This document shows, one piece after another, positions 1 to 64,000 of a DNA stretch of 64,000 bases. The notes below the pieces were generated by a model. The model ran no database searches. It saw nothing but the letters and a program-made list of their open reading frames with translations, and was not told the origin of the DNA. This DNA is from Pandoraea horticolens (GTDB lineage Bacteria; Pseudomonadota; Gammaproteobacteria; Burkholderiales; Burkholderiaceae), in assembly GCF_902459555.1 (NCBI RefSeq), contig NZ_CABPSM010000005.1:248001-312000 (forward strand), written 5' to 3'. The translations under genes and the position numbers were made by a program. How positions within the stretch are numbered: position 1 is the first letter of the stretch; every line of letters begins with the position of its first letter.

Positions 1-2
1 CG

Positions 3-2213
3 AATAACCAGGTCAACGTGCTCAGCAGCAAGGACACGGAGTCGACACGCAGCGAGAACGAGTCGAAGAACGGCAGCTTCGGCGTGTCGTATGGCACGAG
101 TGGTTGGGGCGCGTCGGCATCGTTCTCGAAGTCCAGCGGCGATGCGAACTCGGATTCGACGTTCCAGAACAACTCCCACATTAATGCGAGCAACACCGCC
201 GTGATTGTGAGCGGTGGCGACACGAATATCGTTGGCGGGAATGTGAACGCCGATAAGGTCATTGCGCGTGTGGGCGGTAATCTGAACATTGCGAGCGTGC
301 AGGACACCAGCGAGAGTTCCGCGCATCAGGAAAGCATGGGGGGTGGGCTGAGTGTCAGTATGGGAGGCGCATCCGGCAGTTTCAGTTACTCGCGCGGCAA
401 CGCAAGCGGGAACTACGCGGGTGTGGTCGAGCAGTCGGGGATTCAGGCGGGGAGCGGTGGCTTTGACGTCAACGTAACTGGCAATACCGATCTGAAGGGT
501 GCGTACATCGCCAGCACGGCAGACGCGTCGAAGAATCAACTGACGACGGGTACGCTGACGTTCTCCGATATTGAGAACCACTCCGACTACAGCGCCAACA
601 GCTTTGGCGTTGGCGGTGGCTTCACGATGGGCAACGGCGGCGCGAACGAGCGCACGACGGGGCCTTCGTCCGGCAAGAACACGGGCGGCATTTCGCCGAT
701 GCTGCCTCAGTCCGAAAGCGGTAGCGAGCGTGGCACCACGCGTAGTGCCGTAAGCGAGGGAACCATCACGGTGACGAACGGCGCAAGCCAGACGCAAGAT
801 CTAGCGAGTCTGAATCGCGATGCGACAAACCTGAACGGCACCGTCAGTCGCACGCCGGATCTGCAGAATCTGCTCAACGACCAGTCGCGGTTGATGGCAG
901 CGGCGACGGCCGCAGGGGAGGCGGTGGCGCGCGATATTGGGACGTATGCGAATAAGAAGAGAGATGAAGCGCAAAAGCTCGCCGACGGAGCGAGCGATCC
1001 GGAGTTGAAGGCGCAGTACCAGAAAGAGGCAGATGACTGGAAGGAAGGTGGCGACTACCGTGCAGCCATGCACGCGGCGGGTGGTGCGATTGTTGCGGGG
1101 TTGGGCGGAGGTAATGCACTGGGCGGTGCGTTGGGAGCAGGCTTGACGTCGAAGCTTGGTGGCGCGCTGAATGACTTGAGCGCGCAGATTGAGAACTCCC
1201 ATCCGACGGGTAACAAAGACATTGATCAAGCGCTGGCGCAAATCGTAACGACTGGGCTCGGAACGGCCATTGGGGCTGCGGCTGGTGGGACTTCTGGGGC
1301 TTTCACTGGGTTTAATACTGATCGGTTCAATCGGCAGCTGTATCCGGACGAGTATAGGAAGGCTGCAGGATATGCAAAGGTTGTCGCCAAGGAGCTTGGC
1401 ATAAGTGAGGCCGAGGCAGAGGGGCGAGTCCTCGCCGAAATGTTGCGAAATTCGGACAAGCAGACAGCCGAAGCGTCTGGAGGAAAACATGACTACGACA
1501 TTCGGCGCGTTGTCGGTTGCCAGAACTTGAATTGCGCCGGAGATCGGAACGATCCTCAATATGCGAATCATGACGTCAATAGTCAGTACATAAAATCGAA
1601 TGAGGCTGCGTATAACCTGGGCCAGCAACAGTTGGGGCGCGGGCAGACGTATGGTGAATTGGTGACGTCGAATATGAAGAAGGACCCAGTGGGATCGACG
1701 TTGGCGGGCGTGGGGATGATTGGTCTAGGTCTGGTGATGGGCGGTCCGCTCGCGTCAGCGGGCCTGATGGGGACGGGCGGACTCCTTGGGTTAGGCGCTA
1801 ATGGAGGTGTCCAACTGATGGGCAATCAGCCGTTTGACTGGACGAGCTTCGCGTTGGCTGGAGCGACGGGCGCGGCATCGACGGGGATGAGGTTTGTCCC
1901 TGTAGCTCTCACGGGAGTTGGTGGTGCGTTGACTGGTTCTGCACTGCAAGGTCAGAATCCGAATTCAGCCATGGCGGGCGCAGCGGTAGGGACGGCGATC
2001 GGGTATCCGATTGGCTCCAAAATTCAAGGTAGTCTCAATGATGTGCTGAATCCTTGGTATCGACAGGTGTGGACGGACATTGGTATGGGGATGTCGAAGT
2101 ACGTTCCACCTAGTGTATTGCCATCATGGCTGGGTGGCGCCGTGGGAGGATTAGCACAAGAAAAAGCCGGTGCTATTGTTCAGGACCAAATTGACAGAGC
2201 TGGAAAGAAATGA
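3..2213 (+). CDS. cdiA: CdiA/FhaB-like CDI exoprotein, C-terminal part (5' truncated by window)
   Basis: The frame is open from the first bases, so the N-terminal secretion and long repeat regions lie upstream. What is visible is a Gly/Ser/Asn-rich filamentous-haemagglutinin stretch, a helical linker, and a pretoxin region ending in an N-R-Q-L-Y-P-D-E motif near residue 438 counted from the GTG at 18. That motif resembles the junction motif of Burkholderia-type CdiA proteins, after which the variable toxin domain begins. The roughly 290-residue tip has a short polar part with two Cys (GCQNLNC) and then long Gly/Ala-rich hydrophobic segments; I recognise no nuclease or deaminase motif. In known CDI systems the protein is exported by CdiB and delivers its tip into neighbouring cells. 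The stop overlaps the next start (ATGA), the usual toxin-immunity arrangement. The family call is confident; the toxin activity is unknown. Confidence 0.85.
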   Translation, partial: NNQVNVLSSKDTESTRSENESKNGSFGVSYGTSGWGASASFSKSSGDANSDSTFQNNSHINASNTAVIVSGGDTNIVGGNVNADKVIARVGGNLNIASVQDTSESSAHQESMGGGLSVSMGGASGSFSYSRGNASGNYAGVVEQSGIQAGSGGFDVNVTGNTDLKGAYIASTADASKNQLTTGTLTFSDIENHSDYSANSFGVGGGFTMGNGGANERTTGPSSGKNTGGISPMLPQSESGSERGTTRSAVSEGTITVTNGASQTQDLASLNRDATNLNGTVSRTPDLQNLLNDQSRLMAAATAAGEAVARDIGTYANKKRDEAQKLADGASDPELKAQYQKEADDWKEGGDYRAAMHAAGGAIVAGLGGGNALGGALGAGLTSKLGGALNDLSAQIENSHPTGNKDIDQALAQIVTTGLGTAIGAAAGGTSGAFTGFNTDRFNRQLYPDEYRKAAGYAKVVAKELGISEAEAEGRVLAEMLRNSDKQTAEASGGKHDYDIRRVVGCQNLNCAGDRNDPQYANHDVNSQYIKSNEAAYNLGQQQLGRGQTYGELVTSNMKKDPVGSTLAGVGMIGLGLVMGGPLASAGLMGTGGLLGLGANGGVQLMGNQPFDWTSFALAGATGAASTGMRFVPVALTGVGGALTGSALQGQNPNSAMAGAAVGTAIGYPIGSKIQGSLNDVLNPWYRQVWTDIGMGMSKYVPPSVLPSWLGGAVGGLAQEKAGAIVQDQIDRAGKK
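360..571 (+). repeat. Direct repeat, copy 1 (identical to 2571-2782)
   Basis: These 212 bp recur without a mismatch 2211 bp downstream. Homology continues in register, but with substitutions, to about 1346 (about 3557 in copy 2), just past the toxin-junction motif. The spacing is a multiple of three, so both copies read in the same phase. Such repeats let a displaced toxin cassette recombine onto the full-length exoprotein gene. Confidence 0.95.
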
Positions 2214-2461
2214 GACCGAAGACAAGTTTCGAACTATTTCGCTGGACGTATTACTTCCTATTCTGGTTTATAGGTATGGGAGTCAGCGTCGTTATTATCG
2301 AGCTTGCTGTCGGACCCGCATTGCAATGGTTGTTTCACGATACTTCATATCAACTACCGACCTGGAATCGAGCGGGCAGAATGGCCGTGTTTGTGGTTTT
2401 GTTCAGTTTTTTTGCAGGCACAGTGACATGGTTTAGTGAAAAAAAGAGAACAGGGCGATAG
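2210..2461 (+). CDS. Putative CDI immunity protein 1, two-helix membrane protein
   Basis: This 83-residue protein starts inside the stop of the upstream exoprotein (ATGA overlap), so the two are translationally coupled. It has a short basic N-terminus, a hydrophobic helix at about residues 12-35, a polar loop, a second helix at about 58-77 and a basic end (SEKKRTGR). Position, size and coupling match a CdiI immunity protein; sequence alone gives no family. Membrane immunity proteins in known CDI and colicin systems generally protect against toxins acting at or crossing the inner membrane, which fits the hydrophobic toxin tip upstream. The function is inferred from context. Confidence 0.65.
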   Translation: MRPKTSFELFRWTYYFLFWFIGMGVSVVIIELAVGPALQWLFHDTSYQLPTWNRAGRMAVFVVLFSFFAGTVTWFSEKKRTGR

Positions 2462-2471
2462 AGCCCGAGGT

Positions 2472-2499
2472 GACGAACCCGGCCCAGGCCGGGTTCGTC
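2472..2499. other. 28-nt near-perfect palindrome downstream of immunity gene 1
   Basis: Arms of 13 bp (GACGAACCCGGCC and its complement) are separated by only two bases. The sequence starts 10 bp after the immunity stop at 2461. It would form a very stable RNA hairpin but is followed by GTATATGGGG rather than a T-run, so it is not a textbook intrinsic terminator. It may still stop or stabilise transcripts, or serve as a cassette-boundary element. Confidence 0.6.
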
Positions 2500-2530
2500 G
2501 TATATGGGGTTTGCCTGCGGAAGCATCATG

Positions 2531-2570
2531 GGATAGTTGGCGCGCTGGCGACAATATGACGATGCTTGGC
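2531..2570 (+). repeat. Cassette-boundary repeat, copy 1
   Basis: This 40-bp segment, beginning GGATAG and containing ACAATATG-CGATG, matches 4951-4990 at 32 of 40 positions. It lies immediately before the duplicated exoprotein segment. The other copy lies at the end of the decayed third cassette. It looks like a joint left by repeated cassette insertion. Confidence 0.6.
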
Positions 2571-2782
2571 ATGGGAGGCGCATCCGGCAGTTTCAGTTAC
2601 TCGCGCGGCAACGCAAGCGGGAACTACGCGGGTGTGGTCGAGCAGTCGGGGATTCAGGCGGGGAGCGGTGGCTTTGACGTCAACGTAACTGGCAATACCG
2701 ATCTGAAGGGTGCGTACATCGCCAGCACGGCAGACGCGTCGAAGAATCAACTGACGACGGGTACGCTGACGTTCTCCGATAT
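2571..2782 (+). repeat. Direct repeat, copy 2 (identical to 360-571)
   Basis: This is the second copy of the 212-bp perfect repeat and forms the 5' edge of the displaced cassette. Upstream of 2571 the similarity to the full-length exoprotein gene stops abruptly, which marks the insertion joint. Confidence 0.95.
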
Positions 2783-4271
2783 CGAAAACCACTCGGACTA
2801 CAGCGCCAACAGTTTCGGCTTTGGTGGTGGTTTCACGGTTGGCAACGGCGGTGCGAACGAGCGCACGACGGGGCCGACGTCGGGAAAAAACACAGGCGGT
2901 ATTTCTCCAATGCTGCCCCAGTCGGAGAGCGGTAGCGAGCGCGGCACGACGCGCAGCGGCGTGAGCGATGGTGCAATTACGCTGACCAACGGTGCCAACC
3001 AGACGCAAGATCTGGCGAGCCTGAATCGCGACACAACAAACTTGAACGACACCGTCAGTCGCACGCCGGACCTGCAGAAACTGCTGGGCGACCAGTCGCG
3101 ATTGATGGCGGCGGCGACCGCCGCCGGTGAAGCGTTGGCGCGGGATATAGGGTCGTATGCCAACAAGAAGGCAAAAGATGCGCAGAAACTGGCAAACAGC
3201 ACCGACGATCCTGCATTGAAGGCGCAATACTTGCAAGAAACCAAGGACTGGTCCGAAGGCGGCGACTACCGCGCGGCGATGCACGCGGCGGGTGGAGCGA
3301 TTGTTGCGGGGTTGGGCGGCGGTAATGCACTCGGCGGTGCGCTGGGCGCAGGAATGACGTCGAAGCTTGGCGGTGTGCTGAACGATTTGAGCGACAGGAT
3401 CAGAGATTCGCATCCGACCGGAAATGCCGATGTCGATCAAGCTCTGGCGCAGATTGTAGCTACGGGAGTAGGTACTGCGGTAGGTGCAACGGCCGGGGGG
3501 AGTTCGGGGGCGTTTGCTGGGTTTAATGTTGATCGGTTCAACCGCCAGTTGCATCCGGATGAGCGGACTTTGGCGAAGAGCATTGCAGCAAAGAGCAACG
3601 GCCGCTATACGAAGGAACAGGTCGAAGACCAGATGAGAATTATGGGCGTTTCTCAAGTGGGTGGGGGATCGGTGCCGGCAGGCGTAGCCGAGGAACTAAA
3701 TGGGCGCACGCCGACCGATCCGGGCGCGCAATGGATTAAGACGGGCTTCACCGATGCCAACGGAAATCCGCTGATAATCCAGTCGTTGCAGGAGCCGAAT
3801 CAGGAGTTGCAGGCTTTCATCATAGCGAACTACAACTCAGCCGGCCCAGGGCAGGTGCCGAGTACCTTCACGTACGTGCCGACGCCAGCTAAGACCGATG
3901 TACGGGGGACGGTGGCCGACGTGGCGGGTGGCGTTTCGACTGCGGCAGGCCGGTTTGGGGCAATCACTGCGGCTGGAGCTTCCCTACCTTCGCCTTTTGC
4001 GCCGGGATTGGCCACAGCATCTTATGTCGCGACCGTGACAGGCATGGCGGCGGATGCGGTGGTACAGGTAGCGAAGCCCGATGTCGGGCAGTATTGGGCC
4101 AATAGCGTTAGCTCGATGATTTCAGACCGTCTTTCTGCAAAATACCCGCTCGCGAGCCCCGTTATTAACGAAACATCAAACGCGTTTAATGACAGCAGTT
4201 ACTCAAAGGCGCTTCAGGATTTCTTGAATTCTTCGTGGAAAAGAATAAACAATAAGGCAAAGAACAAATGA
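2571..4271 (+). CDS. Orphan CdiA C-terminal toxin cassette 2 (no own N-terminus)
   Basis: The frame encodes a CdiA segment collinear with residues about 115-443 of the upstream exoprotein fragment, then N-R-Q-L-H-P-D-E (Asn codon at 3540) and a different tip of about 240 residues. The tip contains a WIKTGF-DANG stretch, an Ala/Gly-rich middle with likely membrane-seeking segments, and a Lys/Asn-rich end (SSWKRINNKAKNK). The first in-frame ATG is at 2436, inside immunity gene 1, and the 45 residues before 2571 resemble nothing in the exoprotein, so I take 2571 as the meaningful boundary. There is no secretion signal. In other CDI loci such orphan cassettes are silent or weakly expressed reserves that can replace the resident toxin by recombination. 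Toxin activity is not recognisable. Confidence 0.75.
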   Translation: MGGASGSFSYSRGNASGNYAGVVEQSGIQAGSGGFDVNVTGNTDLKGAYIASTADASKNQLTTGTLTFSDIENHSDYSANSFGFGGGFTVGNGGANERTTGPTSGKNTGGISPMLPQSESGSERGTTRSGVSDGAITLTNGANQTQDLASLNRDTTNLNDTVSRTPDLQKLLGDQSRLMAAATAAGEALARDIGSYANKKAKDAQKLANSTDDPALKAQYLQETKDWSEGGDYRAAMHAAGGAIVAGLGGGNALGGALGAGMTSKLGGVLNDLSDRIRDSHPTGNADVDQALAQIVATGVGTAVGATAGGSSGAFAGFNVDRFNRQLHPDERTLAKSIAAKSNGRYTKEQVEDQMRIMGVSQVGGGSVPAGVAEELNGRTPTDPGAQWIKTGFTDANGNPLIIQSLQEPNQELQAFIIANYNSAGPGQVPSTFTYVPTPAKTDVRGTVADVAGGVSTAAGRFGAITAAGASLPSPFAPGLATASYVATVTGMAADAVVQVAKPDVGQYWANSVSSMISDRLSAKYPLASPVINETSNAFNDSSYSKALQDFLNSSWKRINNKAKNK

Positions 4272-4528
4272 AATTCATAGAAGATGGAAATTTTACGGGA
4301 TGGGTGTGCACCGCTTTAATTTCTATCGACGCTGGCATATCGTATCTAGTGCTGAAATTCGCTCCGCCATCTCTATTGAGCGTGTTTCTGGCACTATTGG
4401 GATTCGTAATTATGGCCGTTGGCGGCTTATGCAGCCGTGCCCGATTATTGAAAATTCGCCCCTTTGATAACAACTACAAGAAGGCCAGAAGGAGCTACGA
4501 GGTCCCTCGCAACGATGAAGAGTCTTGA
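4268..4528 (+). CDS. Putative CDI immunity protein 2, two-helix membrane protein
   Basis: This 86-residue protein overlaps the orphan toxin stop (ATGA), the same layout as immunity gene 1. Helix 1 spans about residues 11-31 and helix 2 about 35-54, followed by a charged cytosol-type tail of about 30 residues (RARLLKIRPF, then Lys/Arg/Glu-rich). Its base composition is clearly more A+T-rich than the surroundings, as is common for exchanged toxin/immunity genes. It shares no obvious sequence with immunity protein 1, so each probably neutralises only its own toxin. The role is inferred from position. Confidence 0.62.
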   Translation: MKFIEDGNFTGWVCTALISIDAGISYLVLKFAPPSLLSVFLALLGFVIMAVGGLCSRARLLKIRPFDNNYKKARRSYEVPRNDEES

Positions 4529-4539
4529 TGCTAGAAATA

Positions 4540-4557
4540 CGGCTATGCCGTTAGCCG
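4540..4557. terminator. Weak hairpin after immunity gene 2
   Basis: CGGCTA and TAGCCG flank a 6-nt loop, starting 12 bp after the immunity stop. There is no T-run directly after it, so termination is possible but unproven. Confidence 0.25.
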
Positions 4558-4608
4558 ACAGTCCTATCTTTGACGAATCTTCGCCAGTGTAAGTGCCTGT
4601 TGGCATCG

Positions 4609-4956
4609 GAAGGCTACAACAGGAATTATGTGAATCTGCTTGAAGCGTCGCGGTTCTGCCCTTAACTCGCGTGGATTGAGCGTCAGAAAGAGGCGGGGTT
4701 GTTCGATTACACACCGGGTCAGAAGATCGGCGATGCAATTCGGAGCGATCCGCTTGGTACTGTGAAAGATGCGGCGAAGGTCGTTATTGGTGGCGTAACA
4801 GCGAAAACAGGTGCGGGGCTCTGTATGAGTGGGTTGGGGTGTACTGCTGGTATTCCGATGGCGGCGTTCGGTTTGAGCGATGCGGCCGAAGGCACAGATG
4901 GATTGTATAACCATTACAACGGCATCAATTCGTTCGGGGTGAATCCGCTGGGATAG
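4609..4956 (+). pseudogene. Decayed third CdiA-type cassette remnant
   Basis: One reading phase carries toxin-module-like sequence on both sides of an in-frame TAA at 4663-4665. Before it is a YNRNYVNLLEASRF stretch; after it comes LAWIERQKEAGLFDY, then a Gly/Ala-rich hydrophobic segment and a GVNPLG end. A frame from the ATG at 4699 would give 85 residues, but the continuity across the stop argues for a broken longer protein. No immunity gene follows. Its end coincides with the second copy of the 40-bp boundary repeat, supporting a remnant of a further cassette. Confidence 0.5.
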
Positions 4957-4990
4957 GTGACGTGCTGGCAACAATATGGCGATGTTGGGT
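4951..4990 (+). repeat. Cassette-boundary repeat, copy 2
   Basis: Matches 2531-2570 at 32 of 40 positions. It begins at the last codons of the third cassette remnant. No cassette follows it now, so whatever came next has been lost. Confidence 0.6.
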
Positions 4991-5252
4991 TAAATGGCGA
5001 TCTTGGTGAGCATACTGTCGATTGGGCTGTTGCCTGTTCGACGAACGCTTCCGGTCTAGATGCCGGTCGCGTGCAACGACTCCGGCGCTGCTATAGGTTA
5101 GTCGCAAGAACTGTGGCGTTACCATAAGCGCCTATTGGCAATCACAGCGATAACTCGTTGATTTATCTGGGCCTACAGTTGCATGAACTCTGGCGCCCTA
5201 CGTGAAAAGAGCCATCCGCAACGGTTTGGGTGGTTCGTGCGGGAGTTAACCC
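4991..5252. other. Non-coding tail of the CDI locus
   Basis: No convincing reading frame, repeat or terminator. Composition is lower in G+C than the chromosomal genes that follow, as in the rest of the cassette region. The right-hand end should hold the promoter of the LysR gene, but I see no good sigma-70 match. Confidence 0.4.
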
Positions 5253-6125
5253 TTGGTGAATCGTGACTTCAGCGAGCGCGACCTGCGCTCGTTACGCATC
5301 TTCTGTGCGGTGGCGCAGGCCAGCGGCTTTGCGGCGGCGGAAAAGCAGTTGAACATGTCGAAGGCCTCGATCAGCCGGCATATCCGGGAGGTCGAGGAGA
5401 CGTTGGGCACACGCCTTTGCGAACGCGGGCCGTCCGGATTCGTGCTGACGCACGCGGGCAAGGTCGCGCTGGAGTTGGCGCGCGACGCACTGAAATCCCT
5501 GGAGCGGATTCGTCCCGAAATCGACGCAGTGCGAGGGGTACTCTCGGGCACGCTGTCCATCGGCATGGTGGAGAACATCGTGTCCGACGTGGGCTGCCAT
5601 ATTCCCGAGGCGCTGGCTGCCCTCAAGGCGCAGGCCCCCGACGTGAAGGTCGAGCTGACCGTCATGACGTTCAACGAACTCGACCTCGCCTTGCGCGAGC
5701 GGCGGGTACAGATCGCGATTCGCGGCATGTACCGGCGCGAGGCCGGGTTTCACTACCAGCCGCTGTTCATCGAGCGTCATCAGTTGTACGTAGCGCGGCA
5801 CCGGATCAAGGATGCGTCGACCTTACCGCTCGTGTATCGCACCCAGCCGTTCGTCCATGAAGCGCTGCACTCGCTGGGATTGACGCGCGGGCCGACGGCG
5901 TCGGGACTGGAAGCGGTCGCCATGCTGGTGCTGTCCGGGCATTACGTCGGCCTGCTGCCGCAGTACTACGCGGCGTCGTTTCCGAAACGCTATGCGCTCG
6001 CCCGAGTGCCGTCGGGCCCGGAGTATGAGAACGCGATCAGCGCCATCACCGAAGCCTCACGCCCGAGAACGCGTGCGCTCGAACTGTTTCTCGATTTACT
6101 CGCCCAGTTTCATACGAAGGTCTGA
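5253..6125 (+). CDS. LysR-family transcriptional regulator
   Basis: 290 residues, the usual LysR length. The N-terminal winged helix-turn-helix covers about residues 8-66 (FCAVAQASGFAAAEKQL, then SKASISRHIREVEETLG), followed by a linker helix and a periplasmic-binding-protein-like effector domain from about residue 95. The start may be TTG 5253 or GTG 5256; a GGAG at 5242-5245 suits the GTG. It lies between the CDI locus and an oppositely oriented LysR gene with which it converges, so its target is not evident. A helix-turn-helix Ser-Arg-His pattern rather than the common Ser-Arg-Gln is a minor oddity. Confidence 0.85.
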   Translation: MVNRDFSERDLRSLRIFCAVAQASGFAAAEKQLNMSKASISRHIREVEETLGTRLCERGPSGFVLTHAGKVALELARDALKSLERIRPEIDAVRGVLSGTLSIGMVENIVSDVGCHIPEALAALKAQAPDVKVELTVMTFNELDLALRERRVQIAIRGMYRREAGFHYQPLFIERHQLYVARHRIKDASTLPLVYRTQPFVHEALHSLGLTRGPTASGLEAVAMLVLSGHYVGLLPQYYAASFPKRYALARVPSGPEYENAISAITEASRPRTRALELFLDLLAQFHTKV

Positions 6126-6152
6126 CGATTCGGTTGGCGGGCGGCGCGGCCT

Positions 6153-7061
6153 TCATGCCCCCTGATCGAACAACGCGTACGACGTCACCGCTGCCGTGCG
6201 CGTGATCTGTGCGATGAGTTTCGAGACTGCGAGCGACGGCTCGAAGCTGCGAAATACGGCAGCGATCTCCGAATGGATCGGTGGCCCGGCCAGGGGTTTG
6301 AACACCACGCTGGGAATTGCCGTCGCGCCGACGAGCACGTCCGGCACGATCGCCACGCCCTCACCCAGCGCCACCTGCGTCAACACGGCGACCAGCGAGC
6401 CCGGTGCCGATCCGATGGCCGGTGTGAAGCCACCGCGACGCGCTGTCTCGTAGGTGCCGAGCGTTTGCTCAGGGTTGATGAACCGTTCGCGCTCCAGCGC
6501 GTCGGCATCCACGGCGCCCGTCTGTGTCGCCAGCGGATGCTCTGCGGGCAACGCGATGCAAAAGCTGTCGCGAAACAGCACATGCGCACGGTGCCGGTTG
6601 TGCAGGTTCATTGGCATGCGCACCAGCGCGATGTCGATGCGATTCTCCGCGAGCATCGCAGGCAGTTCGCCTTGCGGCACTTCCCGTGCCGTCACGATCA
6701 CGCCGGGCCACGCCTGCCGGAACGTTGCCAGTTGCGTCTGCAACGTCCCCGAATACACCGCAGAGCCGATGTAACCGATCTCCACACGCCCGGTCTCGCC
6801 GCGCCCCGCTCGCTGCCCGGCCAGCACCGCACGCTCGGCTTGCGCGAGCACCTGTTGCGCCTCCACCAGAAACATCTCGCCCGCAGCCGTGAGTCGTACG
6901 TCGCGACGACCGCGCACGAACAGCTGCACGCCTAACGCGCGCTCGATGTCCTGAATCTGCACCGTCAGCGTCGGGGCCGCAATGCCGAGCGCCTGCGCGG
7001 CACGTCCGAAATGCAGCGTCTGCGCCAGCGTCACGAAGTAGCGAAAGTGCCGAAGTTCCAC
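6153..7061 (-). CDS. LysR-family regulator, divergent from hbpS-like/exporter genes
   Basis: 302 residues with a standard N-terminal DNA-binding domain (MELRHFRYFVTLAQTLHFGRAAQ, IAAPTLTVQIQDIERALG) and a C-terminal effector-binding domain. It starts at GTG 7061 behind a GAGG. The gene is transcribed away from the secreted HbpS/GlcG-like protein and exporter, and a perfect LysR-type palindrome sits between them at 7136-7150. By the usual LysR rule it should activate the divergent pair in response to a small molecule and repress itself. Confidence 0.88.
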   Translation of the reverse strand: MELRHFRYFVTLAQTLHFGRAAQALGIAAPTLTVQIQDIERALGVQLFVRGRRDVRLTAAGEMFLVEAQQVLAQAERAVLAGQRAGRGETGRVEIGYIGSAVYSGTLQTQLATFRQAWPGVIVTAREVPQGELPAMLAENRIDIALVRMPMNLHNRHRAHVLFRDSFCIALPAEHPLATQTGAVDADALERERFINPEQTLGTYETARRGGFTPAIGSAPGSLVAVLTQVALGEGVAIVPDVLVGATAIPSVVFKPLAGPPIHSEIAAVFRSFEPSLAVSKLIAQITRTAAVTSYALFDQGA

Positions 7062-7135
7062 AGCGTCCTCACGGGTTGGTTCACGTCCGCCGTCATGCTA
7101 CCGCGCGCGTCATTCAGGCGTCATCGTGCGTTTCA

Positions 7136-7150
7136 TTAGGTTGAACCTAA
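7136..7150. promoter_or_regulatory. LysR operator, TTAGGTTGAACCTAA
   Basis: A perfect 15-bp dyad with a single central base contains the T-N11-A core of LysR sites (T7137, A7149). It lies 75 bp upstream of the LysR start and 144 bp upstream of the divergent gene start. Confidence 0.7.
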
Positions 7151-7293
7151 CAACTTCGCCGCCCCGCGGCAATGACGCTCTCGCTCCCGCATGGTCGAAT
7201 GGCGGCACCCGAATCGCTGCCGGATTTCGTCGCAGCGCCTGTCGCCGCAGACTGTCCTCTGGCAACACACCATTCACTACGGGAGTTTCTTCG

Positions 7294-7863
7294 ATGCCTT
7301 CACGTTTGTTCGCCACAGTTCGTTCGGCCCCACACCCAACCGCCCGCAAATATGCCCGCCTGTGCGCGCTAACGCTCGCCCTGTGTGCCGGTACCGCGCC
7401 GCTCGCCTCGCGCGCCGCCGAGTTGCCGATGCGCCCGGTCCTATCGCTGGACGCTGCACAGAATGTCATTCGCGCGGCACAGGCCAAAGCCACCGCCGAA
7501 GGCTGGCCATGCGTCATCTCGGTAGTCGACGCCGCCGGACTGCCCGTCGCCCTGGTGCGCATGGATAACGCAGCGGTGCCCGCAGGGGTAGACCTCGCCC
7601 CCGGCAAAGCGCGCACCGCAGCCCTGTTCCGCCGCCCGAGCGGCGTGCTGGAAGACGCGATGAACGGCGGCCGCCGCGCCGTGGGCACCGCCCCCGGTTA
7701 TGTCCTCATGCGCGGCGGTCTGCCGCTGGTCGTGAACGGCACCGTCGTCGGGGCCATCGGCGTATCCGCCGACACCCCTCAGCATGACGAAGAAATCTCC
7801 AAGGCCGGCGTCGACGGCCTGATGAATCCGGATGCGCGTCATGGCAACGCTCAACCCCAATAG
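7294..7863 (+). CDS. Secreted HbpS/GlcG-like (DUF336) protein
   Basis: 189 residues from ATG 7294, chosen because a GGGAG at 7281-7285 precedes it and it gives a signal peptide; the frame is open further upstream but runs through the operator. A hydrophobic core (ALTLALCAGTAPLASRA) is followed by a likely AAE cleavage region. The mature part has the GlcG/HbpS fold pattern: VLSLDAAQNVIRAAQAKA, ISVVDAAGLPVALVRMDNA, and a C-terminal GAIGVSADTPQHDEEISKAG. HbpS-type proteins bind haem or small ligands outside the cytoplasm; the ligand here is unknown. It overlaps the following exporter gene, so the two are co-expressed. Confidence 0.82.
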   Translation: MPSRLFATVRSAPHPTARKYARLCALTLALCAGTAPLASRAAELPMRPVLSLDAAQNVIRAAQAKATAEGWPCVISVVDAAGLPVALVRMDNAAVPAGVDLAPGKARTAALFRRPSGVLEDAMNGGRRAVGTAPGYVLMRGGLPLVVNGTVVGAIGVSADTPQHDEEISKAGVDGLMNPDARHGNAQPQ

Positions 7864-9505
7864 CTCACCCTGCACGCCCAGTACGCCCGACACGCCCGAC
7901 ACCCCCGGCCAATCCGCTGCCAGCCAAACAGCCCCGTCCGCCGGCAGCCTCGCGCTGCTGCTCACGGCCTCGACCGGCTGCGCCATGACGGTACTCGACA
8001 CCAACGTCGTCGGTGTCGTGCTGCCGGCCATCTCGGCGCAACTGCATGCGAGCTTCGCGCAAGTGCAATGGGTCATCGGCGCCTACGTGCTGTGCTTTGC
8101 CGCGCTGCTCCTGCCTGCCGGGTCCATCGCCGACCGCTTCGGCCGGCGTCGTGTCTTCCTTTGCGGCATTGCCGGGTTCGGCGTCGCATCGCTCGCCTGC
8201 GGACTCGCCCCCTCCGCGCAATGGCTTTATCTGGCGCGCGCGACGCAAGGCGTCGGCGCCGCCTTCCTGCTCGCACCGGCACTGGCCATCATCGGACACA
8301 GTTTTCATGAAATGGAAGCCCGCGCCCGCGCGTGGGGGTTGTGGGGCATGGTGATGGGGCTGACGATGGTGCTCTCGCCCTTGATCGGCGGCGTGATCGG
8401 CGACACGCTTGGCTGGCGCTGGGCGTTCCACATCAATGCACCGGTCTGCACCTTGCTCGCGCTGGCTGTCGTGCGCATCGTGCCCGAATCGAAAGCCGAA
8501 GGGCAACGCACCATCGACGTGCCCGGCATTACCCTCTTTGCCGGGGCGATGTTCTGCGTGACATGGGCATTGATTGCCGCGCCCGCCGCCGGATGGACGA
8601 GCCCAGGCATTCTGCTACGTCTGGCTGCCGGTGCGGTGCTCTTCGTGGTGTTCGCCTGGGTGGAGCGCTCTCGCCAGCATCCGATGCTCGATCTGTCGCT
8701 GTTCCGCTCGTGGCCTTTCGCGGGTGCCACGCTCGCGATGTTCTCCTACGCCGCCTGTGCGCAGGTGATGGCTTCGCTGCTGCCGCAGTTTCTTCAGAAC
8801 GCTCGCGGCGAGTCGGTGCTCGGCGCAGGTGTAGCAATGCTGCCCTTCGCGCTGGCGATGTTGTTCCTGCCCCAAATCGGCAAACGCCTCGCCGCTCACC
8901 TGCCGTCGCAACGGATTCTCGTCATTGGTCTGGCATTGACCGGTCTCGGCAACGTGGCGATGGCGTATGTGGCGTCGCGTGGCCACGCTCTCCCGGCAGC
9001 GGCGCTGATGATCGCGATGTTCGTGCTCGGCAGTGGCGGCGGCTTGCTCAACGGCGAGACGCAGAAAGCGATCATGGGGACGATAGCCCGCGATCGCGCG
9101 GGTATGGCCTCAGGCATCAGCACGACGTTCCGCTTCTCCGGCATCCTGCTCGGCTACACGGCGCTCGGTGCGGTTCTGAGCGCGGGAGTGCATCGCAGTG
9201 TCGCGGCCCGTCTTCCGTCGCTCGTCGGCGCGACGCAAGGAGGCGTTGCAGACGATCTGGCGGCACGGCTTGAATTCGCCGACGCGATCTCCGCAGGCGA
9301 CTTTGCGCAAGCCCTACGTCCGTATCCCGCAACGCTGGGTCATACCCTGCTCGACGCGGGTCGCAACGCCTACGCCAGTGGCTTCAGCGGGGCCTTCTTC
9401 GCTGCCGGTGTCTTCGCGGCGCTGTGTGCGCTCGCGGTGCATCTGAGCATGGGTCGTGCGCACAGCCGTGAGACGGCCATCGCCGAGGTGTCGCGTTTGT
9501 CCTGA
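7832..9505 (+). CDS. MFS exporter, DHA2 (EmrB/QacA) 14-helix family
   Basis: 557 residues with the expected pattern of 14 transmembrane helices. After a Pro/Thr/Ser-rich N-terminus comes helix 1 (LALLLTASTGCAMTVLDTNVVGVVLPAI), whose LDTNVVGVVLP motif is diagnostic for DHA2 exporters, and the cytoplasmic loop motif GSIADRFGRRRVF. These proteins expel drugs or toxic metabolites with proton import. The start overlaps the HbpS-like gene by 32 bp (ATG 7832; ATG 7841 is an alternative), indicating one operon under the LysR operator. The substrate is not predictable. Confidence 0.9.
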   Translation: MRVMATLNPNSSPCTPSTPDTPDTPGQSAASQTAPSAGSLALLLTASTGCAMTVLDTNVVGVVLPAISAQLHASFAQVQWVIGAYVLCFAALLLPAGSIADRFGRRRVFLCGIAGFGVASLACGLAPSAQWLYLARATQGVGAAFLLAPALAIIGHSFHEMEARARAWGLWGMVMGLTMVLSPLIGGVIGDTLGWRWAFHINAPVCTLLALAVVRIVPESKAEGQRTIDVPGITLFAGAMFCVTWALIAAPAAGWTSPGILLRLAAGAVLFVVFAWVERSRQHPMLDLSLFRSWPFAGATLAMFSYAACAQVMASLLPQFLQNARGESVLGAGVAMLPFALAMLFLPQIGKRLAAHLPSQRILVIGLALTGLGNVAMAYVASRGHALPAAALMIAMFVLGSGGGLLNGETQKAIMGTIARDRAGMASGISTTFRFSGILLGYTALGAVLSAGVHRSVAARLPSLVGATQGGVADDLAARLEFADAISAGDFAQALRPYPATLGHTLLDAGRNAYASGFSGAFFAAGVFAALCALAVHLSMGRAHSRETAIAEVSRLS

Positions 9506-9602
9506 TACCCGGCTCGGATATCGACACGTCAGGACACGACGGTCCTGCCTCCCGAACGCCCGCCCGGCAGGGCTGACGGGCTCGTCGGGCACGCGCCGGG
9601 CC

Positions 9603-9619
9603 TCGTGAGGGCCTCACGA
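9603..9619. promoter_or_regulatory. 17-bp palindrome upstream of the importer operon promoter
   Basis: TCGTGAGG and CCTCACGA flank a single G. It lies 39 bp upstream of the candidate -35 at 9658, an activator-type position. Its binding protein is unknown; the GntR at 21216 is a candidate only by association. Confidence 0.4.
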
Positions 9620-9657
9620 CCACATGGCCTGGCACTAAGCAAAGCAAAATCCATCGT

Positions 9658-9687
9658 TTGGACCAGCCCCCTCAAGGCTTCTAGAAT
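9658..9687 (+). promoter_or_regulatory. Sigma-70-like promoter for the 9.7-21.2 kb operon
   Basis: TTGGAC (9658-9663) and TAGAAT (9682-9687) with an 18-bp spacer. Transcription would begin near 9694, about 27 bp before the GTG of the leader frame. Confidence 0.5.
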
Positions 9688-9720
9688 GGACGCGTCGTTC
9701 TTTCTCTGTTGGGAGCTGTC

Positions 9721-9837
9721 GTGTCTAGTCGTTCTGCCTCGGGCGCACTAATCGCCGCCATTGTCGCCACCGCCGCCTTCCCCTGCACTGCCTCCATCGC
9801 TGCGCCCCGTCGTCAGCGCACGGGAGGCCGGGCATGA
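9721..9837 (+). CDS. Small 38-residue leader frame with signal-peptide-like core
   Basis: A GTG start five bases after GGGAG opens a 38-codon frame ending in a TGA that overlaps the ATG of the next gene (ATGA). The product has a hydrophobic stretch (GALIAAIVATAAFPCTASIAA) and a basic end. It may be a coupling leader peptide or the surviving signal-peptide stub of a deleted secreted protein. It follows a good promoter, so translation is plausible. Confidence 0.4.
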   Translation: MSSRSASGALIAAIVATAAFPCTASIAAPRRQRTGGRA

Positions 9838-10694
9838 GCCAGCTTCCCGCACCGGTACTCGATCACGTTGTCATCAACGTCAAAGGCGAACTCGACGCCT
9901 CGGTGGATATCTACCGCCGTCTGGGCTTCGCCCTGACCGAGCGCGGCCACCATTCGCTCGGCACCAGCAATCATTTGGCCATCTTCGGGGAAAACTACCT
10001 CGAACTCCTCGGCTACGAGGCCGGCAAATCGACGGCACGCCCGGACGTCACCCAAGCCCCCCTGGGTCTGACGGGGCTTGTGTTCAAGACGCAAGACTCG
10101 CACGGGCTATTCGCCGGATTGCAGGCGCGCGGCGTCGGCGTGGAAACGCCCGCCGAATTCTTCCGCCCGGTGCGGTTGCCGGACGGCACCACGCAAGACG
10201 CCCGCTTCCGGACGGTGCGTCTGGCCAGCGAACTCGTTCGCAGCGGCCGCACCTTCTTCTGCCATCACTTCACGCCCGAGCACGTCTGGCGCGACGAATG
10301 GCGTGACCATCCGAACGGCGTGACCGACATCGTCGGCTTCGTGATCGCGTCGCCGAACCCGGCGGTCACCGCCGCGCTTTACGACCGTGTCTTCGGCCCC
10401 GGAATACTCTCGGCCACCGGTACGCTGGGCTATTCGTTCACGGCTGGCCGCGCACGTGTGCACTTCGTTACGCCCGCCGAGGCCGAGCAACGCTTCGGTA
10501 AGGTCGAGACGACCGACGACGGCAGCGAGCGCAACGTCGCCCTTATCCTGCGCACCCGCTCCCTCGCCCAAACCCAAGCCACGCTGCGAGAGAACGGCGT
10601 GCCGTGGACCACACTTCAGGACGGCGCCATCCTTGTGACCGCTGCGGACGGCTTCCACGTCGCGCTCCAGTTCGTCGAAGGGGATGACGCATGA
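9834..10694 (+). CDS. VOC/glyoxalase-like (PF13468-type) enzyme
   Basis: 286 residues. The N-terminal half begins LDHVVINVKGELDASVDIYRRLGFALTERGHHSLGTSNHLAIF, the pattern of the glyoxalase_3 domain, with metal-ligand-type His and Glu positions (HVV; ENYLELLGY). A second VOC-like half includes CHHFTPEHVWRDEW and ends DGFHVALQF. Family members range from lyases to dioxygenase-like enzymes, so the reaction is open. The start overlaps the leader frame and the stop overlaps the next start (ATGA), placing it at the head of the operon. Confidence 0.78.
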   Translation: MSQLPAPVLDHVVINVKGELDASVDIYRRLGFALTERGHHSLGTSNHLAIFGENYLELLGYEAGKSTARPDVTQAPLGLTGLVFKTQDSHGLFAGLQARGVGVETPAEFFRPVRLPDGTTQDARFRTVRLASELVRSGRTFFCHHFTPEHVWRDEWRDHPNGVTDIVGFVIASPNPAVTAALYDRVFGPGILSATGTLGYSFTAGRARVHFVTPAEAEQRFGKVETTDDGSERNVALILRTRSLAQTQATLRENGVPWTTLQDGAILVTAADGFHVALQFVEGDDA

Positions 10695-11797
10695 GCGGAG
10701 AACCGACCTGGTGGCAGGCGTTCGGCGTCGACTATGCAGACGCCCGCCAGCGCTTTCGTGCCGCCGCCGACCGCGCAGGGGCCAGCCTGGGCACTTATGT
10801 TCACCCGGACGCCAAAGCCCCTGACGGCAGCGAACTGAGTATCGACGTCGCCCGGCTTGGCCCGGCTCACGCACCGCATCAACTGCTCGCCATCAGCGGC
10901 ACGCACGGCCTCGAAGGCGGTGCCGGCTCCGCCGTGCAGACCGCATGGCTGGCACACGCCGCCAAGACCTTGCCCGCCGATGTCGCCGTGACCTTCGTGC
11001 ATGCGCTCAATCCTTACGGATTCGCGCACGCCACGCGCACCACCGAGCACAACGTCGATCTGAACCGGAACTTCATCGATCACGACCGTGCGCATCCGGT
11101 CAACGTTCACTACGCGTCGCTGCACGATCATCTGATCCCGGCGGAATGGACGACCGACGGTCTTGCCCAAAGCGCGCTCGCCATCGACGCGTTCCGCCGC
11201 GAACACGGACCGGATGCGCTGTTCAACACGTTGGCAAGCGGCCAGTACACGCACGCCGACGGTCTCATCTACGGCGGACGCGCACGCGAATGGTCGAACG
11301 TCACGTTGCAGACCATCGTCGAGCGCGACCTGTCGCAAGCGCAGCGTATCGGCCTGATCGACTGGCATACGGGCATCGGCGAGTACGGCGAACCGTTCTT
11401 CCTGTGCTTCAACGCCGAGGCCAGCTACGCGCAGCGCGAAGCCGCACGCTGGTGGGGCGCGCAGCGGGTGCTCGATCAACGGCCGCATGGCCTGCGCCGT
11501 CCCGACTATCAAGGACTGGTGTTCCGTGGCGTCGAGCAGTTCGCGCAGGGACGGCCGGTCATCGGCGCCGTGGTGGAATTCGGCACACGGGGGTCGAACG
11601 CCAGCATCGCGAACCGTCTCGACCAATGGCTGCGCTCGCGCGCCAAGGCGCATCCCGACGCCGTGCGTGACCGCCAGTTGCGCGCGGATGTGCTCGATGC
11701 CTTCGTACCCATCTCGTCTGTCTGGCGCAACAGCGTGCTCACGCATGGCTTGCAGATCACGGCGCAGGCATTGCAAGGACTTGCCACGGCGGCATGA
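10691..11797 (+). CDS. DUF2817 (M14-like zinc carboxypeptidase fold) hydrolase
   Basis: 368 residues matching the DUF2817 family, related to M14 metallocarboxypeptidases. Visible motifs are SGTHGLEGGAGSA (zinc-site His and Glu), HALNPYGFAHATR, NVDLNRNFIDHD and DWHTGIGEYGEPFF. No signal peptide is seen, so it acts in the cytoplasm. It probably cleaves an amide or peptide bond in the compound brought in by the ABC importer encoded in the same operon; that role is inference. It overlaps the VOC gene by 4 bp. Confidence 0.8.
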   Translation: MSGEPTWWQAFGVDYADARQRFRAAADRAGASLGTYVHPDAKAPDGSELSIDVARLGPAHAPHQLLAISGTHGLEGGAGSAVQTAWLAHAAKTLPADVAVTFVHALNPYGFAHATRTTEHNVDLNRNFIDHDRAHPVNVHYASLHDHLIPAEWTTDGLAQSALAIDAFRREHGPDALFNTLASGQYTHADGLIYGGRAREWSNVTLQTIVERDLSQAQRIGLIDWHTGIGEYGEPFFLCFNAEASYAQREAARWWGAQRVLDQRPHGLRRPDYQGLVFRGVEQFAQGRPVIGAVVEFGTRGSNASIANRLDQWLRSRAKAHPDAVRDRQLRADVLDAFVPISSVWRNSVLTHGLQITAQALQGLATAA

Positions 11798-11928
11798 GCC
11801 GCGTGAACGGCGTTAGCAACGTTAGCGACAGCGGCTAGCCGCACAACGCCCCAACCCACCCGCTTTTTAACTTGGATCGGCGACTGCCCGAGGGCGTCGC
11901 TCACTCTGAATTCGACTCTCGACTCAAC

Positions 11929-12945
11929 ATGAAAGCCATCGTATTGCGTGAACACGGCGACAACGACCGTCTAAAACTGGAAACCGACTTTCCCGACCCC
12001 GTTGCGGGCGAAGGCGAAGTGGTGCTGCGCGTGCGCGCGTCCTCGCTGAACTATCACGACGTGTTTACCCGCCGCGGCATGCCCGGCATCAAGCTGCCGT
12101 TCCCGGTCATCATCGGGCTGGACGTCGCGGGCGAAATCGCGAGCATCGGTCCCGGCGTGCAGGGCTGGTCGGTCGGCGATCGGGTGCTGGTCGATCCGAT
12201 CAATCGTGTGACGGGTGGCCTCGTTGGCGAGACGACCCACGGCGGTCTGGCCGAACTGTGCCGCGTGCCCGAGCATCAACTCGTTCGTTTGCCCGACGGC
12301 GTGTCGTTCGACGACGCCGCCGCGCTGCCGGTCGCCTACGGCACGGCGCTGCGCATGATGCATCGCATCGGTCAGGTCAAAGCCGGCGAGCGCGTGCTGA
12401 TTCTCGGCGCGAGTGGCGGCGTGGGCGTGTGCGCGGTGCAACTTGCGAAGCTCGCGGGCGCTGAAGTCATCGCCTGTGCCGGGTCGCGCGAGAAGGGCGA
12501 ACGCCTGCGCGAACTGGGCGCCGACGACATCATTCACTATACCGAGGAAGACTTCGTCGAGGTGGTGCGTGCGCGCTATGGCAAAGCGGCACGCCGACGC
12601 GGGGCAGCAGTCAATGGCGGCGTCGACGTCGTTGTGAACTTCACCGGCGGCGACACCTGGACACGCTCGCTGCGCACGCTGCGTCAGGGCGGCCGCGTGC
12701 TGACCTGCGGCGCCACGGCGGGCTTCGATCCGAAGGAAGACCTGCGCTTCATCTGGACATTCGAGTTGCAGATTCGCGGCTCGAACGGCTGGGAACGCGA
12801 AGACCTCCACGAACTGCTCGAACTGGTCGCCAGCGGCAAGCTACGCGTGCTAGTCGACAAGAAGTGGCCGCTGGAAGAAGGTGCGCAAGCTCTCGCCTCG
12901 CTGGAAAACCGCCAGATCGTCGGCAAGGTACTGGTGGGCGCATGA
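11929..12945 (+). CDS. Zinc-type alcohol dehydrogenase / quinone oxidoreductase (MDR)
   Basis: 338 residues from ATG 11929, the conserved MKAIVLREHG start; the open frame upstream is not conserved-looking. The GroES-like domain (SLNYHDVFTRRGMPG, GLDVAGEI) is followed by an NADP-binding Rossmann fold with GASGGVGVCAVQLAK at about residue 160. The Cys residues of the structural zinc loop are absent, as in quinone-oxidoreductase-like members. In this setting it could reduce or oxidise an acyl or enoyl intermediate. The stop overlaps the thioesterase start (ATGA). Confidence 0.85.
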   Translation: MKAIVLREHGDNDRLKLETDFPDPVAGEGEVVLRVRASSLNYHDVFTRRGMPGIKLPFPVIIGLDVAGEIASIGPGVQGWSVGDRVLVDPINRVTGGLVGETTHGGLAELCRVPEHQLVRLPDGVSFDDAAALPVAYGTALRMMHRIGQVKAGERVLILGASGGVGVCAVQLAKLAGAEVIACAGSREKGERLRELGADDIIHYTEEDFVEVVRARYGKAARRRGAAVNGGVDVVVNFTGGDTWTRSLRTLRQGGRVLTCGATAGFDPKEDLRFIWTFELQIRGSNGWEREDLHELLELVASGKLRVLVDKKWPLEEGAQALASLENRQIVGKVLVGA

Positions 12946-13373
12946 GCACGGCGACGACCACCCTGTCCGTCGAACAGGTACAGCAAGCCTTCGACAACTC
13001 GACCTTCATCGCCTGGCTCGGCATGCGCGTGACATCGCTCGATCACGATGCCCAGACCATCGATGTCCACATTCCGTTTCAAAACGCGTTCGAGCGCGGC
13101 GCCGGCACGCGTCAATGGCACGGCGGACCGCTCGCCGCCATTATCGACACGGTCGGCGACTTCGCCGTGGGCATGCTCGTCGGGCGCGGTCTGCCGACGG
13201 TCAATTTCCGCGTCGACTACCTGCGCCCCGCCATCGACACCGATCTGCGCGCCGTGGCCCGAGTGCGCCGTCTCGGCAAGAGCATCGGCGTGGCCGACGT
13301 CGACCTGTTCAATGCACAGGACGCGCTGGTCGCCATCGGCCGCGCGAGCTACGCCACGTTGCCGCCCGCCTGA
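12942..13373 (+). CDS. PaaI-type hotdog-fold acyl-CoA thioesterase
   Basis: 143 residues. The hotdog core shows HGGPLAAIIDTVGDFAVGM, the PaaI-like motif with catalytic-type Asp, then TVNFRVDYLRPA and a final strand with VGRASYATLP-like sequence. These enzymes hydrolyse aryl- or acyl-CoA esters. It is coupled to the MDR gene by an ATGA overlap, and the operon also encodes an acyl-CoA ligase, so it may recycle CoA from stalled intermediates. Confidence 0.82.
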   Translation: MSTATTTLSVEQVQQAFDNSTFIAWLGMRVTSLDHDAQTIDVHIPFQNAFERGAGTRQWHGGPLAAIIDTVGDFAVGMLVGRGLPTVNFRVDYLRPAIDTDLRAVARVRRLGKSIGVADVDLFNAQDALVAIGRASYATLPPA

Positions 13374-13459
13374 GACACGCGCGCACGGCAACGATCACCG
13401 CTTTGAGTATTGAAGGCGCCGGCGGGAACGCACGGGCGCCGCGTCTTCCGGAGTTCATC

Positions 13460-15109
13460 ATGCGTAATCCCCGGGGCCTTTCCCGACGTCAGTTTCTGTA
13501 TCGCAGCGCCAGCGGCGCGCTGGCTGCCACCTCAGCCACCTTTGCGGGCACCGCGGGTTGGCTCGCCTCGCCTGCGCAGGCGATAGCAGCGGATGCCGCG
13601 CCGCGTCGCGGCGGCACGCTCGTGGCGAGTTGGGGCGGACTGGAACCGCAGGCGCTCTTCGTGCCGGGCGGCGGCGGTTCCAGCCCTTTCATGACATCGA
13701 CGAAGATTCTCGAACGGCTGCTGAAGATCGACGAGAAACTCGCGTTCCAGCCGGTGCTTGCCACCGACGTGCGGGCGTCGAGCGACTTCAAAACGTATAC
13801 GGTCACGCTGCGCAAGAACGTGCAGTGGCACGACGGCAAGCCCTTCACGGCCGACGACGTCGTCTACAACGTGCAGGAGCACTGGAAGCCGATTGCCGCA
13901 GGCGTCGCACTCAAAGCGCTCAAGCGCGTGAGCACGACGGACGCGCACACCGTCAAGCTGGAATTCTCCACACCGGTGCCGGAGTTCTTCTTCAAGTCGA
14001 TTCTCGCCGGTCAGTATCAGGTGTTGGTGCCGAAGCATCTGTATGCAGGCAAAGACATCATTACGAACCCCGTGAACAACGCGCCTATCGGCACGGGCCC
14101 CTGGAAGTATGGCCAGTGGGTGCGGGGCAGCCACGTCGCGTACGCACGCAACGAACAATACTGGAACGCCGCGCAACCGTACCCGGACAAGCTCATCATT
14201 CGCTGGTGGAGCGATCCGGCATCGCGCTCGGCTGCGCTCGAGACTGGTGAACTGGGCGTCGCGTTTTCCAATCCGGTGCCTGCGCGCGACATCGACCGGC
14301 TCGTGAAAACGGGCAAGATCGCGGTGGAAACGAAGGGCTACGAGAATGCGGCATGGACAGTGACGGTCGAGTTCAATCAGCGACGCGAACACGTCAAGCG
14401 GCGCGAAGTGCGTCAGGCGATTCTGCACGCCATCGACCGCAAGTTCATCATCGACACGATCTACTTCGGTCGCGGCAAGCCGGCCGTCTCGCCCATTTTC
14501 CGCAGCAACCCGCTGTTCTTCACCGACGACGTGCCGAAGTACCCATTCGACCCCGCGAAGGCCAACGCGTTGCTCGACGCCGCCGGTCTGCCGCGCAAGA
14601 ACGGCTCGCGCTTCTCGATCAATCTGGTCGCCGCCGCGTGGTTCGAAGAGAACGCCAAGCTCGGCCAGTATCTGAAGCAGGCACTACAGGACATCGGCAT
14701 TACCGTGAAGCTCGACTCGCTCGACCGCGCTACGTCGCTCAAGCGCATCTACAGCGATTACGACTACGACATCGCCGTGTCGAACTTCACCGCACCGCTT
14801 GAGCTGGTGCCGGTAGTCACGCAGTTCTATACAACGGACGGCATCGTCAAGGGCGCCGCTTTCCGAAATGCCACCGGGTATTCGAATCCGGCGATGGATG
14901 CGCTCGTCGACCGTCTTACCGTCGAGACCGACAACACGAAGCGGCAGAAGCTCGCGCACGACTTTGCGCGTCTGGCCGCGACCGATGTGCCACTCGTGCC
15001 GCTCGTCGAGATGGAATCGTTCACGCTCTCGCGCACCAACGTGCGGCGCGCGACGACCAGCGCCAACGTGCAGGGCGACGCGCTGGCCGACGTCTGGCTC
15101 GCCTCGTGA
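13460..15109 (+). CDS. ABC importer substrate-binding protein, SBP_bac_5 family, Tat signal
   Basis: 549 residues from ATG 13460, six bases after GGAG. The N-terminus has a twin-arginine signal (SRRQFLY) and hydrophobic core ending near AQA, so the folded protein reaches the periplasm by Tat. The mature protein has family-5 signatures: PVLATDVRASSDFKTYTV, WHDGKPFTADDVVYNV, GTGPWKYGQW, and Asp-Ile-Ala-Val near the C-terminus. Family 5 binds di/oligopeptides, nickel complexes, opines or glycosides. A Tat-type signal is less common than Sec for this family. It heads the importer genes. Confidence 0.9.
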   Translation: MRNPRGLSRRQFLYRSASGALAATSATFAGTAGWLASPAQAIAADAAPRRGGTLVASWGGLEPQALFVPGGGGSSPFMTSTKILERLLKIDEKLAFQPVLATDVRASSDFKTYTVTLRKNVQWHDGKPFTADDVVYNVQEHWKPIAAGVALKALKRVSTTDAHTVKLEFSTPVPEFFFKSILAGQYQVLVPKHLYAGKDIITNPVNNAPIGTGPWKYGQWVRGSHVAYARNEQYWNAAQPYPDKLIIRWWSDPASRSAALETGELGVAFSNPVPARDIDRLVKTGKIAVETKGYENAAWTVTVEFNQRREHVKRREVRQAILHAIDRKFIIDTIYFGRGKPAVSPIFRSNPLFFTDDVPKYPFDPAKANALLDAAGLPRKNGSRFSINLVAAAWFEENAKLGQYLKQALQDIGITVKLDSLDRATSLKRIYSDYDYDIAVSNFTAPLELVPVVTQFYTTDGIVKGAAFRNATGYSNPAMDALVDRLTVETDNTKRQKLAHDFARLAATDVPLVPLVEMESFTLSRTNVRRATTSANVQGDALADVWLAS

Positions 15110-15122
15110 GGAGACCGCTGCC

Positions 15123-16115
15123 ATGGTGACGCGCTTGCTGTTGCGCCGTGTCGCGCAGGCGATTCCGCTGCTGCTCGGCGTGATCGTCATGAACTTCTGC
15201 CTGATCCAGTCGGTGCCGGGCACGTTGCTCGACGTGATGACCGCCGAACAGCAGGTCACGGACCCCGCGCTGATCGAACGTCTGCGCGTGACCTATGGCA
15301 TGGACAAGCCGCTGTGGCAGCAACTGCTCCACTACATCGATGCGGTGGCGCATCTCGATCTCGGCTACTCGTATCGCCACAATCTGCCGGTGTTCGACGT
15401 CATCATGACGCATCTTCCCGCCACGCTGGTGTTGATGCTGGCGAGCCTCGCCGTCGCCGTGATCGTCGGTGTGGCGGCCGGTGTCGTCGCCGCCGTCAAC
15501 GTGAACACATGGCGCGATACGCTCGTGTCGGCCGCTGCCGTCGTGTGTTTCGCGGCCCCCAGCTTCTGGCTGGGGATCATGCTCATCATCCTGTTCTCGG
15601 TAAAGCTGGGTTGGTTTCCCGTAGGCGGCATGACGACCATCGGCATGGACTACGGCACGGGGGTCGCCGGCGCGTGGCACGCCTCGCTCGACGTGCTGCA
15701 TCACCTCGCACTGCCCGCGCTGACCCTCGGTCTGTTCTACGCCGCCACGTATGCACGCGTCATGCGCGCGTCGATGCTGGAAGTCGCTCGTCAGGATCAC
15801 GTGCGTACCGCGCAGGCGAAAGGTCTCACGCGCCGCGCCGTGATTACCCGGCATATGGTGCGCAACGCGATGCTGCCGGTCGTCACCCTGCTGGGGCTGC
15901 AACTGGGCACCGTGCTGGGGGGCAGCATCGTCGTGGAAGCCGTGTTCAGTTGGCCCGGCATCGGCGGGGTGCTCTTCGACAGCGTGATGAGCCGCAACTA
16001 TCCCGTGGTGCTGGGACTGCTCGTGCTCAGCTCGGCGCTGGTCATCGTCGCGAACATCGCGGTGGATCTCGTCTACACACGGCTCGATCCTCGTATTCGC
16101 ACGCACGCCTCGTGA
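15123..16115 (+). CDS. ABC importer permease, DppB/OppB type
   Basis: 330 residues with about six transmembrane helices. It begins MVTRLLLRRVAQAIPLLLGV, as in DppB, with the YGMDKPLWQQLLHYI and LGYSYRHNLPV periplasmic loop and the EAA loop (RTAQAKGLTRRAVITRHMVRNAMLPVV) that contacts the ATPase. The last part has the conserved VVEAVFSWPGIGGVL. It starts 13 bp after the binding-protein stop; no terminator lies between them. Confidence 0.92.
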   Translation: MVTRLLLRRVAQAIPLLLGVIVMNFCLIQSVPGTLLDVMTAEQQVTDPALIERLRVTYGMDKPLWQQLLHYIDAVAHLDLGYSYRHNLPVFDVIMTHLPATLVLMLASLAVAVIVGVAAGVVAAVNVNTWRDTLVSAAAVVCFAAPSFWLGIMLIILFSVKLGWFPVGGMTTIGMDYGTGVAGAWHASLDVLHHLALPALTLGLFYAATYARVMRASMLEVARQDHVRTAQAKGLTRRAVITRHMVRNAMLPVVTLLGLQLGTVLGGSIVVEAVFSWPGIGGVLFDSVMSRNYPVVLGLLVLSSALVIVANIAVDLVYTRLDPRIRTHAS

Positions 16116-16154
16116 ATTTCCGCAGTGCTTTACCGTAACGAACCGGTCTGTCCC

Positions 16155-17075
16155 ATGACGTCTTCCGCCGAACCCGCTCTCGACACACGCACTACGGGCG
16201 CATCGTCCGCCACGCTCGCCCTGCATCGCCCGTCACGGCGAAGGGCTGGCTTCTGGCAACAATTCGCCCGCCACGGCGGCGCGCTCGCGGGGGCGTTGTT
16301 GCTCGCCGTCGTTGTCGTCGTCGCGCTGTGCGCCGGATGGTGGTACCCGGGCGACCCGCTGCGCATCGTCGCTGCGCCCGAAATCTGGCCTTTCGAGCAA
16401 TGGCAGTACCCGCTCGGCACCGACGCGCTCGGCCGCGACATCGCCGCCATGCTCGTGCACGGCGCGCGCGCCACGCTCGCCATCGGCCTTGTCGCGAGCG
16501 TGGCCGCCACCGTCATCGGTGTGTCCATCGGCGCCATCGCCGCCTGGTGGGGCGGCTGGATCGACGAAGGGCTCATGCGTCTGACCGAGTTGTTCCAGAT
16601 CGTGCCGAATGTTGTCTTCGTATTGACAGTGGTCGCCATTCTCGGCCCGCACATCGAGAACACGATCATCGCCGTGGCGCTGGTGTCGTGGCCCGCCATC
16701 GCCCGCCTCACGCGCGCCGAATGCTTGTCGTTCAAGTCGCGCGAGTTCGTGCAGGCATGCCGCACCGTCGGGCTCTCGCCGTGGCGCATCGCGCTGCGAG
16801 AGGTGTTGCCGAATGCGCTGCCGCCGGTACTGGTGATGGGCACGCTCGTGGTCGCAGGCGCGATGCTCTACGAATCGGTGGTGTCGTTTCTCGGACTGGG
16901 CGATCCGAACGTGGCGAGCTGGGGCCGGCAGATCGGCGAAGGCCGCACGCTGATCCGCTCGTCCTGGTACCTGTGCGCCGAGCCGGGCCTCGCCATCATG
17001 CTCGCCGTTCTCGCGCTCAATCTCGTGGGTGACGGCCTGAACGACGCCCTGAACCCCGCGCTGCGAAAGCGCTGA
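16155..17075 (+). CDS. ABC importer permease, DppC/OppC type
   Basis: 306 residues from ATG 16155 (a GTG at 16125 would add ten residues). After a Ser/Thr-rich N-terminus and helix 1 (GALAGALLLAVVVVVALCAG) come the DppC hallmarks: LGTDALGRDIAAMLVHGAR, LTELFQIVPN, the EAA loop (SREFVQACRTVGLSPWRIALREVLPNALP) and SVVSFLGLGDPNVASWG. It pairs with the permease just upstream to form the channel. Confidence 0.92.
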   Translation: MTSSAEPALDTRTTGASSATLALHRPSRRRAGFWQQFARHGGALAGALLLAVVVVVALCAGWWYPGDPLRIVAAPEIWPFEQWQYPLGTDALGRDIAAMLVHGARATLAIGLVASVAATVIGVSIGAIAAWWGGWIDEGLMRLTELFQIVPNVVFVLTVVAILGPHIENTIIAVALVSWPAIARLTRAECLSFKSREFVQACRTVGLSPWRIALREVLPNALPPVLVMGTLVVAGAMLYESVVSFLGLGDPNVASWGRQIGEGRTLIRSSWYLCAEPGLAIMLAVLALNLVGDGLNDALNPALRKR

Positions 17076-17127
17076 GTGCGCGTTCCGCGTCGGCCCCCAC
17101 GTCCCCATTTTTACGCTTCCGATTCCT

Positions 17128-18690
17128 ATGACTCACCGCTGGCATAACCTCGGCGATCTCGCCGACCGAACCCTCAACCTCGACTCGACGGCCATCATCG
17201 ACCTTCGGGACGATCGTCAACCGCGCCACTACACGCACGCCGAGATCGATCGGATGGCAGGCGGCGTCGCCACTGCGCTACGCGCGCGCGGCTTGCCCGA
17301 CGGCGCGCATGTGGCTATCGCATCGCTTAACCGCGCCGAATATCTGATTGCCTATTTCGGCATCATGCGGGCCGGGTACGTGGCCGTGCCGATCAATATC
17401 AAACAATCGCGCGAGATTCTCGACTACGTGATCGACGATGCCGGTGTCTCGCTCGCCTTTGTCGACGGTGCGCGTCACGACACGCTTGCCTCGCGTGTGC
17501 CGGTCATCGACTTCGACGACGACGGCCCCGAGGGCTTCGCTGCGCAGATTCGGCCGGCCGGCTTCGACTCGGTGCATCCCGCACACGACGACGTCGCCCA
17601 AATGCTCTACACGTCCGGCTCGACCGGCAAGCCTAAGGGCGTGCCGCTCACCCATGCGGGGCAACTCTGGGCACTGGGCGCCACTTACGTTCGCCCCGAA
17701 AACGCGGTGGATGAGCGCTATCTGCTCGCACAACCGCTGTTTCACATGAATGGCCTTTTCATGGCGAAGCGCGCGTTTGCGGCGAACGGCACGCTCGTCG
17801 TCCTGCCGTCGTTCGATGTGGCGTCCTATGTCGACGCGCTGGAACGCTATCGGATCACGGTGCTGACCGCGGTGCCGACGATGTTCGCACGCCTCGTCAA
17901 AGATCCCCAGACGCTCGCCGGACGCGACGTGTCCACCCTCAAACGCGTAATGCTCGGCTCCGCGCCGATGAGCACCGCGCTGCTCGCCCGGATTCAGGCC
18001 GCGTTCCCGCACACGCATATCCACCATGGCTACGGCACGACGGAAGCCGGGCCAAGCATCTTCGGCCCGCACCCCGACGGCATTGCGCTGCCACCGCTCG
18101 CGCTCGGCTACCCGCTCTCGCCCGACGCCGTGAAGCTCGTCGACGGCCCCGATGCGACTCAGGGCGTGCTGTGCATGCGCAACCCGGCGGTCATGCGCGG
18201 TTATCACCGTCTGCCGGAGAAATCGGCGCAGGTACTCCACGACGGCTGGTACTACAGCGGCGACGTGATGCGACGCGACACCAATGGCTTCTTCTACTTC
18301 GTCGGGCGCGCCGACGACATGTTTGTCTGCGCGGGTGAGAACATCTATCCGGTGGAAGTCGAGAAGTTGCTCGAAGCGCACCCGGACGTGCGGCAGGCCA
18401 GTGTCGTACCGCTACCCGACGAGGAGCGCGCCGCCGTGCCCGTCGCCTTCGTGGTGCGCCAGCCGGGCAGCACGCTGAGCGTGGAAGCCCTCAAGCAACA
18501 CGCGCTCGCCAACGGCCCCGCGTATCAGCACCCGCGCCGCGTGGCCTTCGTCGCCGAACTGCCGTGGGCGGGCACCAACAAGGTCGACCGTCACGCCCTG
18601 CTGCAACAGGCCCGCACGCTCGAAGCCTCCCGTGGATGGAGTGACGACCGCGCCAATAACCTCGCACTTTCCGGAGCCCTCGTGCCATGA
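17128..18690 (+). CDS. Acyl-CoA ligase (AMP-binding, ANL superfamily)
   Basis: 520 residues. The AMP-binding signature YTSGSTGKPKGVPLTH is at about residue 160, followed by HHGYGTTEAGPS (motif A5), YYSGDVMRRDTNGFFYFVGR (A7-A8) and a C-terminal domain with the catalytic Lys in ELPWAGTNKVDRHAL. It activates a carboxylic acid to its CoA thioester. Its place between the importer permeases and the SDR/ATPase suggests the imported compound yields a free acid. Its stop overlaps the SDR start (ATGA). Confidence 0.9.
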   Translation: MTHRWHNLGDLADRTLNLDSTAIIDLRDDRQPRHYTHAEIDRMAGGVATALRARGLPDGAHVAIASLNRAEYLIAYFGIMRAGYVAVPINIKQSREILDYVIDDAGVSLAFVDGARHDTLASRVPVIDFDDDGPEGFAAQIRPAGFDSVHPAHDDVAQMLYTSGSTGKPKGVPLTHAGQLWALGATYVRPENAVDERYLLAQPLFHMNGLFMAKRAFAANGTLVVLPSFDVASYVDALERYRITVLTAVPTMFARLVKDPQTLAGRDVSTLKRVMLGSAPMSTALLARIQAAFPHTHIHHGYGTTEAGPSIFGPHPDGIALPPLALGYPLSPDAVKLVDGPDATQGVLCMRNPAVMRGYHRLPEKSAQVLHDGWYYSGDVMRRDTNGFFYFVGRADDMFVCAGENIYPVEVEKLLEAHPDVRQASVVPLPDEERAAVPVAFVVRQPGSTLSVEALKQHALANGPAYQHPRRVAFVAELPWAGTNKVDRHALLQQARTLEASRGWSDDRANNLALSGALVP

Positions 18691-19475
18691 GTCTTCTGCC
18701 CGATACCACCGACCCGATCCGTCTCGACGGCAAGGTCGCGCTTGTGACCGGCGCGAGCCGCGGCATCGGACGCGCCATCGCCACCGCACTCGCCGCTCGC
18801 GGTGCGACCGTCGGCGTGCATTACAACGCGGCGGCCGGCGACGCCGAGACGCTCGTCGCACAACTGCGTGCGAGCGGTGCCCGTGCGTTTGCCGTACAAG
18901 CGGACCTGGCGTCTGCCGACGGTGCGCTCGCGCTGGTGGAGCGTTTTGCCGACGCGCTGGCCGCCCACGACCTGCCGCCGCAGTTCGACATCCTCGTGAA
19001 CAACGCCGGTGTGGGATTGCGCTCGCGCATCGATGGTGTGACGCCTGAAGTTTTCGACCGCGTGCTGCAAGTCAACCTCAAGTCGCCCTTCTTTCTGATT
19101 CAGCATGCGCTGCGTCATCTGCGCGATGGCGGGCGCATCGTCAACATTTCCTCGATGGGGACTCGCGCGGCTTACCCGGAGATGAGCGTCTACGCGCCTG
19201 CGAAAGCGGGCCTTGAAGCCCTCACGCTGCTGCTCGCCGCCGATCTCGGCGCACGAGGCATCACGGTCAATGCAGTGCTGCCGGGCGCCACGGCCACCGA
19301 TCTGAACAAGCGCGCGAGCGACCCCGTCGCGCGCGAGGCCATTGCGCAGACCGTCGCGTTGGGACGCGTTGGCGAGCCGCGCGACATCGCCGACATCGTG
19401 GCATTTCTCGCCAGCGACGCAGGCCGCTGGATCACCGGTCAATCCCTCGACGCGAGCGGCGGTCAGCGCCTCTGA
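18687..19475 (+). CDS. Short-chain dehydrogenase/reductase (FabG-like)
   Basis: 262 residues, classical SDR. The cofactor motif VTGASRGIGRAIATAL is at about residue 20, NNAGVG at about 107, the catalytic Ser in NISSMGT, and YAPAK supplies Tyr and Lys. Dinucleotide preference is probably NADP(H) because of Arg in the TGASRGIG loop, though this is weak evidence. Within the operon it would oxidise a hydroxyacyl or reduce a ketoacyl intermediate. Confidence 0.9.
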   Translation: MSLLPDTTDPIRLDGKVALVTGASRGIGRAIATALAARGATVGVHYNAAAGDAETLVAQLRASGARAFAVQADLASADGALALVERFADALAAHDLPPQFDILVNNAGVGLRSRIDGVTPEVFDRVLQVNLKSPFFLIQHALRHLRDGGRIVNISSMGTRAAYPEMSVYAPAKAGLEALTLLLAADLGARGITVNAVLPGATATDLNKRASDPVAREAIAQTVALGRVGEPRDIADIVAFLASDAGRWITGQSLDASGGQRL

Positions 19476-19523
19476 GCGCCGCGCGGCTTCGCTCCCCGTT
19501 GTGAATCTTACGGACAGCCCACC

Positions 19524-21188
19524 ATGACGACTCTGCTCGACGTCGAACATCTCACCCTCGACCTGCCGCCCAATGCAGATCGCCCGCAGGCACTGCGCGA
19601 CGTCTCGTTCTCGCTCGCGCGCGGGGAGATTCTATGTATGGTCGGGGAAAGCGGTTCGGGGAAATCAATGACCGCCAGCGCCTTGCTCGGCTTGCTGCCT
19701 TCAGGTGTGCAAGTCAGCGCGGGGCGGATTGCATGGGAGGGCGAAGGCAATCTTCTGACACTGACCGAAGCCGAGCGCCGCTGCTGGCGCGGCGCGCGCA
19801 TCGGCATGATCTTTCAGGAGCCGATGACCGCGCTCAATCCACTGCGCACCATCGGCGACCAGATCGCCGAAGTGTATCGCACGCACACCCGCCTGCCGGG
19901 CAGCGCCATTCGCGCCCGCACGCTGGAGTGGCTCGACGCCGTGCACATTGCATCGCCCTCGGAAGCCGCGAAGCGCTATCCGCACGAACTCTCCGGCGGT
20001 CAGCGTCAGCGCGCCATGATCGCGATGGCCCTCGCGCTGGAACCCGAACTCCTGATCGCAGACGAGCCGACCACAGCGCTCGATGTCACCACGCAGGCGC
20101 AGATTCTCACGCTCATCCGCGAGCTTCAGCAACGCAAGGACACTGGCGTACTGTTCATTACGCACGACTTCGGTGTGGTGGCGGAAATCGCCGATCGCGT
20201 CGCGGTCATGCGGCATGGCGAGATCGTCGAGCAAGGCGCCGCAGATGCCGTCCTCACGCACCCCTCCCATGTCTACACACGCGCCTTGATCGCGGCGGTG
20301 CCCGCGTTGCCATCCGCCTCGGGGCCGGTGAGCGCCGCCGCGACGAAGCGCGACGACGGCGCGCCACCCGTATTGCGCATCGAGCAGGTGCATAAGACTT
20401 ACGCAAAGCATAGCTGGCTCGGCAAGAGGAAGCAGGCAGAGGCAGCGGCATTGCGCGATGTCAGTCTCGAAGTGGGCAATGGCAAGACATTGGGGATCGT
20501 CGGCGAAAGCGGTTCGGGAAAATCGACGCTGGCACGCTCGATTCTCCGGTTGATGACGCCCGACGCAGGTCGCATCCTCTATCGCGACACCGATCTGGCC
20601 TCGACTTCGCTCGACGCTGGCGCGCGTCGTACGGCGCTCGATATCCAGATGGTGTTTCAGGACCCGTTCAGTTCGCTCAATCCGCGTCGCCGGGTCGGAG
20701 ACATCGTCACGCAGGGACCGATTGCGCGTGGCGAGCCGGCGCGCGTGGCGCACGAGCATGCGCTCGAACTGTTCGAACTCGTGGGCTTGAGCGCCGACGC
20801 GCTCGATCGCTTCCCCCATGAATTCTCGGGCGGCCAACGGCAGCGCATCGGGCTGGCACGTGCGCTGGCGATGCGTCCGAGAGTGCTGGTGGCGGATGAG
20901 CCGGTCTCTGCGCTCGACGTCTCGGTTCAGGCGCAGGTGCTGCGGCTGCTCGCCCGTCTGAAGGCAGAGCTGGGATTGTCGATGATCTTCATCACGCACG
21001 ATTTGCGCATCGCAGCGCAGTTGTGCGACTCGCTCGCCGTCATGAAGTCGGGCAGCGTGGTCGAATACGGCGACACTGCGGCGATTTTCCGCGCGCCGTC
21101 GCATCCCTATACGCGCACCCTGCTCGACGCCATTCCGGGCCGCCGCCGGGAACAAAGCGCACAGGCGGGTGTGCGCTCCGTCGCATAA
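19524..21188 (+). CDS. Fused double ABC ATPase (DppD-DppF type, GsiA-like)
   Basis: 554 residues carrying two complete nucleotide-binding domains. Walker A GESGSGKS occurs near residues 42 and 326, signature LSGGQRQR near 156 and FSGGQRQR near 434, with Walker [14 protein letters not shown] and [12 protein letters not shown]. After the first domain is the oligopeptide-type extension ([15 protein letters not shown]), repeated at the end ([13 protein letters not shown]). It energises the permease pair. Separate genes are usual for Dpp; fusion is known in GsiA-type importers of glutathione. It is the last gene before a terminator. Confidence 0.93.
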
Positions 21189-21193
21189 AACGA

Positions 21194-21215
21194 ACAGGGC
21201 GAACGTGCGCCCTGT
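21194..21215. terminator. Convergent terminator between the importer operon and GntR gene
   Basis: ACAGGGCG and CGCCCTGT around a 6-nt loop, between the ATPase stop (21188) and the GntR stop (21216). On the minus strand it is followed by a TTTT run (complement of AAAA at 21187-21190). Confidence 0.6.
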
Positions 21216-21947
21216 CTATCGGCGCAGATCGGCAATCGAAAAGTACGGTAGCCAGGTGCCCGATGTCGAGAGACTGGCGAAGACCTGTTCCTTGGTCTGC
21301 TGAAGAAAGGTCTCGATATGCTGCCGCGCGAGCGCTTCCGCGCGGGCGGCGTCGCCCGTCACGAAGGCCGAGATGATGGCCCTGTGATCGTGCTCGATAC
21401 GCGGGCGGATGCCCTGCACGCCGAAGCCGAGCGAGACAAGGCGCGCCATGTCGTCCATCAGTGCGGCCAGCATGCGATAGAGCCGCGCATTTCCGCTCGC
21501 GGCGGCAATCGTCAGATGAAACTTCCGGTTGGTGTGCAGAAACCACTCGATCTGATGACCGATGGGTTCATGAACGTGAGGCGCCTCGCACGCGTCGTCC
21601 AGACGCTGGAGCAATTCGGTGTCCACGTTGCCGCAGGCGAGTCTTGCCGCCATCGGTTCGAGCTGTGCGCGCAAGGTGAAGATTTCTTCGACGTCGGCCA
21701 GCGTGATCGGCGAGATGCGATAGCCCTGTCGCGGAATCGCGCGCGCAAACCCCTCATGGACCAGCCTCACGAGCGCCACGCGGCAACTCGTGCGCGCTAT
21801 GTCGTAACGACGCATCAACTCGGCCTCGCTCACGATAGCGCCCGGCATGATTACGCAGGTCAACACGTCATGCCGAATGCGTTCGTAAGCGTCGTCGCCG
21901 CGTGCTATCGCTGCGGCGTCATCGGTGTCGCGTGAGGCAGAGCGCAT
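21216..21947 (-). CDS. GntR-family regulator, FCD subfamily
   Basis: 243 residues from ATG 21947. The winged helix includes YERIRHDVLTCVIMPGAIVSEAELMRRYDIARTSCRVALVRL, and the FCD effector domain has the usual metal-site Asp and His residues in LRAQLEPMAARLA, NRKFHLTIAAAS and HDHRAIISAF. A typical FCD HTH ends VREAL; here the equivalent Ser-Cys-Arg-Val-Ala-Leu is unusual. It lies 4 bp downstream of the hydroxyacid dehydrogenase and is in the same operon. It may also control the convergent importer operon, but no site proves this. Confidence 0.87.
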   Translation of the reverse strand: MRSASRDTDDAAAIARGDDAYERIRHDVLTCVIMPGAIVSEAELMRRYDIARTSCRVALVRLVHEGFARAIPRQGYRISPITLADVEEIFTLRAQLEPMAARLACGNVDTELLQRLDDACEAPHVHEPIGHQIEWFLHTNRKFHLTIAAASGNARLYRMLAALMDDMARLVSLGFGVQGIRPRIEHDHRAIISAFVTGDAARAEALARQHIETFLQQTKEQVFASLSTSGTWLPYFSIADLRR

Positions 21948-21951
21948 GGTA

Positions 21952-22899
21952 TTAGTACCCTCGCAGGGCGTCGTAGACGAATGGCAGCGGCGCGCCGCGC
22001 AGATGCGCCCCCAACACGTCGGCCACCTGACGTGCCCGCGCCGCATACGACGCGCTCGACGCGACGTGAGGGGTGACGAGAATTTTCGGATGGCGCCGCA
22101 GCGCGTCGTCGGGCGGCAGCGGTTCGATGTCGAACACGTCGACGACGGCCGAGCGCAAACGGCCGCTGTCGAGCGCGTCGACCAGCGCCTGCCGGTCGAG
22201 ATGAGCCCCGCGCCCCACCTGAATCAGGCTTGCGCCAGCCGGCAGACGTGCGAACAGCTTGCGCCCGAGAATGCCTCGCGTCGCGAGCGTGTCGGGCAGC
22301 AGATTGACGAGAATATCGGTCTCGGCGAGCAAGGCGTCGAGTTGCGCCTGCCCGGCGAACACCCGCACATCGGCGAGCGCCTTCGGCGTACGCGCCCAGC
22401 CGCTTACCCGAAAACCATTGGCGTGCAGACGGGTGGCGACGGCACGCCCGAGCTCTCCCAGACCGAGCACGCTCACGCGCGTATCGCGAGCGAGGCGTCC
22501 GGTCAGCTCGTTGGCCCATCGACCGTCTCGCTGCGCGGCAACGATGGCCGGCATGTCGCGCACGGCGGCCAGCGCCGCGAACGTCACGAAGTCGCTCATG
22601 CGCTCGCGCGTCTCCTGCGTCACCATCCGGACGATGGGGACGTCCGCCGGTAAAGCCGGGTCCGCAAGAATATGGTCGACGCCGGCGGCAGCGCTCAGAA
22701 TCAGGCGCAGACGCGGGTAGTGCGCAAGACGGCCATGCTCGGGCTGATAGACCAGCGCATACTTCACGCAGCGCGCGTCGACGAACGGATCGTCCCATCC
22801 ATACACGCGCAGGCCAGGCATCAGCCGCGCGAAATGGTGCTGCCATTCGGTCAGTGCGGCAGCGCCGCCCGACTTGATCAATAACGTATCGCCTTGCAT
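21952..22899 (-). CDS. D-2-hydroxyacid dehydrogenase (GyaR/SerA-like)
   Basis: 315 residues from ATG 22899; the upstream open frame lacks family sequence. The NAD-binding domain has VSVLGLGELGRAVATRL (GxGxxG) at mid-protein, catalytic Arg in QVGRGAHLD, Glu in DVFDIEPLP and His in TPHVASS. These enzymes interconvert 2-oxo and D-2-hydroxy acids, often glyoxylate or hydroxypyruvate. Its first helix region is short, as in YcdW-type members. It is co-transcribed with the GntR gene. Confidence 0.87.
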   Translation of the reverse strand: MQGDTLLIKSGGAAALTEWQHHFARLMPGLRVYGWDDPFVDARCVKYALVYQPEHGRLAHYPRLRLILSAAAGVDHILADPALPADVPIVRMVTQETRERMSDFVTFAALAAVRDMPAIVAAQRDGRWANELTGRLARDTRVSVLGLGELGRAVATRLHANGFRVSGWARTPKALADVRVFAGQAQLDALLAETDILVNLLPDTLATRGILGRKLFARLPAGASLIQVGRGAHLDRQALVDALDSGRLRSAVVDVFDIEPLPPDDALRRHPKILVTPHVASSASYAARARQVADVLGAHLRGAPLPFVYDALRGY

Positions 22900-22983
22900 G
22901 ACCTGGGAAGGGGGCGCCTCACGAAAGGCGCGAGGCTTTGAGATAGTGCGGCCCCTCATCGTACCGGCCACCCGGTTCGCGCC

Positions 22984-23008
22984 TAAGCATTTCTTATCGA
23001 AATGCTTA
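22984..23008. promoter_or_regulatory. Inverted repeat TAAGCATTT-N7-AAATGCTTA
   Basis: Perfect 9-bp arms 85 bp upstream of the hydroxyacid dehydrogenase start. The GntR encoded in that operon is the most natural candidate to bind here; this is inferred from position only. Confidence 0.5.
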
Positions 23009-23236
23009 TGAATGCACCACAGAAATGCACACGACGTTCGCGCATAAGCCGACCGGCCCGCACGCGCTGTCGTATATCCAAAAATATTTTTGCGGTTTTC
23101 GAGGTCTTGGCCCGGCGATTGAAACGCCCCGGACAGTCGCGCAATCCACCGCCCGGCGGGCACCATCACCATGGTGCGACGCAACAATCGACGCGTTTGT
23201 TTCAATATTTACAATAATCAATCCGGTATGCGGGCA

Positions 23237-23266
23237 TTGTCTGCCCCCGCCGACACCCGCTATAGT
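23237..23266 (+). promoter_or_regulatory. Candidate kgtP promoter
   Basis: TTGTCT (23237-23242) and TATAGT (23261-23266) with an 18-bp spacer, about 120 bp before the kgtP start. Confidence 0.5.
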
Positions 23267-23389
23267 GGCGCCGCCCCCACGACGCGATAGTGGCTTAGTC
23301 ATTCATGTGTGAAATGCATATGAGGCAAACGCGACGCCGCGTCATGTTGCAAACGCAGTTATCAATGCGATACCCCATCGCCAGTACAA

Positions 23390-24709
23390 ATGAGAGACAC
23401 AGCTACAGCCGAAGCCACCATGGCCACCCAGCCGCCCTCCCCGGAAGAAGTCCGCAAACGCGTGTTCGCGATTGTCGCGGCGTCGTCGGGCAATCTGGTC
23501 GAGTGGTTCGACTTTTACATCTATGCGTTCTGTGCGATCTATTTCGCGCCAGCATTCTTCCCGAGTTCCGATCCCACCGCGCAGTTGCTCAATACGGCGG
23601 GGGTATTCGCGGCCGGCTTCCTGATGCGACCTATCGGCGGCTGGATTTTCGGCCGGATCGCCGACCGCAACGGCCGTAAGAACTCGATGGTCATCTCGGT
23701 GATGATGATGTGCTTCGGCTCGCTGCTGATCGCGGCACTTCCGACGTACGCCAGCATCGGCAACTGGGCTCCGGCGCTGCTGCTGCTCGCGCGTCTGCTG
23801 CAGGGCCTGTCGGTCGGCGGCGAGTACGGCACCACGGCAACGTACATGAGTGAAGTCGCGCTCAAGGGCCGTCGCGGCTTCTTCTCGTCGTTCCAGTACG
23901 TGACGCTCATCGGCGGTCAGCTCCTCGCCGTGCTCGTGGTCGTGGTTCTCCAGCAACTGCTCGATGAGGCCGAACTCAAGGCCTGGGGCTGGCGCATTCC
24001 GTTCGTGGTCGGTGCGATCACGGCAGTGGTGGCCCTGATGCTGCGTCGTACGCTGCATGAGACATCGACGAGCGCGAGCCGCAACAATCGCGACGCCGGC
24101 TCGATTGCCGGGCTGTTCCGCCATCACAAGGCTGCGTTCTTCACGGTGCTGGGCTACACCGCTGGCGGTTCGCTGATTTTCTACACTTTCACCACCTACA
24201 TGCAGAAGTATCTGGTGAACACGGCCGGCATGCCGATCAAGACGGCCAGCTACATCATGACGGGTTGCCTGTTCGTCTACATGTGCATGCAGCCGATCTT
24301 CGGCATCCTGTCCGACAAGATTGGCCGACGCAACAACATGCTGCTCTTCGGCGCACTCGGCGCGATTGCCACGGTGCCTATCCTCACGACGCTCAAGACG
24401 GTGCAGAGCCCGACCGCAGCGTTTCTCCTGATCTGTCTGGCGCTCGCCATCGTGAGCTTCTATACGTCGATCAGCGGCATCGTGAAGGCGGAGATGTTCC
24501 CGATCGAAGTGCGTGCGCTGGGGGTTGGGCTGGCCTACGCGGTGGCCAACGCCATCTTCGGCGGTTCGGCCGAATATGTGGCGCTCGGCCTCAAGAAGGC
24601 CTGCATGGAGCCGACGTTCTACTGGTACGTGACCGGCATGATGATCGTGGCGTTCCTCGTGAGCCTGCGACTGCCGCGTCAGGCGAAGTACCTGCATCAC
24701 GAGCATTGA
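23390..24709 (+). CDS. kgtP: Alpha-ketoglutarate:H+ symporter (MHS family of MFS)
   Basis: 439 residues. The sequence is strikingly like E. coli KgtP throughout: [49 protein letters not shown]-type loop, [38 protein letters not shown] and [24 protein letters not shown]. Twelve helices are expected. It imports 2-oxoglutarate from the periplasm. Starts at ATG 23390 or 23420 are both possible; neither has a strong ribosome site. It is monocistronic, with a hairpin after the stop. There is no sign that it belongs to the neighbouring catabolic units. Confidence 0.93.
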
Positions 24710-24722
24710 TCCCGATGGTCGG

Positions 24723-24746
24723 GGCGAGCGCCGCAGCGCCTCGCCT
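24723..24746 (+). terminator. Possible kgtP terminator
   Basis: GGCGAG-GC and GC-CTCGCC arms with a one-base offset around a short loop, 14 bp after the stop. The following bases are not a clean T-run. Confidence 0.3.
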
Positions 24747-24875
24747 CTACCATCTTCGTCATCTTCGCTTCACCTCGCACGGGCACGCCCCACCGCCCGC
24801 GCGACGGCCCAGCTCTACCTCCTTCCCTTACCGTCTCACCAGCGCAAGCGGCTTCGTCGCTTAGAATCGCTTGAC

Positions 24876-24892
24876 CCTCACGTTACGTGAGG
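24876..24892. promoter_or_regulatory. MerR-type operator CCTCACGT-T-ACGTGAGG
   Basis: Perfect 17-bp dyad directly after a TTGACC -35-like hexamer (24871-24876) and 41 bp before the MerR start. A dyad lying in the promoter spacer is the hallmark of MerR-family autoregulation. Confidence 0.65.
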
Positions 24893-24932
24893 CATCAGCC
24901 TTGTCACACGCCAGAAGATCACGGGAGTTTCC

Positions 24933-25958
24933 ATGCGGCTCAAAGTCGGTGAATTAGCCAAACGCAGCGGCCTGACGGTGCGCACGCTTCACCACTACGA
25001 CACGCTTGGGCTGCTCACGCCTTCGGCGCGCTCCGATGCCGGTTATCGACTCTACGAGCGCAGCGACATCGCCCGTCTGCACCAGATTCAGGCATTGCGC
25101 CGCTTCGGCATGTCGCTCTCCGACATCGGTCAATGGCTGGCCAACCGGAACGTCTCGCTCGACACGCTGATCGCTCGGCAGATCGACATGCTCACACGGC
25201 AGATCGAAGACGCGAGCCGTCTGCGCGAGCGCCTCGTGCGGCTGCAAACGCAGTTGTCTTCAGGCGAGGCCCCGGAATTGGCCGAATGGCTGACAACGCT
25301 GGAGTTGATGAACATGTACGACAAATATTTCTCGCAAGACGAACTCGCCCGCTTCCCGCTGTACCAGAACAAGCAGGCGCACGAATCCGACTGGCCGGCC
25401 ATCGTGGCGGAAGTCAAAGGGCTGATGACACGCGGCGAGCCGTCGACGGGCGAGGCCGCCCAAGCGGTCTCGCGCCGGTGGATGATGTTGATCGTGCGCG
25501 ACACGGCCGGCGACGCGCGTCTGCTCGCCAAGCTCAACGCGATGCACGAGAGCGAACCGTCAGTGCAGTCGCAGACGGGCATCACGAAGGACCTGATGCG
25601 GTACGTCAAGGAAGCCTTCGCGCAGACCAAGCTGACGATTTACCGGAAGTATCTCAACGACGACGAATTCCGCTTCATGGAAGCGAACTACCTGACGTAC
25701 ACGGATGAATGGCCGGTGCTCATCGGCGCACTACGCGAGCACCTCGAAACCGGCACGCCCCCCGATACGCCCGAGGTACAGACACTTGTGCGCCAATGGC
25801 TGACCTACTTCCGTTCCTATGCCGGAGACGATCCCGCCACGCACGCGAAGATTCGTGAGGCGCATATGCGTGAGCCGGAGTTGATGGCCGGCACGCTCGT
25901 CGACGCGCGTCTGATCGAATATGTGAAGCAGGGCATTGCCGTGATGATGCGCGGCTAA
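24933..25958 (+). CDS. MerR-family regulator with TipAS-like ligand domains
   Basis: 341 residues. The MerR DNA-binding domain is at residues 1-70 (MRLKVGELAKRSGLTVRTLHHYD, then YRLYERSDIARLHQIQALRRFGMSL), followed by a coiled linker with RQIDMLTRQI. The rest looks like two TipAS-type modules: YDKYFSQDELA and later IYRKYLNDDEFRFMEANY. TipA-type regulators bind antibiotic-like ligands and activate their own and exporter promoters. No exporter is adjacent except KgtP, so targets beyond itself are unclear. A GGAG lies close before the ATG. Confidence 0.88.
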   Translation: MRLKVGELAKRSGLTVRTLHHYDTLGLLTPSARSDAGYRLYERSDIARLHQIQALRRFGMSLSDIGQWLANRNVSLDTLIARQIDMLTRQIEDASRLRERLVRLQTQLSSGEAPELAEWLTTLELMNMYDKYFSQDELARFPLYQNKQAHESDWPAIVAEVKGLMTRGEPSTGEAAQAVSRRWMMLIVRDTAGDARLLAKLNAMHESEPSVQSQTGITKDLMRYVKEAFAQTKLTIYRKYLNDDEFRFMEANYLTYTDEWPVLIGALREHLETGTPPDTPEVQTLVRQWLTYFRSYAGDDPATHAKIREAHMREPELMAGTLVDARLIEYVKQGIAVMMRG

Positions 25959-25985
25959 GGGGGCGCCAAGCGCCGTTGGGCGGAC

Positions 25986-26894
25986 TCAGGCGTCGTCGCC
26001 CGACGCCTGACGCGCACGCTGCCAGATGGCATCGAGCACCGGATGCGGCTGATGCCGGCGCCGGTAGAGCGCGATATCGAAGCCGATCTGCCAGTCCTTG
26101 CCGCCCACGATGGCAAGCGTGCCGCGCGCGACATCGTCTGCCACGAGCCGTTGCGGCAGCCACGCGATACCGGCGCCGCGTCGCGCCATCGCCAGAATGG
26201 CTTCGTAAGAGTCGGCCTGATAGACGGGCTTGAGCGTGGGCCGGTTCTGCATCTCGGCCAGATGACGGGCGAGCACCGCGCGCAACGTCAACGTGCGGGT
26301 GAACGCCAGCCAGGGAATCGGCGACGGCCCGGCCGCCAGCCGATACTTCGCGCGGCCTTTGGCGTCGAGCGCACTCACCGGCACCAGTACCTCGCGCGCG
26401 ACGCTCAGCCAGTCGTAGCGCTCCTGATCGATAAGCAACCGCGTGTGCGCGCTCGAATACACGATGAGCAGATCGGCCTCGCCGGCAGCCAGTCGCAGGA
26501 TGGCCTCTTCCGCACCGCTCGTGGAAAGCGTGGCCGTGAAGAAGCCGATGCGCGAAACCGTCTCGTCATACCAGTCGGGAAAGAACGTGGCCGCCAGCGT
26601 GCGGCCGGTCGCGATCTTCAGATTGTTTTCGAGCGTGGGTGCGGCGTCCTGCAATTGCGTGCGAGCGCTGTGAAGAATGTCGAGCGCATTGGTGGCGGCG
26701 TCGAGAAACACCGTGCCGGCGGCGGTGAGTTCCAGCGGCTTGCTGCGCCCGACCAAGCGCGTGCCCACCCACGCTTCCAACGCACGGATGCGTCGGCCGA
26801 ACGCCGGGTGCGTGACGAAACGGTTCTCCGCCGCGCGCGTAAAACTGCGCGTGCGTGCGAGTTCGACGAAGTCTTCAAGCCATCGCAGTTGCAT
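25986..26894 (-). CDS. LysR-family regulator (HypT/YjiE-like)
   Basis: 302 residues. MQLRWLEDFVELARTRSFTRAAENRFVTHPAFGRRIRALEAWVG shows the TxxAFGRRIRALE recognition helix typical of the YjiE/HypT branch, which in E. coli answers hypochlorite. The effector domain follows from about residue 90. It converges with the MerR gene and lies downstream of ruvA on the same strand, with 89 bp between. No obvious target gene is adjacent. Confidence 0.87.
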   Translation of the reverse strand: MQLRWLEDFVELARTRSFTRAAENRFVTHPAFGRRIRALEAWVGTRLVGRSKPLELTAAGTVFLDAATNALDILHSARTQLQDAAPTLENNLKIATGRTLAATFFPDWYDETVSRIGFFTATLSTSGAEEAILRLAAGEADLLIVYSSAHTRLLIDQERYDWLSVAREVLVPVSALDAKGRAKYRLAAGPSPIPWLAFTRTLTLRAVLARHLAEMQNRPTLKPVYQADSYEAILAMARRGAGIAWLPQRLVADDVARGTLAIVGGKDWQIGFDIALYRRRHQPHPVLDAIWQRARQASGDDA

Positions 26895-26983
26895 GCCGTT
26901 TCCTCACTGCCTGTTCGCGCCCACTTCCCGCCCCCTTCGCGTCGTCTTCACGTCCCGACCGGACAGGCCGGTTCCTGTTGCGC

Positions 26984-27565
26984 TCAGGCCTTCGAGAGCG
27001 ACTTAAGTGCGTGCTTGATACCGTCAGACACGCTTGTGCCGTCGGGCACGGACTTGACGGCGGCAAGGGCTTCCTTGTCGGAGTAACCCAACGCGAGCAA
27101 CGCATTGACGACGTCGCTCTTGTGATCGTGCGGCGTGGCCGTGCCGGGCACCGTGCCCAGTTGCGCGCCCAGCTTGCCCTTGAGTTCGAGAAGCAGCCGT
27201 TCGGCCGTCTTCTTGCCGATGCCGGGAATCTTGGTCAGACGCCCCGACTCCTGCAACGTGACCGCCTGCGCGATGTCCGCGACGCTCATGCCCGAGAGAA
27301 TGGCAAGCGCCGTACGTGCGCCGACGCCGGAAATCTTGAGCAGTTCGCGGAAAGTGTTGCGCTCGTCCGGCGAGCCAAAGCCGAAGAGCAGTTGCGCGTC
27401 TTCGCGCACGATGAATTGCGTGAGCAGCGTCACGCGCTCCCCCAGGTTCGGCAGGTTGAAGAACGTGCTCATCGGCACCGAGATTTCATACCCCACCCCC
27501 TGGCAGTCGACCAGAATGTGCGGCGGATTTTTTTCCAGCAAGGTGCCTGAGATGCGGCCGATCAT
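26984..27565 (-). CDS. ruvA: Holliday junction DNA helicase subunit RuvA
   Basis: 193 residues, the normal RuvA length. [27 protein letters not shown] opens the OB-fold domain I; domain II has two helix-hairpin-helix motifs ([18 protein letters not shown] and [20 protein letters not shown]); domain III is the flexible C-terminal [20 protein letters not shown]. RuvA binds four-way junctions and loads RuvB. Neither ruvB nor ruvC is next to it; both neighbours are LysR genes. In many Burkholderiales I would expect a ruvCAB cluster, so the isolation is noteworthy. Confidence 0.96.
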
Positions 27566-27638
27566 TGATGCCCCGAGAGAGTGACTTCGACAGGCGGCAA
27601 GTGTAGCAAACGGCAGCCCCGCACCGGTGCCGGAAAAT

Positions 27639-28589
27639 TCACCCTTCGCCGACGATGCCCGCAATCGCATCGCCGGTCGAGCGCGTCGCCGCGCTGCGCA
27701 GGCATTCGAGCGCGGCCGCCACCGCCGCACGATTCGCGCCGTCGTCGCGCCAGTACATCGAGATCGCGCCGAACCCGGCAAGTCGCAACGGCACGATGCG
27801 CAACGCGCCGAGCGCCTGCAAGCGGCTCGCCGTACGATGCGACGCCAGACCGATCATGTCGCTGTTGTTGAGCAACGTGAGGTTGAGAATCGTGGAGTTC
27901 GATTCGACGGTGTCGTTCGGCAGCGGATACCCGGCCTCCGCAAGCGCCGTCTCCAGCGCGTTGCGAATCGGCGTGCCGCGCGGCCAGACCACCCAGCGAT
28001 AACGCTGCATGTCGGGCCAGTCCACACGATCGAGCGAAAAGACCGGATGGCGTGCCCGCGCGACGAAATGCAGCGGCTCGAGATACAGCGCCTCGGCGCG
28101 GACATTGCGGTCCTGCAACTCCGGAGCAGAGCGCCCGACGACAATGTCGATCTCGCTATGCGCGAGCTGATTCATCAGCCGGTCCATCGTGTTTTCGATC
28201 ACCCGCGCCTGCACGCGCGGCATGCGTTGCAGGAGCAGCAACACCGCCAGCGGCACCGTATCCGCCGACGACGCCCCCGACGTGCCGATCGCCACCAGTC
28301 CGCTGCCACCCTCGCGCATGGCGTCGAGATCGTCGCGCGCCGTGTCGAGCTGCGCTTCGATCCGCCGGGCATGTTCGATCAGGGCTTCCCCGTAGGCCGT
28401 TGGACGCAAACCGCGCGCCTGACGCTCGAACAGCGGCAGGCCAATATCGTCCTCCAGATCCTTGAGCCACTTCGACAAACCGGGCTGCGTCGTATTGAGT
28501 AACGCCGCGGACTGGCTCATGTTGCCGGTCTCCGCGAGGGTCAGCAGCATCTGCAGATTGCGCAGACGCAGGCGATGGGTCCAGTCCAT
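27639..28589 (-). CDS. LysR-family regulator of the gentisate operon (GbpR/CbbR-like)
   Basis: 316 residues. The DNA-binding domain reads [42 protein letters not shown]; the effector domain starts near residue 98. It is transcribed divergently from gentisate dioxygenase across a 193-bp region holding an ATAC-N8-GTAT operator, which is the classic arrangement for LysR activators of aromatic catabolism. The inducer is probably 3-hydroxybenzoate or gentisate, by inference from the operon. Confidence 0.88.
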
Positions 28590-28634
28590 GCGCAGTCTCC
28601 GGGCACCCCTCAGGTACCCTCAAGATCGTCCGAG

Positions 28635-28654
28635 CCATACGTTTTTTCGTATGG
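28635..28654. promoter_or_regulatory. LysR operator of the gentisate genes
   Basis: CCATACG-N6-CGTATGG, a perfect dyad with ATAC-N8-GTAT at its core, close to the ATAC-N7-GTAT box of catabolic LysR regulators. It lies 46 bp upstream of the LysR start and 129 bp before the dioxygenase. Confidence 0.65.
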
Positions 28655-28782
28655 ATCCGATGATTTATTCATTTCAAAGAATATGTCTCGCCGAGTATAA
28701 CGCTATCCATAGACCCGCAAGCCCTCGCTGGCTGAGCTTGTCCGACAAGCTGACCGGGCTCCCTACCGACACGGAGACACGC

Positions 28783-29820
28783 ATGTCCGAACGCGCCCCC
28801 AGCGCCAAGCGCGCTGCCTATTACGAGCACATCGGCCGCAATCACATGGCCCCACTGTGGGAATCGCTGCACAGCCTCGTGCCGCCACAGCCGCGCCCGC
28901 GCGTGGTACCCGCCATCTGGAAATACAACGAGGTGCGTCCGCTGGTAATGGAAGCGGGAAGTGTCATCAGCGCCGAAGAGGCCGTGCGCCGCGTGCTGAT
29001 TCTGCAGAACCCGGGCACGCCGGGCTCGTCGAGCATCACCGGCTCGCTCTATGCCGGACTACAACTGATTCTGCCGGGCGAGATCGCGCCGAGCCATCGT
29101 CACACCCAGTCGGCCCTGCGCTTCATCGTGGAAGGCCGCGGCGCGTGGACAGCGGTGAACGGCGAGCGCACCACCATGCATCCGGGCGACTTCATCATCA
29201 CCCCGTCATGGACGTGGCACGACCACGGCAACCCGGCGGACGGCGAGCCGGTCGTATGGCTCGACGGCCTCGACATCCCGCTCGTGCAGTACTTTGATGC
29301 CGGCTTTGCCGAGAACTACCCCGAAGCGCAGCAGCCGGTGCAGCGCCCCGAGGGCGACAGCTTTGCGCGCTACGGGTTCAACATGCTGCCGGTGCACCAC
29401 AAGGTGAGCGATCCGACCTCGCCGATCTTCAGCTACCCGTACGCCCGCTCGCGCGAAGCGCTCGACACGCTGTATCGCAACGGCGAACTCGACCCGTGGG
29501 ACGGCATCAAGCTGCGCTACGTCAACCCGGCGACCGGCGGCTGGCCGATGCCGACGATGGCGACGTTCATGCAATACCTGCCCGCCGGCTTCCAGGGCAA
29601 GACCTATCGCAGCACCGATGCGACGGTCTTCTCGGTGGTCGAAGGTCGCGGCACGGTGCGCATTGGCGACGAGGTGTTCCAGTTCGAACCGCGCGATCAT
29701 TTCGTCGTGCCGTCATGGGCACCGGTGCAACTCGCCGCGCTCGAAGACGCCGTGCTGTTCAGCTACTCGGATCGCCCGGTACTCGCCGCCCTGAACCTGC
29801 TGCGCGAATCGCGCACCTGA
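28783..29820 (+). CDS. Gentisate 1,2-dioxygenase
   Basis: 345 residues from ATG 28783 (GGAG at 28773-28776). It is a bicupin: the N-terminal cupin has the iron-site [17 protein letters not shown] and a later His in WTWHDHGN; the C-terminal cupin has [33 protein letters not shown]. It opens the gentisate ring to maleylpyruvate with O2 and Fe(II). It is the first gene of an operon with fumarylpyruvate hydrolase, maleylpyruvate isomerase and a 6-hydroxylase, which fixes the substrate as gentisate rather than 1-hydroxy-2-naphthoate. Confidence 0.93.
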
Positions 29821-29927
29821 GCCGGGCACGAACGCCGCCCCCCCCTACACCGGCTACGTGCCTCGGGCGTCTGCCTGACCCGCGCACGTTGCCACCGTCT
29901 TTACCTTAATTCGTCGAGTCAAACACC

Positions 29928-30626
29928 ATGTCCTTCGTCTTCGCCCCGCCCGCCACCGTCGCCATTCCGGTCGTCGGCAGCAACAATCAGTTCGCCGTGC
30001 GACGTGTGTACTGCGTTGGCCGCAACTACGCTGCCCACGCCCGTGAAATGGGCTTCGATCCCGACCGCGAACCGCCGTTCTTCTTCTGCAAACCGGCCGA
30101 TGCCGTGCTGCCAGTGGCCTACGGCGAAACGCTCGAGCTGAAGTACCCGTCCCAGACGTCGAACTATCACTACGAAGCCGAGCTGGTCGCCGTCATCGGC
30201 AAGGCCGGGTCGGACATTCCGCTCGATCAGGCGCTCGAACACGTATGGGGCTACGCCGTGGGTCTCGACATGACGCGTCGCGATCTGCAAATGAAGATGC
30301 GTGAAATGGGACGTCCGTGGGAAATCGGCAAGGCGTTCGACGCCTCGGCCCCCATCGGCCCGATCCATCCGGTGTCGAGCGTCGGTCAGATCGAGAAGGC
30401 CGGCATCTCGCTCACGGTCGACGGCGTGCAGAAGCAGAAGAGCGACATCGCGCATCTGATCTGGTCAGTGGCCGAGACGGTCTCGTATCTGTCGCAGTTC
30501 TTCCGTCTTGAGCCAGGCGATCTCATCTACACCGGCACCCCCGAGGGCGTGGGTCCGGTCAAGGCGGGCGAGACGATGGTCACGGCCGTCGAAGGGCTCG
30601 GCGAGATCACGGTGCGCGTGGTCTGA
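29928..30626 (+). CDS. Fumarylpyruvate hydrolase (FAH family)
   Basis: 232 residues with the fumarylacetoacetase C-terminal fold: VYCVGRNYAAHAREMG, PPFFFCKPADAVLP, NYHYEAELVAVIGKAG (Glu metal ligands), WGYAVGLDMTRRDLQ and DLIYTGTPEGVGPV. It splits fumarylpyruvate into fumarate and pyruvate, the last gentisate step. It starts 107 bp after the dioxygenase and ends 9 bp before the isomerase. NagK of naphthalene degraders is the closest named equivalent I recognise. Confidence 0.92.
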   Translation: MSFVFAPPATVAIPVVGSNNQFAVRRVYCVGRNYAAHAREMGFDPDREPPFFFCKPADAVLPVAYGETLELKYPSQTSNYHYEAELVAVIGKAGSDIPLDQALEHVWGYAVGLDMTRRDLQMKMREMGRPWEIGKAFDASAPIGPIHPVSSVGQIEKAGISLTVDGVQKQKSDIAHLIWSVAETVSYLSQFFRLEPGDLIYTGTPEGVGPVKAGETMVTAVEGLGEITVRVV

Positions 30627-30635
30627 GGCATCGTC

Positions 30636-31277
30636 ATGCAGCTCTATAGCTTTTTCAATAGCTCGACGTCGTATCGCGTGCGCATCGCGCTCGCCCTCAA
30701 GGGGCTGACGTTCGACACGATTCCCGTGAACATCCGCGCCGGCGAGCATCGCACCGACGCGTATGTCGACGACGTCAATCCGTCGGCCGCCGTGCCTGCC
30801 ATCGTGGATGGCGGCGTTGCGCTGGGCCAGTCCATCGCCATCATCGACTATCTCGACGCGAAGTATCCCGAACCGCGTCTGGTGCCGCAGGACCTGGAAG
30901 CCCGCGCCCGCGTGCTCGAACTGTCGATGCTCATCAGTTGCGATATCCACCCGGTGAACAATCTGCGCGTCCTGAAGTATCTGCAAGGTACGTTGGGCCT
31001 TACCCCAGAACAGAAAGATGCGTGGTACCGCCACTGGATCGACGAAGGCATGGCCGGTGTGGAGCGGCTGCTCGCCAAACACGGTCACGGCAGCTGGTGC
31101 TTCGGCGACGCGCCGACGCTTGCCGACATCTGTCTGGTTCCGCAGATCACCAATGCCCAACGCATGGGGTGCGACATGTCGGCATATCCGCGCGCGATGG
31201 CGGTGCTCGCACTGGCGAAAACGCATCCGGCATTCCTCGCAGCCGCCCCCAACCGACAGCCGGATTACACGGCGTAA
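30636..31277 (+). CDS. Maleylpyruvate isomerase (zeta-class GST)
   Basis: 213 residues. The thioredoxin-like N-terminal domain has LYSFFNSSTSYRVRIALALKG, with the zeta-class Ser-Ser-Thr active-site motif, and NPSAAVPAIVDGGVALGQSIAIIDYLD. The helical C-terminal domain includes FGDAPTLADICLVPQ. With glutathione it isomerises maleylpyruvate to fumarylpyruvate between the dioxygenase and hydrolase steps. NagL-like; maleylacetoacetate isomerases are close relatives, but the operon argues for gentisate. Confidence 0.92.
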   Translation: MQLYSFFNSSTSYRVRIALALKGLTFDTIPVNIRAGEHRTDAYVDDVNPSAAVPAIVDGGVALGQSIAIIDYLDAKYPEPRLVPQDLEARARVLELSMLISCDIHPVNNLRVLKYLQGTLGLTPEQKDAWYRHWIDEGMAGVERLLAKHGHGSWCFGDAPTLADICLVPQITNAQRMGCDMSAYPRAMAVLALAKTHPAFLAAAPNRQPDYTA

Positions 31278-31317
31278 TTGATATCCGGAACGGCTGGAAG
31301 GGCCGCAGGAGACAACC

Positions 31318-32535
31318 ATGAGTCAAACCTCTCAACCCAAAGCCCTCGTCGTTGGCGGCGGCATCGGCGGCCTTGCCGCAGCGCTCGCGCTCGCCAACCG
31401 GGGTGTGCGCATCGAACTGCTGGAGCAGGCCGAGACCATCGGCGAGATCGGTGCGGGCATTCAACTCGCGGCCAACGCTTTTGCGGCGCTCGATGCCCTC
31501 GGCGTCGGCGAAGCGGCGCGCGGCCGCTCGGTCTTTACCGACCACATCACGCTGCGCGACGCCATCGACCGCAGCATCATCGCGCAAGTCGACGTCGGTG
31601 CGCCGTATCGCGAGCGCTTCGGCAATCCGTATGCCGTGATCCACCGCGCCGATATTCATCTCTCGATTCTCGAAGCGGTACAGCGCAATCCGCTGATCCG
31701 GTTCCGAACCGCAACGCGCGTCGTGTCGCTGGCGCAGGACGACAAAGGTGTGACCGTCGTCGACCAGCATGGCGAGCGCCACACGGCCGACGCAGTGATC
31801 GGCTGCGACGGCGTGAAGTCTGCCGTGCGTGCCGCCCTGATCGGCGACGAACCGCGTGTGACCGGGCACGTGGTGTATCGCGCGGTGGTCGACGTCGAGA
31901 ACATGCCGGCGGACTTGCAGGTCAACGCACCGGTCGTCTGGGCGGGACCGAACTGCCACCTCGTGCATTACCCATTGCGCGGCGGCAAGCAGTACAACCT
32001 CGTGGTGACGTTCCACAGCCGCGAGCAGGAAGTCTGGGGCGTGCGCGACGGCAGCAAAGAGGAAGTGCTGTCGTACTTCGAAGGCATCGATGCGCTGCCG
32101 CACCAGATGCTCGACCGTCCCACGTCGTGGCGACGCTGGGCCACCGCCGACCGCGACCCGGTCGCGCAGTGGAGCTTCGGTCGCGCCACGATCCTTGGCG
32201 ACGCGGCGCATCCGATGACGCAATACATCGCGCAAGGGGCCTGTCAGGCGCTGGAAGATGCGGTCACGCTCGGTGCCGCGTACGCCGCCGCGAATGGCGA
32301 TTTCGCCGATGCCTTCCGCCGCTACGAATACGCGCGTATTCCCCGCACTGCCCGTGTGCTGTACGGCGCGCGCGACATGGGGCGCGTGTATCACGCGAAG
32401 GGCGTGGATCGCTGGGTGCGCAACTCGCTGTGGAAAGGCCGCACGCAACCACAGTTCTACGACGCCCTGCAGTGGTTGCACGGCTGGCGCGCAGAGAACT
32501 GCCTGTCGCAAACCCCTTGGCTTGCCGGCGAATAA
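31318..32535 (+). CDS. 3-hydroxybenzoate 6-hydroxylase (FAD monooxygenase)
   Basis: 405 residues. FAD-binding GGGIGGLAAALALANRG is at about residue 12, the DG motif at VIGCDGVKSAVR, and the second FAD motif at ATILGDAAHPMTQYIAQGACQALEDA. Family members include salicylate and 3-hydroxybenzoate hydroxylases; linkage to gentisate genes and a 6-hydroxylase-like length favour conversion of 3-hydroxybenzoate to gentisate with NAD(P)H and O2. Salicylate 5-hydroxylases are multi-component and unlike this protein. It begins 40 bp after the isomerase. Confidence 0.88.
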   Translation: MSQTSQPKALVVGGGIGGLAAALALANRGVRIELLEQAETIGEIGAGIQLAANAFAALDALGVGEAARGRSVFTDHITLRDAIDRSIIAQVDVGAPYRERFGNPYAVIHRADIHLSILEAVQRNPLIRFRTATRVVSLAQDDKGVTVVDQHGERHTADAVIGCDGVKSAVRAALIGDEPRVTGHVVYRAVVDVENMPADLQVNAPVVWAGPNCHLVHYPLRGGKQYNLVVTFHSREQEVWGVRDGSKEEVLSYFEGIDALPHQMLDRPTSWRRWATADRDPVAQWSFGRATILGDAAHPMTQYIAQGACQALEDAVTLGAAYAAANGDFADAFRRYEYARIPRTARVLYGARDMGRVYHAKGVDRWVRNSLWKGRTQPQFYDALQWLHGWRAENCLSQTPWLAGE

Positions 32536-32764
32536 GCCCGGACGGCACCGCGCGGCATCGCAATATCCGCTGTCCACTGTCCACGGTCATGAGTGAGGCA
32601 ATCCCGCAGCGCAACGGCCGTACGCCGCCGCGCTGCACACCGTCGCGTCGCCTATGACGAACGACGGATTTTGACAGCACGCATAACAACAATCACCGCA
32701 ATGCGCTCTGGCGACGCGGGACCTGCCCGCAACGCCGCTTCTGGCACCTTAGAGGAGACAACCT

Positions 32765-34108
32765 ATGCCAGCCACCCCCATCAACGTAACGGCGTTCATC
32801 GACCGGCATCGCATCTCGCCGTTTCAGGTGACGATCGTCGTCCTGTGCTTTCTGATCGTCGCGATCGACGGCTTCGACACGGCCGCCATCGGCTTCATCG
32901 CGCCTGCGATCCGGGCCGAATGGTCGCTGACGCCGGCACATCTCGCGCCGCTCTTCGGTGCGGGACTGGCGGGCCTGATGGCCGGCGCCTTCCTGTTCGG
33001 GCCGCTCGCCGACAAGTTCGGCCGCAAGACGATCCTGATCTTCTCCGTGCTGTTCTTCGGCGTGGCCAGTCTGGCGTCGGCGTGGTCGATGGAGCTGTGG
33101 CAACTGATCGCCCTGCGCTTTTTGACCGGCCTCGGTCTGGGCGGCGCGATGCCCAACGCCATCACGCTGACGTCGGAATACTGCCCCGACTCGCGCCGCT
33201 CTTTCCTCGTGACGACTATGTTCTGCGGCTTCACGCTCGGCTCGGCGCTGGGCGGTCTCGCGTCGGCCGGATTGATCGAAGCCTTCGGCTGGCGCTCCGT
33301 GCTGGTCGTGGGCGGGGTGATGCCGCTCGTGCTCGGCGTGATCCTGATTCGTGCGTTGCCGGAATCGGTGCGCTACCTCGTGATGGCGGGCAAATCGCCG
33401 GAACGTGTGGCGGCGTCGCTGCAACGCATTGCGCCGCATGAAGACCTGCGCGGCGCCACGTTCAATGTCGCGACGAAGGCGTCGGCCACGTCGCCCGTGG
33501 GGCATCTCTTCAAGCCGGAATTGCTGCGCGGCACGCTGCTCTTCTGGATCACGTTCTTCATGAGTCTGCTCGTGATCTATCTGCTTTCGAGCTGGCTGCC
33601 GACGCTGCTTCGCACCAACGGTCTGACGCTGCGCAGCGCCGCCATCGTCACGGCCATGTTCCAGGTAGGCGGCACGCTGGGCGCCATCGTGCTGGGTTGG
33701 CTGATGGACCGCTTCAATCCGCATTACGTGCTCGCCACCGCCTACGTGCTGGCCGGCGTTTGCGTGGCGGCCGTCGGGCCGCTTGCCAGTTCACCGGTAC
33801 TCGCCTCCGTGGCGGTGTTCTGGGCGGGCTTCTGCGTGTCGGGCGGTCAGGTCGGTGCGAATGCGCTGTCCGCCGAGTTCTACCCGACGGACTGCCGCGC
33901 GACAGGCGTGAGCTGGGCCAACGGTGTCGGCCGTCTCGGTTCGGTCGTCGGCTCGGTCGGCGGTGCATCGATGCTTGCCATGGGCTGGTCGATGCCCGCC
34001 CTGTTCGCCACTATCGGCGTGCCCGCCGTGCTCGCCGGTCTGACGATGCTCACGCTCGGCCGTTTGCGTCATCGGCAGGCGGCGATGGCGGTGCGTGCCG
34101 CGGCCTGA
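32765..34108 (+). CDS. Aromatic acid:H+ symporter (AAHS family, MhbT/BenK-like)
   Basis: 447 residues, about 12 helices. AAHS marks are CFLIVAIDGFDTAAIGFIAPAI in helix 1 (Asp used for proton coupling), GPLADKFGRKT in loop 2-3 and RFLTGLGLGGAMPNAI. It imports the aromatic acid that feeds the hydroxylase upstream. An AGGAG precedes the ATG. The 229-bp gap from the hydroxylase has no hairpin, so read-through is likely, and a strong terminator follows. Confidence 0.92.
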   Translation: MPATPINVTAFIDRHRISPFQVTIVVLCFLIVAIDGFDTAAIGFIAPAIRAEWSLTPAHLAPLFGAGLAGLMAGAFLFGPLADKFGRKTILIFSVLFFGVASLASAWSMELWQLIALRFLTGLGLGGAMPNAITLTSEYCPDSRRSFLVTTMFCGFTLGSALGGLASAGLIEAFGWRSVLVVGGVMPLVLGVILIRALPESVRYLVMAGKSPERVAASLQRIAPHEDLRGATFNVATKASATSPVGHLFKPELLRGTLLFWITFFMSLLVIYLLSSWLPTLLRTNGLTLRSAAIVTAMFQVGGTLGAIVLGWLMDRFNPHYVLATAYVLAGVCVAAVGPLASSPVLASVAVFWAGFCVSGGQVGANALSAEFYPTDCRATGVSWANGVGRLGSVVGSVGGASMLAMGWSMPALFATIGVPAVLAGLTMLTLGRLRHRQAAMAVRAAA

Positions 34109-34140
34109 GTGTTTCGCCACTCGTAACGACCGCGGCAGGT

Positions 34141-34185
34141 CGAACGGGCGCCATTCGCGTTGCGCGATGGCGCCCGTTCGCTTTT
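34141..34185 (+). terminator. Rho-independent terminator of the gentisate operon
   Basis: An 18-bp stem with a single bulge, loop TTG, and CTTTT directly after it at 34181-34185. It starts 32 bp after the transporter stop. Confidence 0.85.
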
Positions 34186-34350
34186 GGGGCGAGGGTTTGC
34201 CGCCGAAGGCGCGCGGCCACGTGTTGCACCGCGCAAAGCGTCGCGGATAGGAATAAAGTGTCGGCTGACGGCGAAGTCGAAGTGCCTTAAGGGCACCCGC
34301 GTCATCCCGACGCCGCGCCGCGAATCCAACTTCCCCTCCGGAGATTGAAG

Positions 34351-35292
34351 GTGTCGCTGCCCCCACTGCTGGTCGTTATCCCGATGCATCCCGAGCAGTT
34401 GTCCGAACTGCAAGCGCAGTTCGACGTGATCTACCGTCCGAGCCATCACCCTGTGCCGGAAGGCTGGGGCCCCGAAGGCGAGCGAGCGCGCTTCGTCCTC
34501 ACGAATGGCGGGCGGGGTCTGAATGCTGCCGAACTGGCGCATCTGCCCAAGGTTGAACTGGTCAGTGCGCTGGGCGCCGGCTATGAGAATCTGGATCTCG
34601 CCACGATCCGTTCGCGCAACATTGTGGCCGTAAACGGGGCCGGCGCCAATGCGCCGACGGTCGCCGATCAGGGCTTCGCGCTGCTGCTCGCCGCTGTGCG
34701 TCGCATTCCGGAGTACGACGCGGCTTGCCGCAAAGGTGTGTGGCGCGACGCGCTGCCCATGCAGCCCGGCGTATCGGGTAAGAAGCTGGGCATCGTCGGG
34801 CTGGGCGCCGTCGGCCGTCAGTTCGCCAAGCGCGGCGAGGGCTTCGACATGCAGATCGGCTACCGGAACCGCCATCGTCGCGACGATTTGCCTGCGCACT
34901 ACCAATTCTTCGACAGCGTGCTGGCGCTGGCCGAGTGGGCCGACTATCTCGTCGTCACGGCGCCGGGCGGTGCAGAGTCGTATCACCTCGTGAATGCCGA
35001 TGTGCTGCGCGCACTCGGCAAGCACGGCTTTCTCGTCAACATGGGACGCGGCAGTATCGTCGACACCGCCGCCCTGGCCGACGCATTGCGCAATGGCACC
35101 ATCGCCGGTGCCGGGCTTGACGTGTACGAGGGCGAACCGTCACCGCCTGCGGCGCTGATCGACTTGCAGAACGTAGTGCTGAGCCCGCACGTGGCCGGGC
35201 GCTCGCCCGAGGCCGAAGCCGCCACGCTCGCCATGTTCCTCGAAAATACGCGCCGCTATCAGGCAGGAGAACCGCTGCTCACGCCGCTGTGA
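34351..35292 (+). CDS. D-2-hydroxyacid dehydrogenase
   Basis: 313 residues from GTG 34351 (7 bases after GGAG); TTG 34345 is an alternative. It has a Rossmann motif LGIVGLGAVGRQFAKRG, the catalytic Arg in NMGRGSIVDTAALADAL, Glu in GLDVYEGEPSPP and His in SPHVAGRSPEA. The glyoxylate/hydroxypyruvate reductase group is the best guess. It lies alone between the gentisate terminator and a small opposite-strand gene. Confidence 0.88.
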   Translation: MSLPPLLVVIPMHPEQLSELQAQFDVIYRPSHHPVPEGWGPEGERARFVLTNGGRGLNAAELAHLPKVELVSALGAGYENLDLATIRSRNIVAVNGAGANAPTVADQGFALLLAAVRRIPEYDAACRKGVWRDALPMQPGVSGKKLGIVGLGAVGRQFAKRGEGFDMQIGYRNRHRRDDLPAHYQFFDSVLALAEWADYLVVTAPGGAESYHLVNADVLRALGKHGFLVNMGRGSIVDTAALADALRNGTIAGAGLDVYEGEPSPPAALIDLQNVVLSPHVAGRSPEAEAATLAMFLENTRRYQAGEPLLTPL

Positions 35293-35305
35293 TTGGCGAG
35301 ATGCC

Positions 35306-35557
35306 TCAGTGATTGTCCAGCCCATCGATGCTGCGCTCGGGCGACGACGTCAGCGTGACGCCGTCATTGACGGGCTCGAACTCGATGCTGCTCTTGGCGC
35401 TAGCCGTGGTGAAGGCTGTCTCGCATGTCGGACACCTCACTTCGGCATCCGAATGGAGATAGTCATAGAGCGCCTGAACGGTCGGCTGACTCGCCGCAAC
35501 GGAGAAACGGGCCTTACAGGTAGGGCAAACGACGAAACCAGTGTGGATCGACAGCAT
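35306..35557 (-). CDS. Small zinc-ribbon-like protein
   Basis: 83 residues from ATG 35557, preceded by GGGAGG; an upstream start would add 24 poorly conserved-looking residues. Two CPTC knuckles at residues 11-14 and 42-45 are spaced like a four-Cys zinc ribbon, with a Tyr/Asp-rich helix between (VQALYDYLHS) and an acidic tail. No enzyme motif. It converges with the hydroxyacid dehydrogenase. The function is unknown; zinc binding is inferred from the Cys pairs. Confidence 0.65.
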   Translation of the reverse strand: MLSIHTGFVVCPTCKARFSVAASQPTVQALYDYLHSDAEVRCPTCETAFTTASAKSSIEFEPVNDGVTLTSSPERSIDGLDNH

Positions 35558-35885
35558 GGTGGGCCTCCCGTCGGCAATGTGACCGATTCTACCGCCAGTC
35601 GGTTCGTCTCGGGCCAGCGCGCGTGGCATCGCCTCCGGGGCAACGATCCGACGCCTGTGCCGGCGATGGCCGGTCGTTCGCAGCCACCGCGTCGTTCCAT
35701 CAAGGAAACCTTACGAAAGCGGGCAGTGCATTGAGAAAATCAATGTGGCGGAACCGGCCGGCGGCCCGATCGATCGCACCGACATGGGCGGCAACCGGGG
35801 CGACAACGTGCAGCCCAGGCCACCTATACTGACAGCTCGGCTCACGTCTTTCGCGTCACCGGCGAATCCTGCACTGGGAGCACAT

Positions 35886-36326
35886 ATGGCTCGCGCGATC
35901 TGGAAGGGCGTCATCGGTTTCGGACTGGTCAACGTGCACGGCTACGAGTACGAGAAAGGAAATTACGTCGTGCTGAGTGACGACGAGATTCGTTCGGCAA
36001 ATCCGGTGGCTACGCAGACCGTCGACATTCTGGCACTCATCGATCGGAAGGTCGCCTCGGGACAGACCCGCGAAGTCGCGCAAATCGAAGCGAGCGCGCC
36101 CAGGTTATCGAGCAACGGCAACGTCACGGACCTGATGGCGCTGCTCAAGCAAAATCCCGGCACGAGGGGCAAACGGGAGGCCGTCGCCGCCCAAGCGCAC
36201 AAGGTGAAAACGAAGGCGTCCGGCAGCGCTCAATCGGAAAAGGCCGTGGCAAAATCCGCGAACCGCAAACCCGGACGGAAGACGGCAGCAAAGAAGACAT
36301 CGGCCAAACGCGCCAAATCCGGATAA
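35886..36326 (+). pseudogene. ku: Ku (NHEJ end-binding) gene with two internal in-frame deletions
   Basis: The frame encodes 146 residues instead of the usual 260-300. MARAIWKG-IGFGLVNV (1-17) is the normal Ku start, but residue 18 jumps to HGYEYEKGNYVVLSDDEI, which in Ku proteins lies some 40 residues later. After TVDILA (residue 50) it jumps again to LIDRKVASGQTREV, normally near the end of the core. Thus most of the beta-barrel ring that encircles DNA is gone, while the Lys/Ala-rich C-terminal tail is kept (KPGRKTAAKKTSAKRAKS). Both joints preserve frame: after 35936 and after 36035. ligD follows 8 bp downstream. DNA-end binding by this product is very unlikely. Confidence 0.85.
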
Positions 36327-36334
36327 CGACGATC

Positions 36335-38842
36335 ATGCCCAAGCGAGACGTGACTGCTACGAAAACCACGCGACGCCGGGAATCTCGCGACTCGCTGGCC
36401 ACCTACCACGCCAAACGCAACTTCACATCGACGCCTGAGCCGCGCGGCGAACCCGCGTCGCAAGGCAAGGCGTTGCGATACGTCGTTCAACGTCACGACG
36501 CGAGTCATCTCCACTACGACTTCCGGCTCGAACTCGACGGCACGTTGAAGTCGTGGGCATTGCCGAAGCAGCCGAGTCCCGACGTCAGCCGTCCTCGTCT
36601 TGCCGTTCAGGTCGAAGACCACCCGTTGGCCTATGCCGATTTCGAAGGCGACATTCCGGCCGGCAATTACGGCGCGGGGCACGTCGATATCTGGGACAGC
36701 GGTTCGTGGGAACCTGATGGCAACGCGCAACGCGACTATGCAAACGGCAAATTGTCGTTCACGTTGCATGGCGAACGACTGAACGGGCATTGGACACTCG
36801 TTCGCACCGATAAACCCGCTCGCCAGCCCCAGTGGCTGCTGATTCATCGGCACGGCGATAACGTAGTCGATAACGTGGCGTCGAACGCTGCCGGGAAGTC
36901 GACGGCTGCGCCGGTCACATTGCGACGATCGCCGGCGACACCGCCAGCCAGCATGCAACCGATGCTCGCGACCCTTGTCGATGCCGCGCCCGCTTCCGAG
37001 GGCTGGCATGCCGAGATCAAGCTCGATGGCTATCGCGTGCTCATTCGCGTTGCCGGCGACGACATTCGCGTCTTCACCCGTTCCGGGCAGGATTGGACGC
37101 ATCGCTTTGGACCTGCCGTCGACGCGTTGCGCAAGCGAGGCTTGCCAAACGCATGGCTCGACGGCGAGGCCGTCGTGACCAATGGGCAGGGTCTGCCCGA
37201 CTTTCAGGCGTTGCAGCGCGCGTTCGACGAGAACGCGCAGGACGCCATCCTCATCTACGTCTTCGACCTACCGTGGTGCAACGGCCGCGATTTGCGCGAC
37301 TTGCCGCTGCGAGAGCGTCAGGCGACACTCGCCAGCCTTTTCAAAGGGCGCGAGCCGGATGCCGTCCGGGTTCTCCAGCCGGTCAGCGGCGATCTCGAAT
37401 CGCTCTGGCACGGGGCCTGCGAAGCGGGTCTCGAAGGCATCATGATCAAGCGCGACGACTCGCCGTATATTGCCGGGCGCAGCGACGCGTGGCGCAAGCT
37501 CAAATGCTCGCAGCGTCAAGAATTCGTCGTGCTGGGGTTTACCGAGCCGTCCGGCTCGCGACAGGGTTTCGGGGCGCTGTTGCTCGGGTACTACGGTGAC
37601 GACGGCAAGACGTTGCGCTACGCGGGGAAGGTCGGTACGGGTTTCGATGCAGATGCACTACAGCGTCTGCGAAAGCAATTCGATGCGCTCGAGACCGCGA
37701 AGCCACCGCTCTCGCCCACACCTCGACCGGGAGGCCCGGCCCCCGTGCACTGGCTTCACCCCACACTCGTCGCGGAAGTGCGATTCGCGGAGTGGACACG
37801 CGACGGCAATGTCCGCCAAGCCTCGTTTCTCGCGATGCGCCAAGACAAACCCGCGAAGGACATTCGGCGTGAAGTCCGTCGTACCGGGCCCGCTATCGTC
37901 AATTCCTACAAGGAGACGCCACCCATGCCGCGCACCGCTCAATCGAACGATGGAACGTCCGTGTTGCCGGTGAAGATCAGCCACGGCGAGCGCGTCATGG
38001 ACACACATTCCGGCGTGACGAAAGCCGAACTGGCGGCGTATTACCACGCCGTGAGCCCGTGGATGCTCCCTCACCTCGCCGGACGACCGGTCGCGGTGTT
38101 GCGCGCGCCCGAAGGCATCGGTGGCGAGATGTTCTTTCAAAAGCACGCGGCGAAGACGATACAGGGCGTACGCGCGCTCGATGCGTCGCTCGATCCGGAT
38201 CATGAGCCGCTCATGCAGATCGACGACGCGCGCGGCCTCACCGGCGCCGTGCAGATGGGGGCGGTGGAGTTCCACACATGGAATGCACGCAGCGATCTGA
38301 TTGAACGCCCCGACCGGGTGATCTTCGATCTTGACCCCGGCAAGGGCGTAACGTTCGCGCGCATCGTCGAAGACGCGCAACTCATTCGCGACTTGCTGAA
38401 GGAACTTGGGCTGACAGCATTCGTGAAGACGAGCGGCGGCAAGGGACTGCATGTCGTAACCCCCTTGGCGCGGCGTCACGAGTGGGACGTCGCCAAGGGA
38501 TTTGCAGAAGCGGTGGCCAGGCATATGGCGCGCGTGTTTCCGGAGCGCTTCACGGCAACGATGGGGGCGAAGCATCGCATCGGGAAGTGTTTCGTCGACT
38601 ATCTGCGCAATTACCGGGGGGCGACGACGGTCTGCGCATACTCCGCCCGAGCCCGTGAAGGCATGGCCGTATCGATGCCGGTGCGCTGGGAGGAACTGTC
38701 CGATTTACCCGGCGCCGACGCGTGGAATGTGCGCAACGCCGTCGAACGGCTGAATACCTTGAAACAAGACCCTTGGGCCGACTACGAGAAGGCCTCGCAG
38801 CAGCAGGTGACGAAGGCGGTGCTGGATCGGTTCGGGGATTGA
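36335..38842 (+). CDS. ligD: ATP-dependent DNA ligase D (phosphoesterase-ligase-polymerase)
   Basis: 835 residues with all three LigD domains. The 3'-phosphoesterase has HDASHLHYD (His54, His58, His60, Asp62). The ligase domain carries the nucleotidyl Lys229 in EIKLDGYR and a later GIMIKR. The polymerase/primase domain begins near residue 546 (VKISHGERVMD) and has the metal-site FDLDPG (Asp665, Asp667) and TSGGKGLHV. The order PE-Lig-Pol is one known arrangement. LigD normally joins breaks together with Ku; here the neighbouring ku is wrecked, so it either works alone, with another Ku, or is becoming dispensable. Confidence 0.95.
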   Translation: MPKRDVTATKTTRRRESRDSLATYHAKRNFTSTPEPRGEPASQGKALRYVVQRHDASHLHYDFRLELDGTLKSWALPKQPSPDVSRPRLAVQVEDHPLAYADFEGDIPAGNYGAGHVDIWDSGSWEPDGNAQRDYANGKLSFTLHGERLNGHWTLVRTDKPARQPQWLLIHRHGDNVVDNVASNAAGKSTAAPVTLRRSPATPPASMQPMLATLVDAAPASEGWHAEIKLDGYRVLIRVAGDDIRVFTRSGQDWTHRFGPAVDALRKRGLPNAWLDGEAVVTNGQGLPDFQALQRAFDENAQDAILIYVFDLPWCNGRDLRDLPLRERQATLASLFKGREPDAVRVLQPVSGDLESLWHGACEAGLEGIMIKRDDSPYIAGRSDAWRKLKCSQRQEFVVLGFTEPSGSRQGFGALLLGYYGDDGKTLRYAGKVGTGFDADALQRLRKQFDALETAKPPLSPTPRPGGPAPVHWLHPTLVAEVRFAEWTRDGNVRQASFLAMRQDKPAKDIRREVRRTGPAIVNSYKETPPMPRTAQSNDGTSVLPVKISHGERVMDTHSGVTKAELAAYYHAVSPWMLPHLAGRPVAVLRAPEGIGGEMFFQKHAAKTIQGVRALDASLDPDHEPLMQIDDARGLTGAVQMGAVEFHTWNARSDLIERPDRVIFDLDPGKGVTFARIVEDAQLIRDLLKELGLTAFVKTSGGKGLHVVTPLARRHEWDVAKGFAEAVARHMARVFPERFTATMGAKHRIGKCFVDYLRNYRGATTVCAYSARAREGMAVSMPVRWEELSDLPGADAWNVRNAVERLNTLKQDPWADYEKASQQQVTKAVLDRFGD

Positions 38843-38857
38843 ATCCGCGACCGGACC

Positions 38858-39037
38858 ATGGCCAGCAGCGCATTGGTGCAAGCGCGCATCGATCCCGACG
38901 CTCACGATGCATGGGTCAGACAAAAGGTGCTGGAAGCGCTCGAAGATACGCGTCCTGCCGTTCCAAACCAAGACGTCGAATCCCATTTCGCAGCGCGTCG
39001 AGAAGCAACACGAAAACGCATCTCCAACAAAAGGTGA
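38858..39037 (+). pseudogene. RelB/DinJ-type antitoxin remnant with internal deletion
   Basis: 59 codons. MASSALVQARID matches the DNA-binding beta-strand start of RelB/DinJ antitoxins, and PDAHDAWVRQKVLEALEDTRPAVPNQDVESHFAARR matches the C-terminal toxin-wrapping part, but the 40-50 residues of ribbon-helix-helix and linker that should lie between are missing. The joint is in frame. It starts 15 bp after the ligD stop. A toxin-gene stub follows at 39041 (MRLAWSQHA), overlapping in the usual tight TA spacing but cut after about nine codons. Family assignment is from memory of the group and is moderately sure. Confidence 0.6.
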
Positions 39038-39040
39038 GAC

Positions 39041-39067
39041 ATGAGATTAGCGTGGTCCCAACATGCG
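39041..39067 (+). pseudogene. RelE/ParE-type toxin gene stub
   Basis: Nine codons (MRLAWSQHA) resemble the start of RelE/ParE toxins, which commonly open M-K/R-L-x-W. After that the frame is unrelated and runs antisense to the AraC gene. The 3 bp from the antitoxin stop to this ATG is typical of TA operons. Confidence 0.35.
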
Positions 39068-39133
39068 TTCGGGTGCTTCACACTTTTCCAATGCCCAAAC
39101 GTGGCCCGACAATTCGAGTACGAGGCCACGCCA

Positions 39134-40105
39134 CTAGCTCCGTGTCACCCCTACATCCCCATCCTGCAACCAGCGGCGCTTGTCGCGCAGCGGGGCTTCG
39201 CCAAACACGCGCGCATATTCTCGGCTGAACTGCGACGCACTTTCGTACCCGACAGCCTGCGCCGCAGCCGCGACGGCGATGTCTGCCACGAAGATCAGCC
39301 GGCGTGCCTCCTGCAAACGCAATTGCTTTTGATACTGCACCGGGCTCATCGCCGTCACCAACTTGAAATGGTGATGCAGCGACGACACGCTCATGTGCAC
39401 CTCCTGCGCCAACGCCTCCACTCGCAACGGCTGCGCATAGTGCTCGCGTAACCAGCGCACCGCGCGCGCGATGCGATTCATCTGGCTATCCTGCAATGCC
39501 ATCTGGCGTAACAGCACGCCCTGCCCATTCATCAGCAAGCGGTACACGATCTCGCGCTTGATCATCGGCGCAAGAATCGGAATGTCGCGCGGCGTCTCCA
39601 GCAGGCGCAGCAAACGCAACACGGCGTCGAGCAGCGCAGCGTCCAGCCGGTTCACGTACAAGCCCCGGCCGCTCGCCGATGGGGCCGGCGGCGGCAGATG
39701 TTCGTCACCAATGAGCGACGTCACATCCTCAGCCGCCAGATTGAGCCGCAACCCGAGATACGGCGATTGCTCGCTCGCCCCCGACACCTGCGCCACCACC
39801 GGCAAATGCACCGACGACACCATGTAATGCATCGGATCGTAGGCGTAATGTGCTTCGCCGATCTGCAAGCGCTTTTCGCCTTGCGCGATGACGGCAAACG
39901 CCGGTTGCTGCATCGCTGGCTTCGGGCCGCCAGGATGCAGGATGCGATGCACGAAGAGGCCATCCACTGCCGTCGGCGTGGTGCCCTCCAGTGCGCGCGT
40001 GGCCCGCTCAAGCAGACCGACGAGTTCGTTGCGTGCGGTGAGCGACGGATCGTCGGCGAACTCGCTCTGCGCCGCCTCACGTGGCGAATTCTTGACCAGA
40101 TGCAT
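39134..40105 (-). CDS. AraC-family regulator (AraC_N + HTH_18)
   Basis: 323 residues. The N-terminal AraC_N cupin-like domain includes PAFAVIAQGEKRLQIGEAHYAYDPMHYMVSSVHLPV; the C-terminal double helix-turn-helix has LAQEVHMSVSSLHHHFKLVTAMSPVQYQKQLRLQEARRLI and AAQAVGYESASQFSREYARVFG. Such regulators (YqhC-like) often activate a divergent oxidoreductase, and an aldo/keto reductase is indeed divergent here with four copies of an 8-bp motif between them. Confidence 0.92.
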   Translation of the reverse strand: MHLVKNSPREAAQSEFADDPSLTARNELVGLLERATRALEGTTPTAVDGLFVHRILHPGGPKPAMQQPAFAVIAQGEKRLQIGEAHYAYDPMHYMVSSVHLPVVAQVSGASEQSPYLGLRLNLAAEDVTSLIGDEHLPPPAPSASGRGLYVNRLDAALLDAVLRLLRLLETPRDIPILAPMIKREIVYRLLMNGQGVLLRQMALQDSQMNRIARAVRWLREHYAQPLRVEALAQEVHMSVSSLHHHFKLVTAMSPVQYQKQLRLQEARRLIFVADIAVAAAAQAVGYESASQFSREYARVFGEAPLRDKRRWLQDGDVGVTRS

Positions 40106-40508
40106 GAAAGTGCCCTCAATTCGGATCGGCCGGTATGCGCATCATGCGCGGCGATGTTGCACAGCATACGCCTGCGACAGGAACTTGCCTGATCCTCCGA
40201 TCCCGAACAGGCACGATCAGGCACAAATCCCGGAGAATCCGGCAAAATCCAGACGTCCCGACCGGGCTATCGCACCGCCAAGCCAAGTGGGTCCGCCATC
40301 TTCCCGCCATGTTCGGCAACGCTTTCCAGCCGCCGATCGCCCCATTCCAGCGCATGACGCCGGCCGCGTGCAGAATCAGGCAGGAAATGTGCAGGAACAG
40401 GTACTGCTTGCCTGATGCCCCGCGACGCATAATGCATCCCATCCCGTGCACACCGTCTGCCCCCTGACGGTCACTTGCGACGGGCGGCAATTTCAACGGA
40501 GCGACGCA
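40106..40508. other. Divergent AraC / aldo-keto reductase control region
   Basis: 403 bp without a gene. ATCAGGCA or its complement TGCCTGAT occurs at 40186-40193, 40216-40223, 40375-40382 and 40409-40416, giving two inverted pairs of opposite orientation. A CAGGCA-N4-CAGGCA-like direct repeat overlaps the second copy. These are the best operator candidates for the AraC protein. Confidence 0.6.
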
Positions 40509-41558
40509 ATGCGACAAAGGAAACTTGGCAACACCGGCCTTTTCGTCTCGGAACTATGCCTCGGCACGATGACCTTCGGCGGACAGGGCGACATGTGGAG
40601 CAAGATCGGCCAATTGCAGCAACACGATGTCGACACGCTCGTGGGCCGCGCACTCGACGCAGGCATCAACTTCATCGATACCGCCGACGTTTATTCGGAA
40701 GGTCAATCGGAAGTGCTCACCGGTCAGGCACTGCGCAATCTCAAAGTGCCGCGCGATAACGTCGTGGTCGCCACCAAGGTCTTCGGTGTGACGGGCGCAC
40801 AAGGCACCAACTCGCGCGGTCTGTCGCGCTATCACATCATGGATGGCATCAAGGCCAGCCTCAAACGCCTGCAACTCGATCACATCGACCTGTATCAGGT
40901 GCACGGCTTCGATCCGGCCACGCCCATCGACGAAACCCTCAGCGCGCTCGACACACTGGTGCGTCAAGGGCACGTACGCTACATCGGTGTCTCGAACTGG
41001 GCCGCATGGCAGATCGCCAAGGCGCTTGGCATTTCGGCGCGTCTGAATCTCGCGAGCTTCGCCTCGCTCCAGGCGTACTACACCGTTGCCGGCCGCGATC
41101 TCGAACGCGAAATCGTGCCGATGCTACGCAGCGAAAACGTCGGTCTGATGGTGTGGAGCCCGCTCGCCGGCGGCCTGCTCTCGGGTAAGTACACGCGTGA
41201 CGGTCAGACCGAAGCCGGCAGCCGCCGCCAGAGCTTCGACTTTCCGCCGGTCAACGTGGAGCGCGCTTACGACGTCATCGACGTCATGCGTGGCATCGCC
41301 GCCGAGAAGGGCGTGTCGGTAGCACAGATCGCGCTTGCCTGGTTGCTCGCCCAGCCGGTTGTCTCGGCAGTCATCATCGGTGCCAAACGCACCGACCAGC
41401 TCGACGACAACATCGCAGCCACACGCGTCACGCTGAACGCGCGCGAGCTGTCGGCCATCGATGCCGCCAGCGCACTGCCGAGCGAATATCCGGGCTGGAT
41501 GCTCTCTCGCCAGGGCGACCCGCGCCGCGCGCAACTCGCCGAAGCCGGCCTGCTTTGA
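40509..41558 (+). CDS. Aldo/keto reductase
   Basis: 349 residues from ATG 40509. The family pattern is clear: RKLGNTGLFVSELCLGTMTFGG, the catalytic tetrad region INFIDTADVYSEGQSE (Asp, Tyr), VVVATKVFG (Lys), DLYQVHGFDPATPIDE (His), and the NADPH loop GAKRTDQLDDNI at the C-terminus. It reduces aldehydes or ketones with NADPH. It is divergent from the AraC gene and probably its main target, as in YqhC/YqhD-type detoxification pairs. Confidence 0.92.
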   Translation: MRQRKLGNTGLFVSELCLGTMTFGGQGDMWSKIGQLQQHDVDTLVGRALDAGINFIDTADVYSEGQSEVLTGQALRNLKVPRDNVVVATKVFGVTGAQGTNSRGLSRYHIMDGIKASLKRLQLDHIDLYQVHGFDPATPIDETLSALDTLVRQGHVRYIGVSNWAAWQIAKALGISARLNLASFASLQAYYTVAGRDLEREIVPMLRSENVGLMVWSPLAGGLLSGKYTRDGQTEAGSRRQSFDFPPVNVERAYDVIDVMRGIAAEKGVSVAQIALAWLLAQPVVSAVIIGAKRTDQLDDNIAATRVTLNARELSAIDAASALPSEYPGWMLSRQGDPRRAQLAEAGLL

Positions 41559-41596
41559 TGCCCTATCCTTGTAGGTAGCGTTCAAACGCAGTCACG

Positions 41597-41634
41597 AAAC
41601 ACGGCGCACCGCAGAAGAGCGGTGCGCCGTGTTT
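41597..41634. terminator. Bidirectional terminator, 16-bp perfect stem
   Basis: Arms at 41597-41612 and 41619-41634 with a 6-nt loop, AAA on one side and TTT on the other. It separates the convergent reductase and porin genes. Confidence 0.88.
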
Positions 41635-41690
41635 GCATTGTCGACGGCCCTAACGCCTACGGGGCAGGCGGGGCATGCAGCGTCAGTGCG

Positions 41691-42833
41691 TCAGAAGGTG
41701 TGACGCATGCCGACGTTCACACCCAATTGGCTCGTACCCGGCGTCGGCGATCCGCCCGCGCCGCCCGAACTCACCGAATACGCTGCGTGCTCGCTATTCC
41801 CCAGCCACGCCACTTGTGTGTACACGGCCGTTCGCTTCGACAGGAAGTACGTACCTCGCAGCGTCGCCATGGTCGCCCGTGTGTTCTGACGGGCGTTGAG
41901 CATGCGGAAGACTTCGCCATCCACGGCAAAGGCTGGCGTGAATTGATACACGGCGCCGACGTAGAACATGTCGGAGTTCACATCGGCCACCGCCGCGGAC
42001 GCCGTCTGCACGCGACGGCCGAGCCATCCCGCCCCCGCCTTCCAGTTGCCCCCCTTTACATAGCCGTTCATCTGCCAGCGCGTGTCCTTGTCGGATGAGC
42101 TCGTGAGCGGCACGGTCGAGGCGCCGTTGAAGAAGTTCGCGGCAGCACCGGCGCCGCCACGCTGTTCGTCCCACGCGCCCGCCACGCCAAACCATGCCGT
42201 GTCGTACTTGAGCATCGTCGATATCTGGCGGCAGGACGTCATCTGTCCAGGCGTTTGTCCGGCACACATGCCCTGACCCGGCGAGTTGCCGGTGCCGCCG
42301 CCGTCGCGTCCGAACGAGTAGGTGGCGCCCACCGTCAGGCCCTGAAACACGCCCTTGTAGGCGACGGTGTTATCGCTGCGCGCGTTCGGGATGTAGCTGT
42401 CGAGCGATCCGCTGCCGAAGAGATCCGGGCCGAGAATGTCGGCATCGTTCATGACCCAGAACGTCATCGAGTACTGCCGGCCGAACGACAGCGTGCCGTA
42501 GGGATTCGACAGCCCCACCCACGCCTGACGGCCAAACAGCCGCCCGCCCTGATTGAGGTCGCCCGCGCGAACATTGAATCCGCTCTCGAGCGCGAACACC
42601 GCGTGCAAACTACCGCCGAGATCCTCATCGCCACGCAGGCCCCAACGCGACGGCAGCGACCCGGTGTTGGCCGGCACGCGCACGAGCGAGCTGTTGTTGG
42701 CGCCGGCGTGCGAGAGGTATTCGATACCGGTGTCGAGCATGCCGTAGAGCGTCACGCTCTGGGCCGAGGCGGAAGTGTGGGCCAACGCGAGGCCGGCGGC
42801 CAGCGCGAGCGCGGGCAGTCCCTTGAAGGTCAC
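41691..42833 (-). CDS. Gram-negative porin (OmpC/Burkholderia porin family)
   Basis: 380 residues from GTG 42833 (GGAG eight bases before). A signal peptide (LALAAGLALAHTSASA-Q) precedes SVTLYGMLDTGIEYLSH, the standard first strand of beta-proteobacterial trimeric porins. Also visible: SRWGLRGDEDLGGSLHAVFALESGF, GRQAWVGLSNPYGTLSFGRQ and a C-terminal strand ending in Phe (VNVGMRHTF), required for outer-membrane assembly. It is the last gene of the aromatic module on this strand and probably admits the aromatic acid. Confidence 0.93.
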   Translation of the reverse strand: MTFKGLPALALAAGLALAHTSASAQSVTLYGMLDTGIEYLSHAGANNSSLVRVPANTGSLPSRWGLRGDEDLGGSLHAVFALESGFNVRAGDLNQGGRLFGRQAWVGLSNPYGTLSFGRQYSMTFWVMNDADILGPDLFGSGSLDSYIPNARSDNTVAYKGVFQGLTVGATYSFGRDGGGTGNSPGQGMCAGQTPGQMTSCRQISTMLKYDTAWFGVAGAWDEQRGGAGAAANFFNGASTVPLTSSSDKDTRWQMNGYVKGGNWKAGAGWLGRRVQTASAAVADVNSDMFYVGAVYQFTPAFAVDGEVFRMLNARQNTRATMATLRGTYFLSKRTAVYTQVAWLGNSEHAAYSVSSGGAGGSPTPGTSQLGVNVGMRHTF

Positions 42834-42991
42834 GATGATGTCTCCATTGATTCATGTGGTAGTCCGGCCTGTGTCGACCGGTAGCTGGCAAATGCCTGCG
42901 GGGGCAGACGCCACGGCTTGCGCGTCGGGGAACGTTCAAGCCGCGGGTACGGCAAAGGCGAGCGTGTCTGGGCGCTCGCCCCGAACACCGC

Positions 42992-44332
42992 TCAGACCGC
43001 GCCCGTGGCAGGCTGGGTGACGGCCGCGGCGAGAGACCCCGTGCGCCCCACGCGACGGCGCATGACGAGCATCAGCGCCGCCGCAAGAAACGCAGGAATC
43101 GCAACGATCTGGAAGGCCTGCGCCGTGCTCGACGCCGTGGCAATCAGCACACCGCCGAGGCTGGAGCCCAGGATCGAACCGAGACGTCCGACACCCAGCG
43201 CCCACGCCACGCCGGTCGCACGCGACGCCGTCGGGTAGTACGCCGCCGTCAGCGCATTGGCCCCGGTTTGCGACCCGGCGACACCGAAGCCCGCGAGGAA
43301 GACAACCGTCATCAGCCAGCCGGCCTGATGCGTGACCGACCCGAGCACACACAGTGCAATACCGGCCATGACATACGACGCGGCCAGCACCCGATACGGG
43401 CTCGTGCGGTCCATCGCGAAGCCGATCAGCACTGCGCCGACGGTGCCGCCGAGCGGCAACATCGCACCGATGCGAGCCGCTTCCGCCAACGTGTAACCCG
43501 AATCCTTGACGACCAGCGGCAGCCAGCTCGTGAGCAGATAGAACGCGCACAGCGTGCAGAAGTACGTCGCCCAAAGCAGCAGCGTGCCCACGACGTACTG
43601 ACGCGTGAATAACCCGCCCACCGCAGAACTCGCTGCTCCGGCCGGCGTCACTTCCCGATCGATGCGCGTGACCTGCGGATCGATGTGCCGTGCGATGGCC
43701 AGCAACCGGTCGGCACTGTCTGCACGAGCGGCGAGGTAGCGCATCGACTCCGGCAACCAGCGCATGAGCACCGGCACGACGGCGAGCGGCACAACACCAC
43801 CGGCGATCAACACGCCGCGCCAGCCAATGTGCGGGAGCGTCTGCGCAACGATCTCGCCGCCGATGGCGAAGCCCAGCGTGAAGCCGCAGAACGTGGCCGT
43901 CACGAGCAGCGAACGCATGCGCTCGGCGCAATATTCCGAGCTGAGGGTGATGGCGTTGGGCATGGCGCCGCCCAGGCCGATGCCGGTAAGGAAGCGCATG
44001 ACGGCAAGCTCGGTCGGGCTGTGAACGAACGCCGACGCAATGCTGCCCAGAGAGAACAGGATGACCGAGAGAATCAGCACGCGTTTGCGGCCGATGCGAT
44101 CGGCCAGCGGGCCGAAGATGAAGCAGCCGAGCATCAGGCCGCCAAGCCCAGCACCGAAGACCGTGCCGAGGCTGGTCGTCGCCATCGTCCATTCGCTACG
44201 GATGGCCGGTGCGAGGTAGCCGATGGCGGCAGTATCGAATCCGTCCAATGTGACGATCAGAAAGCACAGGGCAATCACGCGCCATTGAAACGGCGTGATG
44301 CCCCTGCGGTTCATCAAGGCGGAAATTTCCAT
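42992..44332 (-). CDS. Aromatic acid:H+ symporter (AAHS family)
   Basis: 446 residues from ATG 44332 (AGGAG six bases before). Helix 1 CFLIVTLDGFDTAAIGYLAPAI, loop GPLADRIGRKRVL and RFLTGIGLGGAMPNAITL define an AAHS transporter. It is related to, but clearly distinct from, the gentisate-operon transporter at 32765. It sits between the decarboxylase-like gene and the porin, so it should carry the same aromatic substrate across the inner membrane. Confidence 0.92.
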   Translation of the reverse strand: MEISALMNRRGITPFQWRVIALCFLIVTLDGFDTAAIGYLAPAIRSEWTMATTSLGTVFGAGLGGLMLGCFIFGPLADRIGRKRVLILSVILFSLGSIASAFVHSPTELAVMRFLTGIGLGGAMPNAITLSSEYCAERMRSLLVTATFCGFTLGFAIGGEIVAQTLPHIGWRGVLIAGGVVPLAVVPVLMRWLPESMRYLAARADSADRLLAIARHIDPQVTRIDREVTPAGAASSAVGGLFTRQYVVGTLLLWATYFCTLCAFYLLTSWLPLVVKDSGYTLAEAARIGAMLPLGGTVGAVLIGFAMDRTSPYRVLAASYVMAGIALCVLGSVTHQAGWLMTVVFLAGFGVAGSQTGANALTAAYYPTASRATGVAWALGVGRLGSILGSSLGGVLIATASSTAQAFQIVAIPAFLAAALMLVMRRRVGRTGSLAAAVTQPATGAV

Positions 44333-44474
44333 GTCTGTCTCCTGTGCGGTGGTGTCCGCTGACTGAGCGGCGGGCCGTGGCGTCTGTCGACGACGCTCTG
44401 TGAAGGCCATACCGCCGGTTGGGGGCGATTACGTCAAAAAATCGGGCATGACGCGCCGGATTGCCGAGTCGCAA

Positions 44475-45212
44475 TCACGCGGCGGGCGATGCGCTTGCGT
44501 CCGGCAATTCCGGATCGCCCGCCGAGAGGTATTCCCACATGCGCTCGATGATCCGGCCCGAGCGGGTGGCGCGCGCGCGGCAGGCGTCGGGATCGAGTAC
44601 GGCGGCGGGGTAAGCAGCGGGGTGAGCGGCTTCGAGCGCGAGCACGTCGAGATCGACGCGGGCCGCATCTTCGAGGTACCACGTGAGCGCCACCATCGCG
44701 TCGAGCGTGTCGGCGGCGACAACTGCGCCGTTGCCACGCATCACCACGGCGGCGTTCGCACCCATCCGGGCGATGACCGCCTCGGCCTGCGCGTCGTCGC
44801 GAATCAGTTGCGGGTCGTCCCACAGCGGCACGCCGGGAGCGAAGTAAGTGCCCGGGCCGTGCAACGCGCGTGGCGTTCTGCGCAGTGTCGAGAGCGACAT
44901 GGTCTTGGGCGGCATCGAGCGCGCTACAGCGCCGATATCGGGACGTGAGCGATAGATCTTCTGATGCAGACGGACTTCGCCGAGCACGCCATCGGGCAGC
45001 GGGCCATCGACGGGCACCACCGTGCCCGCTTCGCCCACGCCGATGAGTCCCATCGGGCGGGCCGCGCATACGAGGAAGTGATCGGCGTCGAGACGCGCGC
45101 TGCAATGACCGTACGCGTGGGCCAGCCCTGCGCGGGCCAGCGTGCGCGCCGCTACGCGCACCGCGCGATCCAGCTCGGCGATGCGGCCGGCATCGAACGT
45201 GTGTTGTGTCAT
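44475..45212 (-). CDS. Class II aldolase/adducin-type decarboxylase
   Basis: 245 residues. The fold shows LARAGLAHAYGHCSARL, a Glu in GEVRLHQKIYRSRPDIGAVA, a His in ALHGPGTYF, and VVMRGNGAVVAADTL. Many family members have RGHG at the last site; Asn replaces that His here. In aromatic pathways the family includes hydroxylated phthalate or pyridine-dicarboxylate decarboxylases, which would suit the extradiol dioxygenase just upstream. The precise substrate is unknown. Confidence 0.78.
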   Translation of the reverse strand: MTQHTFDAGRIAELDRAVRVAARTLARAGLAHAYGHCSARLDADHFLVCAARPMGLIGVGEAGTVVPVDGPLPDGVLGEVRLHQKIYRSRPDIGAVARSMPPKTMSLSTLRRTPRALHGPGTYFAPGVPLWDDPQLIRDDAQAEAVIARMGANAAVVMRGNGAVVAADTLDAMVALTWYLEDAARVDLDVLALEAAHPAAYPAAVLDPDACRARATRSGRIIERMWEYLSAGDPELPDASASPAA

Positions 45213-45285
45213 GGGGAATCCGGCGCTATTCGGTGTTATTCGGCGTTATCAGGCGTCATGACCGCAAGCAAATCGAAGCATCGCG

Positions 45286-46149
45286 TCAGGCCGAAAACTC
45301 GGGGATCTCGGGCTTCGCGCCCCACATGCAGAACCCCGTCGGATCGAAGGGGAACTGACGCGGCACGTAGGTCGCCTCGTCTTCGGGCGCGATCTTGCGC
45401 ACGCCCGTGGAGTACTCGTAGACCATGCCGTCCGGCCCCGCGAAGTACAGGAACATCGCGTGCGACGTGGGGTGACGTCCCGGACCGAAGCGAATCGGCA
45501 CGCCTTGTTCGCGCAGGAAGTACCAGGAGCGCATGAGGTCGTCGATGCCGTTCACCTGAAAATTCACATGCTGGATGCCCGCGCGCTTGGCCGGGAACAG
45601 TGCGATCTTGTGATGCACGTCGTCGATGCGCAGCAGCGGTGCGTCGCCGATGCGATCCGACACACGGGCGTTGCACACGCTCGTCCAGAAGGCTTCGTCG
45701 CGGCGCGCGTCGGTCGTGCACAGCCCAACGTGACTGAACGAATCGATGCCCGCATCGCGCTCGCCGTGATACCGGCGGCCGGTCTGCGCGGCGCGCAACA
45801 CCAGTTCGATCCGATTGCCGCTCGGGTCGAGAAACGTCAGAAAATCGCCCACGCGACGCATGTCGGCTTCGTCGCGCGTGCCCCGTCGAAACTCGATGCG
45901 CATGCCTTCGAGCTGCGCGGCGGCGGCATCGAAATGCGCGTCGCTCGCGACGTCGAACGCGACCGTATGGTCGGCGGGATCGCCTTCGAAGTAGCACACC
46001 GAATGGTCGCGGCTGTCGCTGCGAAGGAATACGTAACCGGCCTCCCGGCGCACTTCCTGCAACCCGAGAATGGTGCGCGCATAGCGCGTGGCACCCTCGA
46101 TGTCGCGTGTGCCCAGCCGCACGTAACGAATGTCGTGCAGATTGATCAC
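45286..46149 (-). CDS. Extradiol ring-cleavage dioxygenase (VOC/type I)
   Basis: 287 residues with two VOC modules. The N-terminal one begins HDIRYVRLGTRDIEGATRYA; the C-terminal one carries the expected Fe/Mn ligands: His in FSHVGLC, His in PTSHAMFLYFAGPDGM and Glu in VYEYSTGV. This is the pattern of catechol-type 2,3-dioxygenases. It is followed by the decarboxylase-like gene, transporter and porin on the same strand. The ring substrate is a catechol derivative, probably carboxylated, by inference. Confidence 0.87.
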   Translation of the reverse strand: MINLHDIRYVRLGTRDIEGATRYARTILGLQEVRREAGYVFLRSDSRDHSVCYFEGDPADHTVAFDVASDAHFDAAAAQLEGMRIEFRRGTRDEADMRRVGDFLTFLDPSGNRIELVLRAAQTGRRYHGERDAGIDSFSHVGLCTTDARRDEAFWTSVCNARVSDRIGDAPLLRIDDVHHKIALFPAKRAGIQHVNFQVNGIDDLMRSWYFLREQGVPIRFGPGRHPTSHAMFLYFAGPDGMVYEYSTGVRKIAPEDEATYVPRQFPFDPTGFCMWGAKPEIPEFSA

Positions 46150-46360
46150 CGCTTGTCTCCTGCGGATATTGTTCGTGTTCCGGGCGAACGCCCGATGACT
46201 GCAATGTCGTGGGGATACGATAAGGATCGGCGCCGCATGACGCCAACAAATTGCGTAAATGCGCGGTATTTACAACGTGAATTGGGGGTGCAGCATGCGA
46301 GCGGCGCCGTGCCGCCGTCCCGCAGGGCGACGTGTCATGCGAACCAGGGAGAATGGCGGA

Positions 46361-47281
46361 TCAGTCTTCGCCGTGGAACAGGCGAAAGATGGTGCTGCGC
46401 AACCAGCGATGGCCGGCGTCGGTGTGAAAGCGTTCGTGCCAGAGTTGCGAGATGTCGAACTCGGGGCCCTCGAACGGCAACGCGTAGGTGCGTAGATCGG
46501 CGGCGGCCTTGAGCGCGCGTCCGAGCCGCGTCGGCACACAGACCACGAGGTCGCTCGCGGCAATGAGCGCCGAGAGTCCCATCGAGTGCGCCATACGCAA
46601 CGCGACATGGCGCTGGCGCCCCGCCTGTGCAAACCAATGCTCGACGGCCGTCTCGAAGACATCGTGATGACCGGCTGTCGGCCGATACACCGCGTGCGCT
46701 GCGCTCAGAAACGCTTCGACGGTCAGTTGTCCGCGAATCGTGGGATGCCCGTCGCGCACGAGTGCGACGTAGTGCTCGCGAAACAGACGCTGCTGGTGGA
46801 AGCCCGACGAAAAGCGGGTGAAGAGTCCCAGCGTGAGATCGATATCGCCCATCGCCATGGCGTTCTGCGCCTCACGCGGCGTGGTGTCGACGGTGACGAT
46901 GCGCACGCCCGGCGCCTCCACCGCGAGCGTGGCCATCAGCTTCGGCATGAAGATCAACTGACCGATATCGCTCAGGTAAAGACGGAACGTGCGTTGCGCG
47001 TTTGCCGGCACGAAGTCCTGCGGTGCCTCCACGGCACCACGGATCAGACCGAGACCTTCGGTGACGGGTGGCGCGAGCGTGAGGGCGAGATCGGTCGGCC
47101 ACATGCCTTGCGGCGTCTTGACGAACAACGGGTCGCCAAACGCGAGGCGCAGACGTTTGAGCGCGTTGCTCACGGCCGATTGCGTGAGGTTAAGTTCCTC
47201 TGCGGTGACGGTCGTGCTGCGCGTGCGCAGCAGCGACTCGAACACGAGCAGCAGATTCAGGTCGAGCGAGCGTAAGTTCAT
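46361..47281 (-). CDS. LysR-family regulator of the aromatic module
   Basis: 306 residues from ATG 47281. LDLNLLLVFESLLRTRSTTVTAEELNLTQSAVSNALKRLRLAFGDPLFVK is the NodD/NahR-type DNA-binding domain; the effector domain follows from about residue 92. It is upstream of, and on the same strand as, the dioxygenase group, with 211 bp between, unusual for LysR systems, which are mostly divergent. It probably activates the module. Confidence 0.88.
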   Translation of the reverse strand: MNLRSLDLNLLLVFESLLRTRSTTVTAEELNLTQSAVSNALKRLRLAFGDPLFVKTPQGMWPTDLALTLAPPVTEGLGLIRGAVEAPQDFVPANAQRTFRLYLSDIGQLIFMPKLMATLAVEAPGVRIVTVDTTPREAQNAMAMGDIDLTLGLFTRFSSGFHQQRLFREHYVALVRDGHPTIRGQLTVEAFLSAAHAVYRPTAGHHDVFETAVEHWFAQAGRQRHVALRMAHSMGLSALIAASDLVVCVPTRLGRALKAAADLRTYALPFEGPEFDISQLWHERFHTDAGHRWLRSTIFRLFHGED

Positions 47282-47425
47282 GCCCAGCCGTGCAGTCCTG
47301 CAAGAAGCATTAAGAGCGTCAGGGTCGGGTCGCCCCAAGCGGGGCGGTCCCGCATTTTAGGCAACGTCCGGCAACGTAGGCAGTGCGGGAAACCCCGCCC
47401 GTTCGCCCTGTCGCAATCATGGTAT

Positions 47426-48325
47426 TTACGTGCGCGTGCTCGCACGCGCCGCCTCATGCAGGCGCGCCATGACTTCCAGCACCTCGGGACGCTTTTCGCG
47501 CTTGGCCGTCACGATGTGGTACTTCAACGGACACGCCACTTCAACGCTCGACAAGCGCTTGAGGCGGCTGCGCGCGATCCAGTCGCCGGCCAGCGGCGCA
47601 CGGGCCATTGCAATGCCAAGTCCCGCTTCCGCGGCCGCAAGTACGACGGTGTAATCCTCAAAGCGCCGGTCCCGGGCACGCGGGCGCAGCGAAACGCCTT
47701 GCGCACTGCACCACGCGCGCCAGCCCGTCAGGTCGGAGTCGTGCAGCAACGGCATCGCGAGCATGTCGGCCGCGCTCGCGCCTTCGAGACGCTGCGCAAT
47801 TTCCGGTGAGGCGATCGGGTACAGCGTCTCGTCCATCAACGGTTCGGCATCGACATTGGTCCAGCCGCCGCGGCCATAGCGCAGCGCGATGTCGACTTCT
47901 CCCGCGCCCACGTCGGCATTGCGATGTTCGGTGGTGACGTGAATGTCGATGAACGGCTGCCCCGCTTCGAGCGAACGCAGCCTTTCGAGCAGCCAGAGTT
48001 TAGCGAAGGAAGGCACCACGCTCAGACGCACGGCAGGCGCCTTGCGTGCCTGATGCCACTGGTCGGCCGCCGCATCGATCACGTCGAACGCATGCTCGAT
48101 ACGCCCCAGGAATCGCTGGCCGTCGCAGGTCAGACTGACACCCCGGCCGTGCCGCTCGAACAGCGCGCATCCTAGCCAGTTTTCCACTGCCCCGACGCGG
48201 CGGCTGATCGCACCATGCGTGAGGCCGCTCGCGTCGGCCGCCGCCGTGAACGAGCCGTGACGCGCGACGAGGCAGACAGTCTCCAGATTCGCCAGCGGCG
48301 GGCGGGCGCGGTGAGAAGTGTTCAT
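47426..48325 (-). CDS. LysR-family regulator (GcvA-type), divergent from yfcF
   Basis: 299 residues from ATG 48325. LANLETVCLVARHGSFTAAADASGLTHGAISRRVGAVENWLG shows the GcvA-type domain with AISRRV in the recognition helix. The C-terminal domain follows the GcvA-like pattern (LLHDSDLTGWRAWCSAQG). A perfect dyad with a T-N11-A core lies upstream at 48366-48388, between this gene and yfcF. Confidence 0.88.
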   Translation of the reverse strand: MNTSHRARPPLANLETVCLVARHGSFTAAADASGLTHGAISRRVGAVENWLGCALFERHGRGVSLTCDGQRFLGRIEHAFDVIDAAADQWHQARKAPAVRLSVVPSFAKLWLLERLRSLEAGQPFIDIHVTTEHRNADVGAGEVDIALRYGRGGWTNVDAEPLMDETLYPIASPEIAQRLEGASAADMLAMPLLHDSDLTGWRAWCSAQGVSLRPRARDRRFEDYTVVLAAAEAGLGIAMARAPLAGDWIARSRLKRLSSVEVACPLKYHIVTAKREKRPEVLEVMARLHEAARASTRT

Positions 48326-48365
48326 GAGACGGGGGGCGAAGGAACAGGCGCTGAGAAAGCCGGCA

Positions 48366-48388
48366 AGGTGTGAAGCCAGCTCACACCT
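48366..48388. promoter_or_regulatory. LysR operator AGGTGTGA-N7-TCACACCT
   Basis: Perfect 8-bp arms including T48371-N11-A48383. It lies 41 bp upstream of the LysR start and about 135 bp before yfcF. Confidence 0.68.
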
Positions 48389-48522
48389 CACTGGCGATTT
48401 GTGCAGTAGCTTATCACCGCGCGCGTGCGGCAAGATTAACGCTTGCGGGCCGTTGCGCCAACATCGCATGCCGCTGCGGCGTGCGTCGCCGTTGCCCGCG
48501 CGCCCCTTTACAGGAGTCCGTC

Positions 48523-49194
48523 GTGTCAGCCGCTGCCCCCGCCTCGTTCACCCTCTATGTGGACGCTCAGTTCACGAGCCCCTACGCACTGTCGGCCTTC
48601 GTCACGCTACGCGAGAAAGGTCTGCCGTTCGATCTGCGCACCGTCGATCTCGAGCAGGGCGCACATCACGAAATCGCCTTCGCGGATATGTCGCTCACGC
48701 GCCGCGTTCCCACGCTCGTGCACGGCGACTTCGCGCTGTCCGAATCGTCGGCCATTACCGAGTATCTCGAGACGATTTCGCCCGAAGTGCCGGTCTATCC
48801 GCCGAGTGTGCACGAGCGTGCGCGGGCGCGTCAGGTTCAGGCCTGGTTGCGCAGCGATCTGGGGGCCTTGCGTGAGGAGCGCTCGACGGAAGTGATCTTC
48901 TATGGTCCGACGGACAAGCCGCTCTCCGACGCGGGCTACGCCGCCGCAAGCAAACTGATCGCTATTGCTCAGAGTCTGTTGCCCGATGGCCGCATGTCGC
49001 TATTCGACAAGTGGTGCATCGCGGACGTCGATCTCGCACTGATGCTCAACCGCCTCGTGTACAACAACGACGTGGTGCCGCCCGCGCTGGCCGACTACGC
49101 CCGCCGTCAATTCACGCGACCGGCGGTGCAGGAGTGGGGAGCGATGACGCGCCCGCCGCGTCCGGGCGATCGGGTCGACGGCAAGGCCGCCTGA
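48523..49194 (+). CDS. yfcF: Glutathione S-transferase YfcF
   Basis: 223 residues from GTG 48523 (AGGAG six bases before). The sequence follows E. coli YfcF closely: LYVDAQFTSPYALSAFVTLREKGL, TRRVPTLVHGDFALSESSAITEYLE, RARARQVQAWLRSDLGALREERSTEV and WCIADVDLALMLNRLV. It is a soluble GST with thioltransferase or peroxidase-type activity in E. coli. The divergent LysR and intervening operator suggest inducible expression. Confidence 0.92.
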   Translation: MSAAAPASFTLYVDAQFTSPYALSAFVTLREKGLPFDLRTVDLEQGAHHEIAFADMSLTRRVPTLVHGDFALSESSAITEYLETISPEVPVYPPSVHERARARQVQAWLRSDLGALREERSTEVIFYGPTDKPLSDAGYAAASKLIAIAQSLLPDGRMSLFDKWCIADVDLALMLNRLVYNNDVVPPALADYARRQFTRPAVQEWGAMTRPPRPGDRVDGKAA

Positions 49195-49207
49195 GCGGTC
49201 TTCCCTG

Positions 49208-49561
49208 TCAGGCCGCCACCAACGCCAGGCGCTGGCGGTGAAGGCGGATGTAAAGCAAGACAAGCAGACGGTTCGGGCAGTCGTTGCGCAATGCGACGCT
49301 GGCCCGGCCGCGCGCGCCATGCTCGATGGCGTGACGGGATGCGAGCGCCGCCTGATACGCCGATGCCGCGAGCGCGCGTGCCGCGAATACCAGCAGGAAC
49401 AATGACGCAGTCATCGCGATCCGGAAGTCGGCCGAGGTGAAGATTCGCTCGGGCACATCGAACACCAGCATGGCCGTCACGACGCAGGCATCGATGCAAG
49501 CGGCCCCCAACGAGGCCACCACCAGATACGCGCGCAACATCCGAATCGTTGACGATTTCAT
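49208..49561 (-). CDS. Small membrane protein of unknown function
   Basis: 117 residues from ATG 49561, chosen for the GGGAGAGGGG just upstream. Two hydrophobic segments (residues about 8-33, AYLVVASLGAACIDACVVTAMLVF, and about 47-68, MTASLFLLVFAARALAAS) are followed by a basic tail with RLLVLLYIRLHRQRLALV. I recognise no family. It converges with yfcF with only 13 bp between stops. Confidence 0.6.
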   Translation of the reverse strand: MKSSTIRMLRAYLVVASLGAACIDACVVTAMLVFDVPERIFTSADFRIAMTASLFLLVFAARALAASAYQAALASRHAIEHGARGRASVALRNDCPNRLLVLLYIRLHRQRLALVAA

Positions 49562-49982
49562 CTGTCCCCCTCTCCCTTTGCTCTCGTTGCGCAGGTACGT
49601 CCCCAGTGTGTGACCGCCCGCCAAAAGCGGGCCGTCGACAACGCTGCCGCGTTCCCGACATCATCCGCTTCTGATCTTAAATGTCGAGCACCTTCGGCAT
49701 GGTGTGCCGAAATGCTTTTTGACACACGGTTACCTCTGCGTACGATGGACTGGCGGCAGGAATCGGCAAGCTGCATCTTTGCGGAATCTCGCACTTTTCT
49801 TCCAAAAACAGGCCAAATTTCAATGTTTTTCGGCGTTATTTTCGCGAAAACCATCGTATGACGGCTTGTGCGGTGAATTCAGTCGACAGGCAGGGGCCGA
49901 AAGGAGGAAAATATCGCCACCTTGCCGTTTACGTTAACGGTACTGACGACTGAAGCCACCTCTGCCGAGACATTGAAGAAAC
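49562..49982. other. 421-bp intergenic region upstream of ilvE
   Basis: Holds the promoter at 49719-49746 and a 12-bp palindrome TTTTCGCGAAAA (49839-49850). The stretch 49690-49860 is A+T-rich. No gene is supported. The long leader before ilvE could carry attenuation elements, but I cannot identify a clear leader peptide or terminator pair. Confidence 0.5.
49719..49746 (+). promoter_or_regulatory. Sigma-70 promoter upstream of ilvE
   Basis: Perfect TTGACA (49719-49724), 16-bp spacer, TACGAT (49741-49746). The ilvE start is about 237 bp downstream. Confidence 0.6.
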
Positions 49983-51080
49983 ATGAGCGCCGATAATCAA
50001 TTGCGTTTTGTCGTGGAGCCGCACGCCAACCCCACGCCCGCCGACCAGATCGCCGCCAAGCTGGCGAACCCGGTGTTCGGCCGCGTATTCACGGACCATA
50101 TGGTCACGATCCGCTGGACCGAGGGTACGGGCTGGCACGATGCGAAGGTAGAGGCCCGCCGTCCGTTCGAGATCGACCCGGCATGCGCCGTGCTGCACTA
50201 CGCGCAGGAGATCTTCGAAGGCATGAAGGCCTACCGCAGCGAAGACGGCAAGATTTCGCTGTTCCGCCCGCAAGCCAATGCCAAGCGCTTCCGTGAATCC
50301 GCCAAGCGCATGTCGATGGCCGAACTGCCGGAAGCCGTGTTCCTCGAAGCCGTGGAAAAGCTCGTCGACATCGACCGCGCATGGATCCCGGGCACCGAGG
50401 GCAGCAGCCTCTACATCCGTCCGTTCATGTTCGCCTCGGAGAGCTTCCTCGGTGTGCGCGCGGCACACGAGTACATCTTCTGCGTGATCGCCTGTCCGGT
50501 CGGCCCGTATTTCAAGCCGGGCAAGGCGGCCGTGACCGTGTGGGTGTCTGACCAATACACGCGCGCGGCGCCCGGTGGCACCGGTGCGGCCAAGTGCGGC
50601 GGCAACTACGCCGCAAGCCTGATTGCGCAGACCGAAGCCAGCGCGAAGGGCTGCGATCAGGTCGTGTTCCTCGACGCCGCGCAACATCGCTGGATCGAAG
50701 AACTCGGCGGCATGAACGTGTTCTTCGTGATGGACGACGGCTCGCTCCAGACGCCGCCGCTGTCCGGCACGATCCTGCCGGGCATCACGCGCGCCTCGAT
50801 CATCGAACTGGCCAAGCGCGAAGGCCTGAGCGTCAACGAAACGCCTTACGAGTTTGCCCAATGGCAAGCCGACGCCGCCAGCGGCCGCGTGAAGGAAACG
50901 TTCGCTTGCGGTACGGCAGCGGTCGTCACGGCCATCGGTCAGGTGCGCCACGCCAAGGGCGAATTCAACATCGCCGACGGTGGCGAAGGCCCGGTCACGA
51001 AGCGCATCCGCGATCAACTCACGGGCATTCAACGTGGCAAGGTTGCCGATCCGTTCGGCTGGGTGCGCCACGTCGCGTAA
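49983..51080 (+). CDS. ilvE: Branched-chain amino acid aminotransferase (class IV PLP)
   Basis: 365 residues, the long BCAT form (type II). Visible are HYAQEIFEGMKAYRSEDGKISLFRPQANAKRF, SSLYIRPFMFASE, GGTGAAKCGGNYAASL (with PLP Lys in the CGGNY region), EELGGMNVFFV and TFACGTAAVVTAIG. It transfers amino groups between branched-chain amino acids and 2-oxoglutarate. It is preceded by a long untranslated leader and followed by a YitT gene 145 bp on. Confidence 0.93.
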   Translation: MSADNQLRFVVEPHANPTPADQIAAKLANPVFGRVFTDHMVTIRWTEGTGWHDAKVEARRPFEIDPACAVLHYAQEIFEGMKAYRSEDGKISLFRPQANAKRFRESAKRMSMAELPEAVFLEAVEKLVDIDRAWIPGTEGSSLYIRPFMFASESFLGVRAAHEYIFCVIACPVGPYFKPGKAAVTVWVSDQYTRAAPGGTGAAKCGGNYAASLIAQTEASAKGCDQVVFLDAAQHRWIEELGGMNVFFVMDDGSLQTPPLSGTILPGITRASIIELAKREGLSVNETPYEFAQWQADAASGRVKETFACGTAAVVTAIGQVRHAKGEFNIADGGEGPVTKRIRDQLTGIQRGKVADPFGWVRHVA

Positions 51081-51225
51081 TCGCACGTTGTAACGTCTGG
51101 TTTTTCGACATAACAAGCTGTGAAGCTGCGCGTCGCCCGAGACAGCGACGCGGGAAATCGCCGGCGGCGCGCTACGACATCAGGAGAGTCGGGCGCGCCG
51201 TCTTGTTGTCCTTGACTGACAGATC

Positions 51226-51873
51226 ATGAAACACGACTCGGGCGCGGTATCCGGCGCCATTGCGGCAACCGACACAATCGGCGTTCCGCACTCTGTGCTC
51301 GAAGACATCTACGCGATGGTCATCGGCATGGCATTTGTGGTGGTCGGTTTGGTGCTGCTCAAGGCTGCCGGGTTGGTCACCGGCGGCGTGGCCGGCATCG
51401 CACTGCTCGCCTCCTACGTCTTTCCCCTACCGGTGGGCACCATCTTCACGTTGGTGAACATTCCGTTCTTCCTGTTCGCATACTTCACGATGGGTTTGCG
51501 CTTCGCGCTCAAGTCCACCATCGCGAGCTTCGGCATCACATTCGCCCTCGCTGCCATGCCGCAGACGTTCAACGTCGCCTTCGTCAACCCGCTGTTCGCG
51601 GCGTTCGTCGGTGGCACGCTGTGCGGCATGGGCATTCTGGCCCTCGCCCGTCACGGCGCAGGCGTAGGCGGCACCGGCATCGTCACGCTCTGGCTGCAAC
51701 GCGAGCGCGGTATCAACGCCGGCATCTCTCAGGTGTGTATCGACGCGACGATTCTGCTCGTCTCGCTCACCACCATACCGGCCGCGCGCGTCGCCTGGTC
51801 CGCACTGTCTGCCGTGGCCATGAGCGCTATGGTCGTGGCGTGGCACCGGCCGGGGCGCTACACCGGACGTTAA
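51226..51873 (+). CDS. YitT-family integral membrane protein
   Basis: 215 residues with five or six transmembrane helices: MVIGMAFVVVGLVLLKAAGLVTGGVAGIALL, FTLVNIPFFLFAYFTMGL and SALSAVAMSAMVVAW. The GLVTGGVAGIALL motif after helix 1 and RFALKSTIAS match the YitT (DUF161) group, whose transport role is not established. The stop is 27 bp from the convergent LysR stop; a short tandem repeat lies there. Confidence 0.83.
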   Translation: MKHDSGAVSGAIAATDTIGVPHSVLEDIYAMVIGMAFVVVGLVLLKAAGLVTGGVAGIALLASYVFPLPVGTIFTLVNIPFFLFAYFTMGLRFALKSTIASFGITFALAAMPQTFNVAFVNPLFAAFVGGTLCGMGILALARHGAGVGGTGIVTLWLQRERGINAGISQVCIDATILLVSLTTIPAARVAWSALSAVAMSAMVVAWHRPGRYTGR

Positions 51874-51875
51874 GT

Positions 51876-51905
51876 CACGTTAGGCCACATTAAGCCACAT
51901 TAGGC
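51876..51905 (+). repeat. Three tandem 10-bp units (CACRTTARGC)
   Basis: CACGTTAGGC, CACATTAAGC and CACATTAGGC follow each other without gaps. The last overlaps the LysR stop codon. Probably a local slippage product. Confidence 0.7.
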
Positions 51906-52835
51906 CGCGCTGGCCGACCCGGCACGTCCTTCCGTTTCTTTGGGCCGGTACGCGCTCGCCTGAGTCAGCAGCCACTCGCGGAACACACTCAGTGGCTGCC
52001 CGTGCGTGAGCTCCGTCGGGTAGACGAGGTAGTAGGCCGACCCGGCCACGCTCTTCACGTCGAACGGAATCGTCAGGCCGAGGCTCGCCAACTGCCCTTC
52101 GACGAAGAACTTCGGCACCAGCGCGATGCCGAGCCCCGCGGCCGCCCCGGCGATCAGCATCGTGTGGAGTTCGTAGCGCACGCCTTGCAGTGTCCGGTTG
52201 TCTTCGATGCGCTGTTCCGCAAACCACTGTGTCCAGGCGCTGGGACGGGTCGTCGAATGCAGCAGCGCGTAGGTGAGCAAATCCGCTGCGTTGCGCACCG
52301 GCCCTTTCAGCAACGACGGGTGGCACACCGGCACCACTTCCTCACCGAAAAGATAGTCCGACGAGGTGCCCGGCCACGTCGGCTGTCCGAAGTGAATGGC
52401 CGCTTCGAAGTGCGTCTCGTCAAACGTGAAGAGGTCGGTGTGCACCCCCATGTTCACGCGAACGTCCGGGTGCCGTTCGTCGAAGTCTTTCATTCTCGGA
52501 ATCAACCACTCCGACGCGAACGTCGGCAGCACCGCCAGCTCGAGATAGCCGCCACCACTGCCGTGGGCCATGATCGCGAGCGTGTCGCGGTCCAGTTGTT
52601 CCAGCGTGCGGCGCACTTGCGTGCCGTACAGGCGTCCGGCGCGCGTGAGCACCACCCGCTGTTTCGCACGAACGAACAAACGCACGCCAAGCTGCGTCTC
52701 AAGCGTGGCGATCTGGCGCGACACTGCGCTTTCCGTCAGGAACAGCTCGCGCGCCGCGTGAGTGAAGCTCTCATGGCGAGCGGCTGCCTCGAAGGCCAGC
52801 AGCGCCGCCGTGCCGGGGGTCTTGAATTTGCGCAT
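51900..52835 (-). CDS. LysR-family regulator (GcvA-like) of the lysine/2-oxoadipate genes
   Basis: 311 residues. KTPGTAALLAFEAAARHESFTHAARELFLTESAVSRQIATLETQLGVRLF is a GcvA-type DNA-binding domain. The effector domain continues to TDLFTFDETHFEAAIHFG and LIAGAAAGLGIALVPK. It is divergent from the DUF1338 gene with a large hairpin in the 169-bp gap, so it likely controls that operon; this is a context inference. Confidence 0.88.
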   Translation of the reverse strand: MRKFKTPGTAALLAFEAAARHESFTHAARELFLTESAVSRQIATLETQLGVRLFVRAKQRVVLTRAGRLYGTQVRRTLEQLDRDTLAIMAHGSGGGYLELAVLPTFASEWLIPRMKDFDERHPDVRVNMGVHTDLFTFDETHFEAAIHFGQPTWPGTSSDYLFGEEVVPVCHPSLLKGPVRNAADLLTYALLHSTTRPSAWTQWFAEQRIEDNRTLQGVRYELHTMLIAGAAAGLGIALVPKFFVEGQLASLGLTIPFDVKSVAGSAYYLVYPTELTHGQPLSVFREWLLTQASAYRPKETEGRAGSASAA

Positions 52836-52918
52836 ATTGATTCCTAAAACGCATCAAGTGGCAATTTTATCTCGCTTTACGGGCGCGGCATCCGTTCCAA
52901 TAATGCTGTTACTGCAAG

Positions 52919-52947
52919 ATGGCATGGGGTGACGCGCCCCATGCCAT
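52919..52947. promoter_or_regulatory. Inverted repeat upstream of the 2-oxoadipate dioxygenase gene
   Basis: ATGGCATGGGG-N7-CCCCATGCCAT, perfect 11-bp arms, 58 bp before the start at 53005. It could be an operator for the divergent LysR protein or an RNA hairpin in the leader. No T-run follows. Confidence 0.55.
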
Positions 52948-53004
52948 GTCCTGACACCCTGCGGCGCCACACGAGACGGCGCCCCTCCCCTGCGAGACAA
53001 TCCG

Positions 53005-54030
53005 ATGCGCAATGCCAATGTGCAGTCCTTGCTGGTTTCCCTGATTGGGGAAGCGCGAACCGACGCGCTCTTCGCCACGCTCAATTCGCCATCGATTCTG
53101 GCCGATTGCGAGCCGGGCCGCGTGACCCGCGCCGAACTGGCGCAGGCCATGAACATGGCCCTGTTCGAGGGACTTCTGGCGCGTTCGCCGAACGGCCGCA
53201 CCTATACGGAAGAAGCGATTGCCGGGGGTGGCAGCGTCTACTTCGATCACGGCGCGCTGCGCACGGTGCGCTGGGCACAGAACGGCGCCCTGCCGCCGGG
53301 CGAAGCCGCCTTCACGCGCATTCTGCGTCCGCTGGGCTTCCGTCTGAATGGTCGGTATCCGCTTGATCGCCTCGGCATGACCGGTCGCGCCTATGCCCAT
53401 GAAGACGCCCCCGAAGAGATTTCGCAGTTCTTCGTGAGCGAGTTGCACCCTGAGCGATTCTCCGAGACGTTTCAGCAAGCCGTGTCGCGTGTCGTCGGTA
53501 CGTCGAAAGACCCGCTCACACCCGCGGCCGCCGGTCAGCTCTGGGAGCTGGAACGCGACGGCACCCTGCCGCTCGACAGCGCGCAGGCGCTGCTGCCGGT
53601 GATCGTCGGCGCGTTCGCCCGTCAGCACGACGTGCCGGGCGAAGCCGATTACGAGCTGCTGCTGGCCGAGTCCGCCGAAATGGCCTGGATCGCGACCGAA
53701 GGCAATGCGTTCAACCATGCGACCGACCGCGTCGAAGACGTGTTCGCGCTGTCCGACGCCGAGAAGGCCAAGGGCCGCCCGATGAAGCCCGAGGTCGAGC
53801 GCTCACGCTCCGGTCGCGTGTTCCAGACGGCTTATCGTGCCGACACCGTGCGTCGCGAGTTCCGCGGCAAGGACGGCGAGATCGTCACACGCGAGGTGCC
53901 GGGTTCGTTCTACGAGTTCATCACGCGTCATCGCGAGTACGACACCGCCAAGCGTTGCTGGAAGACCGACCTGCGGTTCGACGCCGGCAATGCACAAGGT
54001 ATCTTCAAGATGACGGCCAACGCCAAGTAA
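53005..54030 (+). CDS. 2-oxoadipate dioxygenase/decarboxylase (DUF1338, HglS-like)
   Basis: 341 residues of the DUF1338 family. The metal-binding positions can be read: His82 in VYFDHGALRTV, His238 in NAFNHATDR and Glu304 in SFYEFITR, matching the His-His-Glu set known for Pseudomonas HglS. That enzyme converts 2-oxoadipate to D-2-hydroxyglutarate with O2 and Fe(II). The next two genes are an AmaB-type dehydrogenase and an aminotransferase, which would make 2-oxoadipate from the lysine-derived aldehyde, strongly supporting the assignment. Confidence 0.9.
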   Translation: MRNANVQSLLVSLIGEARTDALFATLNSPSILADCEPGRVTRAELAQAMNMALFEGLLARSPNGRTYTEEAIAGGGSVYFDHGALRTVRWAQNGALPPGEAAFTRILRPLGFRLNGRYPLDRLGMTGRAYAHEDAPEEISQFFVSELHPERFSETFQQAVSRVVGTSKDPLTPAAAGQLWELERDGTLPLDSAQALLPVIVGAFARQHDVPGEADYELLLAESAEMAWIATEGNAFNHATDRVEDVFALSDAEKAKGRPMKPEVERSRSGRVFQTAYRADTVRREFRGKDGEIVTREVPGSFYEFITRHREYDTAKRCWKTDLRFDAGNAQGIFKMTANAK

Positions 54031-54156
54031 CTGAGCCAAGCGAGGCCGGGTGGCCTTCGGTGCACAATACGTCTTGTGCGCCTGTGCCGCCTCCTCACCT
54101 GCCGACTCCGGTGAACGGCACCGGCGGCCAATACTGAATTCCATAGGGGTATCAAC

Positions 54157-55656
54157 GTGAACGCGACTTCCATCCTCAACGAACTGGGCATTGCCAAACT
54201 GGCCGAAGCCGGCGACATCGCCGTGCACTCGCCGATCGACGGCGCATTGATCGGCCGCGTGGCCAGCGCCTCGGTAGTCGACGCGCAAGCCGCGCTCACC
54301 CGCGCGCACGCCGCGTTCACCGCATGGCGCAATGTGCCGGCGCCGCGTCGTGGCGAACTGGTGCGCCTGCTCGGCGAAAAGCTGCGTGAGCGCAAGCAGG
54401 CACTGGGCGCGCTCGTCACGCTCGAAGCCGGCAAGATCCTGCAAGAAGGTCTGGGCGAAGTGCAGGAAATGATCGACATTTGCGACTTCGCCGTCGGCCT
54501 GTCGCGTCAACTGTACGGCCTGACCATCGCGTCGGAGCGTCCGGGCCACCGCATGGCCGAGACGTGGCATCCGATGGGCGTGTGCACGGTCATCTCCGCC
54601 TTCAACTTCCCGGTCGCTGTGTGGTCATGGAACGCAGCGCTCGCGCTCGTCTGCGGCAACGCCGTGGTGTGGAAGCCTTCGGAGAAGACGCCGCTGACCG
54701 CCTTGGCCGTCAACAAGCTGATGGAAGAAGTCATCGCCGAATTCGGCGACGCACCGGAAGGCCTGACCGCCCTCATCATCGGCGGCCGCGACGTGGGTGA
54801 GGCACTGGTTGCCGACCCGCGCTCAGCCATCGTGAGCGCCACGGGCAGCACGGAAATGGGCCGCAAGGTCGGCGTGGAAGTCGCACGCCGCTTTGGCCGT
54901 TCGATTCTGGAACTGGGCGGCAACAACGCCGGTATCGTAACCGCCAGCGCCGACATGGAACTGGCCCCGCGCGGCATTCTGTTCTCGGCCGTCGGCACGG
55001 CCGGTCAGCGTTGCACCACGCTGCGCCGCCTGTTCGTGCACGAAAGCGTGTACGACAAGACCGTCGACCGTCTGAAGACGCTGTATGGCAAGGTCTCCAT
55101 CGGCAATCCGCTCGAGCGCGGCACCCTGATGGGCCCGCTGATCGACGAAGGCGCGTTCAAGCGCATGCAGGGCGCTCTAGATCAGGCACGCGCACAAGGC
55201 GGCAAGGTCACGGGTGGCGAGCGTCACACGGTCGCCGGCGCAGAGAACGGCTTCTACGTGAAGCCGGCCATCGTCGAAATGCCGTCGCAAACGGAAGTCG
55301 TGCTGACCGAAACGTTCGCCCCGATTCTGTACGTGCTCAAGTACAGCGACTTCTCGGAAGCCATCGACGGCAACAATGCCGCATCGCACGGTCTGTCGTC
55401 GTGCGTGTTCACGACCGACCTGCGCGAAGCCGAGCGCTTCACGTCGTCGGCCGGTAGCGACTGCGGTATCGCCAATGTCAACATCGGCCCGAGCGGCGCG
55501 GAAATCGGCGGCGCATTCGGCGGCGAGAAGGAAACCGGCGGCGGCCGCGAGTCGGGTTCCGACGCGTGGAAGGGCTACATGCGTCGCGCCACCAACACCG
55601 TCAACTACTCTTCCGCCCTGCCGCTCGCGCAAGGCATCGACTTCTCGGTCGAGTGA
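54157..55656 (+). CDS. amaB: 2-aminoadipate semialdehyde / piperideine-6-carboxylate dehydrogenase (ALDH7)
   Basis: 499 residues, ALDH7 family. Visible: VISAFNFPVAVWSWNAALALVCGNAVVWKPSEK, the NAD loop TGSTEMGRKVG, the ALDH Glu in LELGGNNAGIV, catalytic Cys286 in GTAGQRCTTLRRL, and GGAFGGEKETGGGRESGSDAWK, which is typical of AASA dehydrogenases. It oxidises the aldehyde in equilibrium with piperideine-6-carboxylate to 2-aminoadipate. It starts at GTG 54157, 126 bp after the dioxygenase, in the same operon. Confidence 0.9.
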   Translation: MNATSILNELGIAKLAEAGDIAVHSPIDGALIGRVASASVVDAQAALTRAHAAFTAWRNVPAPRRGELVRLLGEKLRERKQALGALVTLEAGKILQEGLGEVQEMIDICDFAVGLSRQLYGLTIASERPGHRMAETWHPMGVCTVISAFNFPVAVWSWNAALALVCGNAVVWKPSEKTPLTALAVNKLMEEVIAEFGDAPEGLTALIIGGRDVGEALVADPRSAIVSATGSTEMGRKVGVEVARRFGRSILELGGNNAGIVTASADMELAPRGILFSAVGTAGQRCTTLRRLFVHESVYDKTVDRLKTLYGKVSIGNPLERGTLMGPLIDEGAFKRMQGALDQARAQGGKVTGGERHTVAGAENGFYVKPAIVEMPSQTEVVLTETFAPILYVLKYSDFSEAIDGNNAASHGLSSCVFTTDLREAERFTSSAGSDCGIANVNIGPSGAEIGGAFGGEKETGGGRESGSDAWKGYMRRATNTVNYSSALPLAQGIDFSVE

Positions 55657-55819
55657 AGTCGCGCTAGCTGCCGCCGGCGTGGCCCATCCCAATGGGCCGC
55701 GCCGTGGGCGCTGCCGCAAGTTCTGTCAGCGCCGGACGCCTCTTGCCAACATGGCGGATGCCTCCGGCGCCCTTCCCCAAGCCGCCGAATTCCGTCACGC
55801 TTTTTGCAGCGAGGCCCCC

Positions 55820-57025
55820 ATGTACGCATTCACTTCTCCGTTCGCCAATCCGGCGGGCTCGCCGATTCGAGAACTGTTCAAATACCTGTCCGAGCCGGGC
55901 ATGATCTCGTTCGCGGGCGGGTATCCGGCAAGCGATCTGTTCGATGTCGACGGTCTCGCAGCCGCACAGACCCGCGCCTTCGCCCAACCCACGCGCTGCC
56001 TCCAGTACGGCCCGACCGACGGGCTCGCCGAACTCAAGGCCCAGCTCATCTTGCTGATGGCCTCGCGCGGCGCACCGTGCGCTGCCGAAGAACTGTTGGT
56101 GACGACTGGGTCGCAGCAAGGGCTCGATCTGCTGTTGCGTGTGATGGTCGCGCCGGGCGATGTCGTTGTGACCGAGCAGCCGGCATATCCCGCGACGTTG
56201 CAGGCGTTGCGACTGCAACAGGCGAAGATCGTCACGGTGCCGGTCGACGCCGACGGCCTGAACGTCGACCACCTGAGCGCACTGCTGCGCGAGGGCAAGA
56301 TTGCCGTGCCGAAGCTGCTGTACACCGTGCCCACATTTGCCAATCCGACGGGGGCGACGCTCTCGCGCGAGCGTCGCATCGCCCTGCTGAAGCTGGCGGT
56401 GGAGTACCGGTTCTTGATCGTGGAAGACGATCCGTATGGCGACCTGCGATTCGCGGGCGAGACGGTGCCGACGTTGTTGGGGCTGACGGCCGAGGTGCCG
56501 GGATCGCGCGATTGGGTGGTGCATTTCTCGAGCCTGTCGAAGGTCGTCGCGCCGGGGTTGCGAGTGGGCTGGACGGTTGCGCCGCCGGAGATTGCGCGTC
56601 GCTGCGTGGTTGCCAAGCAAACCGTCGATCTGTGCAGCGTGCCGTGGACGCAAGCCATCGCGGCCGAGTATCTGGCGGACGGCGCGTTGACGCGGCATCT
56701 GCCCAAGATCACCGAGGCTTATCGACGCAAATGCGACGCCATGTGCGGCGCGTTGCGTGACAAGCTGGGCGATGCCATCCAGTTCCACGCACCGCAGGGC
56801 GGAATGTTCGTGTGGGCGCGTCTCGCAGCGGTGAAGACGAGCGAGTTGCTGCCGCATGCGATTGCGCAGAAGGTACTGTTCGTGCCGGGAACCGCGTTCT
56901 TTGCCGAGCACGCCGATGAGGCGTCGCTGCGGTTATCGTTCGCTGCGCCTGCGGTCACGGCGATTGAAGATGGCGTAGCGCGATTGGCGCGTGCGATGGA
57001 TGCAACCGGCAAGAAGATAGGGTAA
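55820..57025 (+). CDS. PLP aminotransferase, probable 2-aminoadipate transaminase
   Basis: 401 residues, fold-type I (LysN/MocR-catalytic type without the DNA-binding domain). The start ATG 55820 leads directly into MYAFTSPFANPAGSPIRELFKY. Motifs: MISFAGGYPASDLFD, LQYGPTDGLAELK, TTGSQQGLDLL, VPTFANPTGATLS, EDDPYGDLRF and the PLP Lys in HFSSLSKVVAPGLRVGW. With 2-oxoglutarate it would convert 2-aminoadipate to 2-oxoadipate, linking the genes upstream. Its own alternative is a general aromatic/branched aminotransferase. Confidence 0.87.
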   Translation: MYAFTSPFANPAGSPIRELFKYLSEPGMISFAGGYPASDLFDVDGLAAAQTRAFAQPTRCLQYGPTDGLAELKAQLILLMASRGAPCAAEELLVTTGSQQGLDLLLRVMVAPGDVVVTEQPAYPATLQALRLQQAKIVTVPVDADGLNVDHLSALLREGKIAVPKLLYTVPTFANPTGATLSRERRIALLKLAVEYRFLIVEDDPYGDLRFAGETVPTLLGLTAEVPGSRDWVVHFSSLSKVVAPGLRVGWTVAPPEIARRCVVAKQTVDLCSVPWTQAIAAEYLADGALTRHLPKITEAYRRKCDAMCGALRDKLGDAIQFHAPQGGMFVWARLAAVKTSELLPHAIAQKVLFVPGTAFFAEHADEASLRLSFAAPAVTAIEDGVARLARAMDATGKKIG

Positions 57026-57077
57026 AGACGCGTGTGCCCAGTCAACACCTGACGCTCACGATGCCAATGCAATGACG

Positions 57078-57122
57078 AGGGCCTCGCTGGCCGTCCGAGA
57101 AGGGCGGGTCAGCGAGGTCCTT
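57078..57122. terminator. Convergent terminator with long imperfect stem
   Basis: GGCCTCGCTGGCC pairs with GGGTCAGCGAGGTCC with single mismatches, placed between the aminotransferase stop and the opposite aldehyde dehydrogenase stop. Confidence 0.6.
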
Positions 57123-57133
57123 GACGTTTATGC

Positions 57134-58588
57134 TCAGAGCTTCACGCAAACGTTGCGCAGTTCAGTGTAGAACTCGAGCGAGTGCACGCCGCCTTCGCGG
57201 CCGATGCCCGATTGCTTTGCGCCACCGAACGCCGTACGCAGATCGCGCAGAAACCAAGCGTTGATCCAGCAGACGCCGACTTCAAGCGCCGCGCCCATGC
57301 GGTGGGCACGGCTGACATCCGACGTCCAGACGGTCGCGGCAAGGCCGTAAGGCGTGGCGTTCGCCATCGCGATGACTTCTTCTTCCGTATCGAACGGCGC
57401 GATATGGCAGCACGGCCCGAAGATCTCCTCGCGGATGACCGAGGCCGTCTCCGGCAAGCCGGTCCAGATGGTCGGCTGCACCCAGGCACCGTCTTTCATC
57501 GACGCCGGCATGTCGGGCACACCGCCGCCCGTAACGACCGTCGCCCCTTCCTCGCGCGCCTTGGCGTAGTACGACAGCACCTTCTCGCGATGCACCTGCG
57601 AGACGAGCGGGCCGAAATTCGTGCCTTGCGCGTACGGATCGCCCAGCTTCAGCGATTCGGCGCGTTCCTTGAGCGCCGCCACGAAGCGCTCGAAGATCGG
57701 CCGTTGCACGTACACGCGCTCCGTGCCCAGACACACCTGACCGCTGTTGTCGAAGCTCGAACGCGTAATGCCTGCCACCGCCTTGTCGAAATCCGCATCC
57801 GCGAACACGATGCCGGGATTCTTGCCGCCCAGCTCGAACGACACCGGACGCACACCGCTCGCAGCCGCCTTCATGATCGCTTCGCCGGTGCGCGTCTCGC
57901 CCGTGAACGTGATGCCGTTCACCCCCGGATGCTCGGTCAGGAACGCGCCCGCAGATGCCGGGCCGAAGCCGTGCACCACGTTGTAGACGCCCGGCGGCAC
58001 GCCGACTTCGTTCATCACCTCGCCAAGCAACGTGGCCGTGGCGGGGGTCTCTTCCGACGGCTTCACCACCACCGTGTTGCCGAACGCCAGCGCCGGGCCG
58101 ACCTTCCACGTCATCAGTAGCAGCGGCAGGTTCCACGGGCACACCACGGCTATCACGCCACGCGGGGTGCGCACACCGTAGTTCAACGCGTTGCCGCCGT
58201 CGGGTGTCGTCATCGCAAACGACTCCGTGGGCACGTTCTTGATCATGTCCGCGAACACCTTGAAGTTCGCCGCGCCGCGCGGAATGTCCAGATGGCTCGC
58301 CAGACCATGCGGCTTGCCGGTATCCGCGATCTCTGCGGCAAGGAAGTCGTCGAAGCGGCGGTTGATGCCGTCGGCCACGGCGTGCAGCAACGTCACGCGT
58401 TGCTCGACCGTCATCGTGCCCCACGGGCCTTGCAACGCGGCGCGTGCGGCGCGAACGGCAGCATCCACCTCGGTGCGCCCGGCTTCGTGCACGTGGCCGA
58501 TCACGCTGTTGTCGACCGGGTTGCGGTTCTCGAAGGTGCGGGGGCTTGACACCCACTCACCATTGATGAAGTTCTGGAAATCCTTCAT
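57134..58588 (-). CDS. 2-hydroxymuconate (or 2-aminomuconate) semialdehyde dehydrogenase-like ALDH
   Basis: 484 residues. The ALDH core is complete: VVCPWNLPLLLMTWKVGPALAFGNTVVVKPSEETP, FTGETRTGEAIM, SFELGGKNPGIVF and catalytic Cys in NSGQVCLGTERV. The C-terminus, VCWINAWFLRDLRTAFGGAKQSGIGREGGVHSLEFYTEL, matches the XylG/DmpC/AmnC group that oxidises ring-fission semialdehydes in meta-cleavage pathways. No other meta-pathway gene is adjacent; the extradiol dioxygenase at 45286 is 11 kb away. A GntR gene is divergent. Confidence 0.87.
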   Translation of the reverse strand: MKDFQNFINGEWVSSPRTFENRNPVDNSVIGHVHEAGRTEVDAAVRAARAALQGPWGTMTVEQRVTLLHAVADGINRRFDDFLAAEIADTGKPHGLASHLDIPRGAANFKVFADMIKNVPTESFAMTTPDGGNALNYGVRTPRGVIAVVCPWNLPLLLMTWKVGPALAFGNTVVVKPSEETPATATLLGEVMNEVGVPPGVYNVVHGFGPASAGAFLTEHPGVNGITFTGETRTGEAIMKAAASGVRPVSFELGGKNPGIVFADADFDKAVAGITRSSFDNSGQVCLGTERVYVQRPIFERFVAALKERAESLKLGDPYAQGTNFGPLVSQVHREKVLSYYAKAREEGATVVTGGGVPDMPASMKDGAWVQPTIWTGLPETASVIREEIFGPCCHIAPFDTEEEVIAMANATPYGLAATVWTSDVSRAHRMGAALEVGVCWINAWFLRDLRTAFGGAKQSGIGREGGVHSLEFYTELRNVCVKL

Positions 58589-58730
58589 GTCTCACTCTCG
58601 TTGTGTCGGTTGCTGTGGAACGGATCACCCTGCCGGGGCGCGCACGGCGTCTCTTGGCATGCCCTCGGCGCCGAGGGCGGCGGTATGCAGCACACGATAA
58701 ATCCGCTGCCGGGTCTTCGTCAACTTTTTC

Positions 58731-58753
58731 TCGAGAATTTTTATTTATCTCGA
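58731..58753. promoter_or_regulatory. Inverted repeat TCGAGA-N11-TCTCGA
   Basis: Lies in the 238-bp divergent gap between the dehydrogenase and the GntR gene, just upstream of a TATAAT. It is a candidate GntR operator in an unusually A+T-rich stretch. Confidence 0.45.
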
Positions 58754-58766
58754 TTTTTAGTCGACT

Positions 58767-58797
58767 TTGCGAAAATCGATGCAAAGCTGCTTATAAT
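58767..58797 (+). promoter_or_regulatory. Candidate GntR gene promoter
   Basis: Perfect TATAAT at 58792-58797 with TTGCGA at 58767-58772 (19-bp spacer). The GntR start lies 29 bp downstream. Confidence 0.5.
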
Positions 58798-58826
58798 CTC
58801 GGCACCTCTACCGAGCCGCCGCGCGT

Positions 58827-59570
58827 ATGCATAGCCCAACCCCTTCCGCCCTCCAGACTGCCGACACCACGCTGGCGCAAAGCGCGTACATGCGTCTGCG
58901 CAGCGACATCGTCGAGGGACGGCTCGCGCCGGGCGAGAAGCTGCGCGTCGAGCATTTGAAGGATCGTTACGAGGTCGGTGCGGGAACGCTGCGTGAAGCG
59001 CTGGCACTGCTGGTGGCCGACGCCCTCGTCGTGCAGCATGGTCACCGGGGATTTCGGGTGACGCCCATCTCACTGGCCGACTTCATCGACATTACCGAGA
59101 CGCGCGTGCAGTTGGAGACCGAAGCGTTACGCCAGTCCGTGGCGCTGGGGGACGACACCTGGGAAGCCGATCTCACGAGCGCATTTCACCTGCTCTCGCT
59201 CGCCGAAGAACGGCTGGGGAACGGGCAGGGGCAGCACGGCGACGGCAGCCAGTTCGCCCAATGGGAAGCGCGCAATCGCGCCTTTCATGAAGTGCTGATC
59301 CGGGCGTGCCCCTCGCGCTGGCTGCATCACTTTCTGGCGATTCTCTATCGTCAGTCCGAACGCTACCGGCGTTTGTCGATCACGCACCGGCCGGTGCCGC
59401 GCGACGTCCACGAAGAACATCAGGCCATCTTCGACGCCTGCCTCGCCCGCGATGCCGACAAGGCGTCGGCACTGCTCGCGGCGCACATTCGCAAGACACT
59501 CGAAGCCGTGCGCGAACTGCCAGAGGCTATCGTCAACGCCGGAACCGTACCGCTCACGCCGGTTCGGTGA
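58827..59570 (+). CDS. GntR-family regulator, FCD subfamily
   Basis: 247 residues. The winged helix spans QSAYMRLRSDIVEGRLAPGEKLRVEHLKDRYEVGAGTLREALALL, and the FCD domain has the metal-site residues in ETRVQLETEALR, NRAFHEVLIRACPS and HEEHQAIFDACLARD. It is divergent from the muconate-semialdehyde-type dehydrogenase and probably represses it in the absence of a carboxylic-acid ligand. Confidence 0.9.
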   Translation: MHSPTPSALQTADTTLAQSAYMRLRSDIVEGRLAPGEKLRVEHLKDRYEVGAGTLREALALLVADALVVQHGHRGFRVTPISLADFIDITETRVQLETEALRQSVALGDDTWEADLTSAFHLLSLAEERLGNGQGQHGDGSQFAQWEARNRAFHEVLIRACPSRWLHHFLAILYRQSERYRRLSITHRPVPRDVHEEHQAIFDACLARDADKASALLAAHIRKTLEAVRELPEAIVNAGTVPLTPVR

Positions 59571-59586
59571 GCGGCCGGCGCGACGG

Positions 59587-60753
59587 TCAACGCGGCAGAC
59601 TGTCGCGCACGATCTGCGCGAAGTAGCGTGCGCCGAGCGGCAGAATCGCGTCGTTGAAGTCGTAGCCGGCGTTGTGCAACGGGATAGCCCCGGGCTCGTC
59701 GCCGCTGCCGTTGCCAATGAACGCGAAGTTGCCCGGCACGTGCTGAAGAAAAACGCCGAAGTCCTCCGACGCCATCACCGGCGCCACCTCCGCATCGACC
59801 ATCGCGTCACCGGCAACCGCCTGCGCCGCGCAAACCGCGAGCGCCGTGTTGTCTGCCCGGTTCACCGTGGGCGCGAATTCATGCGTGTACTCGAATTCGC
59901 AATGCGCGCCGTGCATCGCGCACAGGCCCACGCAGATATCTCGCATGCGTGTCTCGAGCAGTTGTTGAACGTCCGGCGTATAGCTGCGCGTGTCGCCCTT
60001 GATGACAACGTTCGTCGGAATGGCGTTGCGAATCCCGTCTGTGATGAATTCTGTGCACGACACCACCGCCGACAGGCCCGGATCGACGTTACGCGACACC
60101 ACGGTCTGAAGCGCCACCACGATTTGCGCGCCGATCACCAGCGGATCGACCCCCATGTGCGGACGCGCCGCATGCGTGCCCTTGCCACGAATGCGGACGA
60201 CGAAGTTGTCCTCGCTCGCCATGATGCCGCCGGGGCGTGTTGCGATGCGTCCCACCGGAATGCCCGGCATGTTGTGAACGCCATAAATCGCATCGATGGG
60301 GAAACGCTCCAGCAGCCCGTCGGCAATCATCGCCTTCGCACCGCGGCCATGTTCCTCGGCGGGCTGGAAGATGAAGCGAACCGTGCCGTTGAAGTCGCGC
60401 GACTCCGCAAGCAACTTCGCCGCGCCAAGCACCATCGACATATGGCCGTCGTGCCCGCACGCGTGCATCTTGCCCGGCACCTGCGACGCGTGGTCGCGTT
60501 CCGGTGCTTGTTCGGCGATCATCAGCGCGTCCATGTCCGCCCGAATGCCGATAGCGCCGCCGCCATCTCCGACACGCAGGTTCGCAACAAGTCCTGTGCC
60601 GCCGATGCCGCGATGCACGTCGAGTCCGAGGCTCTCCAGAATCGTCGCGACCGTCTGCGACGTGCCGACTTCCTCGAAGCCGGTCTCCGGTTGACGGTGG
60701 AACGCGTGCCGCCAGCCCGTGAGCGCCTTGGCGAAATAGATGTCCTGCGTCAT
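59587..60753 (-). CDS. M20 family amidohydrolase (hippurate / N-acyl amino acid hydrolase)
   Basis: 388 residues, M20D type. The metal centre is visible in GIRADMDALMI, ACGHDGHMSMVLGAAKLL and FIFQPAEEHGRGAKAMI (Asp, Cys-Gly-His, His, Glu), with a further His in KGTHAARPHMGVDP and ASEDFGVFLQHVPG near the end. Such enzymes cleave N-acyl or N-benzoyl amino acids. It lies 36 bp downstream of the diaminopropionate lyase and shares its operon. Confidence 0.9.
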   Translation of the reverse strand: MTQDIYFAKALTGWRHAFHRQPETGFEEVGTSQTVATILESLGLDVHRGIGGTGLVANLRVGDGGGAIGIRADMDALMIAEQAPERDHASQVPGKMHACGHDGHMSMVLGAAKLLAESRDFNGTVRFIFQPAEEHGRGAKAMIADGLLERFPIDAIYGVHNMPGIPVGRIATRPGGIMASEDNFVVRIRGKGTHAARPHMGVDPLVIGAQIVVALQTVVSRNVDPGLSAVVSCTEFITDGIRNAIPTNVVIKGDTRSYTPDVQQLLETRMRDICVGLCAMHGAHCEFEYTHEFAPTVNRADNTALAVCAAQAVAGDAMVDAEVAPVMASEDFGVFLQHVPGNFAFIGNGSGDEPGAIPLHNAGYDFNDAILPLGARYFAQIVRDSLPR

Positions 60754-60789
60754 ACGAAGCCCCCTTGCCCGTTGTGTTCGATGATGATG

Positions 60790-62022
60790 TCAGCGCGCCA
60801 GCCACGCCTGCTGGCGCGCTGTGACCGACGCCGCCGGTTCGCCGACGAGTTCCGCATACACCGATGGCGCCGTTGCGCCTTCGGTGCTGACGAGCAACAC
60901 GCGCGAGTCTGCCGTCAGGCCGATAGCCGACGCCATCGCAGGTGTTGCCGCGGCCTGCATCAGCCCCGCCAGACCGGCCACCCCCGATTCACCCGCCACG
61001 AACGGCACGTCATTGCCGCTGCCGCGCGCCAGACGTTGCATCGCCTCGACAGCCTGAGCATCGGTGACAGTCATGAACGCGTCAATCGACGGTTGCAGAA
61101 ATCGCCACGCAAGGGGCGACGTCTCGCCGCACGCCAACCCGGCCATCAGCGAGTCGACCAGCCCCGAGGCCGACGCCGCCCGCCCCGCGATGGCGCTTTG
61201 GTACAGACAATCGGCCTGCACCGGCTCCACCACGACGAACGTCGGACGCCGTGCGCCCCAACGCTCCCACAGGTAGCTCGCGACGCCGGCAGCCAGCCCG
61301 CCCACGCCGCCTTGCAGGAAGACGTGTGTCACGGGGCAGACGTCCTCGGTGTGGGCGCCATTGCCGCTGAACACCTCATCGACTTCGGCAGCGATGGTTC
61401 CGTAACCCTGCATCACATCGCGCGGGATGACTTCGTACCCATGGTAGGACGTATCCGAAACCACATACCAGCCATGACGCGCCGCCAGCGCCGCCGCTTC
61501 TTCCACCGAAGCGTCGTAGGTTCCTGCGATACGCACGATCTCGGCACCGTAGGCGGCGATCGCTCGCTCGCGCTCGTCGCTCACGTTCGCATGCAGCACG
61601 ATCACGCAACGGCAGCCGATACGCTGCGCGGCAGCGGCCAGCGCGCGGCCGTGATTGCCATCGGTCGCGCTGATGGCCGTGAAACCGTCGAGCGCCTCGC
61701 GATGTTCACCGCCCAGCAGCGTCCGCGCCGTGAAGCCTCGCCCCACGAACTTGCGCAGCAGCAGGCGCACGAGCGCAATCGGTGCACCGAGCGCCTTGAA
61801 GCTGCCAAGCGAGGAACGCAGCGCTTCGTCCTTCACGAGCACACTGCGCACACCCAGCGATGCGGCGAGATCGGGTAACGTGCGCAGCGGCGTGCTGCCG
61901 GGTGTCAGCCCGTTCCAGTGCGCGAGACAATCGCGGCTCTCCTGCGCACGAGCGATGCTCATGATGTCCTGAAGCTCTGCCGGGTACGGCGCGCGCACGG
62001 CATGAGGATTGGCATACAGCAT
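60790..62022 (-). CDS. dpaL: Diaminopropionate ammonia-lyase
   Basis: 410 residues, PLP fold-type II. VLVKDEALRSSLGSFKALGAPIAL holds the PLP Lys, followed by SATDGNHGRALAAAAQRIG, DTSYHGYEVIPRDVMQGYGTIA, FLQGGVGGLAAGVASYL and a C-terminal LVSTEGATAPSVY. It splits 2,3-diaminopropionate to pyruvate and two ammonia. The protein matches YgeX/DpaL in motif order and length. With M20 hydrolases on both sides it suggests release and breakdown of unusual amino acids. Confidence 0.92.
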   Translation of the reverse strand: MLYANPHAVRAPYPAELQDIMSIARAQESRDCLAHWNGLTPGSTPLRTLPDLAASLGVRSVLVKDEALRSSLGSFKALGAPIALVRLLLRKFVGRGFTARTLLGGEHREALDGFTAISATDGNHGRALAAAAQRIGCRCVIVLHANVSDERERAIAAYGAEIVRIAGTYDASVEEAAALAARHGWYVVSDTSYHGYEVIPRDVMQGYGTIAAEVDEVFSGNGAHTEDVCPVTHVFLQGGVGGLAAGVASYLWERWGARRPTFVVVEPVQADCLYQSAIAGRAASASGLVDSLMAGLACGETSPLAWRFLQPSIDAFMTVTDAQAVEAMQRLARGSGNDVPFVAGESGVAGLAGLMQAAATPAMASAIGLTADSRVLLVSTEGATAPSVYAELVGEPAASVTARQQAWLAR

Positions 62023-62060
62023 TTGGGGGGCTCCGGTATTGCGTTGTTCGGGGAACTGGC

Positions 62061-62631
62061 TTACCGATACATGCCAAAACGCTGTGCAATGACATCGAGC
62101 AACACTTCGGTCCCCCGCACCAGTTGGTCGTCGTCGGTGTGCTCGCGCGGGTTATGGCTGATCCCGCCACGGCTAGGCACGAAGATCATCGCCGCAGGGG
62201 CGATGCGCGCGATCATCTGCGCGTCGTGACCCGCGCCCGATGTCATACGCTTGTACGAGAGACCACGACGCTTCGCGCTCGCCTCGATGACGTCTGCCAA
62301 CTCCGCGTTGAAGACCACCGGCGTGAACCAGCGATCCCATCATGTCGGGATGAAAGCGGGCGCCTTCCTCGTTGGTGAACGCCGCCACGGTGATCGGGCG
62401 CGACGGAAGCGTGCCGAAGATATTGCCGATGCGATCGATCTGCACATCGAGATCGAGTTCTCGCATCCATGCAACGACCTGATCGCGACCGGCCTTCTCG
62501 GCATCGGTGAGGGCGACGCGGGTGCGTCCGCCAGCGACGGGGTCGGCGCCGATCTCGCCCAGTTCGCGCAGTTGTCGCAGCAGAACCGGGCCATTCAGAT
62601 GGAGGACAGCAGAGGCTTTCGTTTCGGACAT
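62061..62631 (-). pseudogene. M20 hydrolase (hydantoinase/allantoate amidohydrolase type) with internal deletion and frameshift
   Basis: The first 100 residues read normally (NGPVLLRQLRELGEIGADPVAGGRTRVALTDAE, DRIGNIFGTL, FTNEEGARFHPDMMGSL). The frame then turns to nonsense, while another phase carries the C-terminal end (VFNAELADVIEASAKRRG, TSGAGHDAQMIARIAPAAMIFVPSRGGISHN, to FGMYR). The joint lies near 62310-62335. About half of a roughly 410-residue enzyme, including the dimerisation domain and part of the metal site, is missing. It would have acted on N-carbamoyl or ureido amino acids and shares a strand with dpaL. Confidence 0.88.
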
Positions 62632-62718
62632 GAGTCAGTCGTGTTGGCAGGGATATCCGGGCGGGCGTCAAATGTCGCCACCTTCGAGGGTTGCCGCTAG
62701 CGGAGTATCGTCGGACAG

Positions 62719-62735
62719 CCTGAATAATATTCCGG
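62719..62735. promoter_or_regulatory. Lrp-type palindrome CC-T-GAATAATATTC-C-GG
   Basis: A perfect 11-bp core (62722-62732) extended to 15 of 17 symmetric bases, 57 bp before the Lrp-family start and in the divergent gap with the M20/dpaL genes. A/T-centred dyads of this kind are common Lrp/AsnC sites. Confidence 0.55.
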
Positions 62736-62791
62736 AGCGCGCGTAGGATTAGCGCATTTTTTGCGTCCGAATCGAACTTTTATTGCGCACG

Positions 62792-63265
62792 ATGAGCCTC
62801 GACAGTTACGACATCGCCCTGCTCGCGGCGATTCAGCAAGACGCGACGACACCCCAGCATGCGCTCGGAGCGCAGGTCAATCTGTCGTCTGCCGCGGTGA
62901 ACCGGCGGCTGAAGAAGCTCGCCGACGAAGGTGTGACGCGCAAGACCATCGCGCTGGTCGATCCGGCGAGCGTCGGCTACCCGCTCACGATCGTCACCGA
63001 AGTCGAAGTCGAGAACGAGCGGCTCGACCTGCTCGACGCCATGAAGCGCAGCTTTCTGGCGTGTCCGCAAGTGCAGCAGTGCTATTACGTCGCGGGGGAA
63101 TGCGACTTCGTCGTCATCATGGTCGTGCAGAACATGGCCCAGTACACCGCACTCACGCGCGCCCTCTTCTTCGAGAGCAACAACGTCAAGCGCTTCAAGA
63201 CACTCGTCTCGATGAGCAACGTGAAGGTGGGGTTGGAGGTACCGCTGGACGCCGCCGTGGCGTGA
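62792..63265 (+). CDS. Lrp/AsnC-family regulator
   Basis: 157 residues from ATG 62792 (TTG 62783 is an in-frame alternative). The helix-turn-helix is at LDSYDIALLAAIQQDATTPQHALGAQVNLSSAAVNRRLKKLADEG; the RAM ligand domain follows (VTEVEVENERLDLLDAMKRSFLACPQVQQCYYVAGECDFVVIMVV). It is divergent from the M20/dpaL group and likely controls it in response to an amino acid. Confidence 0.92.
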   Translation: MSLDSYDIALLAAIQQDATTPQHALGAQVNLSSAAVNRRLKKLADEGVTRKTIALVDPASVGYPLTIVTEVEVENERLDLLDAMKRSFLACPQVQQCYYVAGECDFVVIMVVQNMAQYTALTRALFFESNNVKRFKTLVSMSNVKVGLEVPLDAAVA

Positions 63266-63266
63266 C

Positions 63267-63284
63267 GCCTGCGATTACGCAGGC
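63267..63284 (+). terminator. Hairpin after the Lrp-type gene
   Basis: GCCTGCG-ATTA-CGCAGGC begins two bases after the stop. The following TATGTTG is only weakly T-rich. Confidence 0.5.
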
Positions 63285-63341
63285 TATGTTGAATGTGTCG
63301 ATTCCTCGCCCCTATCGGTCGGATTGTGCTGTTCTGACGAA

Positions 63342-63998
63342 TCACTCGCGAGCGCTCGGAGATATTTCGTCTCGCAGCAGATCGAGGTACGCGCGCATCG
63401 TCGCGATGCGTTGCTCACCGATACGTTGGGCCTTCGATGTCGCCAGGCCGTCGGTCAGACGAAGCAGCTTGGTTTCGAAATGGTCGAGTGCGAAGCGGCG
63501 GTCGTCGAGGCTGCGGTTTGCCGCAAACGGATCAAACGGATCGTATAGCCGCGAGCCGGTGCGACCGGCGACATAGAACGTCCGCGCGATGCCGATGGCG
63601 CCGATCGCGTCGAGGCGATCCGCGTCGCGCAGCACGCAGGCCTCGCGCGACTGAGGCGCGACACCTGCCGAAAAGCTATGCGCTTCGATGACGTGCGCCG
63701 TTGCGGCGATCCGCTCGGCAGTCCATCCAAGCGTGCGCAGAACGCCGCTCGCCCTCTGCGCCGAGAGCCGCGATGCCTGAGCACGGCGCGGGTCCGTCTT
63801 TTCGACCGGAACGCAATCGTGCAGCAGCGTCGCCACGGCCAGCATCTCCAGATCGACGAAAGACTCGTCGGCCGCGATCTCCGTCACAAGCCGCCACACA
63901 CGAATCAAATGCGACCAGTCATGCGATCCGTCTTCACGAACGTCGTTACCCTCGCGCGCATCCGCCTTTGCCGATGGCGCGTCCAATGTGTCGAGCAC
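63342..63998 (-). CDS. HD-domain phosphohydrolase (YedJ-like), possibly 5' partial
   Basis: At least 218 residues; the GTG at 63998 touches the window edge, so the start may lie outside. HD-domain residues are visible in HDWSHLIRVWRLV, LLHDCVPVEKTDPRRAQASRLSAQRA and LRDADRLDAIGAIGIARTFYVAGR. The order matches YedJ-type nucleotide phosphohydrolases. It converges with the Lrp gene. Confidence 0.87.
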   Translation of the reverse strand: MLDTLDAPSAKADAREGNDVREDGSHDWSHLIRVWRLVTEIAADESFVDLEMLAVATLLHDCVPVEKTDPRRAQASRLSAQRASGVLRTLGWTAERIAATAHVIEAHSFSAGVAPQSREACVLRDADRLDAIGAIGIARTFYVAGRTGSRLYDPFDPFAANRSLDDRRFALDHFETKLLRLTDGLATSKAQRIGEQRIATMRAYLDLLRDEISPSARE

Positions 63999-64000
63999 GG

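Follow-up and report, generated by a model that had tools for sequence, protein, structure and literature searches.

We analysed a 64,000-bp window of the Pandoraea horticolens genome (G000), in which a remnant of ku stands directly upstream of ligD (Table 1). On the + strand, the remnant keeps an uninterrupted frame of 146 codons and a stop, running from an ATG at 35886 to a stop at 36324-36326 and followed after 8 bp by the ligD ATG at 36335; the coordinates, open frame and gap given by an earlier, sequence-only reading of this DNA were all correct. That reading had also called the adjoining ligD intact, and LigD is indeed complete, with its phosphoesterase (PE), ligase and primase-polymerase domains all above their cut-offs in one frame. 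The locus lies between two genes conserved across the genus, the left one presumably D-2-hydroxyacid dehydrogenase-like and the right one, we assume, an AraC-type regulator. At 35306-35629, in the gap that separates ku from the left flank gene, lies a small ORF on the minus strand with CPTC pairs (zinc-ribbon-like).

Table 1. Features of the ku-ligD locus in P. horticolens (window positions).
Feature	Position	Strand	Evidence or remark
Conserved left flank gene	34345..35292	+	Orthologue with at least 85% identity in 27 of 32 genus genomes, G000 included
Doubly deleted ku remnant	35886..36326	+	Alignment to G010 ku; Pfam and TIGR02772 scores
Ku codons 1-17, replacements A9V and S11G	35886..35936	+	Both positions identical in 18 full-length Pandoraea Kus
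Joint 1, 5-bp repeat CGTGC	35933..35937	+	135 bp missing relative to G010
Kept Ku block HGYEYEKG...TVDIL	35937..36032	+	Codons 63-94 of G010 Ku
Joint 2, 4-bp repeat, GGCG in G010, GGCA here	36032..36035	+	384 bp missing relative to G010
Last core helix and minimal C-terminal segment, QSLG to QNPG	36033..36161	+	Alignment with Pandoraea Kus
Basic extended C-terminal tail, length variable across genus	36162..36323	+	Alignment with Pandoraea Kus
Complete ligD (phosphoesterase, ligase, primase-polymerase), 835 aa	36335..38842	+	Domain matches
Conserved right flank gene	39134..40105	-	Orthologue with at least 86% identity in 26 of 32 genus genomes, G000 included

We aligned the remnant with the full-length ku (292 codons) of the closest relative, Pandoraea communis (G010). 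The alignment bore out the claim of two in-frame core deletions: codon 17 is followed by a gap of 135 bp (45 codons), and remnant codon 49 by one of 384 bp (128 codons). G010 codons 1-17, 63-94 and 223 onward survive, and 173 codons of the Ku barrel and core are gone. The C-terminal tail differs in length as well, that of G010 being the shorter. In the 18 intact Pandoraea Kus (292-344 aa) length varied in the tails, and none had a core deletion. A large loss of the functional core, where orthologues in the same place are intact, is as expected of a ku pseudogene.

Because only 0.9% of all 50-599 bp deletions in the G010 ku have at least 5 bp in common at the joint, and 2.6% at least 4 bp, the repeats of 5 and 4 bp found here exceed chance at both joints, as the suggestion of a microhomology-type deletion had anticipated. 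The short repeats fit slippage or microhomology joining. The similar residues pointed out at the protein level hold at joint 1 (Asn-Val / Val-His) and fit joint 2 only roughly: the DNA shared there is a single base and the Ala codon rather than Asp-Ile-x-Ala. Both deletion lengths are multiples of three, which for a pair has a chance of 1/9.

The remnant falls below the curated cut-offs of both bacterial Ku models. Its Pfam Ku (PF02735) score was 18.6 bits against a cut-off of 25, over residues 17-55 only, and its TIGR02772 score 41.9 bits against a cut-off of 150. In G010 the Ku barrel model spans codons 11-180; 39 of those residues are left here. AlphaFold placed no strands in the 146-aa product (mean pLDDT 45.8, low confidence). 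The C-terminal segment that interacts with LigD in other bacteria (PMC13201618, available text) is present, its limits being set by homology with the B. subtilis and P. aeruginosa Kus described there, but its otherwise invariant end has changed from SL to NP. A domain search of the G000 assembly, a check that the sequence-only reading had proposed, returned no Ku match, and we rejected a compensating ku elsewhere in the genome on that ground. That reading had also advised looking for the short form in other strains; among the remaining 31 Pandoraea genomes, one genome per species, it occurred in none. Literature listings on Pandoraea with LigD, on LigD with pseudogenes and on truncated Ku with LigD contained no report of such a short ku.

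We considered whether an assembly or sequencing artefact conceals a full-length ku. The assembly is a draft of 68 contigs, and it contains no Ku domain match anywhere. The two short-joint deletions lie in non-repetitive coding DNA, and codons that are otherwise invariant carry substitutions; these features together indicate real decay, and an artefact seems to us barely conceivable.

To ask how the remnant has evolved, we applied a codon likelihood test to six genomes and 92 retained alignable codons, with the G000 branch as foreground. On this branch dN/dS was 2.8 versus a background of 0.047 (p=0.004), an imprecise estimate that rose to 19 on an alternative tree, and dN/dS = 1 was not rejected (p=0.71). 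When each of five relatives was made the foreground instead, dN/dS was 0.001-0.142 and never significantly raised (for G026 it was significantly lower); neutrality was rejected on four of these five branches, G010 falling just short (p=0.06). Since even the G010 branch fails to reject neutrality, so short a stretch offers little power. Four private replacements distinguish the remnant (A9V, S11G and Ser-Leu to Asn-Pro), in columns identical in 18/18 other Kus, versus 0-3 comparable replacements in the other genomes. The test rests on few such branch-specific changes: with codons 9 and 11, or both SL codons, dropped, the one-versus-two-rate comparison gave p ~0.07, and neutrality still fitted.

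We also fitted a mixture model in which evolution is neutral over the final fraction of the G000 branch, with branch length fixed. At the LigD-derived length of 0.22, the best fit was neutrality over the last ~20% of the branch (5-50%); at a shorter length of 0.15, it was the last ~40% (10-85%). Neutrality over the whole branch fitted worse (lnL -751.9 vs -746.3 at 0.22; -748.2 vs -745.7 at 0.15). Such a fit means either a recent loss of ku or weak residual constraint; we read it as recent loss. Neutral evolution over 20% of the branch predicts ~0.2 stops in the remnant and, if indels are taken to be a tenth of substitutions, ~0.5 frameshifts; over the whole branch it would predict 1.1 stops and 2.6 frameshifts. 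Given the 1/9 chance and a recent loss with few expected stops, an open frame is unsurprising, and of the explanations that the earlier reading had offered for it, chance suffices when joined to recency. Selection for a miniature product is disfavoured, because purifying selection is not detectable and invariant residues have been replaced. The remnant has evolved as a pseudogene would, free of protein-level constraint, on a count of few changes and with whole-branch neutrality fitting poorly.

LigD on the same branch is still constrained (dN/dS 0.17, neutrality rejected, p=1.7e-6). Decay of LigD in step with Ku was considered and is not significant (0.17 vs a background of 0.10, p=0.09). Part of the constraint recorded on this branch predates the loss of Ku.

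Across Pandoraea, a full Ku was found in 18/32 genomes and a LigD polymerase domain over the cut-off in 20/32. The 27 genomes with the left flank gene comprise the 18 with full ku and nine without (G000, G021, G024, G008, G011, G015, G019, G022 and G029); the five without a close left flank (G017, G023, G025, G028 and G030) gave no Ku match. Between the flanks of G008, G011, G015, G019, G022 and G029, neither tblastn nor blastn found a trace of ku or ligD. G024 retains a 3' scrap of ligD at the locus, and in G021 a ku scrap lies out of frame with its presumed start, next to a ligD cut to its polymerase part. A loss of Ku common to the near relatives of P. horticolens does not hold, with full ku in G010 and G026 and nearly the whole locus missing from G024. 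On a midpoint-rooted tree of both flanking genes, the locus was lost seven times if ku was never regained, or five times with one regain in G014. Pandoraea has thus lost the locus on some 5-7 occasions, and its genomes show the decay at several stages. That bacteria have repeatedly acquired and lost NHEJ is already published (PMC7719229, available text).

Some individual loci in the genus deserve a separate mention. In G021 (L115:1178-2300, minus), the kept Ku block runs from GYEYEKG to ATQT, with the end of the tail, and is nearly the same block as in P. horticolens; its polymerase-only ligD is an open frame of 305 aa. Since G021 had independently kept nearly the same stretch, we compared synonymous variability among the 18 Kus, and hidden regulatory DNA in the kept block was rejected (0.55 vs 0.52 in the deleted core). 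We take the resemblance as a probable coincidence. In G027 (full ku; L086, a one-contig genome), ligD is interrupted by a pair of 1-bp gaps that lie 12 bp from each other within C-rich runs and may be sequencing errors.

We extended the comparison to 399 genomes of the family, using domain matches and comparing the genome lists by eye; a Ku match in this survey does not equal a working Ku. Ku matched in 246 genomes and the LigD PE domain in 246, with both in 243. PE occurred without a Ku match in G000, G113 and G229, and a Ku match without PE in G139, G180 and G219. The G229 LigD changes frame near its start, whether truly or through sequencing error, and was for that reason not counted as a full open frame, which leaves G000 and G113 as the two of the 246 PE-domain genomes that combine an open, full-length LigD with the absence of any Ku match. 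In a 150-genome sample, 90 had Ku, 94 had a LigD polymerase domain over the cut-off and 89 had both. The Ku-less genomes there were G000, G113, G073, G153 and G161, and in the last three the LigD query matched the polymerase end alone. In G073 (L120), a congener of G113, LigD is cut to this end as a 374-aa open frame, a second such leftover like that in G021. The Ku of G139 (L123:4296-4810) consists of two pieces that overlap and lie in separate frames, and that genome gave no LigD polymerase or PE match.

Two loci from this survey bear directly on ours. In G113, from another genus of the family (L119:1939-4830, minus), a three-domain LigD frame starts with 11 Ku codons: compared with its sister G087, this genome has lost, without a change of frame, the 833 bp that separate ku codon 11 from the ligD ATG, and the same comparison found no repeat at the joint. 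In G230 (L176:1233-4602, minus), ku changes frame near codon 46 and lacks ~72 internal codons. Since G230 was counted as Ku-positive in spite of this broken frame, and the Ku matches in G180, G220 and G269 are similarly weak, decayed ku is commoner than the counts show.

We weighed three accounts of the locus beside the artefact dismissed above. According to one, Ku function is gone and the open frame from the ku ribosome site is kept as a leader for translation of ligD, through termination-reinitiation and freedom from Rho polarity, so that amino acids drift and the frame does not; this would imply a Ku-independent job for LigD. The ku start of P. horticolens pairs with the anti-SD at -6.5 kcal/mol, against -3.3 at the ligD ATG, the ku start being the stronger in 18/19 Pandoraea genomes (the exception is G027), and the closeness of the ku stop to the ligD ATG also suits this account. 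So do the constraint remaining on LigD and the in-frame fusion of a ku start to LigD in G113; all three large deletions in these two genomes keep frame, a chance of 1/27 that was noticed post hoc. A Ku-independent role of LigD in P. putida, with a proposed role in base excision repair (BER), is reported in the available text of PMC4770248 and gives LigD a possible reason to persist without Ku. However, the G113 LigD has kept its own ATG, an open frame is expected anyway after a recent loss, and in G230 LigD is open over its whole length behind the frame-broken ku, so that an unbroken ku-to-ligD frame is not strictly needed. The earlier suggestion that the frame preserves coupling to ligD hence draws support from the stronger ku site and the G113 fusion and is contradicted by G230, and we consider a selected leader unlikely. 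The broader proposition that LigD was kept as a Ku-independent repair enzyme, with the ku stub kept as such a leader or as a ring-less LigD-binding arm, we likewise regard as doubtful; if true, in-frame ku loss would be a repeated route to orphan-LigD repair, taken in P. horticolens and, independently, in G113.

A working mini-Ku would be the 146-aa product acting as a ring-less cofactor or tether of LigD through its recruiting segment and basic tail. The C-terminal arms are preserved in frame, and in the available text of two studies of other bacteria (PMC9638933, PMC13201618) the minimal C-terminus recruits LigD and the extended C-terminus of M. tuberculosis Ku stimulates nick sealing. The truncated Kus of those studies, however, retained the core, and the core itself aids LigD binding and ligation. 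In P. horticolens the kept residues evolve in a relaxed manner, the Ser-Leu that ends the LigD-binding segment in 18/18 Kus is replaced, and the predicted structure has no confident fold. We therefore judge this account very improbable.

A recently inactivated ku, a loss-of-function remnant and not a working mini-Ku, is in our judgement the probable explanation, and the locus most likely captures a repair pathway in the ordinary course of its loss. Two microhomology deletions took out roughly three quarters of the beta-barrel, along with the whole stretch between the barrel and the last core helix. Because barrel and core are mostly deleted, the DNA-encircling ring should not form, and we infer that the strain can no longer carry out Ku-dependent end joining. 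The ku frame would have been left open by chance and by the recency of the loss. LigD may be intact for want of time to decay, or because it works without Ku in nick or gap filling or in base-excision-type repair. Any order of the two deletions, like any present role of LigD, we infer from sequence. Three points speak against decay: the ku start signal is intact, most of the LigD-binding segment is too, and both deletions are in frame. On this reading, bacterial NHEJ has here been caught part-way through its loss, Ku first and LigD still constrained, and this natural Ku-less background makes a Ku-independent function of LigD testable.

No new kind of protein is shown here. Compared with bacterial Ku (PF02735 / TIGR02772), the remnant is colinear with the 18 Pandoraea Kus in its N-terminus, GYEYEKG block, last core helix and C-terminal arms, but unlike them it lacks most of the barrel and core, the part that binds DNA and LigD in other bacteria (PMC9638933, PMC13201618, available text), and scores below both models. 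The remnants in G021 and G024 share its locus and flanks and decayed independently; in contrast to P. horticolens, their ku is frame-broken or gone and their ligD truncated or a scrap. The G113 fusion resembles it in a three-domain LigD, the lack of a Ku match and an in-frame deletion, and differs in the extent of that deletion, the repeat-free joint and the ku codons fused to LigD. G230 is alike in its decayed ku with a large internal deletion beside an open LigD, whereas its ku cannot be read through. In the available text of a survey of NHEJ evolution (PMC7719229), one-step loss of both genes is the likeliest route, and POL and PE are missing from 90% of LigD-only genomes. P. horticolens, with a full LigD and no Ku match, belongs with the LigD-only state described there; what differs is that a three-domain LigD has outlived Ku and that the scars of the deletions remain legible.
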